Made by a program: the position numbers and the translations under genes. 64,000 nucleotides of DNA from an uncultured Helicobacter sp. (GTDB taxonomy: Bacteria; Campylobacterota; Campylobacteria; Campylobacterales; Helicobacteraceae): positions 1 through 64,000 of the forward strand of contig CASEHV010000011.1 in NCBI GenBank assembly GCA_949287835.1, given 5' to 3'. Below are positions 1 to 64,000 of the stretch, in pieces (position 1 is the first letter of the stretch; each line of letters starts with the position of its first letter). The notes under the pieces were generated by a model that saw only the letters and a list, made by a program, of their open reading frames with translations, did not search any database and was not told where the DNA came from.

Positions 1-351
1 TTAGATAAACTTATCTTGCTTAGTTGTCAAAGATCACTATCAAGAACAGATTCTAAACTGCCTCTGAACTTGCGAAACGCAATCATACAAAAAAAAAGCT
101 TAATTTTTGCTTAAAGTTAGGGGATTTGAGAAAAATGTGGGTAAGAGGTGGTAATAACAGTTGTTTTCATCAACAATTAATTCATGATTTGAGTTAATTG
201 TTAAACTTTTATAGAACATATACAATAATCACAAAACGAAACAATCTTTTATAAAAAACTAAAGCCATATTCCACGTTTTTATACCAAATTTAAATTCCA
301 AACATTATATTGCTAATATTTATAGTTATTTTTTTGTAATGAGGATCTTTA
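1..351. other. Non-coding left edge
   Basis: No open frame with a start, ribosome site and recognisable product was seen in this AT-rich stretch. A weak AAGC...GCTT inverted repeat flanked by A and T runs near 90-115 could be a terminator for a gene lying left of the window, but its stem is too short to be sure. The 3' end (GAGGA at 341-345) is the ribosome binding site of the eptA start at 352. Confidence 0.5.
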
Positions 352-2140
352 GTGGTCAAATATATTTCAAGATATCCCATTATTACTAACAGATTTCTTT
401 ATATTGTTTTAGTTAATGCTTTTGTATATTGGTTTGGTAGTATTTATCTTAATGCTACGAGTTTTCAATAGGCACTTGATACGTTTCAATTCTCTTATAT
501 CATCGATTTGATAAAGCATATTTTTAGGAATATCGCCCTGTATTTTATCATCTGCTTTTTATGTGCTATGGTGCTAAAGGAATCCTTGTATCGTATGCTA
601 GAGTGTCTCTTGGTTATTATTAGCTTTGTTGTGGCAGGTATTAATATATTTTTGATGATTAATTTTTACACATGGATTAATCCTATCTTTATTAGTATAT
701 TTCTAAGCATGAATGCAAATGAGGCAAAGGAGTTTCTACATACCTATGCCCTCGCCTCTAATGTCATTATTATTTTAGCTATCTTTGCTGTTGTAAGCAT
801 TATTGCCAACTACAAGATATTTTTCAAATACATTTATAGACCTATGGCAAATTTTGGCATATTCTTAGTCTCTATCGCACTTTTTGCGATTGGATTCACA
901 CATGGCGTGGCATATATTGTGGGTAGGTTTATATATTGGAATGCTAGTGCACATGTGGCTTATAATCTCTATGAGGTCATAATGGAGAAAAATGAGATTA
1001 TGAATTCTTATGCAAAAATCTCTAAAGACATGCAGGAGTATTTAGATTCTAAAACGAATAACAATGGGGGGGGGGGGGGGGTATGTTTTTAAAAAATCAC
1101 TTCATATCCCAAATGTAATTTTAATTATAGGCGAATCTACCCAAAGAAATCTCATGGGGCTATACGGCTACCCTTTGCAAAATAATCCACATTTAACAGA
1201 TCTTCAAAAAAGCGGGAATCTTTTCACATTTACCGATGTGGTCTCGCCGAATGTCTATACGGATTATTGTGTGCCAAAGATTACGACTTTTAGCAATAAT
1301 GATAATAACGACATTCCATGGTATAAGCAAATGAATATCGTAGATACGATGAGACTAGCGGGTTATAATACATATTGGTTTAGCAATCAGGAGGCATTAT
1401 CTATCTGGGGAGCAGGTCCTCAGCTAATTAGCAGACGTGCCGAGCATTTATATAATAGTGCATTGGCAGATACTAGCGGGGCGACTAGCTATGATAGCAT
1501 TTTGCTAAAATCATTTGATAATGCAAAAGTAAGCGGGAAAGAACGTTTCATAGTCTTTCATCTCATGGGCGCACATGTAGGCTATGTAAATCGCTATCCT
1601 AAGACCTATAATATTTTTAATGTAAAAACTCTAAGGGAGAAACATCTTGATTTCCTAGGTAGCAAAAAGCTAGATGATAATCAAGCCACTTTTAGAGCGC
1701 AGTATATCAATGCGATTTTATTTAATGACTATGTGGTTAATGAGATAATCAAGCGATTTAGCAATGAGGATAGCATAGTCTTTTATCTAAGCGACCATGG
1801 CGATGAGGTATATCAAGTCTCAGATTTTGTAGGGCATAGTGCGAGCAATCCCACAAAAAACATGGTAGAGATTCCATTCATGATTTATGTAAGCGATACG
1901 TTTAAGCAAAAGCATAAAGACATTGTAGAGCGGATAGAGAAGTCTCAGAATCTACCCTTCATGAGTGATGGCTTTATCCATGCTTTTTTAGACTTGCTAG
2001 GTATACAATCTCCAGAGCTAGACTACACCAGAAGCCTTTTTAGCAAAGATTATAATAAATCAAGAAAGAGAATAATACTAGGCTTAGATTATGATAAAGA
2101 TATAAAAAATAGCACGACATCTCTAAAGCCAAAACTTTAG
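352..2140 (+). pseudogene. eptA: Lipid A phosphoethanolamine transferase EptA, interrupted by an amber stop and a poly-G frameshift
   Basis: EptA moves phosphoethanolamine from phosphatidylethanolamine onto lipid A at the periplasmic face of the inner membrane. The natural start is GTG 352 behind GAGGA. The frame runs about 39 codons, hits TAG at 469-471, and resumes in the same frame (open from TTG 508) through hydrophobic membrane segments to a G16 tract at 1066-1081. There it shifts out of frame and stops at 1092. The soluble sulfatase-fold catalytic domain follows in the next frame (1064-2140), with the nucleophile region GESTQRN and the metal motif SDHGDE. One G fewer (G15) would fuse the two halves. 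The TAG is one change from CAG (Gln), so this allele carries two independent lesions. An N-terminally trimmed product from TTG 508 is possible only in the G15 state. The 3' end overlaps the convergent hydratase gene by 4 bases. Confidence 0.85.
1066..1081 (+). repeat. G16 phase-variation tract inside eptA
   Basis: Sixteen consecutive G residues join the membrane and catalytic halves of eptA. With 16 G the upstream frame reads five Gly codons, then Val-Cys-Phe and stop. With 15 G it reads five Gly codons, then Tyr-Val-Phe-Lys-Lys and on into the catalytic domain. Slipped-strand changes of tracts this long are a standard switching mechanism in Helicobacter. The shown count is the OFF state, subject to sequencing accuracy. 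Confidence 0.9.
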
Positions 2141-3015
2141 CAAAACTCAATCTGTCCCTGGTGTGCTATGCCACCATCTTTATTTATCCATACCTGTGCG
2201 ACTTTGGAATCTTTGCTTAATTCATTTATGAATCTTAGTTCCAAATCGCTAGTAGATTCTAAGATTCTACCCTCCGCGCTAAATCTTTGTGGCACACACA
2301 GGGCATGTAAGCCACGATATGAATACTGCAATGCCTTTTTGTCTGCATATTTTTGCAAAAATGTGTGAATCATATATGTGGCTAAAAGCGGTCCGTGAAT
2401 CACAAGTCCGCTATATCTCTCTGTCTTTGTGGCATACGGGAAGTCATAGTGGATTCTGTGTCCATTAAATGTAAGGGCGGAGTAGCGAAATAATGTCGTC
2501 TCATTTGGCTCATAAGTTTTGCTAAAATCTGCACTAGGGGCTGCCAAATCGCTACTTAGCTTAGGCGGGGTAGGCTCTTTATAGACGATGTCTTGCTCCT
2601 CGCTTATTTTCTTTACAGAATCTTGGAAATACTCATGAAGTAGCGTTACAAAGACTAACTTCCCACTGCGTCCACTTTTCTCGTTAATAGCCTTTATGGT
2701 CGTAACCTTTTTGCATTCTTTTCCTATGATAAGAGATTCTAAAAAAATAAATCTCCCCCCTGCCCACATGCGATTTACCTCGCCAAAATCTGGCAGGAAA
2801 GAATCCTCGCTCCCGCCAAGACGCGGGTGTCCGTCCCTACCTAGATTCTCTTTGTGCAATGCCCTAACAAAAAAGCACCACTGCCATAGATGTGGCAAAT
2901 AATCACCATCTTTTAGCTCTCTGTGTCCTAGCGTGGCACAAATCTTTTGTGTCTGTGTAGCACTAATTAGCTCCTCTACACTCTCGCTTTTTCCTATGTA
3001 ATTTTCAAAACTCAT
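2137..3015 (-). CDS. MaoC/FAS1-like dehydratase (mesaconyl/itaconyl-CoA hydratase type)
   Basis: A 292-residue double hot-dog protein of the FAS1-like dehydratase (HTD2/MaoC) family. The signature in the C-terminal half is FRYSALTFNGHRIHYD, holding the usual hydratase Asp/His region, followed by GLVIHGPL. Related enzymes hydrate mesaconyl-C4-CoA, 3-methylfumaryl-CoA or itaconyl-CoA; the substrate here cannot be read from sequence. The start ATG 3015 lies 10 bases after the stop of the upstream transporter, behind AAGGAAAAGC, so the two are very likely one leftward operon. The gene ends convergently against eptA with a 4-base overlap. The family call is firm, the substrate is inference. Confidence 0.75.
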   Translation of the reverse strand: MSFENYIGKSESVEELISATQTQKICATLGHRELKDGDYLPHLWQWCFFVRALHKENLGRDGHPRLGGSEDSFLPDFGEVNRMWAGGRFIFLESLIIGKECKKVTTIKAINEKSGRSGKLVFVTLLHEYFQDSVKKISEEQDIVYKEPTPPKLSSDLAAPSADFSKTYEPNETTLFRYSALTFNGHRIHYDFPYATKTERYSGLVIHGPLLATYMIHTFLQKYADKKALQYSYRGLHALCVPQRFSAEGRILESTSDLELRFINELSKDSKVAQVWINKDGGIAHQGQIEFC

Positions 3016-3025
3016 TGCTTTTCCT

Positions 3026-4324
3026 TTATCTTAAGATTCCTATAAATAATAATACCATACCAAATGCCACAAGCACAAAGGGTAGTATAAGTAGCCTTAT
3101 GAAAAGATAACGTCTCTCCTCCTCATCTTTTGTCCCAGCAAGCACCAAGGCTCCCCCTGTCGAGAAGCTAGAGTATCCTGTGAAAGTTGCAAATACTCCA
3201 ATGACAGAGAAAGCTAATGAGTAATTTGTAATTTCTAGCCCTGGCACAAGTGGAAAGAATGTAGGCATGACGACCCCCATGCTAGATGCAAATGTACTCA
3301 TAGCAGAACTCATTAATGCAAGTAGATAGAATATTATATCCCCACCATCTTTTGTATTCGCATTTAAAAAATCGCTAATAATCTTCATAGCACCCGCCTC
3401 TTTACCAAGTGCTACAAGCATACCCAATGCACTAATCATAAAGATTAAATCCCAAGGGATATTTTTAAACGCCTCTTTCTCACTGCCAAGCTTAAAGATA
3501 ATGGCTAATGCCACGCCCAAAAGGCAAAGAAATGTAGGATTCATCATCTTTGTAAATTTGGCTAATGCTGCATTATCTGGCGTGATAGCAAGCCAGACAG
3601 ACGGCACGGTAGTCGCTAGAAATACAAGTGCCACTATAAAGATGGTGCGAATCTGCACCGCATTTAGCCTCTCTGGTGGCTCTATATCCCTTATATTATC
3701 ATTTTTGTAGCCTTTTAGCAGAAAATAACCAAAAACAAAAATAAGGGTATGCGCTATAAACATATTTAGCCCTAAGGATAGCTGAAATGATGAGGCTACC
3801 TCTGCTGTGTAGCCCTGCTCCAATATTAAAGAGTTGGTAACCCTGCCTCCTAGTGTAAAGGGATTAAACCCACCTGCACAAGAGCCAGAGTAAATAATAA
3901 TGGCAGCTAGAATCTTATTCATATTTATCTTATCTGCGATGTAAAGCACAAGCGGACTCATAAAGGCAAATCCCGCATAATGCCCAGGACCTATGCCTAC
4001 AAACACAACTACGACAATATAAAGCACGATAGGCACACTCCATGGATAATGCCTAGCGCTATACATTGCCTTCATAGCTAGATTACTAAGTGTGCCATTG
4101 CTAATCGCAAAGCCGTAAAAAAACGTAATCGATACCAAAACAAAAAATAGTTGCAACCCCCAAAGATTCTCCACATTTTTCGCACTAAGTCCATACATGT
4201 ATGCACCAATAAAGCAAAGAGGAATGGCAAAGATTCCAATATTTGCCTTATATAAATAGCCAAGCACTATGGAGGCTAGTATGAAGATTAGGACCATGGT
4301 GCTAATAGTAGATGATACTTCCAT
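3026..4324 (-). CDS. Ion-transporter superfamily permease (SLC13/MatC-like dicarboxylate carrier)
   Basis: A 432-residue integral inner-membrane protein with about a dozen hydrophobic segments and the two Gly/Ser/Thr-rich re-entrant stretches typical of the IT superfamily: GSCAGGFNPFTLGG in the N-terminal half and FTGYSSFSTGGAL in the C-terminal half. Family members such as the MatC and DASS/SLC13 carriers take up malonate, succinate and other dicarboxylates. It starts at ATG 4324 behind AAAGGAG and is followed after 10 bases by a CoA-ester hydratase gene, which suggests import and CoA-dependent catabolism of an organic acid. A T14 tract about 73 bases upstream sits where a promoter would be expected and may modulate expression. 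The substrate is unknown. Confidence 0.75.
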   Translation of the reverse strand: MEVSSTISTMVLIFILASIVLGYLYKANIGIFAIPLCFIGAYMYGLSAKNVENLWGLQLFFVLVSITFFYGFAISNGTLSNLAMKAMYSARHYPWSVPIVLYIVVVVFVGIGPGHYAGFAFMSPLVLYIADKINMNKILAAIIIYSGSCAGGFNPFTLGGRVTNSLILEQGYTAEVASSFQLSLGLNMFIAHTLIFVFGYFLLKGYKNDNIRDIEPPERLNAVQIRTIFIVALVFLATTVPSVWLAITPDNAALAKFTKMMNPTFLCLLGVALAIIFKLGSEKEAFKNIPWDLIFMISALGMLVALGKEAGAMKIISDFLNANTKDGGDIIFYLLALMSSAMSTFASSMGVVMPTFFPLVPGLEITNYSLAFSVIGVFATFTGYSSFSTGGALVLAGTKDEEERRYLFIRLLILPFVLVAFGMVLLFIGILR

Positions 4325-4396
4325 TTTTACTCCTTTAAGTGAAATGAGGTAATGCTATAAAACATAACAGCTTTTATTAATAAAACTATGAAATCG

Positions 4397-4410
4397 TTTT
4401 TTTTTTTTTT
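4397..4410. repeat. T14/A14 homopolymer in the transporter promoter region
   Basis: Fourteen T on the plus strand (A14 in the leftward gene's direction), ending about 73 bases before its ATG. This is at or just upstream of the likely -35 position. In Helicobacter, comparable tracts next to a -35 element change promoter strength by length variation; that role here is inferred. Confidence 0.7.
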
Positions 4411-4745
4411 GGTATGTATAATATTTTTACAAAACTACACATTAAACTTTACTTATCGAAAATATTTAGTTAAAATATGATAAAAATAGTTAAAAAAATT
4501 AGAAAACAATTATTATTTATTATTATGATATTTAGTATTTTATATAAATAAAACTTAATTTGCGGTGTCTAGGGAATCTTTAGCAAAATTCTTAGAATTA
4601 TAATTTTTATTATTTGAGATAAATTACTACTATATAATTATAATTGCAAATATGTAGGAAATATTAAATAATTATGAAAAAAATGAGATAAGAAATAAAT
4701 AAATCATAGTGCGAAATAAATATTTTGAATGCAGTGCTAATTGGG

Positions 4746-4751
4746 TATAAT
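4746..4751 (+). promoter_or_regulatory. ispG -10 box
   Basis: TATAAT, preceded by GGG, lies 28 bases before the ispG ATG, with GAGGA as the ribosome site at 4772-4776. No clear -35 hexamer is seen, which is usual for Helicobacter housekeeping promoters. Confidence 0.6.
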
Positions 4752-4779
4752 GCTACAATTCTTAGGGAAATGAGGAATA

Positions 4780-5862
4780 ATGCAAGAGCTTATAAAACCA
4801 CGATACAAAACAAAGCAGATTCATGTAGGCAATGTAGCAGTAGGCGGCGATGCGCCCATTAGCGTCCAAAGCATGACATTTAGCAAAACGCATAATATAG
4901 AGGAGACCAAAGCCCAGCTAGATAGACTGCAGTTAGCAGGAGCGGACATTGTGCGACTAGCCGTGCTAACAGAGGAGGACGCAAAGGCATTAAAGATTCT
5001 AAAGCAAAGCACGAGTTTGCCACTCATAGCAGACATTCATTTTAAATACAAACTTGCGTTAATGGCATCTGAGTGGGTGGATTGCATTAGAATAAACCCT
5101 GGCAACATAGGCTCAAAAGAGAAAATAAAAGAAGTGGTAAAAGCATGTAAGCAACGCAAGATTCCGATACGAATAGGTGTGAATGGCGGTAGCTTAGAGA
5201 AAGAGTTTGATGTAAAATATGGCGCCACTCCAAAGGGCATGGTAGAATCTGCCCTCTATAATATTAAGCTGCTAGAGGACTTTGACTTCACAGATATAAA
5301 AATCTCGCTAAAAGCAAGTGATGCCCCTCGCACGATAAAGGCTTATGAGGATTTGCGTCCGCTTGTGCCTTATCCCTTTCATCTAGGCGTTACAGAGGCT
5401 GGGACGCTGTATCACTCTATGGTTAAAAGCTCTATGGCACTTGGGAATCTGCTCATGCAAGGCATAGGCGATACGATTAGATGCAGTATCACAGGTGAAC
5501 TAGAGGAGGAAATCAAGCTAGGCAAGGCAATCTTGCGATATAGCGGCAGACAAAAAGAGGGCATAACGATAGTCTCATGTCCTACATGTGGTAGGATACA
5601 GGCTGATTTAGTCAGTGCGATAAAAAAGGTCGAAAGTAGCCTCTCTCACATTAAAGCCCCCCTGCAAGTAAGCGTAATGGGCTGTGCGGTCAATGCTTTA
5701 GGTGAAGCAAAACATGCAGACATTGCCATAGCCTTTGGTAATAAAATCGGGCATATCATCAAAGGTGGCAAAGTGTTAGCAAAATATGATGAGAAAGACA
5801 TTGTAGAAAAGTTTGTTTTTGAAGTAGAGAAATTAGCAAAAGAGAGGGAGATGGAGGAGTGA
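4780..5862 (+). CDS. ispG: 4-hydroxy-3-methylbut-2-en-1-yl diphosphate synthase
   Basis: IspG (GcpE) carries out the penultimate step of the MEP isoprenoid pathway, reductively opening methylerythritol cyclodiphosphate to HMBDP with a [4Fe-4S] cluster. The 360-residue protein has the N-terminal TIM-barrel signature [15 protein letters not shown] and the C-terminal cluster ligands Cys267, Cys270 (SCPTCGR) and Cys302 ([10 protein letters not shown]) with Glu309, all in the expected places. Length matches bacterial one-barrel IspG. It starts at ATG 4780 after GAGGA and stands alone behind its own TATAAT promoter. It is complete and carries no unusual feature. Confidence 0.97.
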
Positions 5863-6170
5863 GGGCAGTGTAAAAAGTAATAATAAACTTTTTGTAAATA
5901 AAGAACATATACAATATTTGCAAAAGTTTTAAGCATATTGAATTGTATAACTATAAATTTCAGAGATCCTTTATACAATTCTAATTATTTTTGCCCCTAT
6001 TGCATTTCAAAACTTCTTTCATTAAAGTGAGGTATTTAAAATGATTCTATTTTGCAATATTTGAAGTTATTTTTAGAGTAGCTAAATTCTAATCATAAAT
6101 ATAACTAATCTCATCATAATTTTTATAGCTACTTGGGAATCTATATTCTCAAATCCCTCAATACCAAAAG
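5863..6170. other. Convergent intergenic region after ispG
   Basis: 308 AT-rich bases between the convergent ispG and oorC stops. The only structure noticed is the inverted repeat at 5940-5981. No coding frame is supported. Confidence 0.5.
5940..5981. repeat. 11-bp inverted repeat, possible bidirectional terminator
   Basis: GAATTGTATAA (5940-5950) and TTATACAATTC (5971-5981) are perfect complements separated by 20 bases, and the right arm is followed by TAATTATTTTT. It lies between two convergent transcription units, where a terminator is expected, but the stem is AT-rich. Confidence 0.4.
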
Positions 6171-6722
6171 CTATTTCAAGCAATCAAGTGCATATTTTTT
6201 GCCTAGCTCGTAAGCCTTTTTATTTACCTCGGCGACCTTTGCAGGGACTTTACTAAGCATTGTGTCAATGACTAAATCCTCTGGGACGCAGTTTGTAAAA
6301 GTAACGGTGGCAGCTAGGGCAACCACGCTTTGCGTTACTACATTGCCTACTTCCTCTTTGGCAATGGTAATGATTGGAATCTCATAAATCCTAAATCTCT
6401 TTCTATCCTCATCTGTTGGTTTTACGAGATTTGGCTCTAGCACCATGATTCCACCCTCTTTTATCCCAGCTTTATACACATCATAGCTCATCTGTGCGAC
6501 AGATAGCATGAAGTCAATATTACCGTCCATTGCATAAGGATACAAAATCTCCTCTTTGTCAAGCAAAATATCGACTTTCGTAGGTCCGCCTCGCACTTGA
6601 CTTGTATATGTAGAAGCCTTGACGCCATAGCCACCACCGCGAATCTTAGCCTCAGCTAGAATCTCGCCTGCTAGTAAGACACCCTGTCCGCCTACGCCTG
6701 TGAAACGAAGTTGATTTTCCAT
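6171..6722 (-). CDS. oorC: 2-oxoglutarate:acceptor oxidoreductase, gamma subunit
   Basis: Last subunit gene of the four-subunit OOR complex, which oxidatively decarboxylates 2-oxoglutarate to succinyl-CoA and replaces the oxygen-sensitive 2-oxoglutarate dehydrogenase step in Helicobacter and Campylobacter. The 183-residue protein begins with the family signature RFTGVGGQGVLLAGE and continues as a typical POR gamma-domain with TYTSQVRGGPTKVDI. Its ATG overlaps the oorB stop codon by one base, showing translational coupling. It is full length and highly conserved in character. Confidence 0.95.
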   Translation of the reverse strand: MENQLRFTGVGGQGVLLAGEILAEAKIRGGGYGVKASTYTSQVRGGPTKVDILLDKEEILYPYAMDGNIDFMLSVAQMSYDVYKAGIKEGGIMVLEPNLVKPTDEDRKRFRIYEIPIITIAKEEVGNVVTQSVVALAATVTFTNCVPEDLVIDTMLSKVPAKVAEVNKKAYELGKKYALDCLK

Positions 6723-7549
6723 TAGTGTCCTCCCTTCTTATTGATAGCGGCTTTATACTCCGCATAAGCCTCGCAGTATTCCTTAGCATCTTTATCATGC
6801 TTTAAGATTCCAGTAGGGAATTTATTTGCTTTCTCCTCATCGGGCAATTCATCATACTTTCTCTTAGGCAAGATTCTAGAATCTAGCCACTTAAGCATAT
6901 CTGTAGCCTCTATCATTTTATTTTTCCTACCAAGATTCACATGGCAGTTTGAGTGAATGTCAAATAGACTAAAGCCCTTGTGCTTAAAGCCCTCTATCAT
7001 GACTTTCTCAATCTTTTTAGGGTCTAAAATACTCTCGCGCGCTACGAAACTAGCACCAGATGCCATAGCAAGCTCACATACATCAAATTGATTGTCATAG
7101 TTACCACCAGGTGCGGTAACAGTCCAGAATCCTTTCGGAGTAGTGGGCGAAGTTTGCGAATTTGTCAGACCATAGATAAAGTTATTTACGATGATATGAT
7201 TAATATCTATATTTCGCCTACATGCGTGTATGGTGTGATTTCCCCCGATAGCAAGGCTATCACCATCGCCACTTACTACTATGACATGTTTATCGGGATT
7301 TGCAAGTTTGATTCCAGTCGCATAGGCTAAAGTCCTGCCGTGCGTGGTATGCACTGTGTTGCAATTCACATAAGAACTCATACGCCCACTGCAACCAATC
7401 CCGCTAACCAAACATACATCATTCATATTCCAGCCAACTGCATCGATAGCACGAATGATACTTTTTAAGATAACACCATCTCCACAGCCCCAGCACCAAA
7501 GTGTCGGCATTTTCTCAACGCGCAAATATTCATCATAATTAAAAGCCAT
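6722..7549 (-). CDS. oorB: 2-oxoglutarate:acceptor oxidoreductase, beta (TPP-binding) subunit
   Basis: A 275-residue thiamine-diphosphate-binding subunit of OOR. The N-terminal LWCWGCGDG stretch and the GDGDSLAIGGNH motif (around residues 95-106) are the TPP/Mg signature of the 2-oxoacid oxidoreductase beta subunits. NNFIYGLTNSQTSPTTPKG follows, as in known OorB proteins. It lies 32 bases downstream of oorA and overlaps oorC by one base. It is complete, and subunit assignment is by motif and gene order. Confidence 0.95.
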   Translation of the reverse strand: MAFNYDEYLRVEKMPTLWCWGCGDGVILKSIIRAIDAVGWNMNDVCLVSGIGCSGRMSSYVNCNTVHTTHGRTLAYATGIKLANPDKHVIVVSGDGDSLAIGGNHTIHACRRNIDINHIIVNNFIYGLTNSQTSPTTPKGFWTVTAPGGNYDNQFDVCELAMASGASFVARESILDPKKIEKVMIEGFKHKGFSLFDIHSNCHVNLGRKNKMIEATDMLKWLDSRILPKRKYDELPDEEKANKFPTGILKHDKDAKEYCEAYAEYKAAINKKGGH

Positions 7550-7581
7550 AATCTTTCCTTTAATCCTATATCTTTCACAAA

Positions 7582-8709
7582 TTACATAGACTTCAATTTC
7601 TCAATGATTTCATTAGGTGCGATAGTCCTACCATTCGCACGACCAAAGAAATCTACCTTTCTACCCAAAATCCTCTCAACCTCCTCTCTATACTGCCCTT
7701 TATTTAGCTCTACCATGAGAATCTTTTTGTATTTTTCCCCGATTTTTTTAAGCTCTTTTTCAGGGCTTGGCCAAAGAGTTATGATTCTAAATAATCCCGC
7801 CTTGATAGAGGAATCTTTGCGTAGCTCGTGCAATGCTTCCTTAATAGCAAGTGTCGCACTGCCATAGGAGATAATGGCAATCTCAGCATCATCAAGATAT
7901 AGCTCCTCATTATTGCTAATATAATCTGCCCTACTCTCTACCTTATTAAACAATCTATCAATTAGTGCCTGTCCCTCTTGTGCATTTTCTGTTGGGAATC
8001 CGATAGCACCATGATGCAGTCCTGTGATATGGTAGCGATAGCCTTTGAAGAAAGGATTCAAAATCGCAGGTTCATTAGCACCCACGCCGTAAGGTTTATA
8101 ATCCTTAGGGTCGCCACTAAATTCACGTCTTGTTTTGTTATTTTTATAGACATCTTCTAGGTCTGGTAGCATGGTTTTACCATACATGTGTCCTAGTGTC
8201 TCATCTAGCAGTAGGAATACAGGCTGCATAAACTCCTCTGCTAGATTAAATGCACGAATAGTCTCTGTGTATGCCTCATCTAATGTCCCTGGTGCTAGAG
8301 AGATAGACTTGTAGTCGCCATGTGTGGGGTGCTTTGCAAATGCCACATCGCCCTGTCCTACACGCGTAGGCATACCTGTGGAGGGTCCTAGACGCATGAC
8401 ATTTACAATGACTAATGGAATCTCAGCCATATATCCTAGCCCTATTTGCTCCGCTTTTAGAGAAATGCCCGGACCAGAGCTACCTGTCATAGCCTTTACG
8501 CCACTCATAGATGCTCCTAGTGCCACAGATATACCGCTAATCTCATCTTCCATTTGTATGAAATTCCCGCCGTGCTTTGGCAATAAATGTGCCATTTCAT
8601 GCATGACATCAGAGCTTGGGGTGATAGGATAGCCACCATAGAATCTACAACCAGCGTCAATCGCACCAAGTGCCACAAGCTCGTTGCCACCAGAAATTAC
8701 CTCACGCAT
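7582..8709 (-). CDS. oorA: 2-oxoglutarate:acceptor oxidoreductase, alpha subunit
   Basis: A 375-residue alpha subunit carrying the pyrimidine-binding and transketolase C-like domains. The start MREVISGGNELVALG and the stretch GGYPITPSSDVMHEMA match the OorA/KorA family, and TGSSGPGISLKAEQIG follows at about residue 75. The ATG is separated from the oorD stop by a single base, so the D-A-B-C order typical of epsilonproteobacterial OOR operons is preserved with tight coupling. The complex donates electrons to ferredoxin/flavodoxin; a flavodoxin gene (fldA) lies at 47.7 kb. Confidence 0.95.
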   Translation of the reverse strand: MREVISGGNELVALGAIDAGCRFYGGYPITPSSDVMHEMAHLLPKHGGNFIQMEDEISGISVALGASMSGVKAMTGSSGPGISLKAEQIGLGYMAEIPLVIVNVMRLGPSTGMPTRVGQGDVAFAKHPTHGDYKSISLAPGTLDEAYTETIRAFNLAEEFMQPVFLLLDETLGHMYGKTMLPDLEDVYKNNKTRREFSGDPKDYKPYGVGANEPAILNPFFKGYRYHITGLHHGAIGFPTENAQEGQALIDRLFNKVESRADYISNNEELYLDDAEIAIISYGSATLAIKEALHELRKDSSIKAGLFRIITLWPSPEKELKKIGEKYKKILMVELNKGQYREEVERILGRKVDFFGRANGRTIAPNEIIEKLKSM

Positions 8710-8710
8710 A

Positions 8711-9028
8711 CTATTCTCCTAAAGCCATAAATTTATTTGCCTTAATCTTCTCTGCTCTTTCCTGTGCCTCTTTGCTAGTCTTTGCAAATTTGAAAGACTT
8801 TCTATCAGCAACGCTAATGGCAAAATCAGGACAATGCAGTTCACACTCCAAGCAACCAATGCAACTCTCAGGGTGGATTACTTTCACAATTTTACCTAAT
8901 ACTTTATGCTGGTCTAATTTCATAGCCAAAACGCCGCTAGGACATCTTGATACGCAAATATCACAAGCCTTACATCTAGCCTCATTCACCCACACAGGCG
9001 TATTCTCAGGCATAAAAACATCCGACAT
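8711..9028 (-). CDS. oorD: 2-oxoglutarate:acceptor oxidoreductase, delta (ferredoxin-like) subunit
   Basis: A 105-residue ferredoxin-type subunit and the first gene of the leftward oorDABC operon. Two [4Fe-4S] motifs are visible: CKACDICVSRCP and CIGCLECELHCP. It starts at ATG 9028 after AAGGAGATAAT. The 240-base region upstream, shared with the divergent valS, must hold the operon promoter, but no consensus boxes stood out. Confidence 0.94.
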   Translation of the reverse strand: MSDVFMPENTPVWVNEARCKACDICVSRCPSGVLAMKLDQHKVLGKIVKVIHPESCIGCLECELHCPDFAISVADRKSFKFAKTSKEAQERAEKIKANKFMALGE

Positions 9029-9269
9029 CTTATTATCTCCTTAAGAAAGCTTTAGAAATATCTAAAGTCAAAACGAACTACAATAAATTGTGATTATCCA
9101 CTATTTAAATTAACATGAGACCTTTTTGATACCCAAATAAGTAAATATTTAATAAATTTAGCGAAATTACACATTATCACACACTCAAAACACCAACGCA
9201 GGGGGCAGGGGGTAAAAATAAATATACTTTTGATAAGATTAGCGAAGCTAAAAGTTTTAAGGATATTGC

Positions 9270-11951
9270 ATGAGTTATGAAAAGCCAGATTCTAAGTGGG
9301 AGCGAAAGATTTATGATGAATGCGAAGCTAGAGGCTACTTTGAGATAGATGGTAATAGAAAATTAAGAACATCAAAGGAAAATAAAATATTCTGCATTAT
9401 GATGCCACCGCCAAATGTAACGGGTGTGCTACATATAGGACATGCACTTACTTTTACTCTGCAAGATATTATGACTCGCTACATGCGTATGCGTGGCTAT
9501 GAGACGCTTTGGCAGCCTGGGCTAGACCACGCTGGAATCGCAACGCAAAATGTCGTAGAAAAACAGCTTTTAGAGAAAGGCATAAAGAAAGAGGATATAG
9601 GCAGAGAAGAATTTGTAAAGAAAGTATGGGAATGGAAAGAGGAGAGTGGTGGCAAGATTTTAGAGCAGATGAGAATCATGGGCTTCTCTCCAGCCTTTAG
9701 ACGCACAAGATTTACAATGGATGAGGGTTTGGCAAATGCGGTAAAGACGACTTTTAAAAGCCTTTATGATAGGAATCTAATCTATCGCGGTGAGAAAATG
9801 ATAAATTGGTGTACAAAAGATGGCGCACTAAGTGATATTGAGGTAGATTATCATGAGAATAAATCTAAGCTTTACTATTTGCGGTATTTTATCGTGGAGG
9901 ATTCTAAGAATCTAAATAAGAAAGACATAGAATCAAAATCCTACATCATCGTAGCGACCACGCGACCAGAGACTTTCTTTGGCGATACAGCGGTAATGGT
10001 AAATCCAGATGATGAGAGATATAGACATTTAATCGGCAGAAAAGTAAGACTACCACTCATTGATAGAGAGATAGAAATCATCGCAGATAGTGCGGTGGAT
10101 ATGGAGTTCGGCACAGGTGCGGTGAAGGTAACGCCTGCCCATGACATGAATGACTATGAGGTTATGCAAAGACATAATTTAGATTCCATTGTAGTCTTTG
10201 ATAAGCATGGAATCTTAAATTCACAATGCGGCGTGTTTGAGGGACGTGAGAGGCTTGAGGCTAGAGAGGATATTATCCTGCATTTAGAAAAGCTAGGATT
10301 TATAGAGAAAATCGAGGATTATGAAAATAAAATTGGCAAATGCTATCGCTGCGGGAATATCATAGAGCCATACATATCTAAGCAGTGGTTTGTGAAAAAA
10401 GACATAGCAAAGGGTGCCATTGATAGGGTAAATCGTGGCGAGAGTAGATTCTATCCTGCACAATGGAAAAATAACTATGATGCGTGGATGTCGGATTTGA
10501 GGGATTGGTGCATTAGCCGTCAGCTATGGTGGGGGCATAGAATCCCTGTTTTTTATTGTGAGTGTGGGCATGAGTTTGTTAGCATAGATTCTAAGCATTC
10601 CTGTCCTAAATGTGGAGGGGATAATGTGGTGCAAGATAGCGATGTGCTTGATACATGGTTTAGCTCTGCACTATGGAGTCATAGCACACTTGGCTTTGGA
10701 AATGGAGACTTTGGCAGGGGGAGATTGTGGAATGATGGGGATTTAGAGAAATTTCACCCAAATTCTCTGCTTATCACTGGCTTTGACATACTCTTTTTCT
10801 GGGTGGCACGAATGCTTATGAGTGCAGATGTGAATATGAATGAAATCGCCTTTAAAGACATATATCTACATGCCCTCGTGCTAGATGAGAAGGGTAATAA
10901 GATGAGTAAGAGTAAGGGGAATGTCATAGACCCACTTACGCTTTGTGAGACTTTTGGCGCCGACGTGGTTCGCTTTACCCTTGCGTTTTTGTGTATTCAA
11001 GGCAGGGATATTCGCCTATCTAGCAAACAGCTAGAGATTACTAGGAATTTTACAAATAAGCTTTATAACGCCGCTTCTTTCCTAGATTTATATGCAGGGC
11101 AGCAAGATAGTAATTATTCTTTTAAGGAAAGAAAATCTTTAAGCGATTACACAACGCCGCTAGGAATCTACATGAAATCGCGGCTAAATCACATAGCAAG
11201 TCAGATAAGAGAAGCACTAGATTCATATCGCTTTGACTTGTATGCGGGGATTGTGTATAAATTCTTGTGGAATGAGTTTTGCGATTTGGGCGTGGAGTTT
11301 GCTAAGGCTAGTAAAGAGAGCATTTTTGAATTAGCAAGTGTGTTTATAGAATCTATGAAGCTACTTCACCCGCTAATGCCATTTATTAGCGAATATTTAT
11401 TCCACAAATTGCTAGGACACGATATTGATTTAGGACTGCAGGGACATGATTCTATCATGATAGAATCTTTTATAGAGGATAGAGCTAGAGATGAGGATTT
11501 AGAGAGAGTCTTTGATGTAGTATCTGATATTATCACGACCACAAGACGCATGAGGGCAAATCTTGATATAAACGGCGAGATAGATTCCATATACATCGAG
11601 CTAGATGGCACTTTGAGCGATGAGTATAAGGCGTTTATCAAAAAGCTATGTCGCATAAAAGATATTGTTATGATAAAGCAAAGGGTAGAAAATAGCATAG
11701 CAGATGTGGGGCAGTATGCAAGAATTTATATTAAATCTGAGAATCTAAACCTAGAGGCACTAAAGGCACGTATCTTAAAGCAAGAAGAAAAAGTGTTAAA
11801 AGAGATTCAAAAACTAGAGGGTATGCTAAATAATCAAAACTTCATAAAAAATGCCCCAAAAGAACTTATAGAGACAAATAAACAGAATCTAGCAGCCCTG
11901 CAAGAGAGAGCAAAAAAGATTGCGGAGGAAAAGAGAGTGTTTGAGGGGTAG
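9270..11951 (+). CDS. valS: Valyl-tRNA synthetase
   Basis: Class I aminoacyl-tRNA synthetase charging tRNA-Val, with an editing domain. The 893-residue protein has the HIGH motif in PPPNVTGVLHIGHAL and the KMSKS loop in GNKMSKSKGN. Cys pairs CYRCG and CECGHEF...CPKCGG look like zinc knuckles. The C-terminal tail is a charged coiled coil (EEKVLKEIQKLEG...), as in other ValRS. It starts at ATG 9270 after AAGGATATTGC. Length is normal and it reads as a monocistronic unit. Confidence 0.97.
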   Translation: MSYEKPDSKWERKIYDECEARGYFEIDGNRKLRTSKENKIFCIMMPPPNVTGVLHIGHALTFTLQDIMTRYMRMRGYETLWQPGLDHAGIATQNVVEKQLLEKGIKKEDIGREEFVKKVWEWKEESGGKILEQMRIMGFSPAFRRTRFTMDEGLANAVKTTFKSLYDRNLIYRGEKMINWCTKDGALSDIEVDYHENKSKLYYLRYFIVEDSKNLNKKDIESKSYIIVATTRPETFFGDTAVMVNPDDERYRHLIGRKVRLPLIDREIEIIADSAVDMEFGTGAVKVTPAHDMNDYEVMQRHNLDSIVVFDKHGILNSQCGVFEGRERLEAREDIILHLEKLGFIEKIEDYENKIGKCYRCGNIIEPYISKQWFVKKDIAKGAIDRVNRGESRFYPAQWKNNYDAWMSDLRDWCISRQLWWGHRIPVFYCECGHEFVSIDSKHSCPKCGGDNVVQDSDVLDTWFSSALWSHSTLGFGNGDFGRGRLWNDGDLEKFHPNSLLITGFDILFFWVARMLMSADVNMNEIAFKDIYLHALVLDEKGNKMSKSKGNVIDPLTLCETFGADVVRFTLAFLCIQGRDIRLSSKQLEITRNFTNKLYNAASFLDLYAGQQDSNYSFKERKSLSDYTTPLGIYMKSRLNHIASQIREALDSYRFDLYAGIVYKFLWNEFCDLGVEFAKASKESIFELASVFIESMKLLHPLMPFISEYLFHKLLGHDIDLGLQGHDSIMIESFIEDRARDEDLERVFDVVSDIITTTRRMRANLDINGEIDSIYIELDGTLSDEYKAFIKKLCRIKDIVMIKQRVENSIADVGQYARIYIKSENLNLEALKARILKQEEKVLKEIQKLEGMLNNQNFIKNAPKELIETNKQNLAALQERAKKIAEEKRVFEG

Positions 11952-12140
11952 GGAATACGTTAAAATAGTTTTAGATTCTAATTAAAAGGCATATTTTTAA
12001 ATTTGCTTTAAAAATATTTTTATTTAATATCCTTTAAATATGTAAAATATTTACACATTTAAATCACTTTATATCATTAGCTACTTGCATTTTCAATAAA
12101 ATAATGATTTTTCTGCTATATTTTGCGTTGATTTTTATAA

Positions 12141-13322
<1,182 letters not shown>

Positions 13323-13428
13323 TGTGATATGGAATCTAGTCGCTAGATTCCAAAGCTGTGTAGATATAGAGTAGTAAGTGCTATTCTATATATAGACAGA
13401 TGTCTAATTCCATAATAAAGGATAGATA

Positions 13429-14409
13429 ATGGCAAGGAATGAATTATTAGGAGGCGCCCTTTGGGACGCTTATAGCAATAAAGTTAGTGAGAGAATGGAT
13501 AACCCAACGCACCTAGGCGTTCTAACGCAAAAGGACGCAGACGCTAGAAATGCAAAGCTTATAGTCGCAGACTATGGTGCGGAATCTTGCGGTGATGCGG
13601 TAAGGCTATATTGGCTTGTAGATTCTAATGATGTAATCATTGATGCGAAATTTAAAAGCTTTGGCTGTGGCACTGCCATTGCTAGCTCTGATATGATGGT
13701 AGAGTTATGCCTTGGTAAAAGAGTGCAAGATGCCGTTAAGATTACAAATCTTGATGTGGAAAGGGCATTACGTGATGACCCAGACACCCCCGCTGTGCCA
13801 GGGCAGAAAATGCACTGCTCGGTAATGGCGTATGATGTTATCAAAAAAGCGGCGGGAATGTATCTTGGCAAAAGTGAGGATTCCTTTGAAGATGAGATTA
13901 TCGTATGTGAGTGCGCGCGCGTTAGCCTCTCTACGATTAAAGAAGTCATTAAACTAAATGACTTAAAAAGCGTAGAGGATATTACGAATTACACAAAAGC
14001 AGGGGCATTTTGCAAAAGCTGCATTAAAGAAGGCGGTCATGAAAAAAGAGAATATTATCTAGTGGATATTCTAAGAGATGTAAGAGCAGAGATGGATAGA
14101 GATGCGCTAAAAGATAATATGGCTAAAAATAGCAGTGGAGAACTTTTGTTTGCAGATATGACTATGGTGCAGAAAGTAAAAGCCGTTGATAAAGTCATCG
14201 ATGAGCAGATACGACCCATGCTTATGATGGACGGGGGGAATATGGAGATTTTGGATATAAAAGATTCTAGCGATGGATACATTGATATATACATTCGCTA
14301 TATGGGTGCATGTGATGGTTGTGCTAGTGCTGCCACTGGGACATTGTATGCCATAGAGGAAGTGCTAAAACAATATTTAGCAGAAAATATTAGGGTGTTT
14401 CCTATTTAA
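13429..14409 (+). CDS. nifU: NifU Fe-S cluster scaffold protein
   Basis: A 326-residue three-domain NifU. An IscU-like scaffold domain (about residues 1-130) carries the cluster cysteines in ESCGDAV, FGCGTA and KMHCSVMA. A [2Fe-2S] BFD-like middle segment has CECARVS and CKSCIKEGG. The C-terminal NifU domain carries GACDGCASAATGT. It receives sulfur from NifS and builds clusters for apo-proteins. The gene starts at ATG 13429 after AAAGGATAGATA, 106 bases downstream of nifS. It is complete. Confidence 0.95.
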   Translation: MARNELLGGALWDAYSNKVSERMDNPTHLGVLTQKDADARNAKLIVADYGAESCGDAVRLYWLVDSNDVIIDAKFKSFGCGTAIASSDMMVELCLGKRVQDAVKITNLDVERALRDDPDTPAVPGQKMHCSVMAYDVIKKAAGMYLGKSEDSFEDEIIVCECARVSLSTIKEVIKLNDLKSVEDITNYTKAGAFCKSCIKEGGHEKREYYLVDILRDVRAEMDRDALKDNMAKNSSGELLFADMTMVQKVKAVDKVIDEQIRPMLMMDGGNMEILDIKDSSDGYIDIYIRYMGACDGCASAATGTLYAIEEVLKQYLAENIRVFPI

Positions 14410-14422
14410 ACTTTTGATTTTA

Positions 14423-14443
14423 CAAATGCTTAGTAAGCATTTG
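14423..14443. repeat. 21-bp perfect palindrome after nifU
   Basis: CAAATGCTTA and TAAGCATTTG flank a single G, 13 bases after the nifU stop. It is not followed by a T run, so it looks like an RNA-stabilising hairpin or a protein site rather than a terminator; a true terminator follows at once. Confidence 0.6.
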
Positions 14444-14452
14444 AGGTTATAG

Positions 14453-14507
14453 GCTAAAAGGCTTTAGATTTGACTTAAGTCTTTTAGCTAGTGTTTTTTT
14501 TATTTTA
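14453..14507 (+). terminator. Rho-independent terminator of nifS-nifU
   Basis: GCTAAAAG (14453-14460) pairs with CTTTTAGC (14481-14488). A partly paired GCTTTA/TTAAGT extension lies inside and T8 with further T-rich sequence follows. This is a classic intrinsic terminator arrangement. Confidence 0.75.
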
Positions 14508-14546
14508 ATTTGAAGTAAGCAATTATCCCTTTAAGTCCGAACTAGC

Positions 14547-15005
14547 TTAAGTGTTTTGCTGTAAAAGCATTAAAACTTTCTCTAAGTTTTGCTTTCGTAG
14601 CTTCTTACCCACTAAGAATAAATCTACAAACCACCATATCCAGCTAGCTGCCATTATAAAAAGCATAAAATCAAAAAAATCAGCCACAGAATCACTTTCG
14701 GTCGCAATAGCAACAACAACAGCAATACAAAAAAAACATATACAAAATAAAAAGAAGAATCTTTAAACTACCCAGCAGTACATCTCCAATCATAAAGCGT
14801 CCAATGCCCAAACCACCGAAAAAAAGCTACCCACCCAAAAAACTAAAGCTGGACTTTTTAGCTTTATCATGCTTATTTTAAATGCAATATCGTCTAGCTG
14901 CTTCTCATCTAATTTATCAAGTCTCTACCTTAGTAAATCGATGGCTAATGGGTCATTTCTTGGTAATTTATCCTCCAACATTAAGATAAAAGTCTCTGAA
15001 TCCAT
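14547..15005 (-). pseudogene. TM2-domain membrane protein, decayed
   Basis: Read leftward from ATG 15005 (AGGAG ribosome site), the sequence gives a soluble start MDSETFILMLEDKLPRN, then TAG at 14927-14925. The same frame continues with DEKQLDDIAFKISMIK to the first hydrophobic segment. At an A7 tract (14819-14825) it shifts into the TM2 hallmark GGLGIGRFMIGDVLLG, and at an A8 tract (14729-14736) it shifts again into WIWWFVDLFLVGKKLRKQN, ending at TAA 14547. Re-joined, this makes a TM2-domain protein of about 150 residues, a small two-helix membrane family of unknown function common in Helicobacter. One nonsense and two homopolymer frameshift lesions make expression unlikely. Confidence 0.75.
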
Positions 15006-15300
15006 AAAAACTCTCCTAAAAAATGTGAATGATAACTTTTTTAAAACAAAATATCTATATTTACAAACTATTCAGCCCTCATTGCACTCTAGTCTGTAAT
15101 ATTTTGTAGCAATAAACTCTCTTTAAGATACGTATCTTAGTCTTTAAAGTATGCAAAATAGAGTTTTATTTACAAGTTTTAGGCTATGCAAAATTGCTCT
15201 TGTGTTTGTAGAATCATTGTGTGGTTTGCATAACTGCAGAGTACTTTAAGCATTTGTGCTTACAAATCTTAGCAAAATATAAATAAGTCTTGATATGGAA
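15006..15300. other. Non-coding stretch between TM2 pseudogene and fliI terminator
   Basis: About 300 AT-rich bases. No supported reading frame, RNA or repeat was seen. Confidence 0.4.
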
Positions 15301-15330
15301 TCTTTATTAAAAACACCTCTCCATTAGGTG
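15301..15330 (-). terminator. Terminator downstream of fliI
   Basis: In the leftward direction CACCT (15330-15326) pairs with AGGTG (15318-15314) around a 7-base loop, followed by TTTTTAATAA. It lies 17 bases past the fliI stop, as expected for an intrinsic terminator. Confidence 0.65.
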
Positions 15331-15346
15331 ATATAAAGCAATCTTG

Positions 15347-16675
15347 TTAAGACATTATCCCTGAAATCTCAATCATCTTTGCAATGCTAGATTCAAAGGG
15401 GACTTGAGAGTTTTCGTCCTGCCCTAAAAATTCCTCCATGGCACTTTTTTTGTCGATTGCTTCATCTAGCTCTGTGTCATTGCCTTTGACATAGCTGCCG
15501 ATTCGTATTAGCACTTCATTTTCTTTTAGCAGGGCTTGCATACGGCGAAATTTTCTTGCGGCTAGTTTATGCTCCTGAGAAATGATGTCATTCATGATTC
15601 TTGATGCGGAGTTTAAGATATTAATAGGCGGGTAGATTCCAAAATCGGTAAGATTCCTATCTAGCATAATATGCCCATCTAGGATACTTCGGCTCTGGTC
15701 GGCTATGGGGTCATTATTATCATCACCCTCTACTAGCACGGTAAAAAATGCGGTAATACTACCTTTACCCTCTTCTTTACCTGCTCGCTCCATTAGCTGA
15801 GGCAGTAGACTTAGCACAGATGGGGGGTAGCCCTTGCTTGTAGGTGGCTCTCCTAGTGCCAATCCTATCTCTCGCTGTGCCATTGCAAAACGCGTTACAG
15901 AATCCATAATGAATAACACATCATGCCCTAGCGATTTGAAAAACTCCGCAATAGCCATAGCCGAAAATGCCCCATACTTTCGCATAAGCGGGGAATCATC
16001 ACTTGTAGCTACCACTAGAACGGTATTTTCTAAATTCCCATTTAGATTCTTTTCAATAAATTCAGGCACTTCTCTGCCCCTCTCACCTATGAGTGCTACG
16101 ACTTTTATTTGCGCTACACTTCCCTTTACTATCATGCCCATGAGTGTGGATTTCCCCACGCCAGAGCCTGCAAAGATTCCCATCTTCTGCCCCTTGCCAC
16201 AGGTAAGTAGAGAATCTATACATTTTACACCAACGCTAAAGACCTCATTTATCAAGCCCCTCTTCATCGCAGATATGGGAGCATTGATGATTGGCACACT
16301 TATCTCGGTATTTAATGCGCCTTTGGAATCTAGCGGGACTCCAAGCGGATTAATCACCCTGCCAAGTAGCTCCTCTCCCACAGGCACTTTTAGCCCCTCT
16401 TTTGCAATAATCACTCTATCGCCACTTCTAAAACCCTCTGTAAAGCTAAAAGGACTAATGCTAAAAACATCTCTATTTGTGGCAATCACGATGCCCTCAC
16501 TGCGAGTATTATCACTACGAACAAGCCACACGACATCGCCCACGCTAGGCGAGAGACCACTTGCCTTTATGATATTTGTCTCCACAGATATGATTTCGCC
16601 AAAGTTTGGTGAGAGATTGACTTTTAGATTCAGTTTATGTTTTAAATGCTTGATACTATCAGATGCAATAGACAT
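15347..16675 (-). CDS. fliI: Flagellar type III export ATPase FliI
   Basis: The F1-beta-like ATPase that energises and chaperones substrate entry into the flagellar export gate at the cytoplasmic membrane. The P-loop GSGVGKST lies at about residues 170-177. The Walker B/arginine region LFIMDSVTRFAMAQREIGL and the family-specific ARKFRRMQALLKENEVLIRIG stretch are present. I start it at ATG 16675 (MSIASD) because AAGGA lies just upstream; the in-frame TTG 15 bases earlier contains that site. This gives 442 residues, usual for FliI. It is divergent from tig, stands apart from other flagellar genes, as is common in Helicobacter, and has no visible sigma-54 or sigma-28 promoter. Confidence 0.95.
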   Translation of the reverse strand: MSIASDSIKHLKHKLNLKVNLSPNFGEIISVETNIIKASGLSPSVGDVVWLVRSDNTRSEGIVIATNRDVFSISPFSFTEGFRSGDRVIIAKEGLKVPVGEELLGRVINPLGVPLDSKGALNTEISVPIINAPISAMKRGLINEVFSVGVKCIDSLLTCGKGQKMGIFAGSGVGKSTLMGMIVKGSVAQIKVVALIGERGREVPEFIEKNLNGNLENTVLVVATSDDSPLMRKYGAFSAMAIAEFFKSLGHDVLFIMDSVTRFAMAQREIGLALGEPPTSKGYPPSVLSLLPQLMERAGKEEGKGSITAFFTVLVEGDDNNDPIADQSRSILDGHIMLDRNLTDFGIYPPINILNSASRIMNDIISQEHKLAARKFRRMQALLKENEVLIRIGSYVKGNDTELDEAIDKKSAMEEFLGQDENSQVPFESSIAKMIEISGIMS

Positions 16676-16699
16676 TTTGATTCCTTGCAATTATTTCGT

Positions 16700-16705
16700 T
16701 ATAAT
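16700..16705 (+). promoter_or_regulatory. tig -10 box
   Basis: TATAAT 35 bases before the tig ATG, in the short space between the divergent fliI and tig genes. No clear -35 is seen. Confidence 0.5.
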
Positions 16706-16740
16706 ACAAAATTATACTTATAAAACCCTTAAGGATAGCT

Positions 16741-18075
16741 ATGAATACAACTTCAGTTAGTGTGAATAGACTAGATAATGCGAATGCAACTGCAAGTGGC
16801 AACATACCAAAGGATGTAATAGATTCTCACATCGAGGCTTTAGCAAGTAAATATGCAAAGACGATGAAAATCGATGGCTTCAGACGTGGAAAAGTGCCTG
16901 TTAGCCTCGTAAAAGACCGATATAAGCAGAATCTAAAAGAGGAATCAAGGCAGAAAAGTATCGATGATTTTTATGCTAAGGCAATCAGTGAGCTTAAGCT
17001 TGAGAGTAAAGATGTGATAGGGCAGCCTTTGATTTCTAAGTTTGATGAGAGTGAGAGTGGTATAGATATTGAGCTAAAGATTGGCATTACCCCTACCTTT
17101 GAGATTGATAATATCATGGACTGCATTCCGACTTTTACGCTAGATGGAGTGGAGGATTCTAAAGTCGATGAGAGGCTAGAGCAGATGGCTAAGGCTAGGG
17201 CGCCCATTGTGGAATCTGGCGAAAGTGAGCTAAAAGATGGCTTGATTGCTAATATCAATTTTGAGGGCTTTATAGATGACATAGCTTTTGATGGAGGAAA
17301 GGCGGAGCATTTTGATTTGCTAATAGGCTCGGGGCAGTTTATAGCTGGCTTTGAGGAATCTTTAGTCGGCATGAAAGTAGGCGAGGATAGGGAAATTAAT
17401 GTAAGATTCCCCGATGATTATCAAGCGACAAATCTAGCAGGAAAAGATGCTAAATTTAAGGTAAAGCTAAATGCCATTAAGAAACGAGAGAGTGTCAAAA
17501 TCGATGATGCCTTTGCAAAAAGCCTTATGAGCAAAGAGGAAGCAGAGAAGGAAGAGAATCAAAAAGAGGGTGCCGCATTATCGCAACTAAGAGAGAGAAT
17601 CAAAAAAGAGTTAGAAATAGAATCTCGCACAAAGCTTTATAATGAGAAGCTAAAAGAGGAAGCACTAAAGAATATAGCCGATAAATATAGCTTTGACCTG
17701 CCAAATAATATTATTGAGCAGGAGATGAATGTGCTTTTCAATAATGAGTTAAGCACCCTGCCAAAAGAGAAGCTAGATGAGCTACGCGATAGTAAGGATA
17801 AGAGTAAAGATCTTTTCGAGGCACAGAGGGAAAAGGCTAGTATGAGTGTGAAAGTTACATTCATCATCGATAGACTATCTAAGCAAGAAAAGGTTAGTGT
17901 CGAGGATAATGAAGTCTTTCAGACAATATATTATGATGCGATGATGAGTGGGCATAATCCTCAGGAAGTCATAGAAAGCTATCGGAAAAATAATCTACTC
18001 CCCGCTGTTAAAATGGCTATGATAGAGGATAAAGTCGTTACGCATTTGCTAAATAAGAAAAATGGGGTGGAGTAG
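16741..18075 (+). CDS. tig: Trigger factor
   Basis: Ribosome-associated chaperone and peptidyl-prolyl isomerase that meets nascent chains at the exit tunnel. The ribosome-binding signature GFRRGKVP lies at residues 46-53. An FKBP-type PPIase domain spans about residues 155-245 (INFEGFIDD...IAGFEESLVGMKVGE...RFPDDY), and the long helical C-terminal arms follow. At 444 residues it is normal length. It starts at ATG 16741 after AAGGATAGCT. It is not followed by clpP/def, as it is in some relatives; instead 400 empty bases and then a DNA-modification island follow. Confidence 0.95.
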   Translation: MNTTSVSVNRLDNANATASGNIPKDVIDSHIEALASKYAKTMKIDGFRRGKVPVSLVKDRYKQNLKEESRQKSIDDFYAKAISELKLESKDVIGQPLISKFDESESGIDIELKIGITPTFEIDNIMDCIPTFTLDGVEDSKVDERLEQMAKARAPIVESGESELKDGLIANINFEGFIDDIAFDGGKAEHFDLLIGSGQFIAGFEESLVGMKVGEDREINVRFPDDYQATNLAGKDAKFKVKLNAIKKRESVKIDDAFAKSLMSKEEAEKEENQKEGAALSQLRERIKKELEIESRTKLYNEKLKEEALKNIADKYSFDLPNNIIEQEMNVLFNNELSTLPKEKLDELRDSKDKSKDLFEAQREKASMSVKVTFIIDRLSKQEKVSVEDNEVFQTIYYDAMMSGHNPQEVIESYRKNNLLPAVKMAMIEDKVVTHLLNKKNGVE

Positions 18076-18477
18076 TTTAATCTTGTCTTTCCTGCTTTTT
18101 GTGAATTTTTGTTTTGGTGTAGTTTGCAAAAAGATTTAGATTCTGTTGAATGCAGTTTTCTCGTTTCAAAAATATTTTGCTTTGCCAAAGCGATTATAAT
18201 GTGTTAGTTTGATTTATATATTTTATAAAAGTGCATTGTGCATTTTGGTATGGTGCCAAGAATTTTAGAAAGCGATTTGCTTATCACGCCTAAATTCAGA
18301 AAACATGAAAGCTAACTAAAATTATTTTTTCTATCAAAATTCGCCATTTCTACAACAACAAATTTTAGAATTATTTTATAAAAATTTAATGTCTTACACT
18401 TAGTGTTTAAAGAAAGAAGTTAAAACTTACAAATTTTTTATAGTGCAAAAATTGCTATAATTGCGAATATCATTTAT
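18076..18477. other. Non-coding left flank of the DNA-modification island
   Basis: 402 AT-rich bases with no supported frame or obvious repeat. The boundary marks the change from core gene (tig) to accessory DNA. Confidence 0.5.
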
Positions 18478-19365
18478 GTGATAAAAAGAATAATGATGAC
18501 GCAAACACTAAAATACGCAAAAGACAATTTACTAAACCAAGTTTTTTATAAATCAAGCATAGACATGAGTGAAGTGCCAGATTCTAACATAGACTTAATT
18601 ATCACAAGTCCTCCGTATTTTAATATCAAAGATTACGCAAAGGACGGTTATCAAAACCTTAAACATTCAGAAAGTAAAGCTTCAGATTTAGGGGCTTTAA
18701 AAGATTATAAAAGCTATATTAATGAGCTTTTAAAGGTGTGGCAGGAATGCTTTAGAATCTTAAAGCCAAATGGCAAACTCTGTATCAATGTGCCTTTAAT
18801 GCCTATGCTTAAAAAAGACTTAAATACACATTATAATCGTCATATTTTTGATTTGCAAAGTGATATTCAACACTCTATCTTAGAATCTACGAAGTTTTTT
18901 CTCTTAGATTTGTATATTTGGAATCGCACAAATACAACCAAAAAACTAATGTTTGGCAGCTATCCATATCCTAGAAACTTTTATGCTCAAAATACAAGTG
19001 AGTTTATCACTATCTATGTGAAAGACGGTAAGCCTAAAGAGATTGCAAAAGAGCTAAAGGAGCAAAGCAAACTCACTCAAGATGAATGGGTAGAATACAC
19101 CAAGCAAATTTGGAATATCCCCATACCAAATAAAAGCGATATAGCCTTTGGTAAGCATCCAGCGATAATGCCTAGTGAGATTCCCTACAGGCTTATTAAG
19201 CTTTTTTCCTTTGTGGGCGATGTGGTATTAGACCCTTTTGCAGGAAGTGGCACGACTCTAAAGGTAGCAAAGGATTTAGGTAGGCATTACATAGGCTATG
19301 AGCTATATGAGAATTATAGAGCTGTGATGGAGGAGAGGCTAAAAGAGGATAGTTTATTTACTTGA
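18478..19365 (+). CDS. DNA methyltransferase, N4-cytosine/N6-adenine, beta-type motif order
   Basis: A 295-residue amino-methyltransferase. The catalytic motif IV TSPPY is at residues 43-47 and the SAM-binding motif I DPFAGSGTT at 252-260, so the order is IV before I (beta class). FGKHPAIMPSEIPYRLIKLFS, the usual motif X segment, precedes motif I. The start could also be one of two ATGs 15-18 bases downstream (MMTQ/MTQ). It is the first of three modification genes in a row, 60 bases before the next. The recognition sequence cannot be predicted by eye. Its partner is presumably the broken endonuclease at 21.4 kb, or it may work alone. Confidence 0.85.
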   Translation: MIKRIMMTQTLKYAKDNLLNQVFYKSSIDMSEVPDSNIDLIITSPPYFNIKDYAKDGYQNLKHSESKASDLGALKDYKSYINELLKVWQECFRILKPNGKLCINVPLMPMLKKDLNTHYNRHIFDLQSDIQHSILESTKFFLLDLYIWNRTNTTKKLMFGSYPYPRNFYAQNTSEFITIYVKDGKPKEIAKELKEQSKLTQDEWVEYTKQIWNIPIPNKSDIAFGKHPAIMPSEIPYRLIKLFSFVGDVVLDPFAGSGTTLKVAKDLGRHYIGYELYENYRAVMEERLKEDSLFT

Positions 19366-19425
19366 TGTCAAATTTTATAAGACTTTGATACAATATTTTA
19401 TAATAGATAATTTAGGATTATTACA

Positions 19426-20271
19426 GTGAAAAAAACCTTTAATGGATTAAGCACAAAGGAGTGGGCGAAAAATTCTCGAAGTGTGTGGAATGATGTTTCT
19501 TCACCTAGAGGTAAAAATGCCTTAAAACACGGTGCAACCTTCCCAAAAAAACTAAGCGATAGAATCATTGCTTTATATTCTGATAAGAATGACCTTGTGC
19601 TAGATCCATTTTTAGGCACAGGCACAACAGCTCTAAGTGCTTTAGAATTACAAAGAAATGTCATAGGCTTTGAGCTATCAGATGATTTTTATAAAATAGC
19701 TTTAGATTCGTTACAAGCATTATCGCAAAATCATCTCTTTAAGGAATCACAGCATACTTATAATGTCATATTGGGTGATTGTGTGGAGCTTATAGATACG
19801 CTAGATGATGAGAGTTTGCAATTAACTTTTACTTCGCCGCCTTATGCGGATTTGATTCATAAGGTTATTGAGGATAGGACAAAAAGACATAAAAAATCTG
19901 CTTTTGTGGTAGATAATAATGCAACAACAAAAGTGTATTCTAATAATCAAAAGGACTTAGGAAATATGGATTTTGAAAGCTATATGCAAACAGTTAAACA
20001 AATAATGCAAAAGCTTTTTGTAAAAACAAAGCCCAATGGCTATAATATTTGGGTAGTCAAAGATTATAGGGATTCTAAAAATAAAATTCCCTATATTGAT
20101 TTACATAGTAATATTGCTAGGGCTGGAGAAGAAGCTGGATTTAAATATCACGATTTGATTATATGGGATCAAAATGAGAGAAGAAGGCTTGTGTTGCTTG
20201 GCTATCCTAGCGTATTTTATGTAAATCAGAATCATTCTTTTATTGTGGTATTAAGAAAAACTAAGGATTAA
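19426..20271 (+). CDS. DNA methyltransferase with motif I before motif IV
   Basis: A 281-residue DNA amino-methyltransferase starting at GTG 19426. HGATFPKKL, a motif X-like stretch, is at about residues 35-43. SAM motif I DPFLGTGTT is at 60-68 and catalytic TSPPY at 136-140, the opposite order to its upstream neighbour. Its stop overlaps the ATG of the next methyltransferase (TAATG), so these two are co-translated and may methylate the two strands of an asymmetric site. That pairing is inference from gene order and from known type II systems with two methyltransferases. Confidence 0.82.
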   Translation: MKKTFNGLSTKEWAKNSRSVWNDVSSPRGKNALKHGATFPKKLSDRIIALYSDKNDLVLDPFLGTGTTALSALELQRNVIGFELSDDFYKIALDSLQALSQNHLFKESQHTYNVILGDCVELIDTLDDESLQLTFTSPPYADLIHKVIEDRTKRHKKSAFVVDNNATTKVYSNNQKDLGNMDFESYMQTVKQIMQKLFVKTKPNGYNIWVVKDYRDSKNKIPYIDLHSNIARAGEEAGFKYHDLIIWDQNERRRLVLLGYPSVFYVNQNHSFIVVLRKTKD

Positions 20272-21404
20272 TGGTGATTGAGTCTTTGGAAAATTTTTTG
20301 TTTCAAGAGGAAATGCCATACTCTTTTGATAGCAATACTGTAAGAAAGCTTGATAGAATCCACCCTTATCCAGCAAAATTCACGGTTGATTTAGCCTTGC
20401 AACATATAGCGAGATATTCTAATAATACTGATTGTGTACTAGACCCATTTTGTGGGAGTGGGACAACACTTTTAGCTTGTAGAATTTTAGGTCGGCAAGG
20501 CTTTGGTTTTGATATTAATTTTATAGCACATTTGATTACACAAGCAAAAATATTAGATTTAGATTCTAAAGATTTGGAATATTTAAAAGGCTTTATAGAT
20601 TTTTTAGAAACTAAACAAACACACAAGCTACATTCCTATGAGAATATACACCATTGGTTTAAGCAAGAAGACATCGTTGCCCTATCGCATATAAAAGAAT
20701 GTATTAAGATCTATACTAAAAATAATCCAAAATACACAATCTTTCTTTCTCTTATTTTTTCCTCTATTATCAATATTGCTTCAAATCAGGATTCTGATAC
20801 ACGGTATGCGAGTGTAGAAAAACCCTACATAAACCAAAAATATATCATTGAAAAATATAAAGAAAAATATAAAAATGCTTTAAGCATTTATGAGAATCTT
20901 TACATATACACAAGAGTAAATTCTCAAGTGTTTTTGCATAATGCCAAAAAACTAACTCAAAAGATTCCAAGCAATACTATATCACTAATTTTTACCTCGC
21001 CACCATATCCAAATACTTACGATTATTATCTCTATCACAAGCATAGAATGCTATGGCTTGATTTTGATGTGAAGTTTTGTATGCAAAATGAGATAGGTTC
21101 AAGGAGGGAATATTCAAGCCTTAAGCTACCAAAAGAGAAGTTTAATACTGATTTATTAGAAATTTTTATGCAATGTAATGAAGTTTTGCAAAAAAATGGC
21201 ATCATTGTTTTGGTAATGGGTGATGGCAGGATTGCTGGATGGCTATATAATGCAAAAGAGGAGTTATTGCAAATAAGTAAAATATTGCAATGGCATTTAA
21301 TTGATTATTCATATAATGAATTAGATTCTACAAGCAAATCTTTTAAAAAAACTTATCGCACCAAGAATAAAAAAGAGCATATTATGGTTTTTCAAAAATC
21401 TTAA
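20271..21404 (+). CDS. Second DNA methyltransferase of the coupled pair
   Basis: A 377-residue protein with RIHPYPAKF at about residues 29-37, SAM motif I DPFCGSGTT at 58-66 and catalytic TSPPY at 242-246. The roughly 175 residues between the motifs, much longer than in its neighbour, presumably hold the target-recognition region. After TSPPY comes the aromatic stretch PNTYDYYLYHKHRMLWL. It overlaps the upstream methyltransferase by one base and its stop lies 10 bases before the ATG of the interrupted probable endonuclease, so all are one transcription unit. Confidence 0.82.
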   Translation: MVIESLENFLFQEEMPYSFDSNTVRKLDRIHPYPAKFTVDLALQHIARYSNNTDCVLDPFCGSGTTLLACRILGRQGFGFDINFIAHLITQAKILDLDSKDLEYLKGFIDFLETKQTHKLHSYENIHHWFKQEDIVALSHIKECIKIYTKNNPKYTIFLSLIFSSIINIASNQDSDTRYASVEKPYINQKYIIEKYKEKYKNALSIYENLYIYTRVNSQVFLHNAKKLTQKIPSNTISLIFTSPPYPNTYDYYLYHKHRMLWLDFDVKFCMQNEIGSRREYSSLKLPKEKFNTDLLEIFMQCNEVLQKNGIIVLVMGDGRIAGWLYNAKEELLQISKILQWHLIDYSYNELDSTSKSFKKTYRTKNKKEHIMVFQKS

Positions 21405-21414
21405 GGTTGAAAAT

Positions 21415-23028
21415 ATGGACATTAAAGAAATACGCATTTATGCAGAATGTTTAGAGCAGGGGTTAGATTTCAAGTAATATTTCTTAGATATTAATGCAAA
21501 TCTTATTATTAAAAATGTCTATCCACTAAAAACAATAGGCAATATTAAACAATCTTATTCTATTTTAGAGAAAATCACAAGGCTAAAAGACTTCGATATT
21601 ATTATTACTTGCCTTATAGAATCTAGTGAAATACCTATTCTTTTAATAGAGTATTCCACTGCAGTGCCAACAGATGAGCATAAAATGCAAAGAAGCGATG
21701 TGTATTTCTTCGCTAGTATATTTAAAATTCCTGTGTTAAAGATTAGCCCATTGCACAAAGATTCTAATAAATCACACGGGGGAGGTGATAAAATTTCAAG
21801 CTTACAAGAAATCAATGTAGCCTTATTGCAAGAAGCTGTTGTATATTTTATAGATTGGGAAAGTAAAAATAATATTTTGCTTACAAAAGAAAATAGATTA
21901 TCTTGTCTGCCTTATAATATAGAAATAAGCCGTATCTTACAAAATATTTTAGATAAAATCACAAAACACTCTAGTTTTGAATCTGTTTATAAAGAGTTGC
22001 TACAAGAGCATAAAAATACTTTTTTTAATCAACAAGAATTAGAAAAACTCAAAAATACTTTTGTTAATTCGACAAGATTCCAAAGAAATAACGAAAAATT
22101 GATAGTAAAGATAAATCGTTTTGGACATGCAATGGACCCTGATAGGGGAATTTTATATTTTTGTGCCATGCTTTTTGGAGGGCAAAACATCACGACAAAA
22201 ATAATTATCCATAGAGAAAGAAAAATTGGCAAGGAAAGCCATAAGACTTTATTTGATGTATTATCAAAAAATATTGTAAGCAAACTTTATGCTTTGCTAG
22301 ATTGCCAAATAGATTCTAATCAAGCACTAAAAATCTTTACAACCGCAACAGGCATTATGTTGGATTTTGAAAAAGTAGATTCTACGCACTATATTAAAAT
22401 AAGTGATGAAAATTTAGAAATATTTTTGCAAATATACCCTAGCATGACCTATAAATCCTTGTTTTTAAATGCCACAAAACTTCAGTTATGTGATTACAAA
22501 CACGATATTTTGTGCGAAATTACTTGGAATTATGAAATAATAAAAAAATATCTGCAAAGCTTATATTCTATCCATTCTAATACACCACTAGATATTAAGC
22601 CTCTATCGTTTAAAAATGCCAAAGAAGATATTATTACCTACGCAAGTTGTATTTTATTGCAAAAAATTGGTTGTAAGATTCTTGCGATGAGCTATCCAGC
22701 CGCACAGGGCGATAAAGCAATAATTATAGGGCAGGGCAGGGAAAATCGCAGAATCTATCTTGACATAATCGCCTATAAAGATTCACAAAAATTTTTTGTT
22801 TTACTGCAAGAAAATAAAGAAAAATATAATGATTTAAAAGACGATGTAAAAAAACTTAACACAATAAAAAAGGAATATCTACCAGAATTACATGCATTGT
22901 TGCAAAAGTTAGGATTAATAGAATCTAAAAAAGAAAATATAATTTTGGGACTCGGTGCAAAATATCCTAAAAATATGCAATATTTTGATGTGGATTATAT
23001 TTTTTCTTTTGATATAGATTCTAAATAA
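21415..23028 (+). pseudogene. Probable restriction endonuclease, nonsense-interrupted
   Basis: Starting at ATG 21415 behind TAAGG, the frame reads MDIKEIRIYAECLEQGLDFK and meets TAA at 21475-21477. Exactly the same frame then stays open to 23028, with codon use like the rest of the island. The open part alone has only a GTG at 21664, which falls inside a conserved-looking EYSTAVPTDEHK stretch, so the intact protein was about 537 residues. The family is not recognised with certainty. Position directly behind two coupled methyltransferases and acidic/charged stretches (AECLEQ, LLIEYS) suggest a nuclease, an inference from context. A single base change (from CAA, AAA or GAA) would explain the stop. 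Confidence 0.65.
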
Positions 23029-23480
<452 letters not shown>

Positions 23481-23593
23481 AATGAAACAAATGCCATGTT
23501 AATGGTAACACCCGAAACATCTTTTGGGAATTTAGATTCTAAATCTCCCACCAAACATAACATATCTATTTAAAAACAAAGGTTCCAACCCCC

Positions 23594-25201
23594 CTACATC
23601 AACACATCTGTTACGCTAATGCACTCTGGTATGGAACGCAAATCATTTATCAATGCTTTGGTTATCTTATCATCTACAAGTATCAGTGCTAGGGCATCGC
23701 TATTTGGCATTTCACCCCGTCTGCCTAGCCTAAAGTCTGCGATATTTACCTTATGCTTTGCTATGGTATTCCCGATGCTACCTATGACGCCCGGCACATC
23801 TGTATTTCTTACCAAAATCATATTGCCCCGTGGCTCTAAATCCATCATAAAGCCATTAATATTATTGAATCTCAAAATGCAAGAATCATACACCGTGCCG
23901 CTTACGCTTATGCTCTCATCTTTTGTATGCAGTGTTAGCTTGATGAGATTCCTATAATGCGTATCTACTTGCTTGATATTTACAGAACTCTGTATGCTCC
24001 TCTCCTTTGCCACGAATGCGGCATTTACATAGTTTATAGAATCTCCTAGTGAAACTTTAAGTGCGCCTAGCATAGCAAAGGTCAAAAATGCGTCTGCATA
24101 GCCCTCTAGCTCTTCGCCGCAAATATCTAAATTAATCGATGAGATAGCGCCGTTTATAGCCTGTGATGCAAAGAAGGCAAGTTTCTGACTTAGCTCTAAG
24201 AAAGCAAGTATAGCACGTGGCATATCCTGAGTCTTTGTAGGCAGATTTAGCGCATTGGGGAATGCAGAGCCTCTAGCCGCAGAGATAGCGGCATTTGCGG
24301 CTTCTATGGCGATTTTCTCTTGAGATTCCAATGTATTTGCACCTATGTGGGGCGTTACATACACATTATCTAAGTCTAGGAGTTTATTGCTAGTGGCTGG
24401 TTCTTTTATGAAAACATCAATGCCAGCATGGGCTATCTTGCCACTTTTTAGCCCATCATATAAGTCATCTTCATTATATAGCCCACCCCTAGCGCAGTTT
24501 ATGAGAATCACGCCATCTTTCATCTTAGCTATCTCTTTGCTTGTTATCATATTTATAGTCTGCTTATTTTTTGGCGTGTGTATCGTGATAATATCGCATG
24601 AGAGTATGTCATCAAAATTCTTTGTATATTCGATGCCTAGCTCTATTGCCTTGCTAGGATTAATGTAGGGGTCATAAGCGATGATTCTAGAATCAAATGC
24701 CTTTAGTCGAATACCTACACGACTGCCGATATTGCCAAAGCCGATAATGCCAATCTTTTTATCCTTTAGCTCTATGCCATACCAATCCTCTCTATTCCAG
24801 ATTCTATCATGCTTTAGCTGTTTGTTTGCCCCAGGAAGTCTCCTTGCCGCACTTAGGATATGTAGCATGGTTAGCTCTACTGCGGCTATGGTATTTGCCG
24901 TTGGGACATTCATCACTATCACGCCGCGATATGAGCATGAATCCATATCGACATTATCCACGCCCACGCCTGCACGCACGATTGCCTTTAGCTTATTGCT
25001 ATCTCTAAAGGCTGTATCTAGTAGTTTGGAATCCACATCAGTAGAGCTTCTTGTAATAAGGACATCTGCTTTGTGCAGATGGGTTAATAACTCATCTTTT
25101 GGCAGGGAGGCTAGATTCTCTACCTCTATGTCGTCTTGGGATTGCAGGATTTTTAAGCCCTCTTCATGTATGTGGTCGCAAACTATAATATGCTTTTTCA
25201 T
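23594..25201 (-). CDS. serA: D-3-phosphoglycerate dehydrogenase
   Basis: First enzyme of serine synthesis, oxidising 3-phosphoglycerate to 3-phosphohydroxypyruvate with NAD. The 535-residue long form has RAGVGVDNVD, the Rossmann motif GFGNIGSRVG, the catalytic His in PHIGANTLESQ, an intervening domain and a C-terminal ACT domain (MILVRNTDVPGVIGSIGNT) for serine feedback. It is the last gene of a leftward run argH - small membrane protein - serA, with 12 bases to its upstream neighbour. It starts at ATG 25201 with AGGAG upstream. Complete. Confidence 0.95.
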   Translation of the reverse strand: MKKHIIVCDHIHEEGLKILQSQDDIEVENLASLPKDELLTHLHKADVLITRSSTDVDSKLLDTAFRDSNKLKAIVRAGVGVDNVDMDSCSYRGVIVMNVPTANTIAAVELTMLHILSAARRLPGANKQLKHDRIWNREDWYGIELKDKKIGIIGFGNIGSRVGIRLKAFDSRIIAYDPYINPSKAIELGIEYTKNFDDILSCDIITIHTPKNKQTINMITSKEIAKMKDGVILINCARGGLYNEDDLYDGLKSGKIAHAGIDVFIKEPATSNKLLDLDNVYVTPHIGANTLESQEKIAIEAANAAISAARGSAFPNALNLPTKTQDMPRAILAFLELSQKLAFFASQAINGAISSINLDICGEELEGYADAFLTFAMLGALKVSLGDSINYVNAAFVAKERSIQSSVNIKQVDTHYRNLIKLTLHTKDESISVSGTVYDSCILRFNNINGFMMDLEPRGNMILVRNTDVPGVIGSIGNTIAKHKVNIADFRLGRRGEMPNSDALALILVDDKITKALINDLRSIPECISVTDVLM

Positions 25202-25213
25202 ATAATTAATCTC

Positions 25214-25738
25214 CTATCGTTTGATGCCTACTTCATAATCTATATTATAGTATGCAAAATCACTCAATATCTCCTCCCGCTTTGCTTTATCGGGGATAAA
25301 TAGTAACAAATCTAGTGAATCATTCTTTTTAAAATATGAAAAATCAATGCGATTTTGTCGCAGGATTTCATTTAGGCACAAAAATTTATAGTCATCAAGA
25401 TTCTTTACAACTACCTTTGTGTAATCTGTCTTTAAATCCTTATACTGCTTTACCTCGACATTAATATCAAGTATATTTGATGGAAACTGATGCTTTGAAT
25501 CCTCTGCCTTCTGCCTAGCGTTTTCTATCCATGCAGCATCGGTGGAATCTAGTGAGGATTCCTGTGTATCTGTATTTGTGTCAGACTGCATGAGAGGAAT
25601 ATTTTCAACCGCATTACTAGCGCTAGATACACTATATTCCACATCTGCATTTTGCATTTTCTTATAGAATCCATACAGCACATAGCCACCTATCAAAAAC
25701 ACTATGACCAACACGCCAGAAATAATAGCTTTTATCAT
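25214..25738 (-). CDS. Small membrane-anchored protein of unknown function
   Basis: Not recognised. I use ATG 25738 (MIKAIISG), which overlaps the argH stop as TAATG with AAGGA upstream; the in-frame TTG six bases earlier is less likely. The 174-residue product has one N-terminal membrane helix (about residues 6-25) and a low-complexity Ser/Thr/Asp linker to about 90. A compact C-terminal domain with charged and aromatic residues follows, presumably in the periplasm. Translational coupling to argH and closeness to serA suggest co-transcription rather than shared function. Confidence 0.7.
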   Translation of the reverse strand: MIKAIISGVLVIVFLIGGYVLYGFYKKMQNADVEYSVSSASNAVENIPLMQSDTNTDTQESSLDSTDAAWIENARQKAEDSKHQFPSNILDINVEVKQYKDLKTDYTKVVVKNLDDYKFLCLNEILRQNRIDFSYFKKNDSLDLLLFIPDKAKREEILSDFAYYNIDYEVGIKR

Positions 25739-27153
25739 TAACAATCCTTACTAGATAATAAAAATCCCCTAAGCACCTCAATCTGCCTTTTTACCTCACC
25801 GAAGTTACAGCCACCAAGGCTATTTCGCCTCTGCATACACTCATATAAATCTAGGGTATTTTTTAGCTTTTCTGCATTTACACTCTGCGTTTTTAGAATC
25901 TCTTTATTCAAAAAAACAGCTAAGTCATCTGGATTAATCGTGCTTAAATCTTCTTTTCTACTCTCTGCATATTTTACGCACTGTCCTGTGATGAAATGTG
26001 CTTCTCTAAAGGGAATGCCACACTCCATTACCAAACAATCCGCTAAATCCGTGGCGACTAAATGCCCTTTTTGACACATTTCTAGCATATTTTTCTCATT
26101 TATCTCTATGCTTTTTAGACTTTCATTTAGAATCTTAAGGCTAATTAAAGTCGTGTGAATGGAATCAAATATGCCCTCCTTGTCCTCCTGCATGTCCTTA
26201 TTATAGGCTAATGGGAGTGCTTTCATTGTCGTTAGTAATGCCATGAGATTCCCATACGTCCTGCCACATTTGCCCCGTATTAGCTCTACTACATCGGGAT
26301 TTTTTTTCTGCGGCATAATCGAGCTACCTGTGGAAAACTCATCGCTAAATCGCACAAAGCCAAACTCATAGCTACTCCATATCACTAGCTCCTCACTCAT
26401 GCGAGATAGGTGCATCATAACACTTGCACACGCATATAGCATATCAAGGGCAAAATCTCTTTGGCTAACAGAATCCATAGCATTCAAACTAGCCTCTCTA
26501 AATCCTAACGAGAGCGCTAGATTCTCTCTCTCATTACCATAAGGCGTCCCCGCTAGCGCCGCAGAGCCAAGTGGGCAATCACTACTCTCCTCATACATAT
26601 ATCTTAGCCTTTGTATATCACGTTTTAGTGGCAGACACCATGCCACAAGATGATAGCCAAAGCTAATTGGCTGGGCGTGCTGTAAATGCGTCATGCCGGG
26701 CATGAGAGTTTGCGTATGATTATCTGCTAAATCTAAGAGGGTAGAGATGAGGGCTTTTAGGGAATCTCGCAGTGCTAGATTCTGTTTTCTACAATATAGC
26801 TTAAAGTCAAGGGCGACTTGGTCATTGCGACTTCGCGCGCTATGAAGTCTCTTTCCTACATCGCCTAGCTTTTGGCTTAGGGCAGATTCTATTGCCATGT
26901 GTATATCCTCATGGCTTATATCAAAGCTAAATTTCCCCTCCTCTATGCTCTGCTCTATGCTGCGTAGCTCATTTATTAGAGAATCTAACTCATCTTTTCT
27001 TAGCACCCCTATGCTATGCAGCATTTTTGCATGCTCTATTGAACCTTGAATGTCCTCTTTGTATAGATTCCTATCAAAAGGCAGACTAGCATTAAACTCA
27101 TCTAATAAAGAATTTGCACTGCCCTCAAATCTACCCGCCCAAAGCTTTGCCAT
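25738..27153 (-). CDS. argH: Argininosuccinate lyase
   Basis: Last step of arginine synthesis: argininosuccinate is cleaved to arginine and fumarate. The 471-residue protein begins KLWAGRFEG, and has HSARSRNDQVALDFKLY, the superfamily signature GSSIMPQKKNPD with its flexible catalytic loop, and HLQHAQPISFG. It starts at ATG 27153 behind AAGGAGATATT and is divergent from dprA. Complete and ordinary. Confidence 0.96.
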   Translation of the reverse strand: MAKLWAGRFEGSANSLLDEFNASLPFDRNLYKEDIQGSIEHAKMLHSIGVLRKDELDSLINELRSIEQSIEEGKFSFDISHEDIHMAIESALSQKLGDVGKRLHSARSRNDQVALDFKLYCRKQNLALRDSLKALISTLLDLADNHTQTLMPGMTHLQHAQPISFGYHLVAWCLPLKRDIQRLRYMYEESSDCPLGSAALAGTPYGNERENLALSLGFREASLNAMDSVSQRDFALDMLYACASVMMHLSRMSEELVIWSSYEFGFVRFSDEFSTGSSIMPQKKNPDVVELIRGKCGRTYGNLMALLTTMKALPLAYNKDMQEDKEGIFDSIHTTLISLKILNESLKSIEINEKNMLEMCQKGHLVATDLADCLVMECGIPFREAHFITGQCVKYAESRKEDLSTINPDDLAVFLNKEILKTQSVNAEKLKNTLDLYECMQRRNSLGGCNFGEVKRQIEVLRGFLLSSKDC

Positions 27154-27209
27154 AATATCTCCTTGTGATTTTGGAATCTTTATTATACAATCCTAACAAA
27201 AGGAAATCT

Positions 27210-28049
27210 ATGAAACTTGATAAAGAGAAATATATTAGCAGGGATAAGCTAGATTTGCTAGAGAGGATTCCTAGCATATCAAAGGAAAAAAATCTCTATG
27301 GCAAACATCTCTATAAGGATTTAGGGAATCTAAGCTACATGGGGAATCTAGCCTTATTGCAAAAGCCAATCATTGCCATCATCGGCTCAAGGTCGCCAAA
27401 TCAATATGCAAAGCATTATACAACCATGCTATCTAGCAAACTTGCCCTTAGAGGATTCTCGATTATTAGCGGGGGTGCCATAGGCATCGATACTCTAGCA
27501 CACAGACATGTGGAATCTAGTGCTATTATGGTGCTACCATGCGGGATAGATATTTGCTACCCAAAGGAAAATAAGGATTTAATTAGCAAGGTAGCAAAAA
27601 GCGGTCTTGTGCTAAGTGAGTATGAGTTAGGCTTCATGCCAAATCGTCATCATTTCTTAGAGAGAAATAGAATCATCATCGCACTAAGTGATATTGTCAT
27701 CATTCCCTATGCAGATACTAATAGTGGCTCTATCTCATCGGCTAGGGCAGCGGTGGCACTGGATAAAACTTTATACGTCCTGCCGCATAGAATAAATGAA
27801 AGCTTAGGCACTCAAGAGTTACTAGCTACGCACAAAGCGGAGGCAATCTATGATGTGGAATCTTTTATAAATCATCTTTGTGAGAAATTTAATATGAAAA
27901 CTCAAGAGATAGAGAGTGATGAGATTTTAGAGTTTGCAAGGAGTAATGGATTATTCGATGAGGCATTAAGACGATTTGGAAATAAGATTTTGCAATATGA
28001 GTTAGAGGGTAGGATTAGACGAAATGGAGGGTATATTGAGGTTGTGTAA
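27210..28049 (+). CDS. dprA: DNA processing protein DprA
   Basis: DprA binds incoming single-stranded DNA and loads RecA during natural transformation. I start it at ATG 27210 (MKLDKEK) behind AAAAGGAAA, with a TATTAT/TATACA -10 region at 27181-27188. The in-frame ATG at 27165 precedes that promoter. The 279-residue protein has the Rossmann-like core signatures GSRSPNQYAKHYT, ISGGAIGIDTLAH and NSGSISSARAAVAL. The small C-terminal winged-helix-like segment is short, as in other Helicobacter DprA. Its presence implies competence. It is monocistronic between argH and the convergent folP. Confidence 0.92.
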   Translation: MKLDKEKYISRDKLDLLERIPSISKEKNLYGKHLYKDLGNLSYMGNLALLQKPIIAIIGSRSPNQYAKHYTTMLSSKLALRGFSIISGGAIGIDTLAHRHVESSAIMVLPCGIDICYPKENKDLISKVAKSGLVLSEYELGFMPNRHHFLERNRIIIALSDIVIIPYADTNSGSISSARAAVALDKTLYVLPHRINESLGTQELLATHKAEAIYDVESFINHLCEKFNMKTQEIESDEILEFARSNGLFDEALRRFGNKILQYELEGRIRRNGGYIEVV

Positions 28050-28086
28050 ATGTTAAGATATGTCAAAAAGTTAGGTAAGAAATTTA

Positions 28087-29223
28087 TTATCTAACCTTTT
28101 GCTTTGGCTCTATAAATTCATCAAACATTCTAATCATCTTCTTATGTGCCTCTAAGTCATGCACACGTATAATATTTGCACCATTTTGCAAGGCAAAGAA
28201 ATGTGCTATTAACGTCTGCTCTAATCTCTCTTTGCTATCATCTTTGCTAATTACTGCAAGGAAGCTTTTATGACTAGCCCCGATTAATAGCGGTAGTCTA
28301 AAATGCCTAAAATGCCTAAGCTCTCTTAGCAGCTCTACATTCTGACTAGCACTCTTGCCAAAGCCTATACCTACATCAAGTATAACTCTATCAATGCCAC
28401 TTTTACTTAGAATCTCTAATCTCTCCTCAAAATATCTATCTATATCTAAGATTAGATTCTCATACTCGCAGTTATTTTGCATATTCTCAGGTGTGCCTTT
28501 TATATGCGTTAGAATATAACTTGCATGTTTATTTGCACTTAGAATCTCTAGCATGGATTCTACATTTCCGCTAATATCATTAATGATACTAAAACCACTA
28601 TCAAGCGCCCTAGCAGCGACACTAGCATTATAGGTATCAATGCTAAAGGGAATCTCTGTTTTTATATTTCTTATTTCCTTGAATATAGAATCTAGTCTCT
28701 CTAGCTCTATGCTAGATTCTACAAGACTGCTTCCCGGACGTGTGCTAACCGCACCAATATCTATAATATCCGCTCCTAGCTCTATATTTTTATAGATTTC
28801 ATCTATGGCATCTTTTACGCCAAAGCTCTTATAAAAGCTATTAGAATCTACATTCACTATACTCATAATCTTATGACTATAGTCATGCTCTTTATTAAGA
28901 AATTTCCTTAAATCCCTCCCTATCTCTCGCAGTCCAAAGGGCTGAATTTGCAGTTTTTTTGCTAGTAGTTTTAATGCCTTTTTACTGCCAAATAATACAC
29001 AATCATAGCTTTTATTCTTTCCTAAAATCGCATCTCTTGGCGTGGTAACCTCGGCATTAAGACTTAAGGCATCTTGCTTTAGTATATTCATGGCTCTTAT
29101 ATCAAGCGAGTTAATTCTAAAGGCTAGAATCTGCGCCTTATCACTCATAATCTCATAGCCTACCCTATCTGGATTGATAGATTTTATAGCATTCTGTATG
29201 TGTTTAATTTGTTTTATTCTCAT
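28087..29223 (-). CDS. folP: Dihydropteroate synthase
   Basis: Joins dihydropterin pyrophosphate with p-aminobenzoate in folate synthesis and is the sulfonamide target. The 378-residue protein is longer than the usual 280 because of an N-terminal domain of about 90 residues, as in H. pylori FolP. Core motifs are present but divergent: SIVNVDSNSFYKS where many enzymes have a Thr-Pro-Asp-Ser-Phe loop, GAVSTRPGS, SIDTYNASVA, DVGIGFGKS, GASHKSFL and the closing IIRVHD. It starts at ATG 29223 with GGGGAAAT just upstream. Likely functional; the unusual pterin loop is a point to note for sulfa response. Confidence 0.92.
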   Translation of the reverse strand: MRIKQIKHIQNAIKSINPDRVGYEIMSDKAQILAFRINSLDIRAMNILKQDALSLNAEVTTPRDAILGKNKSYDCVLFGSKKALKLLAKKLQIQPFGLREIGRDLRKFLNKEHDYSHKIMSIVNVDSNSFYKSFGVKDAIDEIYKNIELGADIIDIGAVSTRPGSSLVESSIELERLDSIFKEIRNIKTEIPFSIDTYNASVAARALDSGFSIINDISGNVESMLEILSANKHASYILTHIKGTPENMQNNCEYENLILDIDRYFEERLEILSKSGIDRVILDVGIGFGKSASQNVELLRELRHFRHFRLPLLIGASHKSFLAVISKDDSKERLEQTLIAHFFALQNGANIIRVHDLEAHKKMIRMFDEFIEPKQKVR

Positions 29224-29413
29224 ATTTCCCCATTAGGTAATGTTATTTTATAAGTATATGCGTAATATAGTAACGATTGAGAGATTCTTTCATTTTTCTT
29301 ACATACAAGTGTAATTTTCATGCAAAATAGGCATTTTTCATATATTAAAAAAAATAATTATAAATATCATTTTGTAATTATTTTTCATATTCAACGATTC
29401 TATAAACAATTTA

Positions 29414-29442
29414 TTGACATTTCCGCGAAATGTCCCTTATAG
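29414..29442 (+). promoter_or_regulatory. Promoter with 19-bp palindromic operator for the BCCT-Rieske cassette
   Basis: TTGACA (29414-29419) and TTATAG (29437-29442) form a promoter with exactly 17 bases between them. GACATTTC (29416-29423) and GAAATGTC (29427-29434) are perfect inverted repeats around CGC. They overlap the -35 and fill the spacer, so a dimeric regulator bound here would control access of RNA polymerase. The regulator is unknown. A true -35 hexamer is unusual among Helicobacter housekeeping promoters. Confidence 0.75.
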
Positions 29443-29471
29443 TTAAGTGATTTCAAATGCTGGAGAGGGAT

Positions 29472-31085
29472 ATGAATCCTAAGAAAAAGATAACTCCGCA
29501 TACGTATTCGTCAAATCAGCAGATGGATAAAGTGCTAGTCTTTGTCTCGCTGATTTTTATCGCAGTCATTGCGGGGACTATTACGCTCTTTCCGAGTTTT
29601 GCCAATGAGGGGGCAAAGAAGCTTTTTGGCTGGATTACAGGTGGGCTTGGCTCAAGTGTGCAAATCTTAGTGCTTTTAGGCTTTATCTTTGCACTCTACA
29701 TCGCCATTAGCAAATACGGCAATATCAAGCTAGGCGACCAAGACCCCGAGTATAAGACACCGCCTTGGATTTTCATGTTTATTTGTGCAGGGCTTGGGGC
29801 TTCTACGATTTACTGGGCTATCATTGAGTGGGTGTATTATTATCAAGACCCAGGGCTAGGGCTTGAGCCAAAATCCCAGAGAGCACTTGAGTTTAGCGTG
29901 TCTTTTTCCTTCTTTCACTGGGGTATCGGGGCGTGGGCGACTTATGCTGTCGCCTCTATCGTCATGGCGTATCACTTTCATGTGAGGAAAAATAAAGGTC
30001 TCTCGCTTTCTGGAATCATCTCCGCGATTTTTAATGTGAGTCCGCAGGGAGTCATCGGGCGCATCGTGGATTTGGTCTTTCTTATCGCATCTGTGGGGGC
30101 TTTGACGCTATCGCTTGTCATCTCTGTGGCAACGCTTAGTTCAGGTTTTGCAGACCTGCTAGGATTGCCCAATAATTTTGCCTCACAGGCAATCATCACC
30201 ATAGCCTCTGCTACGATATTCTGCCTTAGTGCCTACATCGGCATCGACAAGGGTATGCAGTCTCTAAGCTCTGTGGTGGGCTATGGGACACTCATCTTTG
30301 CGGCAGTTCTGCTTTTCATAGGACCTACCGAGTTTATTTTGAATAACATTACAAATTCCGTAGGATTAATAGCGCAGAATTTCTTTGAAATGTCCCTTAG
30401 CACAGACCCCTTTGGTAGCGGGAGTTTCACAAAGGGCTGGACTGTGTATTATTGGCTTTGGTGGATTTCCTATGCCCCTGGCTGTGCCTTGTTTGTTACA
30501 CGCGTATCGGCGGGACGCAAGATTCGCGAGGTGATTTGTGCTTTGATTATCGGCGGCGGTGCGGGGTGCTGGTTTTTCTTTGGTGTGCTGGAGAGCTATA
30601 GTATTCACTCTTTCTTGCATAATGTCGTAGATATGGTAGGCATTACCAATCAAGCAAGTGCAGGCGGTGGCGATGGTGGGAATCTCGCGGTGGTCGCATT
30701 CTTGAGTTCGCTGCCTTTTGGCAAGATGTTTTTGCTGATATTCTTGCTTCTCATGATAATTTTCCTAGCCTCACATGTAGATGCAATCGCCTACACCATG
30801 GCGGCTACTTCTACACGCAATTTAGAGGAGGGGCAGGACCCAAGCAGGAATATGAAGCTCTTTTGGTGCATAGTCATCACGCTCATTCCACTCGCCATTC
30901 TCTATGCAAATGCGCCGCTGGATACGATAAAGACTTCGGCAGTTCTAACGGGTCTGCCGTTTTTGATTATTTTGCTGATAACCGTGTTTGGTTTCGTGCG
31001 GTGGTTGCTCGATGATTATGGCAGAGTTCCATCGCACATTATTGACACTCACGTCGTCAAGACGGAGGATTCTAAATCACATTGA
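29472..31085 (+). CDS. BCCT-family transporter (betaine/carnitine/choline)
   Basis: An inner-membrane carrier for quaternary ammonium compounds. I start it at ATG 29472 (MNPKKKI), because GGAGAGG lies 6-12 bases upstream, right after the in-frame ATG 29457. The 537-residue protein has about twelve membrane segments and the family signature [19 protein letters not shown], with further Trp residues of the aromatic substrate box. The substrate could be carnitine, choline, glycine betaine or a related betaine. A Rieske oxygenase gene follows after 11 bases, so the compound is probably catabolised rather than stored. Codon use is richer in CTC, GCG and GGC-type codons than the neighbours. Confidence 0.88.
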
Positions 31086-31096
31086 AGGAGAGAGTT

Positions 31097-32212
31097 ATGT
31101 CTGAGAGAATATCACTGAAACTACCAGAAGGTTTTTGCAAAGATGCAAAAGAGGCTTATACGCTACCTGCGAAGTATTACACTTCAAAGGAAGTGTTCGA
31201 TTATGAGGCAGAGAAGATTTTCGCGAAAGATTGGATTTGTGTCGCACATATCTGTGAGGTGAGTAAGCCAAACGACTACATTACGCGTGAGATTTTGAAT
31301 GAAGAGATTCTCATACTGCGTGGGCGCGACAATGTCTTGCGTGCATTCTATAACGTCTGTCCGCACAGGGGGCATAGGGTAATGCAAGGCTCTGGCGTGG
31401 CAAAAAATGAGCTTGTCTGCCCTTATCACGCGTGGGCTTATAAGCACGATGGCACGCTTTCTAGTGCGAGAAACTGCAACAATGTCTATAATTTTAAGAA
31501 AGATGACTTCTGCCTTACCCCGCTAAAATGCGAGGAGTATGGTGGCTTTGTGTTTATCAATATGGACCCAGATTGCACAAAAAGTGTCGAGCAGCAATTG
31601 CCCGGTCTAAAAGATGCAATCCTTAAGGCTAGACCTGAGATGTATGATTTGAAACTTGCGGCTAGATTCGTAACCCGCACTCCTGCAAATTGGAAAAACA
31701 TCGTGGATAATTACATGGAATGCTACCACTGCGCCCCCGCACACCCGGGCTTCTCTAGCTCTGTGCAAGTGGGCAAATATTGGCATAATATGTATGAGAA
31801 TTGGACACTGCAATACGGGCTTGCCATTCCCTCAGACAAATCCTTTAATTTCGAAGGAGAGTCTTCATTCTCTGGATTCTGGCTGTGGCCTTGCACAATG
31901 TGGAATGCAACTCCTATGCCCGGAATGCTGACTGCGATTTTTGAGTTCCCCATAGATTCTGAGACGACATTGCAAAATTATGATATTTTCTTTACCAATG
32001 AGGAGCTAACGCAGCAGCAAAAAGACTTGATTGAATGGTATCGCGATGTCTTCCGCCCAGAGGATTTGCGTCTTGTAGAGAGTGTGCAGAAAGGACTGCA
32101 CTCACGAGGCTACAAAGGACAGGGCAGAATCATGGCAGATGACAGCAGCTCGGGTATATCTGAGCACGGCATAGCTTATTTTCATAATCTTGTGGCAAGT
32201 AAGTATGAGTAG
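31097..32212 (+). CDS. Rieske non-haem iron oxygenase, quaternary-ammonium type (CntA/GbcA-like)
   Basis: Oxygenase alpha subunit that would use O2 and reductant to cleave or demethylate a quaternary amine. From ATG 31097 (AAGGAG upstream) it is 371 residues. Rieske [2Fe-2S] ligands are Cys88/His90 (CPHRGH) and Cys108/His111 (CPYH). The mononuclear iron site is in NYMECYHCAPAHP with His211 and His216, and an acidic ligand is probable at Asp323. Glu208 stands where Asp sits in most Rieske oxygenases, as reported for carnitine monooxygenase CntA. No reductase gene (CntB/GbcB type) is adjacent. The substrate is inferred from the BCCT neighbour: carnitine, glycine betaine or stachydrine-like. Confidence 0.82.
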   Translation: MSERISLKLPEGFCKDAKEAYTLPAKYYTSKEVFDYEAEKIFAKDWICVAHICEVSKPNDYITREILNEEILILRGRDNVLRAFYNVCPHRGHRVMQGSGVAKNELVCPYHAWAYKHDGTLSSARNCNNVYNFKKDDFCLTPLKCEEYGGFVFINMDPDCTKSVEQQLPGLKDAILKARPEMYDLKLAARFVTRTPANWKNIVDNYMECYHCAPAHPGFSSSVQVGKYWHNMYENWTLQYGLAIPSDKSFNFEGESSFSGFWLWPCTMWNATPMPGMLTAIFEFPIDSETTLQNYDIFFTNEELTQQQKDLIEWYRDVFRPEDLRLVESVQKGLHSRGYKGQGRIMADDSSSGISEHGIAYFHNLVASKYE

Positions 32213-32218
32213 GAAGTA

Positions 32219-32234
32219 GGGGGGGGGGGGGGGG
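32219..32234 (+). repeat. G16 tract after the oxygenase stop codon
   Basis: Sixteen G residues begin 7 bases past the oxygenase stop. They lie in no supported coding frame. They may affect mRNA 3' structure, or may be the stub of a lost phase-variable gene. Confidence 0.85.
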
Positions 32235-32780
32235 TAAAATGGAGGGGGTTTTGTGACATTTTTTATGGTTTGGATTCTAAAGGATAGAATCTTAAATGAC
32301 GTATTTGGTATTGGAAAATGAGTGAGACTTAGCGATAGATTCTAAAGATTTTTCGACAAATGTTCAAAATCAAAGAGCAAGTTTTGTCATAGCATAAAAA
32401 TTGCAAAGAATATCTTTATTTACGAGGTTTTAGATGGTGGAATATGTCAATGTAAAACATATAACAAGGCAATACAGATATATAATGGGATTAATATGAA
32501 AGTAACTTTTTCTTTTATGCAATACGAAATCATTGAAATAGCATTTTTTCAAAAGACACAAGTGTGTGGACAGTTACATGGGAGTAGCTTTTTGATGATT
32601 TGTCGCAAAGATTTAAGAATGAAAAAGAGTATTTTTAGGTTCTATAATATACTTAAGCAACTACCAAGTAATGTTAAAGAAAGATTAAAAAACAATCTTA
32701 AAAGTAATTATCACCCTTTTGTATTACTTTGCAAAAATAACTTACAAGAACTTAATTTATTCTTTAAATCATCACTTCCC
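32235..32780. other. Intergenic region between oxygenase and eno
   Basis: About 550 bases. A short hairpin GATTCT...AGAATC (32273-32291) may end the cassette transcript. A 107-codon open frame (32496-32819) with a weak ribosome site overlaps the 3' end of eno and has no recognisable features; I do not treat it as a gene. No reductase remnant was found. Confidence 0.4.
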
Positions 32781-34055
32781 TTACCTCACAAAAAGATTCT
32801 GTGCGTTATAGCTAAGTAATTTATTTGTATGTCGTAATTCAAGCAGTCTGTTATACTTAGCGTTTCTCTCGCCTCTAGCGGGTGCTCCTGTTTTAATTTG
32901 TCCTGCATTGACTGCCACGCTCAAATCAGAGATAAAAGAATCCTCACTCTCGCCACTTCTATGGCTAATTATTGTATTATATCCGCTACTTTGGGCTAGT
33001 TTGATAGCATCTAGGGTTTGGGTTACCGTGCCTATTTGATTTGGTTTGATTAAAATGGCATTTGCGATATTTTTGCTAATACCCTCTTTTAGAATCTCTG
33101 TATTTGTTACAAATAAATCATCGCCGACAAGCTGCACTTTGTTGCCTATTCTTTTCGTCATATCTGCCCAGCCACTCCAATCATCTTCGCTTAAGCCGTC
33201 CTCTATTGACACTATGGGATATTTTGATATTAGATTCTCATAATATGATATTAAAGCATTTGAATCTAGTTTTTTATCCTCACCTTTTAGATGATAGACA
33301 CCGTTGTCATAAAACTCGCTACTTGCTATATCAAGTGCTATTGCTATCTCACTACCTGCCTTATAACCAGCCTTTTGTATAGCTTCCATAATATAAATTA
33401 TTGGTTCTTCATTATTATTTAGATTTGGGGCAAATCCACCTTCATCGCCTATTCCTGTGCTTAGATTTCTGCTTTTTAGAATCTCTTTTAATGTATGATA
33501 CACTTCTACACTAGCCCTAAGTGCCCTTTTGAAACAATCAAAGCCTAGTGGCATAATCATATATTCTTGGAAATCTACATTATTATCTGCATGTGAGCCA
33601 CCGTTAATAATATTTAGCATAGGAGCAGGAAGTGTAGTTGCATTGATTCCGCCTAGATATTTAAATAATGGTGTGTTAAGAGAAATAGCTGCTGCCCTAG
33701 CAATTGCCATAGATACGCCAAGGGTTGCATTGGCACCTAATTTCTCATAATTGTTTGTATTATCAACTGCTTTTAGGACATAATCGATACTCATCTGTCT
33801 GTAAGCCTCAACACCTATAAGCTCCCTTGATATAATCTCTGTTACATTAGCACAAGCCTTTAAAACTCCCTTGCCTAAAAAACGTGATTTATCATCATCT
33901 CTCAATTCTAACGCTTCTCTCTTGCCAGTGCTAGCGCCACTTGGCACAATAGCACTTCCTATGCTGCCATCGCTAAGGGTAACTTTAACGCAAATAGTGG
34001 GATTACCTCGGCTGTCTAATACTTCAAACGCATCAAGTTCTTTGATTACTGTCAT
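32781..34055 (-). CDS. eno: Enolase
   Basis: Glycolytic/gluconeogenic enzyme interconverting 2-phosphoglycerate and phosphoenolpyruvate. The 424-residue protein has the N-terminal [23 protein letters not shown], the acid residues in [10 protein letters not shown], metal Asp in VGDDLFVTN and the [15 protein letters not shown] signature. It starts at ATG 34055 behind AAGGAATCTCA. It is divergent from rnpB. Complete. Confidence 0.97.
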
Positions 34056-34139
34056 TGAGATTCCTTAAATATAGATATAAAGTAATGTTAGCATATAAAA
34101 TAGCAGATTTTTTTTAAATGTTTTGTTATTATTAGATTC

Positions 34140-34449
34140 GGTGTAGCGGGTAATTGCTATTATTGTAGAGGAAAGTCCGAGCTGCAGAGATAGGATTCCA
34201 TTTAACAAATGGCTAGGGTAACCTAAGAGATAGTGCAACAGAAATATACCGCCCAAGTCTTTGGGTAAGGGTGAAAAGGCGGGGTAAGAGCCCACCGATT
34301 TTTTGGTAACAAAAAATGCTATGCAAACCTAATCCGCAGCAAGAATAGCAGGTTAGTATCTCAAATTTTAGCTATTCGCTAGAGTGGCATTGTGAAATGT
34401 CGCCAAGATAAATAATTACCTAATACAGAACTCGGCTTATAGCTACACC
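34140..34449 (+). ncRNA. rnpB: RNase P RNA
   Basis: Catalytic RNA of RNase P, which matures tRNA 5' ends. The conserved 5' core GAGGAAAGTCCG is at 34168-34179. The P-loop elements ACAGAAATATACCGCC and AAGGGTGAAAAGGCGG follow. The 3' core ACAGAACTCGGCTTAT precedes the closing strand. The ends are defined by pairing of GGTGTAGC (34140-34147) with GCTACACC (34442-34449), the P1 helix. About 310 nt, a bacterial type A layout. A few bases at either end are uncertain. Confidence 0.93.
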
Positions 34450-34505
34450 TTAGCAGGAATCTTTTTTGCTTTATTTGTAAATATACGAACTTTAAGGATA
34501 TTGCA

Positions 34506-35153
34506 ATGGTATTTTTTGTAAGACATATCTCCTTATTTATTCATATAACATGCACTATACTATTAGCATCTTTGCTTGTCGGGTGCTTTGGTAGCGTAAA
34601 GTCGGAGTATTATTCCACTGTGTTGCCAACATACGATTTTGACACAAATGCCCCTACTATCATAGTCGCGGACCCATGGGATTTATCCTCTAAATATTAC
34701 GCTGGAATCGCACTTGAGCATTTCAAAAAGAGGGGATTTAATAATATTTATTTGCAGGGGCAAATCGACCAATCCTTTGCAAGAAATGTTATATATGTGA
34801 AAGTTGGAAAGGAGAGATTAGACCCCTCTACTAACTATCAATATAAATTTAACGCCAGTGGTGTATGTAATGTGATAAATGGAGTTCCATCATGCGTTAT
34901 CGATACTAGCAATAGCGATACTTCAAAAAAGACAATTAAACGCACAGTAATGGACGTCTATAAAGTAACATTTGATTGGTATGATGTGTATAAAAAAGCT
35001 AGAATCTTATATGTGGCAGGTAGTTCTACGGTAGATGCACAAAAACATACAGATCTAGAGGTTGTAAATAGCCTAATTGGCAACACCATAAAAAGAATGG
35101 AATTTAAAAGACCTGTGCAGTATGTATATAATGGCTCGGTATCATCAAAGTAA
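34506..35153 (+). CDS. Lipoprotein of unknown function
   Basis: A 215-residue predicted lipoprotein: a hydrophobic signal (residues 7-26) ends in LLVGC with Cys27 as lipidation site. The mature part is not recognised; it resembles small DUF-type Helicobacter lipoproteins and has the stretch IIVADPWDLSSKYYAGIAL. It starts at ATG 34506 behind AAGGATATTGC and its stop overlaps the ung ATG (TAATG), so the two are co-translated, probably without functional linkage. Confidence 0.75.
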   Translation: MVFFVRHISLFIHITCTILLASLLVGCFGSVKSEYYSTVLPTYDFDTNAPTIIVADPWDLSSKYYAGIALEHFKKRGFNNIYLQGQIDQSFARNVIYVKVGKERLDPSTNYQYKFNASGVCNVINGVPSCVIDTSNSDTSKKTIKRTVMDVYKVTFDWYDVYKKARILYVAGSSTVDAQKHTDLEVVNSLIGNTIKRMEFKRPVQYVYNGSVSSK

Positions 35154-35845
35154 TGCCTATACCACGAACGCTTAGTAAAGATTGGGCAGATTTATTAAAA
35201 GATGAGTTTGATAAACCATATTTCCTTGAAATTATTTCTCACTACAAACAAGCCATTAGCAACACAGTGGTGTTTCCACATAATGAATTAATCTTTAATG
35301 CCTTTAATCTAACGCCGTTAAAATCGCTTCGCATAGTCATACTAGGGCAGGACCCCTATCATGGTAGCGTTGTAAAAAATGGTATTGAGATTCCACAGGC
35401 TATGGGACTTAGCTTTAGTGTCAATAGAGATATTCCCCTGCCACCTAGTCTAAAGAATATTTATAAAGAAATCGAAAGCACATTAGGAATCAGTATGCCA
35501 AATCACGGTGATTTAAGCAAGTGGGCTAAAGATGGTGTGCTTTTATTAAATTCGATTCTAAGTGTGGAAAAAAATAAACCAAGCTCTCATAAGCATTTTG
35601 GCTGGGAAATATTCACAGATGCAGTAATACAGAGAATCTCACAGACAAAAGAGGGGATTATATTTCTATTATGGGGAAATTTCGCAAAGAAAAAACTGCC
35701 TTTAATTAGTGATAAACATATAGCATTAGTAGCCCCTCACCCAAGCCCACTTGCTAGAGGATTTGTCGGCTCTGATATATTTCTAAGGGCAAATCAATCT
35801 CTAATATCATTAGGAAAAGAGCCTATGGATTGGCGGATAATATAG
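35153..35845 (+). CDS. ung: Uracil-DNA glycosylase
   Basis: Removes uracil from DNA at the start of base excision repair. The 230-residue family 1 enzyme shows the water-activating motif VILGQDPYHG, the uracil-pocket FSVNRDIPLPPSL, LLLNSILSVEKNKPSSH and the DNA-minor-groove loop APHPSPLA. It starts at ATG 35153, overlapping the lipoprotein stop. Normal length. Confidence 0.96.
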   Translation: MPIPRTLSKDWADLLKDEFDKPYFLEIISHYKQAISNTVVFPHNELIFNAFNLTPLKSLRIVILGQDPYHGSVVKNGIEIPQAMGLSFSVNRDIPLPPSLKNIYKEIESTLGISMPNHGDLSKWAKDGVLLLNSILSVEKNKPSSHKHFGWEIFTDAVIQRISQTKEGIIFLLWGNFAKKKLPLISDKHIALVAPHPSPLARGFVGSDIFLRANQSLISLGKEPMDWRII

Positions 35846-36093
35846 TATATCTTTTGTCTGAGAGTAAAACGGGGTTAAAAATCACAAATTAGGTTTTAGT
35901 TTTTATCTTGAAATTATAAATTTAAGTTTATCAACTAAAAAGAAATTGCTTATTAAAAAATGATGTCTTAAAATTTAATTAGTTAATTTAGTCTCTTACA
36001 AGGGGTGATTAGAGTTGTCTGGAATAAACAAAAAGACTTTAGTGTTAGCAAAGATTGCTTATCTTTAATCTTCTGCTTGGAGTGATTCGCATG

Positions 36094-38616
36094 TTACTCT
36101 GGTGCTACTACCTTGCTATCATCTATGACAAAATCCACATATTCGGATTTGAATCCATGATTTGCAATACTATTATAATGCTGCGCTGCTGCGTTGTAGT
36201 TCCCCTCCTCTTGATACAATAATCCCAAAGCATATTTACTCTCATAATTCACGCTAGAATCCATTTTTGATAATTGCAACAATAAACTTGCGGCATTCTT
36301 ATATCCAGCACCAATGGCTGCAAGTGCACCCATTAATCTAGTATTACTATCATCTTCTCCTAGCGTGTTAATTAATCTATCATAGATTGCATAGCTTTCT
36401 TGAAAATTTTGCTGATAGATATTTAATAATCCTAGTGCCTGTAAAACGCCATTTGAATTACCTGCTTGAGTGCTTAATTTATTATTTAAAATCTCTTTTT
36501 CTTTGTCTAAGTTACCCGTTATAAATCCTGTGTATATATATAATTCTCTTGCTAGATTTGGACCATAGAATACATTATCAAGGTTTATCGTGTTATCTCT
36601 AAAGAGATATTGCAGATTTAGCACGGAGGTCTTGATATTTGAACCATAATTCTTAGCTAAATCAAACAATATATTAGAGACAATGTCGTTTGGTTGATAT
36701 GTTTTTAATCTTTGGAATCCACCTACGATATTATTAATATCCCGTGAGTGCATGGCACTAATAGATTGAAATGCTAGATAAATGGCACGGTTCTCATTAG
36801 CAGGAGGGATATATGTGGATATAGACTTAGGGTCATTTGCCCAATTTCTTATTCTATTATACAAGTCAATCTCTGCTTGCGGTAATTTGCTTTCCTGAAT
36901 GCTTTGTGCGACATTTGTGTTTAGAGTTTGAGTATTTTTATAGATTAGATTCCCCGTTACTACTGCAAAAACGCCAGATTGCACATCTGCATTATCAAGA
37001 TGATATGCTCTCAAGAAATGTTTATAAGCATTTCCAAAATCACCCATTTGCGCGTATATCAAGCCAAGATTGTAATGCAGAACTGAGTGATTTGGATTCT
37101 GTGTTATGTATTGTTTCATAATAGCAAGTGAGCCTCGTAAGTCGTTATGATTAATACGTTTTAGTGCTTGTGCTATGCTAACATTAATATTTGATATAGT
37201 AGCACCACGAACAAGTATTGCCTTACTCTCCTCGAGATTCCCCATATTAATCTTAGAATCTAAAACACCATCAGATATAATATTTAATGCCTCACTCACA
37301 TTAAATACGCGATAGGGTGCATAGTAGAACAGAATCTTGCTTGTAAGTAAATTTGAATGTTCAAATGTCCTATTCCAAAACTCACTCTGTGCTAATTGCA
37401 CGTCAAACATAGTAGGAGAAACTCTAGCTTTTATTGGATATGGATTATCCATGCCCTTACTTGCCTCATCTTGCCCAAACTCATCTATAATCTTTGCAGA
37501 TTCTATAAAATCGCCAAGCTTTAGACTAACTAGCTGCATAGTCATCTTAGCATTCCAATCATCTGGATAATCTAGCATATAACTATATATATGTCCCCTT
37601 GCTGCATTTAGGCTACCCTGCCTTGCTAGTAGCTGTCCTAGGGCTAACTCATCTTTCTTTTCTGCCACTGCTTTGAGATTATCGTATGCTTGAATATTAT
37701 CATTAAATAGCATATATATCTTTGCTGCAAGCCTTTTGGAATCTTTATCAAAACCATTGCTATTATCATGGCTAAGAGGAGATAGAGTCTCAAAGTATTG
37801 CCCATTGTAATATTGGCTTAAGGCATAGGAGTAGGCATACGGTGGGAGATTGCTTAGCTGATTCACATAGGCATTTGCTATATTTATATAGTATCTGTAT
37901 CTATTCATATCACCTAGCTTAAAGGAGCTAACTGCCGCATTAATGGCGCTTAATGTTATATCCTCACCTGCGTTTATGGCTTGGTCGTAGTATTGTATGC
38001 TTTTTTCATAGTCTTTAGATTTTGCATTAATGACACCTAGGTTGTAATTGGCAATCGATTTTGAATAATTCGCGATTTGATTAAAAAGATTTAGTGCCTC
38101 CTCTCTACTGCCACTTTTATATAGTGCATCTGCCTTTTGTATGAGTAAAAGTAGATTCTTATCATCAACGACAGGTGGCTTTGCGGTAATATTATCTAAT
38201 GAGGGAAGAGAGGCTAATCCACTATTTATTCCAGAATCTTGTATGCTATTATTACTAGAATTTGCATTTCCACCACTAGCATTATTAGCAGAAGATGAGC
38301 TAGATTGCTGCATATTTGCATTATCGCTAATCTCTTGTGTATCTTTATTTGGTCTAAAGGCACTTACAAGGATTAGAATAATAATTATCAAAAACAATAA
38401 TGCCAATACTACAAGTAATATACGTTTTGTAGTTGTATTTAATTTTTCATCAAGCCCTCTAATGATAGGAATATCCTTAGCATTATCCTTAGCAAAATTC
38501 TCTAGTGGCGTGAATAATGCCATAAGTTTATTTGGCTTTTTTTTGACTTCTTGTGTCGCACCCCCCTCCCCATTGGCACTATCGTTACTATCTTTCTCTT
38601 TATCCTCTTCTGCCAT
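36094..38616 (-). CDS. Large TPR-repeat membrane protein, probably flagellar-motor disk protein (PflB-like)
   Basis: An 840-residue protein with a charged cytoplasmic N-terminus (1-64), one membrane helix (about 65-86, RILLVVLALLFLIIIILI) and a Ser/Asn/Gln-rich linker (about 97-130). A long helical TPR array follows to the C-terminus in the periplasm (for example SVLHYNLGLIYAQMGDFGNAYKHF and YALGLLYQEEGNYNAA). This architecture fits PflB, which with PflA makes the periplasmic scaffold around epsilonproteobacterial motors; another TPR protein cannot be excluded. It starts at ATG 38616 and stands alone. The assignment rests on layout, not on a recognised sequence signature. Confidence 0.6.
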   Translation of the reverse strand: MAEEDKEKDSNDSANGEGGATQEVKKKPNKLMALFTPLENFAKDNAKDIPIIRGLDEKLNTTTKRILLVVLALLFLIIIILILVSAFRPNKDTQEISDNANMQQSSSSSANNASGGNANSSNNSIQDSGINSGLASLPSLDNITAKPPVVDDKNLLLLIQKADALYKSGSREEALNLFNQIANYSKSIANYNLGVINAKSKDYEKSIQYYDQAINAGEDITLSAINAAVSSFKLGDMNRYRYYINIANAYVNQLSNLPPYAYSYALSQYYNGQYFETLSPLSHDNSNGFDKDSKRLAAKIYMLFNDNIQAYDNLKAVAEKKDELALGQLLARQGSLNAARGHIYSYMLDYPDDWNAKMTMQLVSLKLGDFIESAKIIDEFGQDEASKGMDNPYPIKARVSPTMFDVQLAQSEFWNRTFEHSNLLTSKILFYYAPYRVFNVSEALNIISDGVLDSKINMGNLEESKAILVRGATISNINVSIAQALKRINHNDLRGSLAIMKQYITQNPNHSVLHYNLGLIYAQMGDFGNAYKHFLRAYHLDNADVQSGVFAVVTGNLIYKNTQTLNTNVAQSIQESKLPQAEIDLYNRIRNWANDPKSISTYIPPANENRAIYLAFQSISAMHSRDINNIVGGFQRLKTYQPNDIVSNILFDLAKNYGSNIKTSVLNLQYLFRDNTINLDNVFYGPNLARELYIYTGFITGNLDKEKEILNNKLSTQAGNSNGVLQALGLLNIYQQNFQESYAIYDRLINTLGEDDSNTRLMGALAAIGAGYKNAASLLLQLSKMDSSVNYESKYALGLLYQEEGNYNAAAQHYNSIANHGFKSEYVDFVIDDSKVVAPE

Positions 38617-38722
38617 TAAAATATCCTAATCTAAGCTATGAGACACTTAATTATATCACAAAAGCATATTCAAGAATTTCCATGAGTTATAATTGCATAT
38701 ATTTCATTACTAGGATATATCG

Positions 38723-39967
38723 ATGAAACCTATGTTAAAAGATTGCATAACAAAGAACAATATAAATGATATAGAATCACCCTGCTATGTATTAAACTAT
38801 GAATCCTTGCAATACAACGTAAAACTCCTATCTAGCATAGCAGAGCAAAGCGGGGCAAAAATACTTGTAGCACTAAAGGGATATAGTTTTTGGCGCGAGT
38901 TTGGACCCATTAGAGAGTATCTGCATGGAGCCACCTGTAGCGGAGTAAATGAGACTAGACTTGCTTATGAGGAAATTGCAAATAATAGTGAAGCAAAAGA
39001 GATATGTGTTTTCTCTCCAGCTTATAAAGAATCTCAGATTAAAGAAATAATAAAATATGCAACCCACATTATATTTAATTCGCTAAATCAATATAGCAAT
39101 CTAGCCCATATAATAAAAAGTAAAGAATCTATACAAATAGGTCTTCGCATAAATCCAATGTATAGCGAGGTAGAGACAGATATTTATAATCCATGCGTAA
39201 AGCAAAGCAGACTAGGAATTATTCCAGAAGAATTTTATAAAAACATAGAATCCTTAGCACGAAAGACAAATCAAGAAAGCAAAGAGTTTTTCAAAGAGCA
39301 TTTTGACGGACTTCATTTTCATACATTATGCGAACAAGATTCTGCGGTGTTAGAGAGGACATTAGAACATGTAATAAAACATTTTGGAGATTATATTAAA
39401 GAATGCAAATGGATAAATTTTGGCGGCGGACATCATATTACGAGAAAAGATTATGATATTTATAGATTAATTCGTATTATAAAAGATTTCAAAAAAGAAT
39501 ATAACACAGAGGTATTCTTAGAGCCCGGAGAAGCAGTTGGGTGGCAATGTGGCGATTTAATTGGCGAGGTAATTGATATTGTAGAGAATCATGGCAAGGT
39601 AGCTATACTTGATATAAGTGCTAGTTGCCACATGCCAGACTGCCTAGAGATGCCATATCGACCAGAGTGCTACAAAATATCACGACAATCCTGCGAAATA
39701 GAAGATGACTTAGGAATTGGCATAGGGGAGTATCAATACAGATTTGGAGGACCTACATGCCTTGCCGGGGATATTATCGGAGATTATAGTTTTTCTACTC
39801 CTCTAAACATAGGCGACAGAATTGCATTTTGCGATATGATGCACTATACGATTGTAAAAAATACAACATTTAATGGCATAGAATTACCATCTCTTGGGGT
39901 AATGAAAAATGGGGAATTTAAGATTCTAAAAAGATTTGACTATAATCATTTCAAGGATAGAAATTAA
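38723..39967 (+). CDS. nspC: Carboxynorspermidine decarboxylase
   Basis: A PLP enzyme of the alanine-racemase-fold decarboxylase group that makes spermidine or norspermidine from the carboxy precursor in the alternative polyamine route. The 414-residue protein has the PLP lysine in LVALKGYSFW (about Lys52). FDGLHFHTLCEQ, the phosphate loop NFGGGHHITR, LEPGEAVGW and the closing FCDMMHYTIVKNTTFNG, typical of NspC, are also present. It starts at ATG 38723. The partner carboxyspermidine dehydrogenase gene is not in this window. Confidence 0.93.
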   Translation: MKPMLKDCITKNNINDIESPCYVLNYESLQYNVKLLSSIAEQSGAKILVALKGYSFWREFGPIREYLHGATCSGVNETRLAYEEIANNSEAKEICVFSPAYKESQIKEIIKYATHIIFNSLNQYSNLAHIIKSKESIQIGLRINPMYSEVETDIYNPCVKQSRLGIIPEEFYKNIESLARKTNQESKEFFKEHFDGLHFHTLCEQDSAVLERTLEHVIKHFGDYIKECKWINFGGGHHITRKDYDIYRLIRIIKDFKKEYNTEVFLEPGEAVGWQCGDLIGEVIDIVENHGKVAILDISASCHMPDCLEMPYRPECYKISRQSCEIEDDLGIGIGEYQYRFGGPTCLAGDIIGDYSFSTPLNIGDRIAFCDMMHYTIVKNTTFNGIELPSLGVMKNGEFKILKRFDYNHFKDRN

Positions 39968-40033
39968 ACATAAATACTTGAATAAAAATAAAAAATATGT
40001 AACAATGTAACCACGACTTTACAAGGATATAAC

Positions 40034-40324
40034 ATGTGGGAAAATGCAAATAATGAAGACGGAATGTTTGAGGGAACACCCATTGGCAAATGGAAAGAAG
40101 TAGTTTTTAACGCCAGTAGAGGTTTAGCAGAAAGTGAGCTAGAAAGACTGCTAGAGGAGTTGGCATTGTATGAAATGGCATTTGAGGATAGTGACATTGA
40201 TATAAATCTACGAGAGCTATTCTACAAAGCACATCATGATGAAGCTTTTAAACAGCGATTGCAGGAGAGAAAAAATAGCATAGCAATAGAATCTATGTCA
40301 AAGATTCTTAGCGAAAATGAATGA
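40034..40324 (+). CDS. Small acidic protein upstream of the hydrogenase small subunit
   Basis: Not recognised. A 96-residue acidic, mostly helical protein without Cys, signal or membrane segment, starting at ATG 40034 behind ACAAGGATATAAC. It lies 122 bases before hydA in the same direction. The clear ribosome site and the codon use argue that it is real. It could share a transcript with nspC or hydA. No function is proposed. Confidence 0.6.
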   Translation: MWENANNEDGMFEGTPIGKWKEVVFNASRGLAESELERLLEELALYEMAFEDSDIDINLRELFYKAHHDEAFKQRLQERKNSIAIESMSKILSENE

Positions 40325-40446
40325 TAGTTTCACAAAAAAGCATGAAATATAGAAACTATTTTTCACAGACTCTATTTTTTATGTGAATAATCCTATCTTT
40401 TATAGTAGAATCTACATTACCCGAAACTGACCTTTAAGGATAAAAC

Positions 40447-41673
40447 ATGCAAAGCATGAGTTATAGAAAAGACGATATTACTCGCACACAAGAGATTGGA
40501 CAACTTGAAAAACAATATAGCTTTCATACTAAAGATAGTCTCTTTAACAAAATAAAAGCAAGATTAGATTCCCTAGCAAAATTGCCCTCACTATATAAAA
40601 ATGGCAAAAAAGAGTTAAAAGATGTCCTAGAGGAAAAAGGTGTAAAAAGACGCGATTTTATGAAATGGGCGGCAGTTATTACCGCTTCACTCGGACTTCC
40701 CGCTTCCTTTGCACCGCTAACTGCTAGGGCTGCTGAGTTGGCTGGTCGTGTGCCTATTATATGGCTACACATGGCTGAATGCACAGGCTGCAGTGAAAGT
40801 CTTTTAAGAAGTGAGGACCCTGGCATAGATTCTATTATTTTTGACTATGTAAGTCTTGAGTATCATGAGACCGTGATGGCTGCTGCTGGACATCAAGCAG
40901 AGAAGAGCCTAGAGGAAGCGGTAGAGAAATACAAGGGGCAGTATGTAATGATGGTAGAAGGTGGGATTCCAAAAGATACCGAATACTTCCTTACCATAGG
41001 TGCACATGCTAGAACTGGTGCCGAGGAGTGTCGTCATGTGGCAGAGCATGCAGCGGCTATATTTGCCATAGGCACTTGCTCTAGCTTTGGTGGTGTGCAA
41101 GCAGCTGCGCCAAATCCTACCAACGCCCAGCCTTTGAGTAAAATCGTAAATAAGCATATCATCAATGTCCCAGGCTGCCCTCCTAGCGAAAAAAATATCG
41201 TAGGCACTTTAATGCACTTTATTTTATTCAAAGAGCTACCTGCAATAGATGCTTTCAATCGTCCCAAATGGGCATACGGACATAGAATCCACGATTTATG
41301 TGAGAGACGAGGGCATTTTGATGCAGGCGAGTTTGTCCAAGCCTTTGGTGATAAAAATGCGGAAAATGGATATTGTCTCTACAAAGTCGGTTGCAAAGGT
41401 CCATATACCTTTAATAACTGCTCTAAGCTTAGATTCAATTCCCATACAAGTTGGCCAATAGGTGCAGGGCATGGTTGCATAGGGTGTAGTGAGCCCAATT
41501 TCTGGGATACCATGTCGCCTTTTGAAGTGCCGATAGCAAATCGCTATCAGACTGCCTTTAGTGGCTCTGGTGCGGATAAAACTGCAGATACAGTAGGCAT
41601 AGTATTACTAGGAGCAACGGCTGTTGGAATCGCTGCACATGCTATCGTCTCTGCGGCTATTAAGCCTAAATAA
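40447..41673 (+). CDS. hydA: [NiFe] hydrogenase small subunit, orphan HydA-type
   Basis: Electron-transfer subunit carrying Fe-S clusters of membrane-bound uptake hydrogenases. The 408-residue protein has a Tat motif KRRDFMKW with the twin arginines at 68-69 and a hydrophobic stretch ending in ARA. The proximal-cluster ligands are in AECTGCSESLLR and further cluster cysteines are in GTCSSFGG, NVPGCPPSE and GHGCIGCSEP. A C-terminal membrane helix spans about 380-403. The region before the twin arginine is long (67 residues). The large-subunit gene hydB, normally next, is absent; a LutA-type gene follows after 11 bases. This resembles the second, orphan small subunit (HydA2) of Campylobacter. 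It starts at ATG 40447 behind AAGGATAAAAC. Confidence 0.85.
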   Translation: MQSMSYRKDDITRTQEIGQLEKQYSFHTKDSLFNKIKARLDSLAKLPSLYKNGKKELKDVLEEKGVKRRDFMKWAAVITASLGLPASFAPLTARAAELAGRVPIIWLHMAECTGCSESLLRSEDPGIDSIIFDYVSLEYHETVMAAAGHQAEKSLEEAVEKYKGQYVMMVEGGIPKDTEYFLTIGAHARTGAEECRHVAEHAAAIFAIGTCSSFGGVQAAAPNPTNAQPLSKIVNKHIINVPGCPPSEKNIVGTLMHFILFKELPAIDAFNRPKWAYGHRIHDLCERRGHFDAGEFVQAFGDKNAENGYCLYKVGCKGPYTFNNCSKLRFNSHTSWPIGAGHGCIGCSEPNFWDTMSPFEVPIANRYQTAFSGSGADKTADTVGIVLLGATAVGIAAHAIVSAAIKPK

Positions 41674-41684
41674 AAAGGAATCTA

Positions 41685-42416
41685 ATGTCAAAAGTTTATT
41701 TCTTTGCAACATGTCTAGGAAGTGTCGCATACTCTGATACTTGCATATCTGCTATTAAATTATTACAAAAAGAGGGCATAGAGGTAATATTCAAAAAAGA
41801 TCAAACCTGTTGCGGGCAACCTAGCTATAATAGCGGATACTACGATGAGACAAGGAAGGTTGCACTGCATAACCTAGAATTATTCAATGAGGACTATCCC
41901 ATTATAATCCCCAGCGGTTCATGTGCGGGAATGATGAGAGAGGATTATAAGGAACTATTTCATAATGATGTTTATGGCGATAAATTCAAGAGTTTTTCAT
42001 CTCGCATTTATGAGTTGAGTGAATATTTAGACAAAATTTTAAATGTTAGATACCATGACGTGGGCAATCCTGTCAAAATCACATGGCATTCAAATTGCCA
42101 TGCCCTAAGAGTTACAAAGTGCATACCTAGTGCTAAGAATCTATTAAGAAAATTACAAAATGTGGAATTAATAGAGTTAGATAGAGAAGAGGAATGTTGT
42201 GGATTCGGAGGGACATTTAGCGTAAAAGAGCCAGAAATCAGCCGTGCCATGGTGAATGAAAAAATAGAGGATATAAAATCTAAAAATATAGATTTGCTAA
42301 TATCTGCAGATGCAGGTTGTCTTATGAATATTAGCGGTGCTATGTCAAAAATGGGTGTAGATATAAAATCCATGCACCTTTATGACTTTTTAGCAAAAAG
42401 AATTGGGGTTGTTTAG
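41685..42416 (+). CDS. LutA/YkgE-family (Fe-S)-binding protein with two CCG domains
   Basis: A 243-residue soluble protein of the LutA group, with two Cys-Cys-Gly domains: TCCGQPSYNSG near residue 45 and ECCGFGGTFSV near 170. Further CCG-type cysteines are in FATCLGS, SGSCAGM, HSNCHAL and DAGCLMN. LutA works with LutB and LutC in L-lactate oxidation, and related CCG proteins (HdrB, SdhE) pass electrons to quinone-linked partners. Neither lutB nor lutC is nearby; instead the gene is 11 bases behind an orphan hydrogenase small subunit (AAAAAGGAATCTA ribosome site), suggesting a joint redox module. The family is clear, the role is inference. Confidence 0.8.
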   Translation: MSKVYFFATCLGSVAYSDTCISAIKLLQKEGIEVIFKKDQTCCGQPSYNSGYYDETRKVALHNLELFNEDYPIIIPSGSCAGMMREDYKELFHNDVYGDKFKSFSSRIYELSEYLDKILNVRYHDVGNPVKITWHSNCHALRVTKCIPSAKNLLRKLQNVELIELDREEECCGFGGTFSVKEPEISRAMVNEKIEDIKSKNIDLLISADAGCLMNISGAMSKMGVDIKSMHLYDFLAKRIGVV

Positions 42417-42588
42417 TTTTTGATGACTTGGGAGTAATTAGAGATTGTGCAAACGGGTTATTACATTGGTGTGCGGTGTATTAGACTTGATTCTTAAAAT
42501 ATTGTATTTAAAAAATATAAATAATGCTTTGGAAGTGTTGGTGCTAAGTGGTAGAAAAAATTTAGCAAATGTTTATGTAAATAAACAT

Positions 42589-44385
42589 CTATCCATTTTT
42601 AATCTTTCTAAAATCAAATAGGAATTTTATATATCCTCCGATATAGCGAGTTTTATATGCCTTTAGAAAAGCACATCCGATTTTATATTGTTTTGTTTGT
42701 TGTATTTTTTCATTATTAGATTCTACTATACTGCCATTCGTTTTATAGTATTTACGCAGTTTGCAACCTACGCGATATATTGCGTAAAGACGCTTGATAC
42801 CCCCCCCCCCCCGTTGTAATATTTCATTACCTAATTTGAATTGAATATCTTTATCTGTTATTTTTAAAAATTGTGAAACATCATTGGTGCCTGTAATAGT
42901 GGCTCTTGTTTCATCAATATTTAATATTCCATATTCGTTTATCAATTCATCAAAAAAATCTCTACACTTAGCAATGTTTTCTTCGCTTATGCCATTTTTT
43001 CTCATAAACTCTAAATCAGTTTTTACACTTTCTTTTATATCCGGCAGTTTTATACCACTTAGACATTTTGTATTTCTTATTGTTAAATCACGTTCAAAAT
43101 TGACATTTTTTAGCCGCATTATCTGGGAATAATAAAAGAATGCTTGATGATTCTCCCAAGTTCCACCATGCGGGAGCGATAAAAAAGGAATTTCATATAA
43201 ATAGTTGCAAAGAGCAAGAACTGCCGCCCTCTTTCCATAAGGCATACCTTGACCAGTACCCATTTCAAAATGTCCATCCGCAACCTCATCAAATCCCATT
43301 TTCTCTAAAACTTCTAAAGCAAGCGGTTTTATAACATCTGCATCATTTCTAGCTATTACCACATAGTCATACTCAAAGACGTTATTTCTCTCATACTCCT
43401 TCATTAGCTCTACACATCTATACATGCCTGTGTATAGCTTCGTATATACATCTTGTTGTTTTAAAGTTAGCTGATTATCAAATCTGTATAGTTTAATCCT
43501 TTGATTATTAGATGCAAATTTGGAAAAATCTTCCTCATCTACCTTGCCAAAATACTCAACCTGAAGCGCCTTGTATGTATTTGGCATCTCTTTTGAAAAC
43601 GTCTCATGCGTTTCTATAAATGTAGGAACAATATCTGCAATATTGTTTTTAAAGATGCGTCTAGCCCAGTGGAGTCCACCGCACAATGTGGGATATACAT
43701 GATACTCGTCCCAGCTAAATATAAATACATCTGCATCAAGTGGCGCCGCTAGATTATCTATAATATCCTGCAAAGTATCCTTGTAAGAGCCTCGAAAAAT
43801 GCCATAAGTGCATACTGCCACTCGTTTTTTTCTTTTATTATAGCCTTGTGCTCTATCGCAGAATTTTTCCATTAGCTTACGATATAGCAGACCAGCACCC
43901 ATAGACCGATTTTGAAGCGCTTGGAAAAAGAAAAATGTAAATGGACTTTCCCTAAACATCTTTGGTTCAAAAAATTCTCTAAAGTCCTCCTGCCTTGATA
44001 GCATGAAAGATAAAAGTGCATTGCAACCATAGAATCTGCTAAAAAGATTTGGATATAAATAAATCTTGAAAAAATATTTTTTTGCCAAATCAAAGGTTAA
44101 ATTATTATTTTTTATAGCAAGATTTATTTTATACAATGCTATAAGCTCATCTTTTAAAAATTCTACACCCTCCAGCTCCTCCTCTCTTAGCCTCTTTAAA
44201 TGCTCAACTCTAAGTCCTCTATATTCATCAATAAGCGTAAATAATTCGTCAAAATCCGCAATGTCATATAAAAATTCTAAATACTGCTCTCTTAAGCTAT
44301 CATTGTTTTTTAAAATATTTCGCAACATATCAAAATCTAAATTTTTCTTTAGAATCTCAATCTGTCCTCGCAACGAATTGCTCAT
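42589..44385 (-). CDS. Phase-variable protein, probable surface-glycan biosynthesis
   Basis: About 598 residues from ATG 44385 (MSNSLRG); an in-frame ATG 12 bases upstream has no ribosome site. No close family is certain. The central stretch VAVCTYGIFRGSYKDTLQDI, then DADVFIFSWDEYH and YDYVVIARNDADVI, resembles WavE-like LPS/glycan synthesis proteins with a nucleotide-sugar-like acidic motif (RNDAD). Near residue 525 a G13 tract encodes RGGGG in frame, so the allele shown is ON. Losing or gaining one G would replace the last 70 residues by 10-15 foreign ones. An A13 tract sits 45-57 bases before the start. The low-similarity N-terminal 180 residues are helical. Confidence 0.55.
   Translation of the reverse strand: MSNSLRGQIEILKKNLDFDMLRNILKNNDSLREQYLEFLYDIADFDELFTLIDEYRGLRVEHLKRLREEELEGVEFLKDELIALYKINLAIKNNNLTFDLAKKYFFKIYLYPNLFSRFYGCNALLSFMLSRQEDFREFFEPKMFRESPFTFFFFQALQNRSMGAGLLYRKLMEKFCDRAQGYNKRKKRVAVCTYGIFRGSYKDTLQDIIDNLAAPLDADVFIFSWDEYHVYPTLCGGLHWARRIFKNNIADIVPTFIETHETFSKEMPNTYKALQVEYFGKVDEEDFSKFASNNQRIKLYRFDNQLTLKQQDVYTKLYTGMYRCVELMKEYERNNVFEYDYVVIARNDADVIKPLALEVLEKMGFDEVADGHFEMGTGQGMPYGKRAAVLALCNYLYEIPFLSLPHGGTWENHQAFFYYSQIMRLKNVNFERDLTIRNTKCLSGIKLPDIKESVKTDLEFMRKNGISEENIAKCRDFFDELINEYGILNIDETRATITGTNDVSQFLKITDKDIQFKLGNEILQRGGGGIKRLYAIYRVGCKLRKYYKTNGSIVESNNEKIQQTKQYKIGCAFLKAYKTRYIGGYIKFLFDFRKIKNG
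42800..42812 (-). repeat. C13 (coding G13) tract in the glycan gene
   Basis: Thirteen C on the plus strand read as CGG GGG GGG GGG GGT in the leftward gene. The frame passes through, meaning ON. Other lengths truncate the C-terminal 70 residues. Confidence 0.88.
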
Positions 44386-44429
44386 ACATATCCCCATATA
44401 ACACCAAAATTACATGCTAAGATTCTATC

Positions 44430-44442
44430 AAAAAAAAAAAAA
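44430..44442. repeat. A13 tract in a divergent promoter region
   Basis: Thirteen A between the leftward glycan gene and the rightward MFS gene, 45 bases from the former's start and 18 from the latter's. It could tune either promoter by length. Confidence 0.7.
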
Positions 44443-44460
44443 CGACTTATGAGGAAAATA

Positions 44461-45639
44461 GTGAGCGTATCATATAATTTAGCATTGTTAAATTTCTTTA
44501 TAGCCGATGTGCAAGATGGCTTAGGTCCATATCTTGGCGTGTTTTTGAAGCAAAAGGGCTTTAGTGAGTTTAGCATAGGTGCGATTAATTCCATCACAAA
44601 ACTTTCAGCACTAATCCTTGCTATTCCGTTTGGAATCTTAGTAGATAGGACTAGGTATAAAAAGATTCTTATAGCACTTTGTGCCACTCTTATATCCACC
44701 GCTACACTGCTAAATTATTTCTATCATTCATTCTATTTTACGCTACTCTCTCAGCTAGTAATCGCCCTGTGTGGCACTCTGTTAGCCCCCGCACTTGCTA
44801 GTATTACACTAGGCATTATGGGACATAGTGGCTATGGAGTTCAGGTTGCAAAAAATGAAGCTTTTAAACATGCTGGCACTAGCTTTTGTGCGGCACTTAG
44901 CTTTGTGTGTGCTATGCACTATGGCATTGTTTCTGTCTTTATCATCACTGCATTAATGGGGACTTTGACACTCATTAGCCTATATTGTCTTAGAAATGCA
45001 AAGATTAATCATCTAGTGGCACGTGGTGGGAATCAAGAATGCAAAATACCGCTTAAAGATATGTTTAAAAACAAGCATATCTTGCTGTTAGCTATAACAT
45101 TATTTTTCTTTCACCTAAGTAATGCTCACATGCTACCACTACTAAGTCATAGGGCATACGAGCTAGGAGTCGATACGAGCGGGTGGTATGCCTCACTTAC
45201 GATATTGGTAGCGCAAAGCACGATGATACTAATAGCCGCTAATCTCACAAGATTTAGCATAGATGAGAATCTAGCCTTTAAACTCATGTCATTAGCACTA
45301 TCAGGACTAATCATTAGAGGGCTAATCGCTGCAAACACTAATGGCATAGTAGGCATGATAATCGTGCAAATCATAGATGGTATATGTGCGGGGACAATCG
45401 GCGTGATAGTGCCGATTTTAGTGGCAAAGATTCTAAAAGGTAGCGGACATATCAATGCAGGACTTGCTTTTGTGATAATGAGCGGTGGCATAGGCGGTGC
45501 ATTTAGCGGCTTGCTTGGCGGATATATCGCTAACTCTTTTGGATATTTTCATGCTTATATAACATTGGGCGCTATGGCATTATGTGGGCTTGTGATTTGG
45601 ATTTTAGGAGCCATACGTGAATCTACTAGACAAAATTAA
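44461..45639 (+). CDS. Major facilitator superfamily transporter
   Basis: A 12-helix MFS protein of about 392 residues. I start it at GTG 44461 (VSVSYNLALL) because GAGGA lies five bases upstream; the in-frame ATG 44449 overlaps that site. The N-terminus LLNFFIADVQDGLGPYLGVFL and the loop GILVDRTRYKK place it with the MFS group often annotated as sugar or drug efflux permeases near tellurite/dicarboxylate genes. The substrate is unknown. Its last 23 bases overlap cmoB. The A13 tract just upstream may modulate it. Confidence 0.72.
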   Translation: MSVSYNLALLNFFIADVQDGLGPYLGVFLKQKGFSEFSIGAINSITKLSALILAIPFGILVDRTRYKKILIALCATLISTATLLNYFYHSFYFTLLSQLVIALCGTLLAPALASITLGIMGHSGYGVQVAKNEAFKHAGTSFCAALSFVCAMHYGIVSVFIITALMGTLTLISLYCLRNAKINHLVARGGNQECKIPLKDMFKNKHILLLAITLFFFHLSNAHMLPLLSHRAYELGVDTSGWYASLTILVAQSTMILIAANLTRFSIDENLAFKLMSLALSGLIIRGLIAANTNGIVGMIIVQIIDGICAGTIGVIVPILVAKILKGSGHINAGLAFVIMSGGIGGAFSGLLGGYIANSFGYFHAYITLGAMALCGLVIWILGAIRESTRQN

Positions 45640-46525
45640 CCTCATCTCAGATTACGAGACTAAAGCCATATACGCCGTGGTAAATAATGAGATAAAAGAT
45701 TCCATCATTTTTTCTAATCACAAAAAGATAGATTTAGGAAATGGATTCCATATTTTCATCTCATGCGATAGGCAGACACAGGAGAGTATAGAATCTATCG
45801 TGCTAGATTTAATGCCATGGAGAAAGGGACCATTTTATATTCACTTTGACAATAGCACTTTGCATATAGATTCTGAATGGCGTAGCGATATGAAGATGTC
45901 TTTGCTACATGACTGCTTTGACAAGCTAAATATAGATTTGTATAATAAAAGAGTGCTAGATGTGGGCTGTAATAATGGCTATTATATGTTTAATCTAGCT
46001 TTTAGAGTAAGCGAAATTATCGGCATAGACCCTATAAAACAAGTCTTTTTGCAGTATTATCTTTTTATGAAATTATCTATGTTTTCTAATATTTCCTTTC
46101 ACACGTTAGGCATGGAGGATTGCAGAAATATTGGGAAATTTGACATTGTGCTATGCCTTGGGGTGCTATATCATAGGAGAGAGCCGCTTTTGAGCCTAAA
46201 GATTCTAAAAAATTGGCTAAATGATAATGGAATCTTGCTTTTAGAGACGCTTATACTAGATAGCGATGATGAGTTATGTCTTTGCCCTTATCCTAGCTAT
46301 GCGGGTATGAAAAATGTCTATTTTATCTTTAGCCCTAAGTCTTTGCGTAACCTTGCTTACCATGCTGGATTTAGAGAGTGCGTTTTACTAACCAAAGAAT
46401 ACACCACAAACAAGCAGCAGCGAAGCAGTGCCTTTAGTAAGAAAAGCTTAGGAGATTTGCTAGGAGAGAGGAGCATAGAGGGCTATCAGGCGCCTTGTCG
46501 TGCTATATTTGCACTTAAAGTTTAA
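45617..46525 (+). CDS. cmoB: tRNA U34 carboxymethyltransferase
   Basis: Transfers a carboxymethyl group from carboxy-SAM to 5-hydroxyuridine at tRNA position 34 (cmo5U), widening wobble reading. The 302-residue protein starts at GTG 45617 with AGGAG six bases upstream, inside the MFS gene end. It shows the N-terminal MPWRKGPFYI and SEWRSDMKM, SAM motif LDVGCNNGYYMF and CLGVLYHRREPL, all typical of CmoB. CmoA, which makes carboxy-SAM, is not in the window. It is nine bases before aroC, so the two are one operon. Confidence 0.93.
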   Translation: MNLLDKINLISDYETKAIYAVVNNEIKDSIIFSNHKKIDLGNGFHIFISCDRQTQESIESIVLDLMPWRKGPFYIHFDNSTLHIDSEWRSDMKMSLLHDCFDKLNIDLYNKRVLDVGCNNGYYMFNLAFRVSEIIGIDPIKQVFLQYYLFMKLSMFSNISFHTLGMEDCRNIGKFDIVLCLGVLYHRREPLLSLKILKNWLNDNGILLLETLILDSDDELCLCPYPSYAGMKNVYFIFSPKSLRNLAYHAGFRECVLLTKEYTTNKQQRSSAFSKKSLGDLLGERSIEGYQAPCRAIFALKV

Positions 46526-46534
46526 AGGATAATT

Positions 46535-47623
46535 ATGAATAGCATTGGAATCTTATTTCGCTTTAGCACTTATGGCGAAAGTCATGGCGTTGGCATAGGA
46601 GGCATTATTGATGGAGTGCCAAGTGGGCTATATATCGATACAGATTTTATAGAATCACAAATAATAAGGCGAAAGGGCGGCGGGAAGTTTGCCACACCAC
46701 GCAAGGAAGAAGATAGATTTGAGATTCACAGCGGAGTCTTTGAGGGATACAGCACGGGCGCGCCCATAGGATTTTTTATACCAAACTCAAATGTGCGTAG
46801 CAAGGATTATGACAAAGAGATTTTGCGACCAAGCCATGCAGACTTTACCTATCATCACAAATATGGCATAAGGGATTATCGCGGCGGGGGACGCAGCAGT
46901 GCTAGAGAGAGTGTGGCTAGGGTATTTGGCGGCTCTATTGCGAAATTATTACTTCGTGAGTTTGACGTGGAGATTCTAAGCGGGATTATAGGCATTGGCG
47001 GGGTTATCTCTAATAGAGAATCTTTTAGCAAAGAGGATTTCCTTAAAGCGGGGCAAAGTGAGATTTTCGCACTTGATTTAGAGCTTGAGGAGGAGCAGAA
47101 AAAAGAATTACTAGAGGCAAAGCATAGCGGAGATAGCATAGGGGCAACTGCGATGATAGTGGTAAAAAATATGCCACTCTCACTAGGAGAGCCACTCTAC
47201 TATCGGCTAGACCAAGTGCTATGTGGGAATCTCATGGGACTAAATGCGGTAAAGGCAGTACAGATTGGCAGCGGAGTAGAATCTAGCAGGAAAAGGGGAA
47301 GTCAGATTAATGATTCCATGAGTAAAGAGGGCTTTTTAAGCAATCATTCAGGCGGTATTTTGGGTGGCATTTCAAATGGTGAGGATATTGTTATCAAAGT
47401 GCATTTTAAGCCAACGCCTAGCATTTTTTTGGAGCAGAAAAGCATTGATATTCATGGAAATGAACGCATGATAAAACTGCAGGGCAGACATGACCCATGC
47501 GTTGGCGTGCGAGGCAGCATTGTGTGTGAAAGCATAGTAGCAATGGTATTAGCCGACATGCTAATGCTAAATGCAACCTCTAGGCTTGATAGTTTGAAGA
47601 GGACTTATAAACACCACACTTAG
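46535..47623 (+). CDS. aroC: Chorismate synthase
   Basis: Final shikimate-pathway step, an FMN-dependent elimination of phosphate from EPSP. The 362-residue protein carries FSTYGESHGVGIGG at the N-terminus, RGGGRSSARESVARV centrally and LQGRHDPCVGVRG near the C-terminus, the three family signatures. It starts at ATG 46535 behind AAAGGATAATT. It is followed after 59 bases by the convergent flavodoxin gene. Complete. Confidence 0.97.
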   Translation: MNSIGILFRFSTYGESHGVGIGGIIDGVPSGLYIDTDFIESQIIRRKGGGKFATPRKEEDRFEIHSGVFEGYSTGAPIGFFIPNSNVRSKDYDKEILRPSHADFTYHHKYGIRDYRGGGRSSARESVARVFGGSIAKLLLREFDVEILSGIIGIGGVISNRESFSKEDFLKAGQSEIFALDLELEEEQKKELLEAKHSGDSIGATAMIVVKNMPLSLGEPLYYRLDQVLCGNLMGLNAVKAVQIGSGVESSRKRGSQINDSMSKEGFLSNHSGGILGGISNGEDIVIKVHFKPTPSIFLEQKSIDIHGNERMIKLQGRHDPCVGVRGSIVCESIVAMVLADMLMLNATSRLDSLKRTYKHHT

Positions 47624-47682
47624 ATAACCTTGACGCTACTAAGCATAGCATTATATTTTATAAGATTTAGGAGTTTAGAGGA

Positions 47683-48177
47683 TTAAAACCCCGCATTTTT
47701 TAGCTGTGCAGCCCAGGCGTCTAATCTGCCATCTGTTTTATCATCTGCATTTGCCTCATCTATGGCAAGACCAAAAAATTTACCATTCTCAGCGCCTTTT
47801 GAGGAATCAAACTCATAGCCGTCTGTGGAAGTCTCACCTACGATTTTCGCACCTTTTGCGACATTCTTTAGATGATATAGTGCATCACAGAATGTATCGC
47901 TATAGCTATCCGCATCGCCTAGCGCTAGTAGTGCTACTAATTTCCCCTCAAATTTACCACTGCCATCTAGTGCCTCAGCAAAGCTTTCCCAATCGCTTTG
48001 CAACTCACCATCACCCCATGTAGAACTAGCTAGAATGATTTTGTCAAATTTTGCAATGTCATCTGGAGAAGCACTTCCTACATCTACTAGCTCTGCACCG
48101 CCAAGCTTTCCTGCTAGTCTCTCGCACACATCTGTTGTAGTCCCGTTGTCGCTACCGACAAATATTCCAATACTCAT
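47683..48177 (-). CDS. fldA: Flavodoxin
   Basis: Small FMN electron carrier, acceptor for pyruvate and 2-oxoglutarate oxidoreductases in Helicobacter. The 164-residue protein has the FMN-phosphate loop GSDNGTTTDVCERLAG, SSTWGDGELQSDW and LLALGDADSYSDTFCDAL. It starts at ATG 48177 after AAGGAATTACTT. It is strongly acidic. It lies divergent to the aminotransferase gene. Complete. Confidence 0.96.
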   Translation of the reverse strand: MSIGIFVGSDNGTTTDVCERLAGKLGGAELVDVGSASPDDIAKFDKIILASSTWGDGELQSDWESFAEALDGSGKFEGKLVALLALGDADSYSDTFCDALYHLKNVAKGAKIVGETSTDGYEFDSSKGAENGKFFGLAIDEANADDKTDGRLDAWAAQLKNAGF

Positions 48178-48302
48178 AAGTAATTCCTTAAGTCTAAAAT
48201 CACAAACTAAAGTTTGTCAAATCGTAAGCATACTATATTTTACCTAACCACCTATCTAATCTGCTATACTTTGCCAAATTTTACACTCCTAATGAGGAAA
48301 AA

Positions 48303-49445
48303 ATGGAATCAAATATCAAACGCATTATCACAAATCCGCTACTTTTCACGCCCGGACCTACGCCCACGCCAGAGAGCATTCGTGCCGCTATGGCTACGCC
48401 TACATTGCATCATAGGACGCCAGAGTTTGAGGCTATCTTTGCAAAAGTGGCAAGACGATTAAGGGAAATGCTAGGGTGCAAGGAAGTATTAATGTTAGCA
48501 AGTAGTGGCACGGGTGCTATGGAATCCTGCATTTCTAGCTTTGCTACAAAAAAGATTCTAAACATTAACAGCGGGAAATTTGGCGAGAGATTTGGCAATA
48601 TCGCACGTGCACTAGGACTTAGCGTAGAGGAGATAGTAACGCAGTGGGATAGTCAAGTAGAGCTAGATTCTATAAGGGAAATGCTAGAAAAGCATAAAGA
48701 CATAGAGGCTATTAGCTTTCAGATTTGTGAATCTGCGGGGGGATTAAGGCTACCTTATGAGCAAATCGCAAGGTTAGTAAAGGAGCATAATAAACATATC
48801 TTTGTCATAGCAGATGGAATCACAGCAATAGGCGTAGAGCGGATTGACACAACGCATATTGACGCATTAATCGGTGGCTCTCAGAAAGCTTTTATGCTGC
48901 CCCCTGGACTATCTTTCATAGGACTTAGCGAGTATGCCATATCACATATAGAATCTAATAGTCGTGGATATTATTTTAATCTAGGACGTGAGCTAAAAAA
49001 TCAACGCAAAAATACCACCGCATACACGCCTGCTACGACTATCATAGCAGGGCTTGGCGCATATTTTGACATATTAGATTCTGCTAAAATAAGCTTTGAT
49101 GATATATATGAATATGCAAAAAGACTAGCAAGTGCAAGTAGAGAATCGCTAAAGGCAATAGGACTACATATTTATCCAAAGGCACCCGCTAACTGCATGA
49201 GTGTGGCTAGTCATGAGAGGTCAGGAGAGATTATTAAAACTTTAAAGCAGTGCTATCAGGTCAATATCGCAAATGGGCAGGATAGATTGAAAGATAAGAT
49301 TTTCCGCATAAATCACATGGGATTAGTGCCGCTACACGAAGCCTCTTTTGTGCTAAATGCAGTTGAGCTAGTCTTACAAAAGCTAGGCATAAGAGAGTTT
49401 AGCGCAGAGGCAAATAGAATCTTTTTTCAGCACATAGGAGCATAG
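48303..49445 (+). CDS. Class V aminotransferase (serine/alanine-glyoxylate type, possible phosphoserine aminotransferase role)
   Basis: A 380-residue fold-type I PLP enzyme. It starts with LLFTPGPTPTPESI, the class V N-terminal signature. The PLP lysine is in GGSQKAFMLPPGLSFI, with ADGITAIGVERIDT just upstream. Helicobacter has such a protein (HP0736-like) that may supply the SerC step of serine synthesis; serA is at 23.6 kb. The exact amino donor/acceptor is unproven. It starts at ATG 48303 behind GAGGAAAAA and is followed after one base by proC, so the two form an operon. Confidence 0.82.
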   Translation: MESNIKRIITNPLLFTPGPTPTPESIRAAMATPTLHHRTPEFEAIFAKVARRLREMLGCKEVLMLASSGTGAMESCISSFATKKILNINSGKFGERFGNIARALGLSVEEIVTQWDSQVELDSIREMLEKHKDIEAISFQICESAGGLRLPYEQIARLVKEHNKHIFVIADGITAIGVERIDTTHIDALIGGSQKAFMLPPGLSFIGLSEYAISHIESNSRGYYFNLGRELKNQRKNTTAYTPATTIIAGLGAYFDILDSAKISFDDIYEYAKRLASASRESLKAIGLHIYPKAPANCMSVASHERSGEIIKTLKQCYQVNIANGQDRLKDKIFRINHMGLVPLHEASFVLNAVELVLQKLGIREFSAEANRIFFQHIGA

Positions 49446-49446
49446 T

Positions 49447-50343
49447 ATGGAGCTAGTGGTAGTAGGCTATGGCAACATGGCAAAGGCAATGCTAGGCGGA
49501 CTTTTAAAGGCAAAAAGAGAGAGTCTTGATATAGATAGAATCTGCATTAGCGGGAGAAATCCAGATAAAATACAAGGTTGGCTTAATAACTTTTTTGCTA
49601 ATAATGATTGTAGTTTTAGTGCAAATGAAATAGTTCTGCACTCTAGCGTAAAGATTGATTGTGATAATAAAATGGTTTTACTTGCGTGTAAGCCCTATAA
49701 TCTCTCAGAGTTTAGCTTTAGCGGCTATGCAAATATCGTTTATAGCGTCCTTGCTGGAATCAATGTAGAGATTCTAAAAACACATATCAGTGCTAATCAT
49801 CACGTGCTAATCATGCCAAATGTAGGCGCCATGCATGCCCTTAGCTCTAGCTCTGTATTGTGGAATCCAAGCAAGAAACAGGATAAATCAAAGCCACTAA
49901 GTATAAAGGACGTAGGGACGCGTCTTAGTAGCATAGGTGGCACTCTTGCAGGAGAGGATTTTGAGGAGATAAGGCAGAGGATTTTTAGCTTTGTCTCTAG
50001 CTTTGGGAACTGCGTATTTGTCGAGACGCAAAAGGAGCTAAATGCTAGCATTGCCACAAACGGCAGTGCGCCAGCCATTTTAGCATTAGTAGCACAGGCA
50101 TTAATAAATGCAGGTGTACATCAGGGGCTAAAGCTAGATTCTAGCAGGGAGCTTACATGTAAAAGCTTTGAGGGCATAGCGGAGTTATTAAAACACAAAA
50201 GCCCTCAAGAGATAAAGGATAGTATCACAAGCCCAGGAGGCACGACTGCGGAGGCACTACTGCACTGCGATAAAAATGGCGTACAAGGAATCATAACAGA
50301 AGCCCTTACAAGAGCGGTAAAAAAGGCTAATGGGGAGTTATAA
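49447..50343 (+). CDS. proC: Pyrroline-5-carboxylate reductase
   Basis: Final step of proline synthesis, NAD(P)H-dependent reduction of pyrroline-5-carboxylate. The 298-residue protein opens with VVVGYGNMAKAMLGGLL. It has the P5CR stretches LLACKPYNL, IMPNVGAMHAL and ITSPGGTTAEALLHCDKNGVQGII, the last being the diagnostic C-terminal signature. It is a little longer than average owing to an insert around 145-165 (KKQDKSKPLSIKD). Co-transcribed with the upstream aminotransferase gene. Confidence 0.92.
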   Translation: MELVVVGYGNMAKAMLGGLLKAKRESLDIDRICISGRNPDKIQGWLNNFFANNDCSFSANEIVLHSSVKIDCDNKMVLLACKPYNLSEFSFSGYANIVYSVLAGINVEILKTHISANHHVLIMPNVGAMHALSSSSVLWNPSKKQDKSKPLSIKDVGTRLSSIGGTLAGEDFEEIRQRIFSFVSSFGNCVFVETQKELNASIATNGSAPAILALVAQALINAGVHQGLKLDSSRELTCKSFEGIAELLKHKSPQEIKDSITSPGGTTAEALLHCDKNGVQGIITEALTRAVKKANGEL

Positions 50344-50667
50344 TCTAGTTTCAAATATATTTGAGATATCCGCTTGAGAGTTTTTATGTATTAGAATTAT
50401 TTAATTATTTTTATTATGAAATCTTAAACCAATTTATCAAGATGGAATATTTAAAGCAAATATTTTATTTCTTATCAACATAAGATAATAGAGAAAAACT
50501 ATTGACAGATTTGCCAACTAGCAAAGAAAAATATATAAGAAATCAGATTCAAAGTAGCGATAAGGTAGAATTAAGACAACTGGCCATTAGCAATTTCGAC
50601 ACCGTCACTAAGAAATAAACACTAACCTACAGAGCCATTGTGCCACAAAAACGAAAGTGATTTCAAC
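50344..50667. other. Intergenic region after proC
   Basis: 324 AT-rich bases between convergent genes. A 38-codon open stretch (50501-50617) with codon use like coding DNA ends at TAA 50615 but has no ribosome site; it may be a fragment of the adjacent decayed locus. Nothing else is supported. Confidence 0.4.
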
Positions 50668-51450
50668 CTAACCATTTATGATAATTCTTTTAGCATGGTA
50701 GAGTCCATAGATGATTTGATGATATTTGATTCCCTCACGTTTTAACTGCTCCTGCGTTACTTCTCTAAACTCCTCTAGCCTAGCAGTCGTTAGGATAATA
50801 TGCACCTTTCCTGTGTCATAAATCTTGTTTATAATCTCTACATTCTGCTCTATGGCATGTGTATCTCCCCATCGTGGCGATATAAATTCCCCTGAGTTAT
50901 ACACAAGTGTGCCATCTATATCCACAAACAATTTCGCATACTGACTTTTGTAGAAATTCCAATCTTTTAGCGTCCCCCAATCTACATATTCCCGTGCCTG
51001 TGATATATGAAAGTTATGTTTATCTAATATCATATTATAAATAATATGCGAGACATATAAATCTTTCTCTACACTTAGATTTTCATAATATTTACAAAAT
51101 AGTGCAGAATCCTCAAAGCCATATCCACCGACATTAAAGGTCGCACTGATGATGTGCTTCTCACTTATGTTGGTTACTATGCCATGCTCATTAGCTAGGA
51201 CATAGCTCTTATTTTTAGCATTGATAATATCTGTGCTGTTTAGATTACAAGTAGAGATGAAATTCCCGCTAATCCTATCCTCTATCTTCCATGCTAACTT
51301 TAGGCTACCATTGTCCCCCCACCCACGTTATTATTCTCTTTATGATTGCAGAAAAATTCGCTAATAACTTCTGTGATTATAAAGCTATCATTAAGCAATG
51401 TGCCAAACTCTTTTGTTTATCGGACTACTTTTAGTATGTCTGTATAGTCA
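50668..51450 (-). pseudogene. Sugar-nucleotide/HAD-phosphatase fusion protein, decayed
   Basis: The leftward frame ending at 50668 keeps a HAD hydrolase domain: KLFVDIDGTLVY supplies the catalytic Asp pair and IILTTAR the second motif. From ATG 51033 it is only 121 residues, but the frame stays open upstream to 51329 with good coding character (SATFNVGGYGFEDSALFC). There a C6 tract (51315-51320) shifts it. The other frame gives FIITEVISEFFCNHKENNNV and, further up, a TAA before TKEFGTLLNDS. Re-joined with one more G, the G-rich segment reads GGGDNGSLKLAWKIED. Such fusions occur in capsule and LOS loci; the N-terminal nucleotidyltransferase-like part is missing. At least one frameshift and one stop make it non-functional. 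Confidence 0.65.
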
Positions 51451-51604
51451 TAATTTTAACTCTTTATAACGATACTATCAATGATTCTTAGCTCACAGCT
51501 AGAAGTCCTGCAACTACTATTTTATTTTTTATATCCTTGCAATATTTCATAACATAAGTGTAATATTTTTTAAAATAAATATCAATTATTACTACACAAA
51601 ATAT

Positions 51605-52396
51605 CTACCCCTCATACCCATACTCCATAAACTCCCGTAAATCCTCATACTCCTGTTTGCTAAAAAATCGCATTTTCCCAGCTTTTAGATGATTTAGATG
51701 AATAAAGCCATAGCTTAGTCGCACGAGGTCTAGTATCGTGGCATTGAAATGTGCGAAAAATCTGCGAAGTTCCCTATTTTTACCCTCTTTTAGCAGAATC
51801 TTTAGCTTTGAGATATTGGCATTTTTTATTATCTCAAACTCCATAGGTGCAAAACTCATCTCTTTTATCTTGCTAAGTTTATGCCCCCCCTTTCTTGCGT
51901 CCTTTAACGTTAGTCCCTCGTTCATAGCTTTTATCATCTTTTCATTGATTTTACAATCTATCTTTACAGAGTAGATTCTAGGAAGGCTAGATTCCATGAG
52001 TTTTTTCACCACTTCCTTACTATCGCTTAGAATCAGCACACCCTCACTAGCAAAGTCCAGCCTCCCAACAGGCATAAAATGCTTATATCTAGCACCTAGC
52101 CCATCATAGATAAGCCGCCTATTCTTAGAATCCACACGGCTAACCAGCTCCCCCTTTGGCTTATGATAGACGATGGCGGTGTAGTTAGAATCTTTGTGAT
52201 AGAAAAGCTCTTTATTATCGATAAAGATTCTAAAGTTTTTGTAGTTTTTGCGTGGATTTTCTAGGATTTCTTGTGGAATCTGGGTGGCTACATCAGCGAT
52301 TTTATGCCCGATTTTTACCCGCCCACTTTGCAGGAGTCTATCAGATTCCCTACGAGAAAACTTACTATGTATAGAAATAAACTGATTTAATCTCAT
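51605..52396 (-). CDS. rluB: Ribosomal large-subunit pseudouridine synthase RluB/RsuA family
   Basis: Isomerises a specific uridine in rRNA to pseudouridine. The 263-residue protein has an N-terminal S4 RNA-binding domain (MRLNQFISIHSKFSRRESDRLL), the catalytic Asp in MPVGRLDFASEGVLIL, and GKNRELRRFF, the RsuA/RluB signature. It is three bases behind greA. RluB versus RluE/RsuA cannot be settled by eye, but RluB is the usual Helicobacter member. Confidence 0.85.
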   Translation of the reverse strand: MRLNQFISIHSKFSRRESDRLLQSGRVKIGHKIADVATQIPQEILENPRKNYKNFRIFIDNKELFYHKDSNYTAIVYHKPKGELVSRVDSKNRRLIYDGLGARYKHFMPVGRLDFASEGVLILSDSKEVVKKLMESSLPRIYSVKIDCKINEKMIKAMNEGLTLKDARKGGHKLSKIKEMSFAPMEFEIIKNANISKLKILLKEGKNRELRRFFAHFNATILDLVRLSYGFIHLNHLKAGKMRFFSKQEYEDLREFMEYGYEG

Positions 52397-52399
52397 AGC

Positions 52400-52885
52400 T
52401 TACTCAAATGAAATAGGCTTATACTCGACTTTTAAAATCTCAAAGTCAGTCTCACCTGCGGGCAGATTTATCGTTATCTCATCGCCCTCCTCTTTGCCCA
52501 TAAGCTCACTTGCAAGGGGGGAGTTAAAGGATATTAGCCCCTTTGATGGATTGCTCTCTGTCGTGCCGACTATGGTATAGACGATTTCCTTGTCTGTGTT
52601 GAGGTTTAGAATAGTAACGGTGCTGCCAAAGCTAACTTTATCATGCTTCAAACTCTCAGGGTCTATGACCTCCGCATTTGCCAAAAGATTGCTTAACTCG
52701 CTAATGCGTAATTCTATGAATCCCTGCTTTTCTTTTGCTGCATGATACTCGGCATTTTCTTTCAAATCCCCGTGCGCACGGGCAATGTCAATCTCCTCTG
52801 CGACCTTTGGTCTTTGCACTTCTTTTAAGTCTTTTAATTCTTTTGATATTTTGTCGTATCCGTATTTACTCATTGGTTCTGGCAT
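52400..52885 (-). CDS. greA: Transcription elongation factor GreA
   Basis: Rescues stalled RNA polymerase by stimulating transcript cleavage. The 161-residue protein has the N-terminal coiled coil with acidic tip ([20 protein letters not shown]) and the C-terminal FKBP-like domain ([29 protein letters not shown]). It starts at ATG 52885 behind AAGGAAATTTT. Co-transcribed with rluB. Confidence 0.95.
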
Positions 52886-53480
52886 AAAATTTCCTTAATT
52901 ATTATATGTGAGGATTATAGCTTAATTTTGGGATAGAGGAAATAAATGATTGATGCTAACTTCGAGCTGGAATTTAAATTTAAAGGTTAAGTTTATTTCG
53001 CAGAGATTATTTTTGATTGAAAATGACACAGGATTAACTTAAAATCCAACAATAACTAAAAAGATGTAAAAAATAATTATTAGATGAGATTAAAGAAGAT
53101 GGTTTATGATGACATGCAAAAGATAAAAGATGAAAGTGGAAAAATAAAGCTAAAAAACAAGACGACTAAACAAGAGTTAGAGTCTTTGAAAAACAAACTA
53201 AATAATGCTTTAATGGAAATATGAGAAGCAGAAATGTAAATAATGACATTAGATTTTGCATACTGAAAATCATTTATACAAAAAATGAACTTAATATTTC
53301 AATGCCTTATAAATGAATTTACAGCTATTTATCAAAATAAGTAAAACATAATCAAAAAAGTAAATAGCACAAAACATGAGGAATTCAACAGTTTGTTATA
53401 TGATAAAGTAGCAACAAATCTGGATTCTCAAATCCATACAGAATCTTCAAATCCAAATATCATAAAGAATTATCAGAATG
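52886..53480. other. Gene-poor region between greA and a decayed outer membrane protein gene
   Basis: 595 AT-rich bases. A 41-codon ORF (53102-53224, basic coiled-coil-like, for example KNKTTKQELESLKNKLNN) is open but lacks a ribosome site. It looks like a tail of a lost gene. Nothing else was recognised. Confidence 0.4.
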
Positions 53481-54175
53481 CTAGAATTTATAGTTATATC
53501 CAGCAGCTAACAACATAAATGCACCAAAAGTAGCACTACTGTCATTATATAATGCAGCACCAAGTTTCATACCTATCTCGAAATCATGATGCTTACGCAC
53601 TACGCTTCTAAGACCGATATTGACACCAGTGGCAACACCAAAGCTTGATTTAGAATCTTGCCCTATTCCAACTCCCATTATTGAAGCATCTTTTAATGGT
53701 ATAGATGATATAACACCAGTCAATAAACCAACATACATACCAAATTTAAAGTCTTCTTCACGAATAAAATTAATTAATACATCAGCATCAATATCACCTA
53801 ACAAATACATGTCAAGCCCTGGAACAGAACCGCTCTTTACACTTCCTGCAAATTGAAAGGAAGTAATAGCGGATAGATAAACTCTAATCCCAACTGTCTC
53901 ACTAAAATTAGCCTCATATCCAGTCCTAAGACCAACTGCACTCACAAGACCAGCAGATGGACTTTCACCATACTGTCCTGAAAAACCGGTACCTAGTTGG
54001 AATCCTAGAAACCATCTATTAGCATCTTTAAGGTTTACCTCTTCTTTTTTAGAATTAACACTCCTAGAGCTATTATTCTTGCTATTCTTATCATCCTTGT
54101 TATCACCCGTAGCAGCAAACGCAGTACCAGCGCAAATAGACCTACTAACACGCTAGATAAAACAATCTTCTTCAA
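53481..54175 (-). pseudogene. Outer membrane protein with a frameshift in its signal peptide
   Basis: A leftward frame ends at 53481 with AGYNYKF, the aromatic C-terminus of outer membrane barrels. It stays open upstream past the GTG at 53945 to codons reading ICAGTAFAATGDNKDDKN, the back half of a signal peptide and its cleavage site. The front half, MKKIVLSSVLVGL from TTG 54175 with AAGGA upstream, lies in another frame, so one or two bases are out of step near 54135. The mature part starts with a Lys/Asn/Ser-rich linker, then RWFLGFQLGTGFSG, a Helicobacter OMP style. No in-frame start restores the signal peptide; export would fail unless this is a sequencing slip. Confidence 0.65.
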
Positions 54176-54285
54176 AACAACATATCCTTAATGCAATACG
54201 CAATTAAATCAAAATAATACATCGTTATAGCAAAAGTTATAAGCATAGCGTTACAAAATTTTATATCTGAGAAAATATATAACAA

Positions 54286-54963
54286 CTATTTACTAATAGC
54301 ATATCTAATTCTATCTTCATACCCAGCTTTTTTAAATCCCTCTAGTCTCAATAAACAGCTATCACATGCACCACAGGCTATTTCATTACTCTCATAGCAT
54401 GACCATGTAAGCTCTAATGGGACACTCTCCTGCATTGCCAACGATACCACATCAGATTTGTGCAAATGCAAAAGAGGCGTTTTAATATCAATTTTAATAT
54501 TTGTGGCTATGCCTTGATTAATAAAATCACGTGTTTTATTTACAAATTCCTGTGAGCAGTCTGGATAGCCACTATTATCATTTTGTATGATTCCCATAAA
54601 TATTGCCTCGCAATGTTCCACCTCAGCTAATGCAGCCGCAATGCTAAGAAAAATACCATTTCTAAAAGGCACATAAGTGATAGGCGTATCATGTTTATGC
54701 AGACTATGTTTTGGAATCTCTATTTTAGAATCTGTGAGTGCATTGCCACCTATATATTTTATAAAATCTGCATTTATACAAATATGCTTTTCTACACAAA
54801 GATTCTCACATATAGCATAAAAACATTCTCTTTCTTTTTCCTGTGTTCTCTGCCCGTAGTCAAAATGCAGTGCTACTATATCATAGCCACCTTTCTTAGC
54901 CAGATAAGCGCATAATGTGCTATCCATACCACCGCTTATAATACAAACTGCCCTCTTGCCCAT
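54286..54963 (-). CDS. queC: 7-cyano-7-deazaguanine synthase
   Basis: Converts 7-carboxy-7-deazaguanine to preQ0 for queuosine synthesis. I start at ATG 54963 (MGKRAVCI), one base after the glmS stop and behind GGAG; the longer frame upstream lies inside glmS. The 225-residue enzyme has the PP-loop [24 protein letters not shown] and the zinc site CYES...[11 protein letters not shown]. Co-transcribed with glmS. Confidence 0.94.
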
Positions 54964-54964
54964 A

Positions 54965-56758
54965 TTACTCCACCGTAACACTCTTTGCAAGATTGCGTGG
55001 CATATCCACATCATTACCTAATCGAATGGCAATTTCTAGGGCAAGTAACTGCAAAATTACCATCATAGAGAAAAACTCCTCCATATAGCTATCATATAAT
55101 GGAATCTTGACTACATCATCTGCTAGGTCAAACTCAAGCGGAGTTATGGCACAAATAGTAGAATCTCTAGCAATTAGCTCTAGCACATTACTCTTATTTT
55201 TATCATAAAGCAGATTCTTAGGCATTAGTGCTAGGGTAAATAATTCGCTATCAGCTAGGGCAATGGGACCATGCTTCATCTCCCCGCTAGGATAGCCCTC
55301 TGCATGCAGATAGCTAATCTCCTTTAGCTTTAGCGCCCCCTCTAATGCCAAAGGATAGAACACATCTCGCCCGATAAAGAAAAAGCCATGCCCATGCAAA
55401 TATCGCTTTGATAATCGCTTGATTTTCTCATGCATCTCAGATTTCACACCACAGGCAGATATGGCATTTAGCATAGCTTTTGCCTCGCTTTTTATGTCCT
55501 TGCTATCTATAACATTTCGCTTTATACCAAGCATAATGGCAAAAATCCATAGCACCATAACCTGAGTGGCAAATGCCTTTGTGCTAGCCACGCCCTTCTC
55601 TATCCCCGCCCTTGTAAGTATCACATACTCGCTTAGACGTGACATAGAGCTATTATCGACATTGCATATAGATAGGGTTAGCAGTCCGCTTTCTTTGGCA
55701 AGTTTTAGTGCCTGCAGTGTATCTGCTGTCTCGCCACTTTGTGATATAGCTATGAATAGCTCATCTCTCTCTAGCACGGGCTTTGCATAGCGAAACTCAC
55801 TTGCGATATGCACACTCACACGTACCCTAGCCTTTCTCTCTATTAAATATTTCCCAACCAAAGCACTATGATAGCTTGTCCCACACGCACAAATCACGAT
55901 ACTCCTAAAACGTGTAAAAAACTCAGAATCTAACTCATCTAATCTAAAATCATCGCTTGACACCCTGCCCCTAATCGTCTCTAGTAAAACATACTCCTGC
56001 TCGTAAATTTCCTTTTCCATAAAGAATCTATATCCATCTTTTTTCGCAGAGACTCTATCAAAGGAAAATTCTCTAGCACCACTAAGAGAGGAAAACTCGC
56101 CTCTAGCAATGCTCCCCACACTGCCATCATCAAGATAGACGACCCTATCTACAAGACCTACCAAAGCACTATCGCCACTTGCCAAAAAGACCATGTCATC
56201 ATTCTTAGAATCTATGCCGATGACAAGGGGGGAATGCTGCTTTGCATAAAAGATTCTATCGCTTTGCAAAGTCGTGATAAGCAGTATCGCATACGAGCCT
56301 TTTAATCTCTCTATCATGGCAGAAAATGCTTCTTTAGCACTCATGCTCCTAGCATAATACTCAAACAAATGCACGATGACTTCTGTGTCTGTCTGACTAT
56401 TTAGGGAAATGCCAAGCGATTGCAACTCTGTCCTTAACTCTTTGTAGTTCTCAATGATTCCATTATGTATTACAGCGCTAATCTTGCCTAAATGCGGGTG
56501 TGCGTTTATCTCAATAGGAGAGCCATGTGTAGCCCAGCGTGTATGCCCGATAGCGATGCCAAAGCCATCAAAGCTTAGATTCTCTAATTTAGATTCTAAA
56601 TTCGTTAGCTTCCCCACTGCCCTAAAACTTTTTAACTCATCATTTTGTATCACAGCCATACCAGCACTATCATAGCCTCTATACTCCAGCTCCCGTAACC
56701 CATTTAATATAATCTCTTTTTTTTCTCTATTACCTATATATCCGACTATGCCACACAT
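54965..56758 (-). CDS. glmS: Glutamine--fructose-6-phosphate aminotransferase
   Basis: First step of hexosamine and cell-wall precursor synthesis. The 597-residue protein has an N-terminal class II amidotransferase domain with Cys2 ([11 protein letters not shown]) and HTRWATHG. Two SIS domains ([29 protein letters not shown]) and the conserved C-terminus LAKSVTVE follow. No glmS ribozyme, which occurs in Gram-positives, is seen upstream. Followed at once by queC. Confidence 0.96.
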
Positions 56759-56838
56759 GTATGTCTCCGAATTTTAGATTCTGTTATTTTATCAAGAAAA
56801 GATTGAAATGTTAGAGTGCATGAGAGTGTTTTATATTA

Positions 56839-56856
56839 TAATAATATTCATTATTA
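56839..56856 (+). promoter_or_regulatory. Fur-box-like inverted repeat before the TonB receptor gene
   Basis: TAATAAT and ATTATTA flank ATTC, 18 bases in all, ending 18 bases before the receptor ATG. H. pylori Fur favours TAATAAT-N-ATTATTA, so this is a close but wider-spaced match. It would link the receptor to iron repression. Confidence 0.55.
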
Positions 56857-56874
56857 ATATTAAAGTAAAAATGA

Positions 56875-58995
56875 ATGAAAATAAAAACTTATATGGTATG
56901 TGGAATTTTGTCTTGCTCTTTGGAATCAAAAGAGATAAATAATGAAATAAATATCCTAGAAAAAATTATTACCTCTGCAACAGGATTTGATTTACCGCTA
57001 AAAGATGAGGCAAAAAATGTCATTATAATAGACAAGCAAGATTTACAAAATAAAGGCTATGTAAGCCTAGAACAGGCATTAGAAAAACAACCCTCAATAT
57101 CATTTATTGCAGGACCAAATGGCACAAAGGAAATCGACATAAGGGGGCAAGGGTTAGATTCCACAAAGGCAGTTAAAATTTTGCTAAATCTCATTCCGCT
57201 AAATCTACAAGATACAGGAAACGGAGGACATAATGCAGGTGGTGTTACGCCATTTAATCATATATCAATAAATGATATAGAATCCATAGAAATAATCCCA
57301 GGTGGTGGAAGTGTAATATATGGGAACGGAACACGTGGCGGTGTGATAAATATCGTTACAAAAAAGCCAAGTAAAGATTATATGAGATTTAACGCACATA
57401 TAAATAGCTATGAATCTTTCAATACATTAGGCACAAATCTTGGGGCAAGTGTCGGCAGAAACATAGGAGATATATTTATCTTTGGAAACTTAGATTATCG
57501 CTATCAAAATGGATTACGAGATAGAGAATATACACAGAATCTATATACTGCACTTGGCGGAATATATCATATCAATGAGAATCAAAAATTAGATATTAAT
57601 CTCTCATATTCGCGTATGTGGAGATTTTTTGGCGGCTATCATAGCATTCTTAATAATGGAGTGCTAAAAAGCAAAACACAAATGAAAGACGAGCGATATA
57701 AGATTCCAAATGCAAATAATGCAAATGGCTATGTAACGCAGGATTTCATTACTGCATCTCTAAATTATAGATATAATATAAATGAAAATTTTGAAATAGA
57801 TTCTATTTTATATTATCAATTTTCAAATTTTTTATTCCCAGATATTAGTTTAGAAAATAGCAATTTTGTCAATCATAACACAGGCTTAAATCTAAAAGCA
57901 AAATATATAAATGGCAAAAATAAATTAATTTTTGGATTAGATAATATATTTGAGGCAAGTGATAATCTATCAAAAAGCTCTTTTAGTAATCTGCAAAATA
58001 AAGGTAGCAAATATTCATTAGCGCTATACGCACTAGATAGCTATCAAATCACAGATAGATTCTCTATAAGTGGCGGTGCTAGGGGTGAGTTTTCATATTT
58101 CAGTATCATGGGACATACCGGAATCTCATTTGGCTCTCTTAATGGATATTTTGATATAAATGCTAGTAAGCCGCAGTTTAGCTATGCACTAGAAATTACC
58201 CCTAGTTTTAACTATACAGATACAGGCAGTATTTATGCAGAGGCAGAGGCTGGTTTTATATCCCCATCTATAAGACAAGCAGTCTCGACAGACCCAAATT
58301 TTAATACAACAAGCACAGGCGTGGGACCAAAGATAGCTAGTGATATAAAGCCAGAGCAGTATTTCACAGCAGAGATTGGGATAAGAGATGAGTTTGACTT
58401 TGCTTTTCTACAAGCAACATTGTTTTATACACATACACTAAATGAGATTCGCTATAACCTCTATGGTTTTAGGACGGAGTATTATAATCTAGGACAGACT
58501 CAACGATTTGGCATAGAGTTGCAAAGCAAACAAAGTTTTTATATCTTTAATTTTACACAATCTCTTAGCTACCTATACAGCAATGTGCTAAAAGGTAGAG
58601 AGAGTGCATTAATGAGTGGGACTAGCTCTACTAGTGGTAATTTTGAGGGAAAACCGATTCCTTATGTGCCACTTATGAAAATTACACTAGAAATTGAAGC
58701 AGAACTAATAAATAGGGGTAATGAGAGACTTAATGTGTGGCTACTTAATAGCTACTATGCTAGTATGGTAGATAATAATCAACTAACCATAAATAAAGGC
58801 GGCTACTTATTAAGTAATCTCGGCTTTACCTATAAATACAATAATCTATCCATTAGCGGGGGTATTAGAAATATATTTGATTCATTTTATATTTCATATC
58901 AAAACACAACCATAAGAAATGGCAATCTCACAAATGGAATCTACCTAGCAGGTGAGGGTCGTAGCTACTTTTTGGAAGGGAGGGTTGAATTTTAA
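56875..58995 (+). CDS. TonB-dependent outer membrane receptor
   Basis: A 706-residue receptor with a short signal-like N-terminus. A plug domain runs to about residue 170 (NVIIIDKQDLQNKGY, EKQPSISF, EIIPGGGSVIYGNGTRGGVINIVTKKPS) and a C-terminal barrel closes with LEGRVEF and terminal Phe. The plug TSATG/VIII stretch is a plausible TonB-box region. The ligand is likely an iron-siderophore or another metal complex, given the Fur-like box 18 bases upstream; FecA/FrpB-type receptors are the nearest idea. No ribosome site is obvious before ATG 56875. The gene ends 4 bases from the convergent permease. Confidence 0.82.
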   Translation: MKIKTYMVCGILSCSLESKEINNEINILEKIITSATGFDLPLKDEAKNVIIIDKQDLQNKGYVSLEQALEKQPSISFIAGPNGTKEIDIRGQGLDSTKAVKILLNLIPLNLQDTGNGGHNAGGVTPFNHISINDIESIEIIPGGGSVIYGNGTRGGVINIVTKKPSKDYMRFNAHINSYESFNTLGTNLGASVGRNIGDIFIFGNLDYRYQNGLRDREYTQNLYTALGGIYHINENQKLDINLSYSRMWRFFGGYHSILNNGVLKSKTQMKDERYKIPNANNANGYVTQDFITASLNYRYNINENFEIDSILYYQFSNFLFPDISLENSNFVNHNTGLNLKAKYINGKNKLIFGLDNIFEASDNLSKSSFSNLQNKGSKYSLALYALDSYQITDRFSISGGARGEFSYFSIMGHTGISFGSLNGYFDINASKPQFSYALEITPSFNYTDTGSIYAEAEAGFISPSIRQAVSTDPNFNTTSTGVGPKIASDIKPEQYFTAEIGIRDEFDFAFLQATLFYTHTLNEIRYNLYGFRTEYYNLGQTQRFGIELQSKQSFYIFNFTQSLSYLYSNVLKGRESALMSGTSSTSGNFEGKPIPYVPLMKITLEIEAELINRGNERLNVWLLNSYYASMVDNNQLTINKGGYLLSNLGFTYKYNNLSISGGIRNIFDSFYISYQNTTIRNGNLTNGIYLAGEGRSYFLEGRVEF

Positions 58996-58999
58996 AAGA

Positions 59000-60352
59000 C
59001 TACCTATCATTCTGCCTTTCTAGCTCTGTTTGCTTTGGAATATTAAATGCCACAAAAATACAGCAAAACAAGAAAAACATCATATAAATAAAATACCCCC
59101 ACTCAGGTAAGCCTAGCGTTAGCATGACTTTCTCTCCACTCTCATTAATGGCAGTGCCATATACCCCGCCTTCTTTAAACCACAAAGCCACATTAGCCGC
59201 CGTGCCGCCAAACATAGCCACAGCAATGGCATACGGGAAACTCGTGCCAAGTGCCCTAATCTTCTCTGGAAACAACGTAGCCTTTGCAATGCCTGCTATG
59301 GACGTATAGAATCCCGATATGATAAGCCCTAGTGCGATTAATATAAATGCCACAATAGGAGAGTTGATAGAGCCATTTGGTCCGCACTCTGCGATATAAG
59401 TCATAATAGGAAAGACAGAGACAAAGCCCACTATGGAGAAGATTCCAAGCATTTTTGCGACGCCAATCCTATCTCCTATCATGCCCATGAAAGGCTGGAT
59501 TACCATACCAAAGGCTAGTGCGTATAGGGAAATCTGTCGTGCCATCGGCTCACCAAATCCTGCACTTGTGGTAAGATAGTTGTTCATAAAAGCCGTGAAA
59601 TTATAATAACACATGCTACCTGCAGCCGTTAGCCCAAATACCAATATGCAGTATTTTTTATACTTCCAGAGTGTCTTTAGTGTGCCTTTCTCTTTTGTCT
59701 TAGAATCTATCTCTTTGGCACTCTCGTGCATTTTTGCCCTTAAAAAGAGAGAGCCTAGCGCTAAGATTCCAGCTAATACAAAAAGATAGCGCCACGCATA
59801 ATCCTTCATCGCTTCTTCGCCAAAGATTTCTGCGGCTATCCATACACAGCCTAGCGCTACGAATTGTGCGGCGATTAATGTTACATACTGAAACGATGAG
59901 AAAAATCCGCGATTGCCCTTAGTAGACATCTCAGATATATAGGTAGCCACCAGACCACCCTCGCCGCCCACAGATAGCCCTTGCAACATACGTGCTAATG
60001 TAAGCAATATCACCGCATAATCGCCGATTGTCTCATGCGATGGTATGCCTGCTATCATGAAATTCCCAAATGCCATGAGCAATATGGCATAAATCATTGT
60101 CTTGCGTCTGCCTATTTTATCGGCTATAGAGCCAAAGATAAGGCTACCTATGGGACGCATGAAAAATCCTATGGCAAAAATACCAAAGCTAATGGCAAGT
60201 GCCACTGTCTCATTGTCTGTCTGAGTAAAATGATGAGTAAAATATTTGACAAGTGATATATAAATGTAGAAGTCAAACCATTCTACAAAATTACCAGAGC
60301 TAGCCGCTAATATAGAGCGAACCCTCTGCATCTTGCTTAGATTCTCTGCCAT
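59000..60352 (-). CDS. Metabolite:H+ symporter, KgtP-like
   Basis: A 450-residue MFS permease of the MHS family, whose members carry alpha-ketoglutarate (KgtP), proline/betaine (ProP) or citrate. Twelve membrane segments are present. NFVEWFDFYIYI and the loop GSIADKIGRRKTMIYA are diagnostic, with RMLQGLSVGGEGG at about residue 120. H. pylori HP1091 is an annotated alpha-ketoglutarate permease of this type. The substrate is inferred. It starts at ATG 60352 behind AAAGGAGTTACTT and is convergent with the receptor gene. Confidence 0.78.
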   Translation of the reverse strand: MAENLSKMQRVRSILAASSGNFVEWFDFYIYISLVKYFTHHFTQTDNETVALAISFGIFAIGFFMRPIGSLIFGSIADKIGRRKTMIYAILLMAFGNFMIAGIPSHETIGDYAVILLTLARMLQGLSVGGEGGLVATYISEMSTKGNRGFFSSFQYVTLIAAQFVALGCVWIAAEIFGEEAMKDYAWRYLFVLAGILALGSLFLRAKMHESAKEIDSKTKEKGTLKTLWKYKKYCILVFGLTAAGSMCYYNFTAFMNNYLTTSAGFGEPMARQISLYALAFGMVIQPFMGMIGDRIGVAKMLGIFSIVGFVSVFPIMTYIAECGPNGSINSPIVAFILIALGLIISGFYTSIAGIAKATLFPEKIRALGTSFPYAIAVAMFGGTAANVALWFKEGGVYGTAINESGEKVMLTLGLPEWGYFIYMMFFLFCCIFVAFNIPKQTELERQNDR

Positions 60353-60417
60353 AAGTAACTCCTTTTATATGTTTTATAGCAGAAAAACTAACTATACGCA
60401 AGAGTTAATATAAAAAA

Positions 60418-60939
60418 TTATTTTTTATAATTTTTAATCGCGTCTTCTAATAGCTTTTGTGCATGTGCGGCGTCTTTAAACTCATGGACTTTCACCCATT
60501 TATTTGGCTCAAGCATTTTGTAGGTCTCAAAGAAGTTTTTGATTCTATCAAGCGTAATTTTTGGCAGGTCTAAATATGATTTTACGTCCTCATAAGTGGG
60601 GTCTATTTTATTATCCGCAAGGGCTAGTAGCTTTTCATCTGTGCCACCTTCATCTTCCATTAGCAAAACGCCTATCAAGCGACATTTGATAACACTACCT
60701 GCCTGAAGCGGATATTCATTCAAAACCAAAACATCTATAGGGTCATCATCACCTGCTAAAGTATGTGGTATAAAGCCGTAGTTCGCAGGATAATAAACCG
60801 CACTTCTCATAACTCTATCTACCACAACTGCACCAGATTCCTTATCTACCTCATACTTGACATCAGAGCCGTATGGAATCTCGATGATAACATTTAGCGC
60901 GTCTGGAATCTTGCCTATCTCAATTTTTGAAATATCCAT
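60418..60939 (-). CDS. ppa: Inorganic pyrophosphatase
   Basis: Hydrolyses pyrophosphate to drive biosynthesis. The 173-residue family I enzyme has IEIPYGSDVKYEVDKESG, the signature YYPANYGFIPHT and the metal Asp cluster GDDDPIDVLVLNEYPL. It starts at ATG 60939 behind AAGGAGATTTATCT. Monocistronic, normal length. Confidence 0.97.
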   Translation of the reverse strand: MDISKIEIGKIPDALNVIIEIPYGSDVKYEVDKESGAVVVDRVMRSAVYYPANYGFIPHTLAGDDDPIDVLVLNEYPLQAGSVIKCRLIGVLLMEDEGGTDEKLLALADNKIDPTYEDVKSYLDLPKITLDRIKNFFETYKMLEPNKWVKVHEFKDAAHAQKLLEDAIKNYKK

Positions 60940-61022
60940 AGATAAATCTCCTTAATAATATTAAACCAAATTATAACAAAACAACATATCATTTCAGTAG
61001 CAAACACTATGAGGTAGCTGTA

Positions 61023-61496
61023 ATGTTAAGATATTTATTCTCATGTTTAGCTCTATTATTTATAGCGTGTAAAAGCTCTGATAATAAGATAGATGATGAA
61101 GCACTAAGCAGTCAAACATGGCTCTTTGATACAAAATATATAAAGACTATCAATGATTCTAGCTGGGAGAGTATTAGCATTACTGCGTTAAATGATTATA
61201 ATGACTTTAAGATTGACCTTTCATATATATCCACAGGGAAGCCTCGCACATGCGGACTTTATGCTAAGGGGGTGCTTGTGAATAATGATATATATGATGA
61301 TTCCAAAATGAAAGATAAAAGTCAATTTATGCTACGTCCAAATGTGATTCCTAGCACTACAATATTAATTAGCAAAGATAATAGAGAGAATGAAAAATAT
61401 ATCATTGTAGAAATATCAAATATGACAGATTTCATCGCGGCATGTGGTGATTCTCATCAATATGTGGAGGGGAAATATATTTCATCTGAGGGGTAA
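61023..61496 (+). CDS. Small lipoprotein of unknown function
   Basis: 157 residues. The signal MLRYLFSCLALLFIAC fits a lipoprotein, with Cys16 as acylation site and Lys17 next. The mature part has RTCGLYAKGVLV and few other marks; no family was recognised. It starts at ATG 61023 with GAGGT upstream and is convergent with hugZ. Confidence 0.65.
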   Translation: MLRYLFSCLALLFIACKSSDNKIDDEALSSQTWLFDTKYIKTINDSSWESISITALNDYNDFKIDLSYISTGKPRTCGLYAKGVLVNNDIYDDSKMKDKSQFMLRPNVIPSTTILISKDNRENEKYIIVEISNMTDFIAACGDSHQYVEGKYISSEG

Positions 61497-61552
61497 TATT
61501 TCCAAAATAAGTATGGATTTTAAGTCCCCAAAAATCTATGCTCAATTAGATT

Positions 61553-62356
61553 CTACCTGCTATGAGGATTATGAGGATTCCCTCCATGTGGGTTTCCATG
61601 TGCGTGAGGATTTCCATGTGGATTCCCACCTTTGCCGCCTAAATGCTCTATGCTACCATCTTGCTTTATAAGATATGCTTGTCCAAAGCCTTTTACAAAT
61701 CGACCTAGCATGAAATTAAGTTTTACTAGATGAAAATCACTCATGCCTCTAACGGTAGAAACACCTCCGCCCTTACCGACCTTTGCTTCAAATGCGTCAA
61801 ATACTTTCTCAAATAATTCATCTCTTGGCATAAACTCGACAGAAATATCATAAGTAAGTCTTTTTCTAGCCAAAATACTATTCGCATCTCTCTCGTCCTC
61901 TATAAACATGACTTGACTCGCATTTGGATTTGTTCTTAGATTCTCACAATGATTTGCCATTTCACTTATATAGATATAATAATTATTCTCATATCGTAAT
62001 AGTGGTGCATAGCTAATATGTGCCTTATTATCCTTTGATAGAGATGATAGTAATATTGTATTAAACCCAGATATAAAGCTATGTATCTCATCTAGCAGTG
62101 CAGAATCTTGCTTTGAATCTTTGCTCGATATAGACATGCAAAGGCTTATAATCGCATTTTTATACTCTTCTTTTGCGACAGGTGAGGGAAATGGGGCAAA
62201 AACATCTCTATTATCTGCGATGATTTTTAAGCCGTTATTGCTAACATCTACTAGCCTTACATCATTTGCACTAAATCCTGCGAAATGTGATACTAAATCC
62301 TTTAATTCCTTATTGTGATGTTCATTCATGTGAGTTAGGATAGTTTCTATACTCAT
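61553..62356 (-). CDS. hugZ: HugZ-family haem-binding/haem-degrading protein with His-rich tail
   Basis: Helicobacter HugZ proteins bind and open haem for iron use and belong to the split-barrel flavin-binding fold. The 267-residue protein begins ETILTHMNEHHNKELKDLV, as in HugZ, and has SYAPLLRYENNYYIYISEMANHCENL. The last 30 residues are a tandem Gly-Asn-Pro-His repeat with six His, much longer than needed for the family's terminal haem contact and perhaps able to bind nickel or zinc. It starts at ATG 62356 behind AAGGAGAGAAGC. Confidence 0.88.
   Translation of the reverse strand: MSIETILTHMNEHHNKELKDLVSHFAGFSANDVRLVDVSNNGLKIIADNRDVFAPFPSPVAKEEYKNAIISLCMSISSKDSKQDSALLDEIHSFISGFNTILLSSLSKDNKAHISYAPLLRYENNYYIYISEMANHCENLRTNPNASQVMFIEDERDANSILARKRLTYDISVEFMPRDELFEKVFDAFEAKVGKGGGVSTVRGMSDFHLVKLNFMLGRFVKGFGQAYLIKQDGSIEHLGGKGGNPHGNPHAHGNPHGGNPHNPHSR
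61561..61630 (-). repeat. Tandem repeat encoding the HugZ His tail
   Basis: Three or so copies of a 13-16 base unit with core TTTCCATGTG (plus strand) encode the GNPH repeats. The irregular unit length is in multiples of three, so unit changes would keep the frame. Confidence 0.6.
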
Positions 62357-62420
62357 GCTTCTCTCCTTAAACTTAATGACTAGATTCTATCATAATAATT
62401 GATAACATTAATTCTTATTT

Positions 62421-62990
62421 CTATAAAGGTGGTGTTACATACAGCGGGGTGCATGTTTCATCAAAATCGCCATGTTTTAGGATTGCTGGTAACTCTAGGC
62501 TCTCTGCGGGGTTTATACTTTGTGCTATTAAAATATATTTATCTGCCATGTCATCACTGATTGCCATATCTCTGCTTTGCAAAAAAAAGGATTTATTTGC
62601 AAATGCCTTTATCTCATTGCCTGTTGTAAAATAAAAGCTATTTTTTGCAAAGAGTGGAATCTTTTTGCTTTTGCAAAGTGTGTGTAAAAAAATATGCGTT
62701 AGCTTTATAGCACTAAGACTACCAACGCCCCTAGTATAGCATATACTATTAATATGACTTATGGATTCTAGGGAATCTGAAATATGTGTCATAGAATGCT
62801 TTGTAGTAATAGTATTTGGCATAGCGATATTACCTTTATCGCTAAAAATGTATTCAAATAAAAAAGGGAGTGTATGAGAAACCATGCCATTTAGACAAAT
62901 GGCAGATTCTAAGAAATCTTTAGAGTAGATTCCTAGTTTGGTTGTGTTATTAACACTTATTAGGACTAAATCTTTTGCGGATTTATCCAT
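62421..62990 (-). CDS. tsaB: tRNA threonylcarbamoyladenosine biosynthesis protein TsaB
   Basis: TsaB is the ASKHA-fold partner of TsaD in adding threonylcarbamoyl to A37 of ANN-decoding tRNAs. The 189-residue protein has the expected N-terminal VLISVNNTTKLGIY and MVSHTLPFLFEYIF. CYTRGVGSLSAIKL, the degenerate ASKHA/TsaB loop, is followed by HIFLHTLCKSKKIPLFA. Fairly divergent, as Helicobacter TsaB usually is. It starts at 62990, four bases after the stop of the outer membrane protein gene. Confidence 0.78.
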   Translation of the reverse strand: MDKSAKDLVLISVNNTTKLGIYSKDFLESAICLNGMVSHTLPFLFEYIFSDKGNIAMPNTITTKHSMTHISDSLESISHINSICYTRGVGSLSAIKLTHIFLHTLCKSKKIPLFAKNSFYFTTGNEIKAFANKSFFLQSRDMAISDDMADKYILIAQSINPAESLELPAILKHGDFDETCTPLYVTPPL

Positions 62991-62994
62991 GCCA

Positions 62995-64000
62995 TTAGAA
63001 GCTAATTTTTGTAAAAGCTAGTGCAGCATGGTCTCCACGGAATCCATTATTCACATAGCCACCACCTACGCTCCATTTAAAGCCATCGCTATCTCCACCG
63101 CCTATGATTGTATAAGATGCAATGGCAGAAAATTCCCTATAATCTCCGCCAGCATACAATATGTCTAAGTCAAGTGAATCGCCAAGTTTTGCTCCTGTAA
63201 ATAAATACCATGTGCCTACACCCGCACCAAGGTAAGACCTATATGATAAACCTGTGCCATCTGCAACGCTTGCAGGATGTAGATACTGACCATAGAATCT
63301 AGTTCTATCCACAAGGCTTAAACCATTTAGAGATATTCCACCTATGCTAAGATAACCACCACCTAGTTTAATCATATCTAGGAATAAAAACTCTTGGTCT
63401 ACCTGCCACATAAAGCCACTTCCCTCATTGAATATTTTGCTCCAAAGCACCCTTGCAGTAGTAGTAGATTTAACGCCGCCAAGGTCTAAATCCGCTATCG
63501 CTCTACCACCTACCTGCAATACATCATTGCCATTTCTTAGCCAATATTGCACAAACGGACTAATCATAAACATATCGCCAATTTTTACATCAACACCACC
63601 TGCAAAAAGCTCATTGTTGAAATTAAAATCAAAATAGTTTGAATATCTACCTAGCCTAGATATATCAAAACCATATCTACTCTCTGCTCCTATTTTATGA
63701 CTAGCATTAAATCCATTTCTAAGCACTTCATTTACATAAGTAGCCCAAACTCCAAAGGAATCTGAACCATACGAAAATGCTATACCTTGATTGTATCCAC
63801 CTATCCAATCTGCTGTCTGTAGAATCTCGCTTCCATTATATCTACCAAGCTTGATTTTAAGACCATCGGTTACATAGCCAGCATATAAATCCGATAAATC
63901 AACCCAAGGCTTAGGGAATATCTTACCAGAGCCAACAAACTCATTGTTTGTAAAAGTGCCATGAGTTCCGACAGTTAGCGGAGCATAACCAGCTATAGCA
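62995..64000 (-). CDS. Helicobacter outer membrane protein (Hof/HP_OMP_2 type), partial
   Basis: The frame runs leftward through the whole region and enters from beyond the right edge, so the N-terminus lies outside the window. Its internal GTG at 63726 is not the start, because the frame stays open to 64000. About 335 residues are seen. They include WVDLSDLYAGYVTDGLKIKLG and RYNGSEILQTADWIG, typical of the Helicobacter outer membrane family with an OprD-like barrel, many alternating aromatic strands, and the C-terminus ALAFTKISF ending in Phe. It may be a porin for small solutes. tsaB follows after four bases. Confidence 0.82.
   Translation of the reverse strand, partial: AIAGYAPLTVGTHGTFTNNEFVGSGKIFPKPWVDLSDLYAGYVTDGLKIKLGRYNGSEILQTADWIGGYNQGIAFSYGSDSFGVWATYVNEVLRNGFNASHKIGAESRYGFDISRLGRYSNYFDFNFNNELFAGGVDVKIGDMFMISPFVQYWLRNGNDVLQVGGRAIADLDLGGVKSTTTARVLWSKIFNEGSGFMWQVDQEFLFLDMIKLGGGYLSIGGISLNGLSLVDRTRFYGQYLHPASVADGTGLSYRSYLGAGVGTWYLFTGAKLGDSLDLDILYAGGDYREFSAIASYTIIGGGDSDGFKWSVGGGYVNNGFRGDHAALAFTKISF

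Follow-up and report, generated by a model that had tools for sequence, protein, structure and literature searches.

We report that an uncultured Helicobacter sp. encodes the carnitine monooxygenase oxygenase subunit CntA directly downstream of a YeaV-type BCCT carrier, and that the enzyme is CntA and not a complete CntA/CntB system, because the reductase CntB is absent from both the locus and the genome. The new element is this reductase-less state, which is conserved across a clade of Helicobacter species and is under selection in part of that clade. We lean, with modest confidence, towards reading the pair as an acquired carnitine-uptake and carnitine-cleavage module that lacks its reductase and would take electrons from a donor unrelated to CntB, a flavodoxin or ferredoxin being favoured.

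Background

Cardiovascular disease has been associated with the trimethylamine (TMA) that bacteria form from carnitine; in surveys of the gut, cntA accompanied by cntB is found mainly in Enterobacteriaceae. The DNA analysed here (hereafter the window) is a stretch of 64,000 nucleotides in which an earlier note had singled out a carrier-oxygenase pair as the most likely undescribed system. The word undescribed is not supported: the enzyme family is well characterised, and a 2017 gene catalogue lists cntA in Epsilonproteobacteria (PMC5433236), so its presence alone is not new. No description of Helicobacter CntA at the gene level, or of its lack of CntB, was found in the open-access literature searched.

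Methods

Protein identity, integrity of the active site, acquisition, purifying selection between two relatives, and the lack, across the whole genome, of CntB and of any FNR-type NAD-binding domain were computed. CntB was searched for using E. coli YeaX as the query, a two-sequence profile, and Pfam PF00175; the positive control was Anaerobiospirillum, in which CntB was found at 635 bits. Ten non-Helicobacter CntA loci were compared, namely those of E. coli, Klebsiella (two records), Psychrobacter, Acinetobacter, Burkholderia, Anaerobiospirillum, and three relatives in Anaerobiospirillum's order.

Results and discussion

Locus organization

The carrier and oxygenase genes are both intact and co-directional (plus strand), with 11 bp between the carrier stop and the oxygenase ATG by their likely starts, and form an operon; the tight pairing that the earlier note described is thus borne out. 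The carrier reading frame (29457-31085) is extendable upstream to an ATG at 29457, but translation likely begins at ATG 29472, given a ribosome-binding site (GGAGAGG, 29461-29467) and the N-termini of related carriers (MNPK...), yielding a 537-aa protein (29472-31085). The oxygenase ATG at 31097 is preceded by AAGGAG. Upstream of the pair lies a putative promoter-like site (TTGACA-18-TATAGT, 29414-29443, plus strand) with 11 of 12 consensus matches, whose spacer region includes a perfect palindrome with 8-bp arms (29416-29434) that is a possible operator and occurs once in the window at 0 mismatches. The palindrome was sought in the relatives' loci and was absent, and the idea of a shared palindromic operator was dropped. 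A 21-bp piece of the promoter/palindrome region (29419-29439) is repeated at 86% within the carrier gene (30379-30399), which may reflect chance or a second operator.

The pair is flanked by folP and enolase, both on the minus strand and thus opposite in direction to it. No reductase lies beside cntA at this locus, as the earlier note had observed, and tblastn revealed no CntB remnant 3' of cntA in the window. Repeats flanking the pair, sought as marks of insertion, were only short and probably due to chance. A run of 16 G (32219-32234, plus strand) begins 6 bp past the stop of cntA; no long reading frame contains or spans it, and a phase-variable frame across the run was accordingly discarded. 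Two other homopolymeric runs were observed in the window. At 508-2140 (plus strand), two reading frames (508-1092 and 1064-2140, the latter a sulfatase-family protein, Pfam PF00884) overlap in different frames and meet at a G16 run (1066-1081), and the pair looks like a phase-variable gene. At 42589-44397 (minus strand), a 602-aa reading frame with no Pfam match has a C13 run near its 3' end (42800-42812) and is likely another phase-variable gene.

Identity of the oxygenase and carrier

The oxygenase (31097-32212, plus strand; 371 aa) is of the CntA/YeaW type on the basis of its match to the solved structure of A. baumannii CntA (6y8j; 561 bits, E=1e-167), the next-best solved structure being a different enzyme at 123 bits. 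It is 64-69% identical to the oxygenases of the CntA/CntB (A. baumannii) and YeaW/YeaX (E. coli) systems, the value for E. coli YeaW being 69%, and has in common with them the Rieske, iron, bridging Glu, Cys pair, and carnitine-pocket residues. The Rieske ligands are C88, H90, C108, and H111 (C-X-H / C-X2-H pattern), the 2-His-1-Asp iron site consists of H211, H216, and D323, and the bridging residue is Glu208 (E205 in A. baumannii), a Glu in place of Asp; this residue and the length of 371 residues are as the earlier note had given them. All 14 A. baumannii active-site residues checked and all four Rieske ligands are kept, including invariant Y203, Y225, F258, N270, Y295, Y315, and F319 (A. 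baumannii numbering) of the carnitine pocket, the roles of which have been defined (PMC7948474), and the Cys pair of CntA is likewise invariant.

While GbcA and the stachydrine demethylase Stc2 likewise belong to the broader set of Rieske oxygenases acting on quaternary ammonium compounds, the window oxygenase scores far lower against both than against CntA. GbcA identity was ruled out (NCBIfam NF058607, 161 bits vs a cut-off of 670), as was that of a stachydrine demethylase, by score (PDB entry 4qup, 109 bits vs 561 for CntA). Grouping with aromatic-ring oxygenases, which the earlier note had named as contrary evidence, did not occur; the NCBIfam benzoate, anthranilate, and HcaE models gave 65-98 bits vs cut-offs of 672-830. 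Of the CntA/GbcA type and the TMA or demethylated products originally proposed, the CntA half and TMA are consequently retained, and the GbcA half and betaine demethylation are not: an enzyme of the CntA/YeaW type would be expected to form TMA from carnitine and gamma-butyrobetaine. Judging by the conserved residues, these two compounds are the likely substrates, and the products from carnitine are likely TMA and malic semialdehyde.

The carrier passed the NCBIfam equivalog model for YeaV (PRK09950; 787.7 bits, cut-off 647), against which the carriers of H. aurati and H. muridarum scored 762.8 and 747.3, respectively; it also matched Pfam BCCT (1.9e-116) and is 60% identical to E. coli YeaV. 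It failed the model for the CaiT carnitine/gamma-butyrobetaine antiporter (PRK03356, 345 bits vs a cut-off of 541), and likewise those for the glycine-betaine carrier and BetT. As in the window, a BCCT carrier lies immediately upstream of the oxygenase in the E. coli and Klebsiella loci.

Acquisition and distribution

Codon usage sets the pair apart, as the earlier note had suspected. Among 89 ORFs drawn from six stretches of the genome, the carrier and oxygenase have the two lowest codon-fit scores, and their GC3 values (0.53 and 0.49 vs 0.35 +/- 0.05) place codon use and GC content outside the sampled range. Since the two are the most codon-atypical of these genes, and since their closest non-Helicobacter relative is gammaproteobacterial (Anaerobiospirillum), the pair is, judged by composition and phylogeny, horizontally acquired, in agreement with the acquisition previously suggested.

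Among 397 Campylobacterota (68 genera sampled), CntA was found in a single Helicobacter genus-level group, in which 4 of the 14 genomes searched carry it: the window genome, H. muridarum, H. aurati, and uncultured Helicobacter A38 bin 23. In the oxygenase tree, the Helicobacter copies form one clade (support 97/95; 93/94 in a smaller set) with Anaerobiospirillum sp. NML120449 as its sister (100/100), the remaining surrounding CntA sequences being gamma- and betaproteobacterial; the carrier tree, from which partial, long-branched BCCT rows were left out, concurs (88/92 and 85/99). An alternative topology uniting the window and Anaerobiospirillum copies as a single clade was mildly rejected (p-AU 0.03). 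Outside Helicobacter, the NML120449 locus (L028) is the closest, with 75% identity for CntA and 66% for the carrier, but differs in retaining CntB (44% identical to YeaX) 2 kb downstream of its cntA. As NML120449 alone has CntA among 57 Anaerobiospirillum-family genomes, the gene seems to have been acquired there too.

The other three Helicobacter pairs have the two genes in the same order as the window and, like it, no CntB; they occupy other genomic sites, however, and have a GC content of 33-39% vs 45-47% for the window copy. With four different neighbourhoods for four copies, vertical, syntenic inheritance was ruled out; the neighbourhoods and the much higher GC of the window copy together suggest that the two-gene cassette arrived separately or was relocated repeatedly. 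In A38 bin 23 (L009:6331-9117), the pair is broken, a frameshift splitting the carrier and an in-frame TAA splitting cntA.

Absence of the reductase

All ten non-Helicobacter CntA loci compared (57-75% identical) have CntB no more than about 5 kb away, although it is present in fragments in one Klebsiella record; most of these loci also hold an MSA dehydrogenase and a D-malate enzyme. The window locus, by comparison with those of CntA/CntB and YeaW/YeaX, has no CntB/YeaX, MSA dehydrogenase, D-malate dehydrogenase, or LysR regulator, and its genome differs further in having no FNR-type reductase of any kind. The earlier note had proposed looking for a CntB/GbcB-type ferredoxin reductase elsewhere in the genome; neither single-protein nor profile searches found a CntB homologue in any of the four CntA-bearing Helicobacter genomes, and none of the four has an FNR-type NAD_binding_1 domain. 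The window genome has plant-type ferredoxin domains solely in a pair of NuoG-like proteins, each about 1000 aa long, in the nuo cluster. The four are draft genomes (the window genome being in 37 contigs and 99.5% complete), and the absence of CntB from all of them is strong evidence, short of proof.

Between H. aurati and H. muridarum, the dN/dS ratio is 0.044 for cntA and 0.10 for the carrier, values that derive from two relatives only and from a high dS near saturation. The copies of these two species are under purifying selection, and their reductase-less state is thus maintained under selection. The residues of YeaW that dock CntB (R83, K104, K117, and E330; PMC9508527) are invariant in every CntB-bearing copy aligned and in the window and uncultured Helicobacter copies, but H. 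aurati has RRNE and H. muridarum RKNE in place of RKKE. A relaxed or changed docking surface in these two species is no more than suggestive, given that K117S is harmless in E. coli. That the window copy retains all four residues could mean that CntB was lost recently, as opposed to the enzyme having adapted to another partner.

Proposed function and alternatives

From the above, we infer substrate, activity, electron donor, and fate of the product as follows. The YeaV-type carrier would bring in carnitine, and probably gamma-butyrobetaine or choline as well, and a CntA-type trimer would use O2 and two electrons to cut the C-N bond, releasing TMA and malic semialdehyde. The canonical operon's reductase (CntB), dehydrogenase, and D-malate enzyme would not have been retained and, as the reductase was not kept, electrons would be supplied by some protein with no relation to it; the favoured source is the pool of low-potential flavodoxin and ferredoxin that drives the metabolism of Campylobacterota. 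The unlinked donor that the earlier note had called for is in keeping with the absence of a reductase from the locus. In Campylobacterota, electrons pass via flavodoxin/ferredoxin from pyruvate and 2-oxoglutarate oxidoreductases, and complex I likely uses these carriers, not NADH (PMC6682613); the flavodoxin FldA is encoded in the window itself (47683-48177). Flavodoxin as donor to CntA is favoured but unproven, and no documented case of a flavodoxin-driven CntA was found in the literature. The E. coli and A. baumannii oxygenases each accept the other's reductase (PMC9508527), and non-native reductases often work with Rieske oxygenases (PMC12445004).

A second type of Rieske oxygenase, of about 357 aa, was observed in H. 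muridarum (L014:6422-7492) and in another member of the genus (L013:6520-7596, genome G003), in clusters that also encode ketosynthase-III-like proteins and short-chain dehydrogenases. As the H. muridarum genome encodes no FNR-type reductase for this enzyme either, a shared non-FNR donor is plausible.

Malic semialdehyde could plausibly be oxidised by the SSADH of the window genome (G000:C28), which is 54% identical to the dehydrogenase of the A. baumannii cnt locus and keeps R166, R284, S447, E256, and C290, that is, all substrate-binding and catalytic residues named for MSA-DH (PMC11353897). The aminotransferase-like ORF next to it points to a main role in GABA catabolism. In a rather unlikely alternative, the pair mainly imports carnitine or betaine as compatible solutes and CntA slowly trims the carnitine pool, with little TMA formed and carnitine not serving as a carbon source. 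The dedicated MSA and D-malate dehydrogenases of the canonical operon are indeed missing at the locus, and a 2024 study predicts such a role for cntA clusters without msadh and/or mdh (PMC11353897); against this, an SSADH with all the MSA-DH substrate residues is encoded elsewhere in the genome, and a plain solute carrier has no need of a CntA under selection.

In the systems studied, CntA activity required CntB (PMC7948474), so an enzyme without CntB could be inactive. That the pair is a decaying or non-functional acquisition, its enzyme idle because CntB was not transferred, is slightly less probable still. CntB was not found, the distribution is patchy (4 of 14 genomes), and, of the four Helicobacter pairs, that of A38 bin 23 is broken, which counts against a functional module; conversely, the active site is intact in three species, the cntA dN/dS between H. 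aurati and H. muridarum is low, and promoter-like and ribosome-binding sites are present. Operation by a peroxide shunt, with H2O2 replacing NADH and the reductase, is very improbable: it has been reported for A. baumannii CntA without NADH and CntB (PMC10952381) and would suit a genome with no FNR-type protein, but that chemistry was carried out in vitro at millimolar H2O2, and no Helicobacter copy has lost the bridging Glu or any Rieske ligand, residues that electron delivery needs and the shunt does not.

Conclusions

Taking an acquired uptake and cleavage module with a donor other than CntB as the preferred reading, we put at about even the chance that this gut Helicobacter lineage has a CntB-independent, TMA-forming carnitine monooxygenase in a microaerophile, fed by flavodoxin, ferredoxin, or H2O2. 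Either Helicobacter CntA is powered by some other means, or the enzyme behaves differently from its counterparts. If the orphan CntA does not work, it would be a plain example of selection preserving a catalytic subunit for some less obvious reason. If it works, cntB synteny would be the wrong filter, microaerophiles living where O2 is available would become candidate sources of TMA, and these species would offer a natural system for studying how Rieske oxygenases can exchange one reductase for another.
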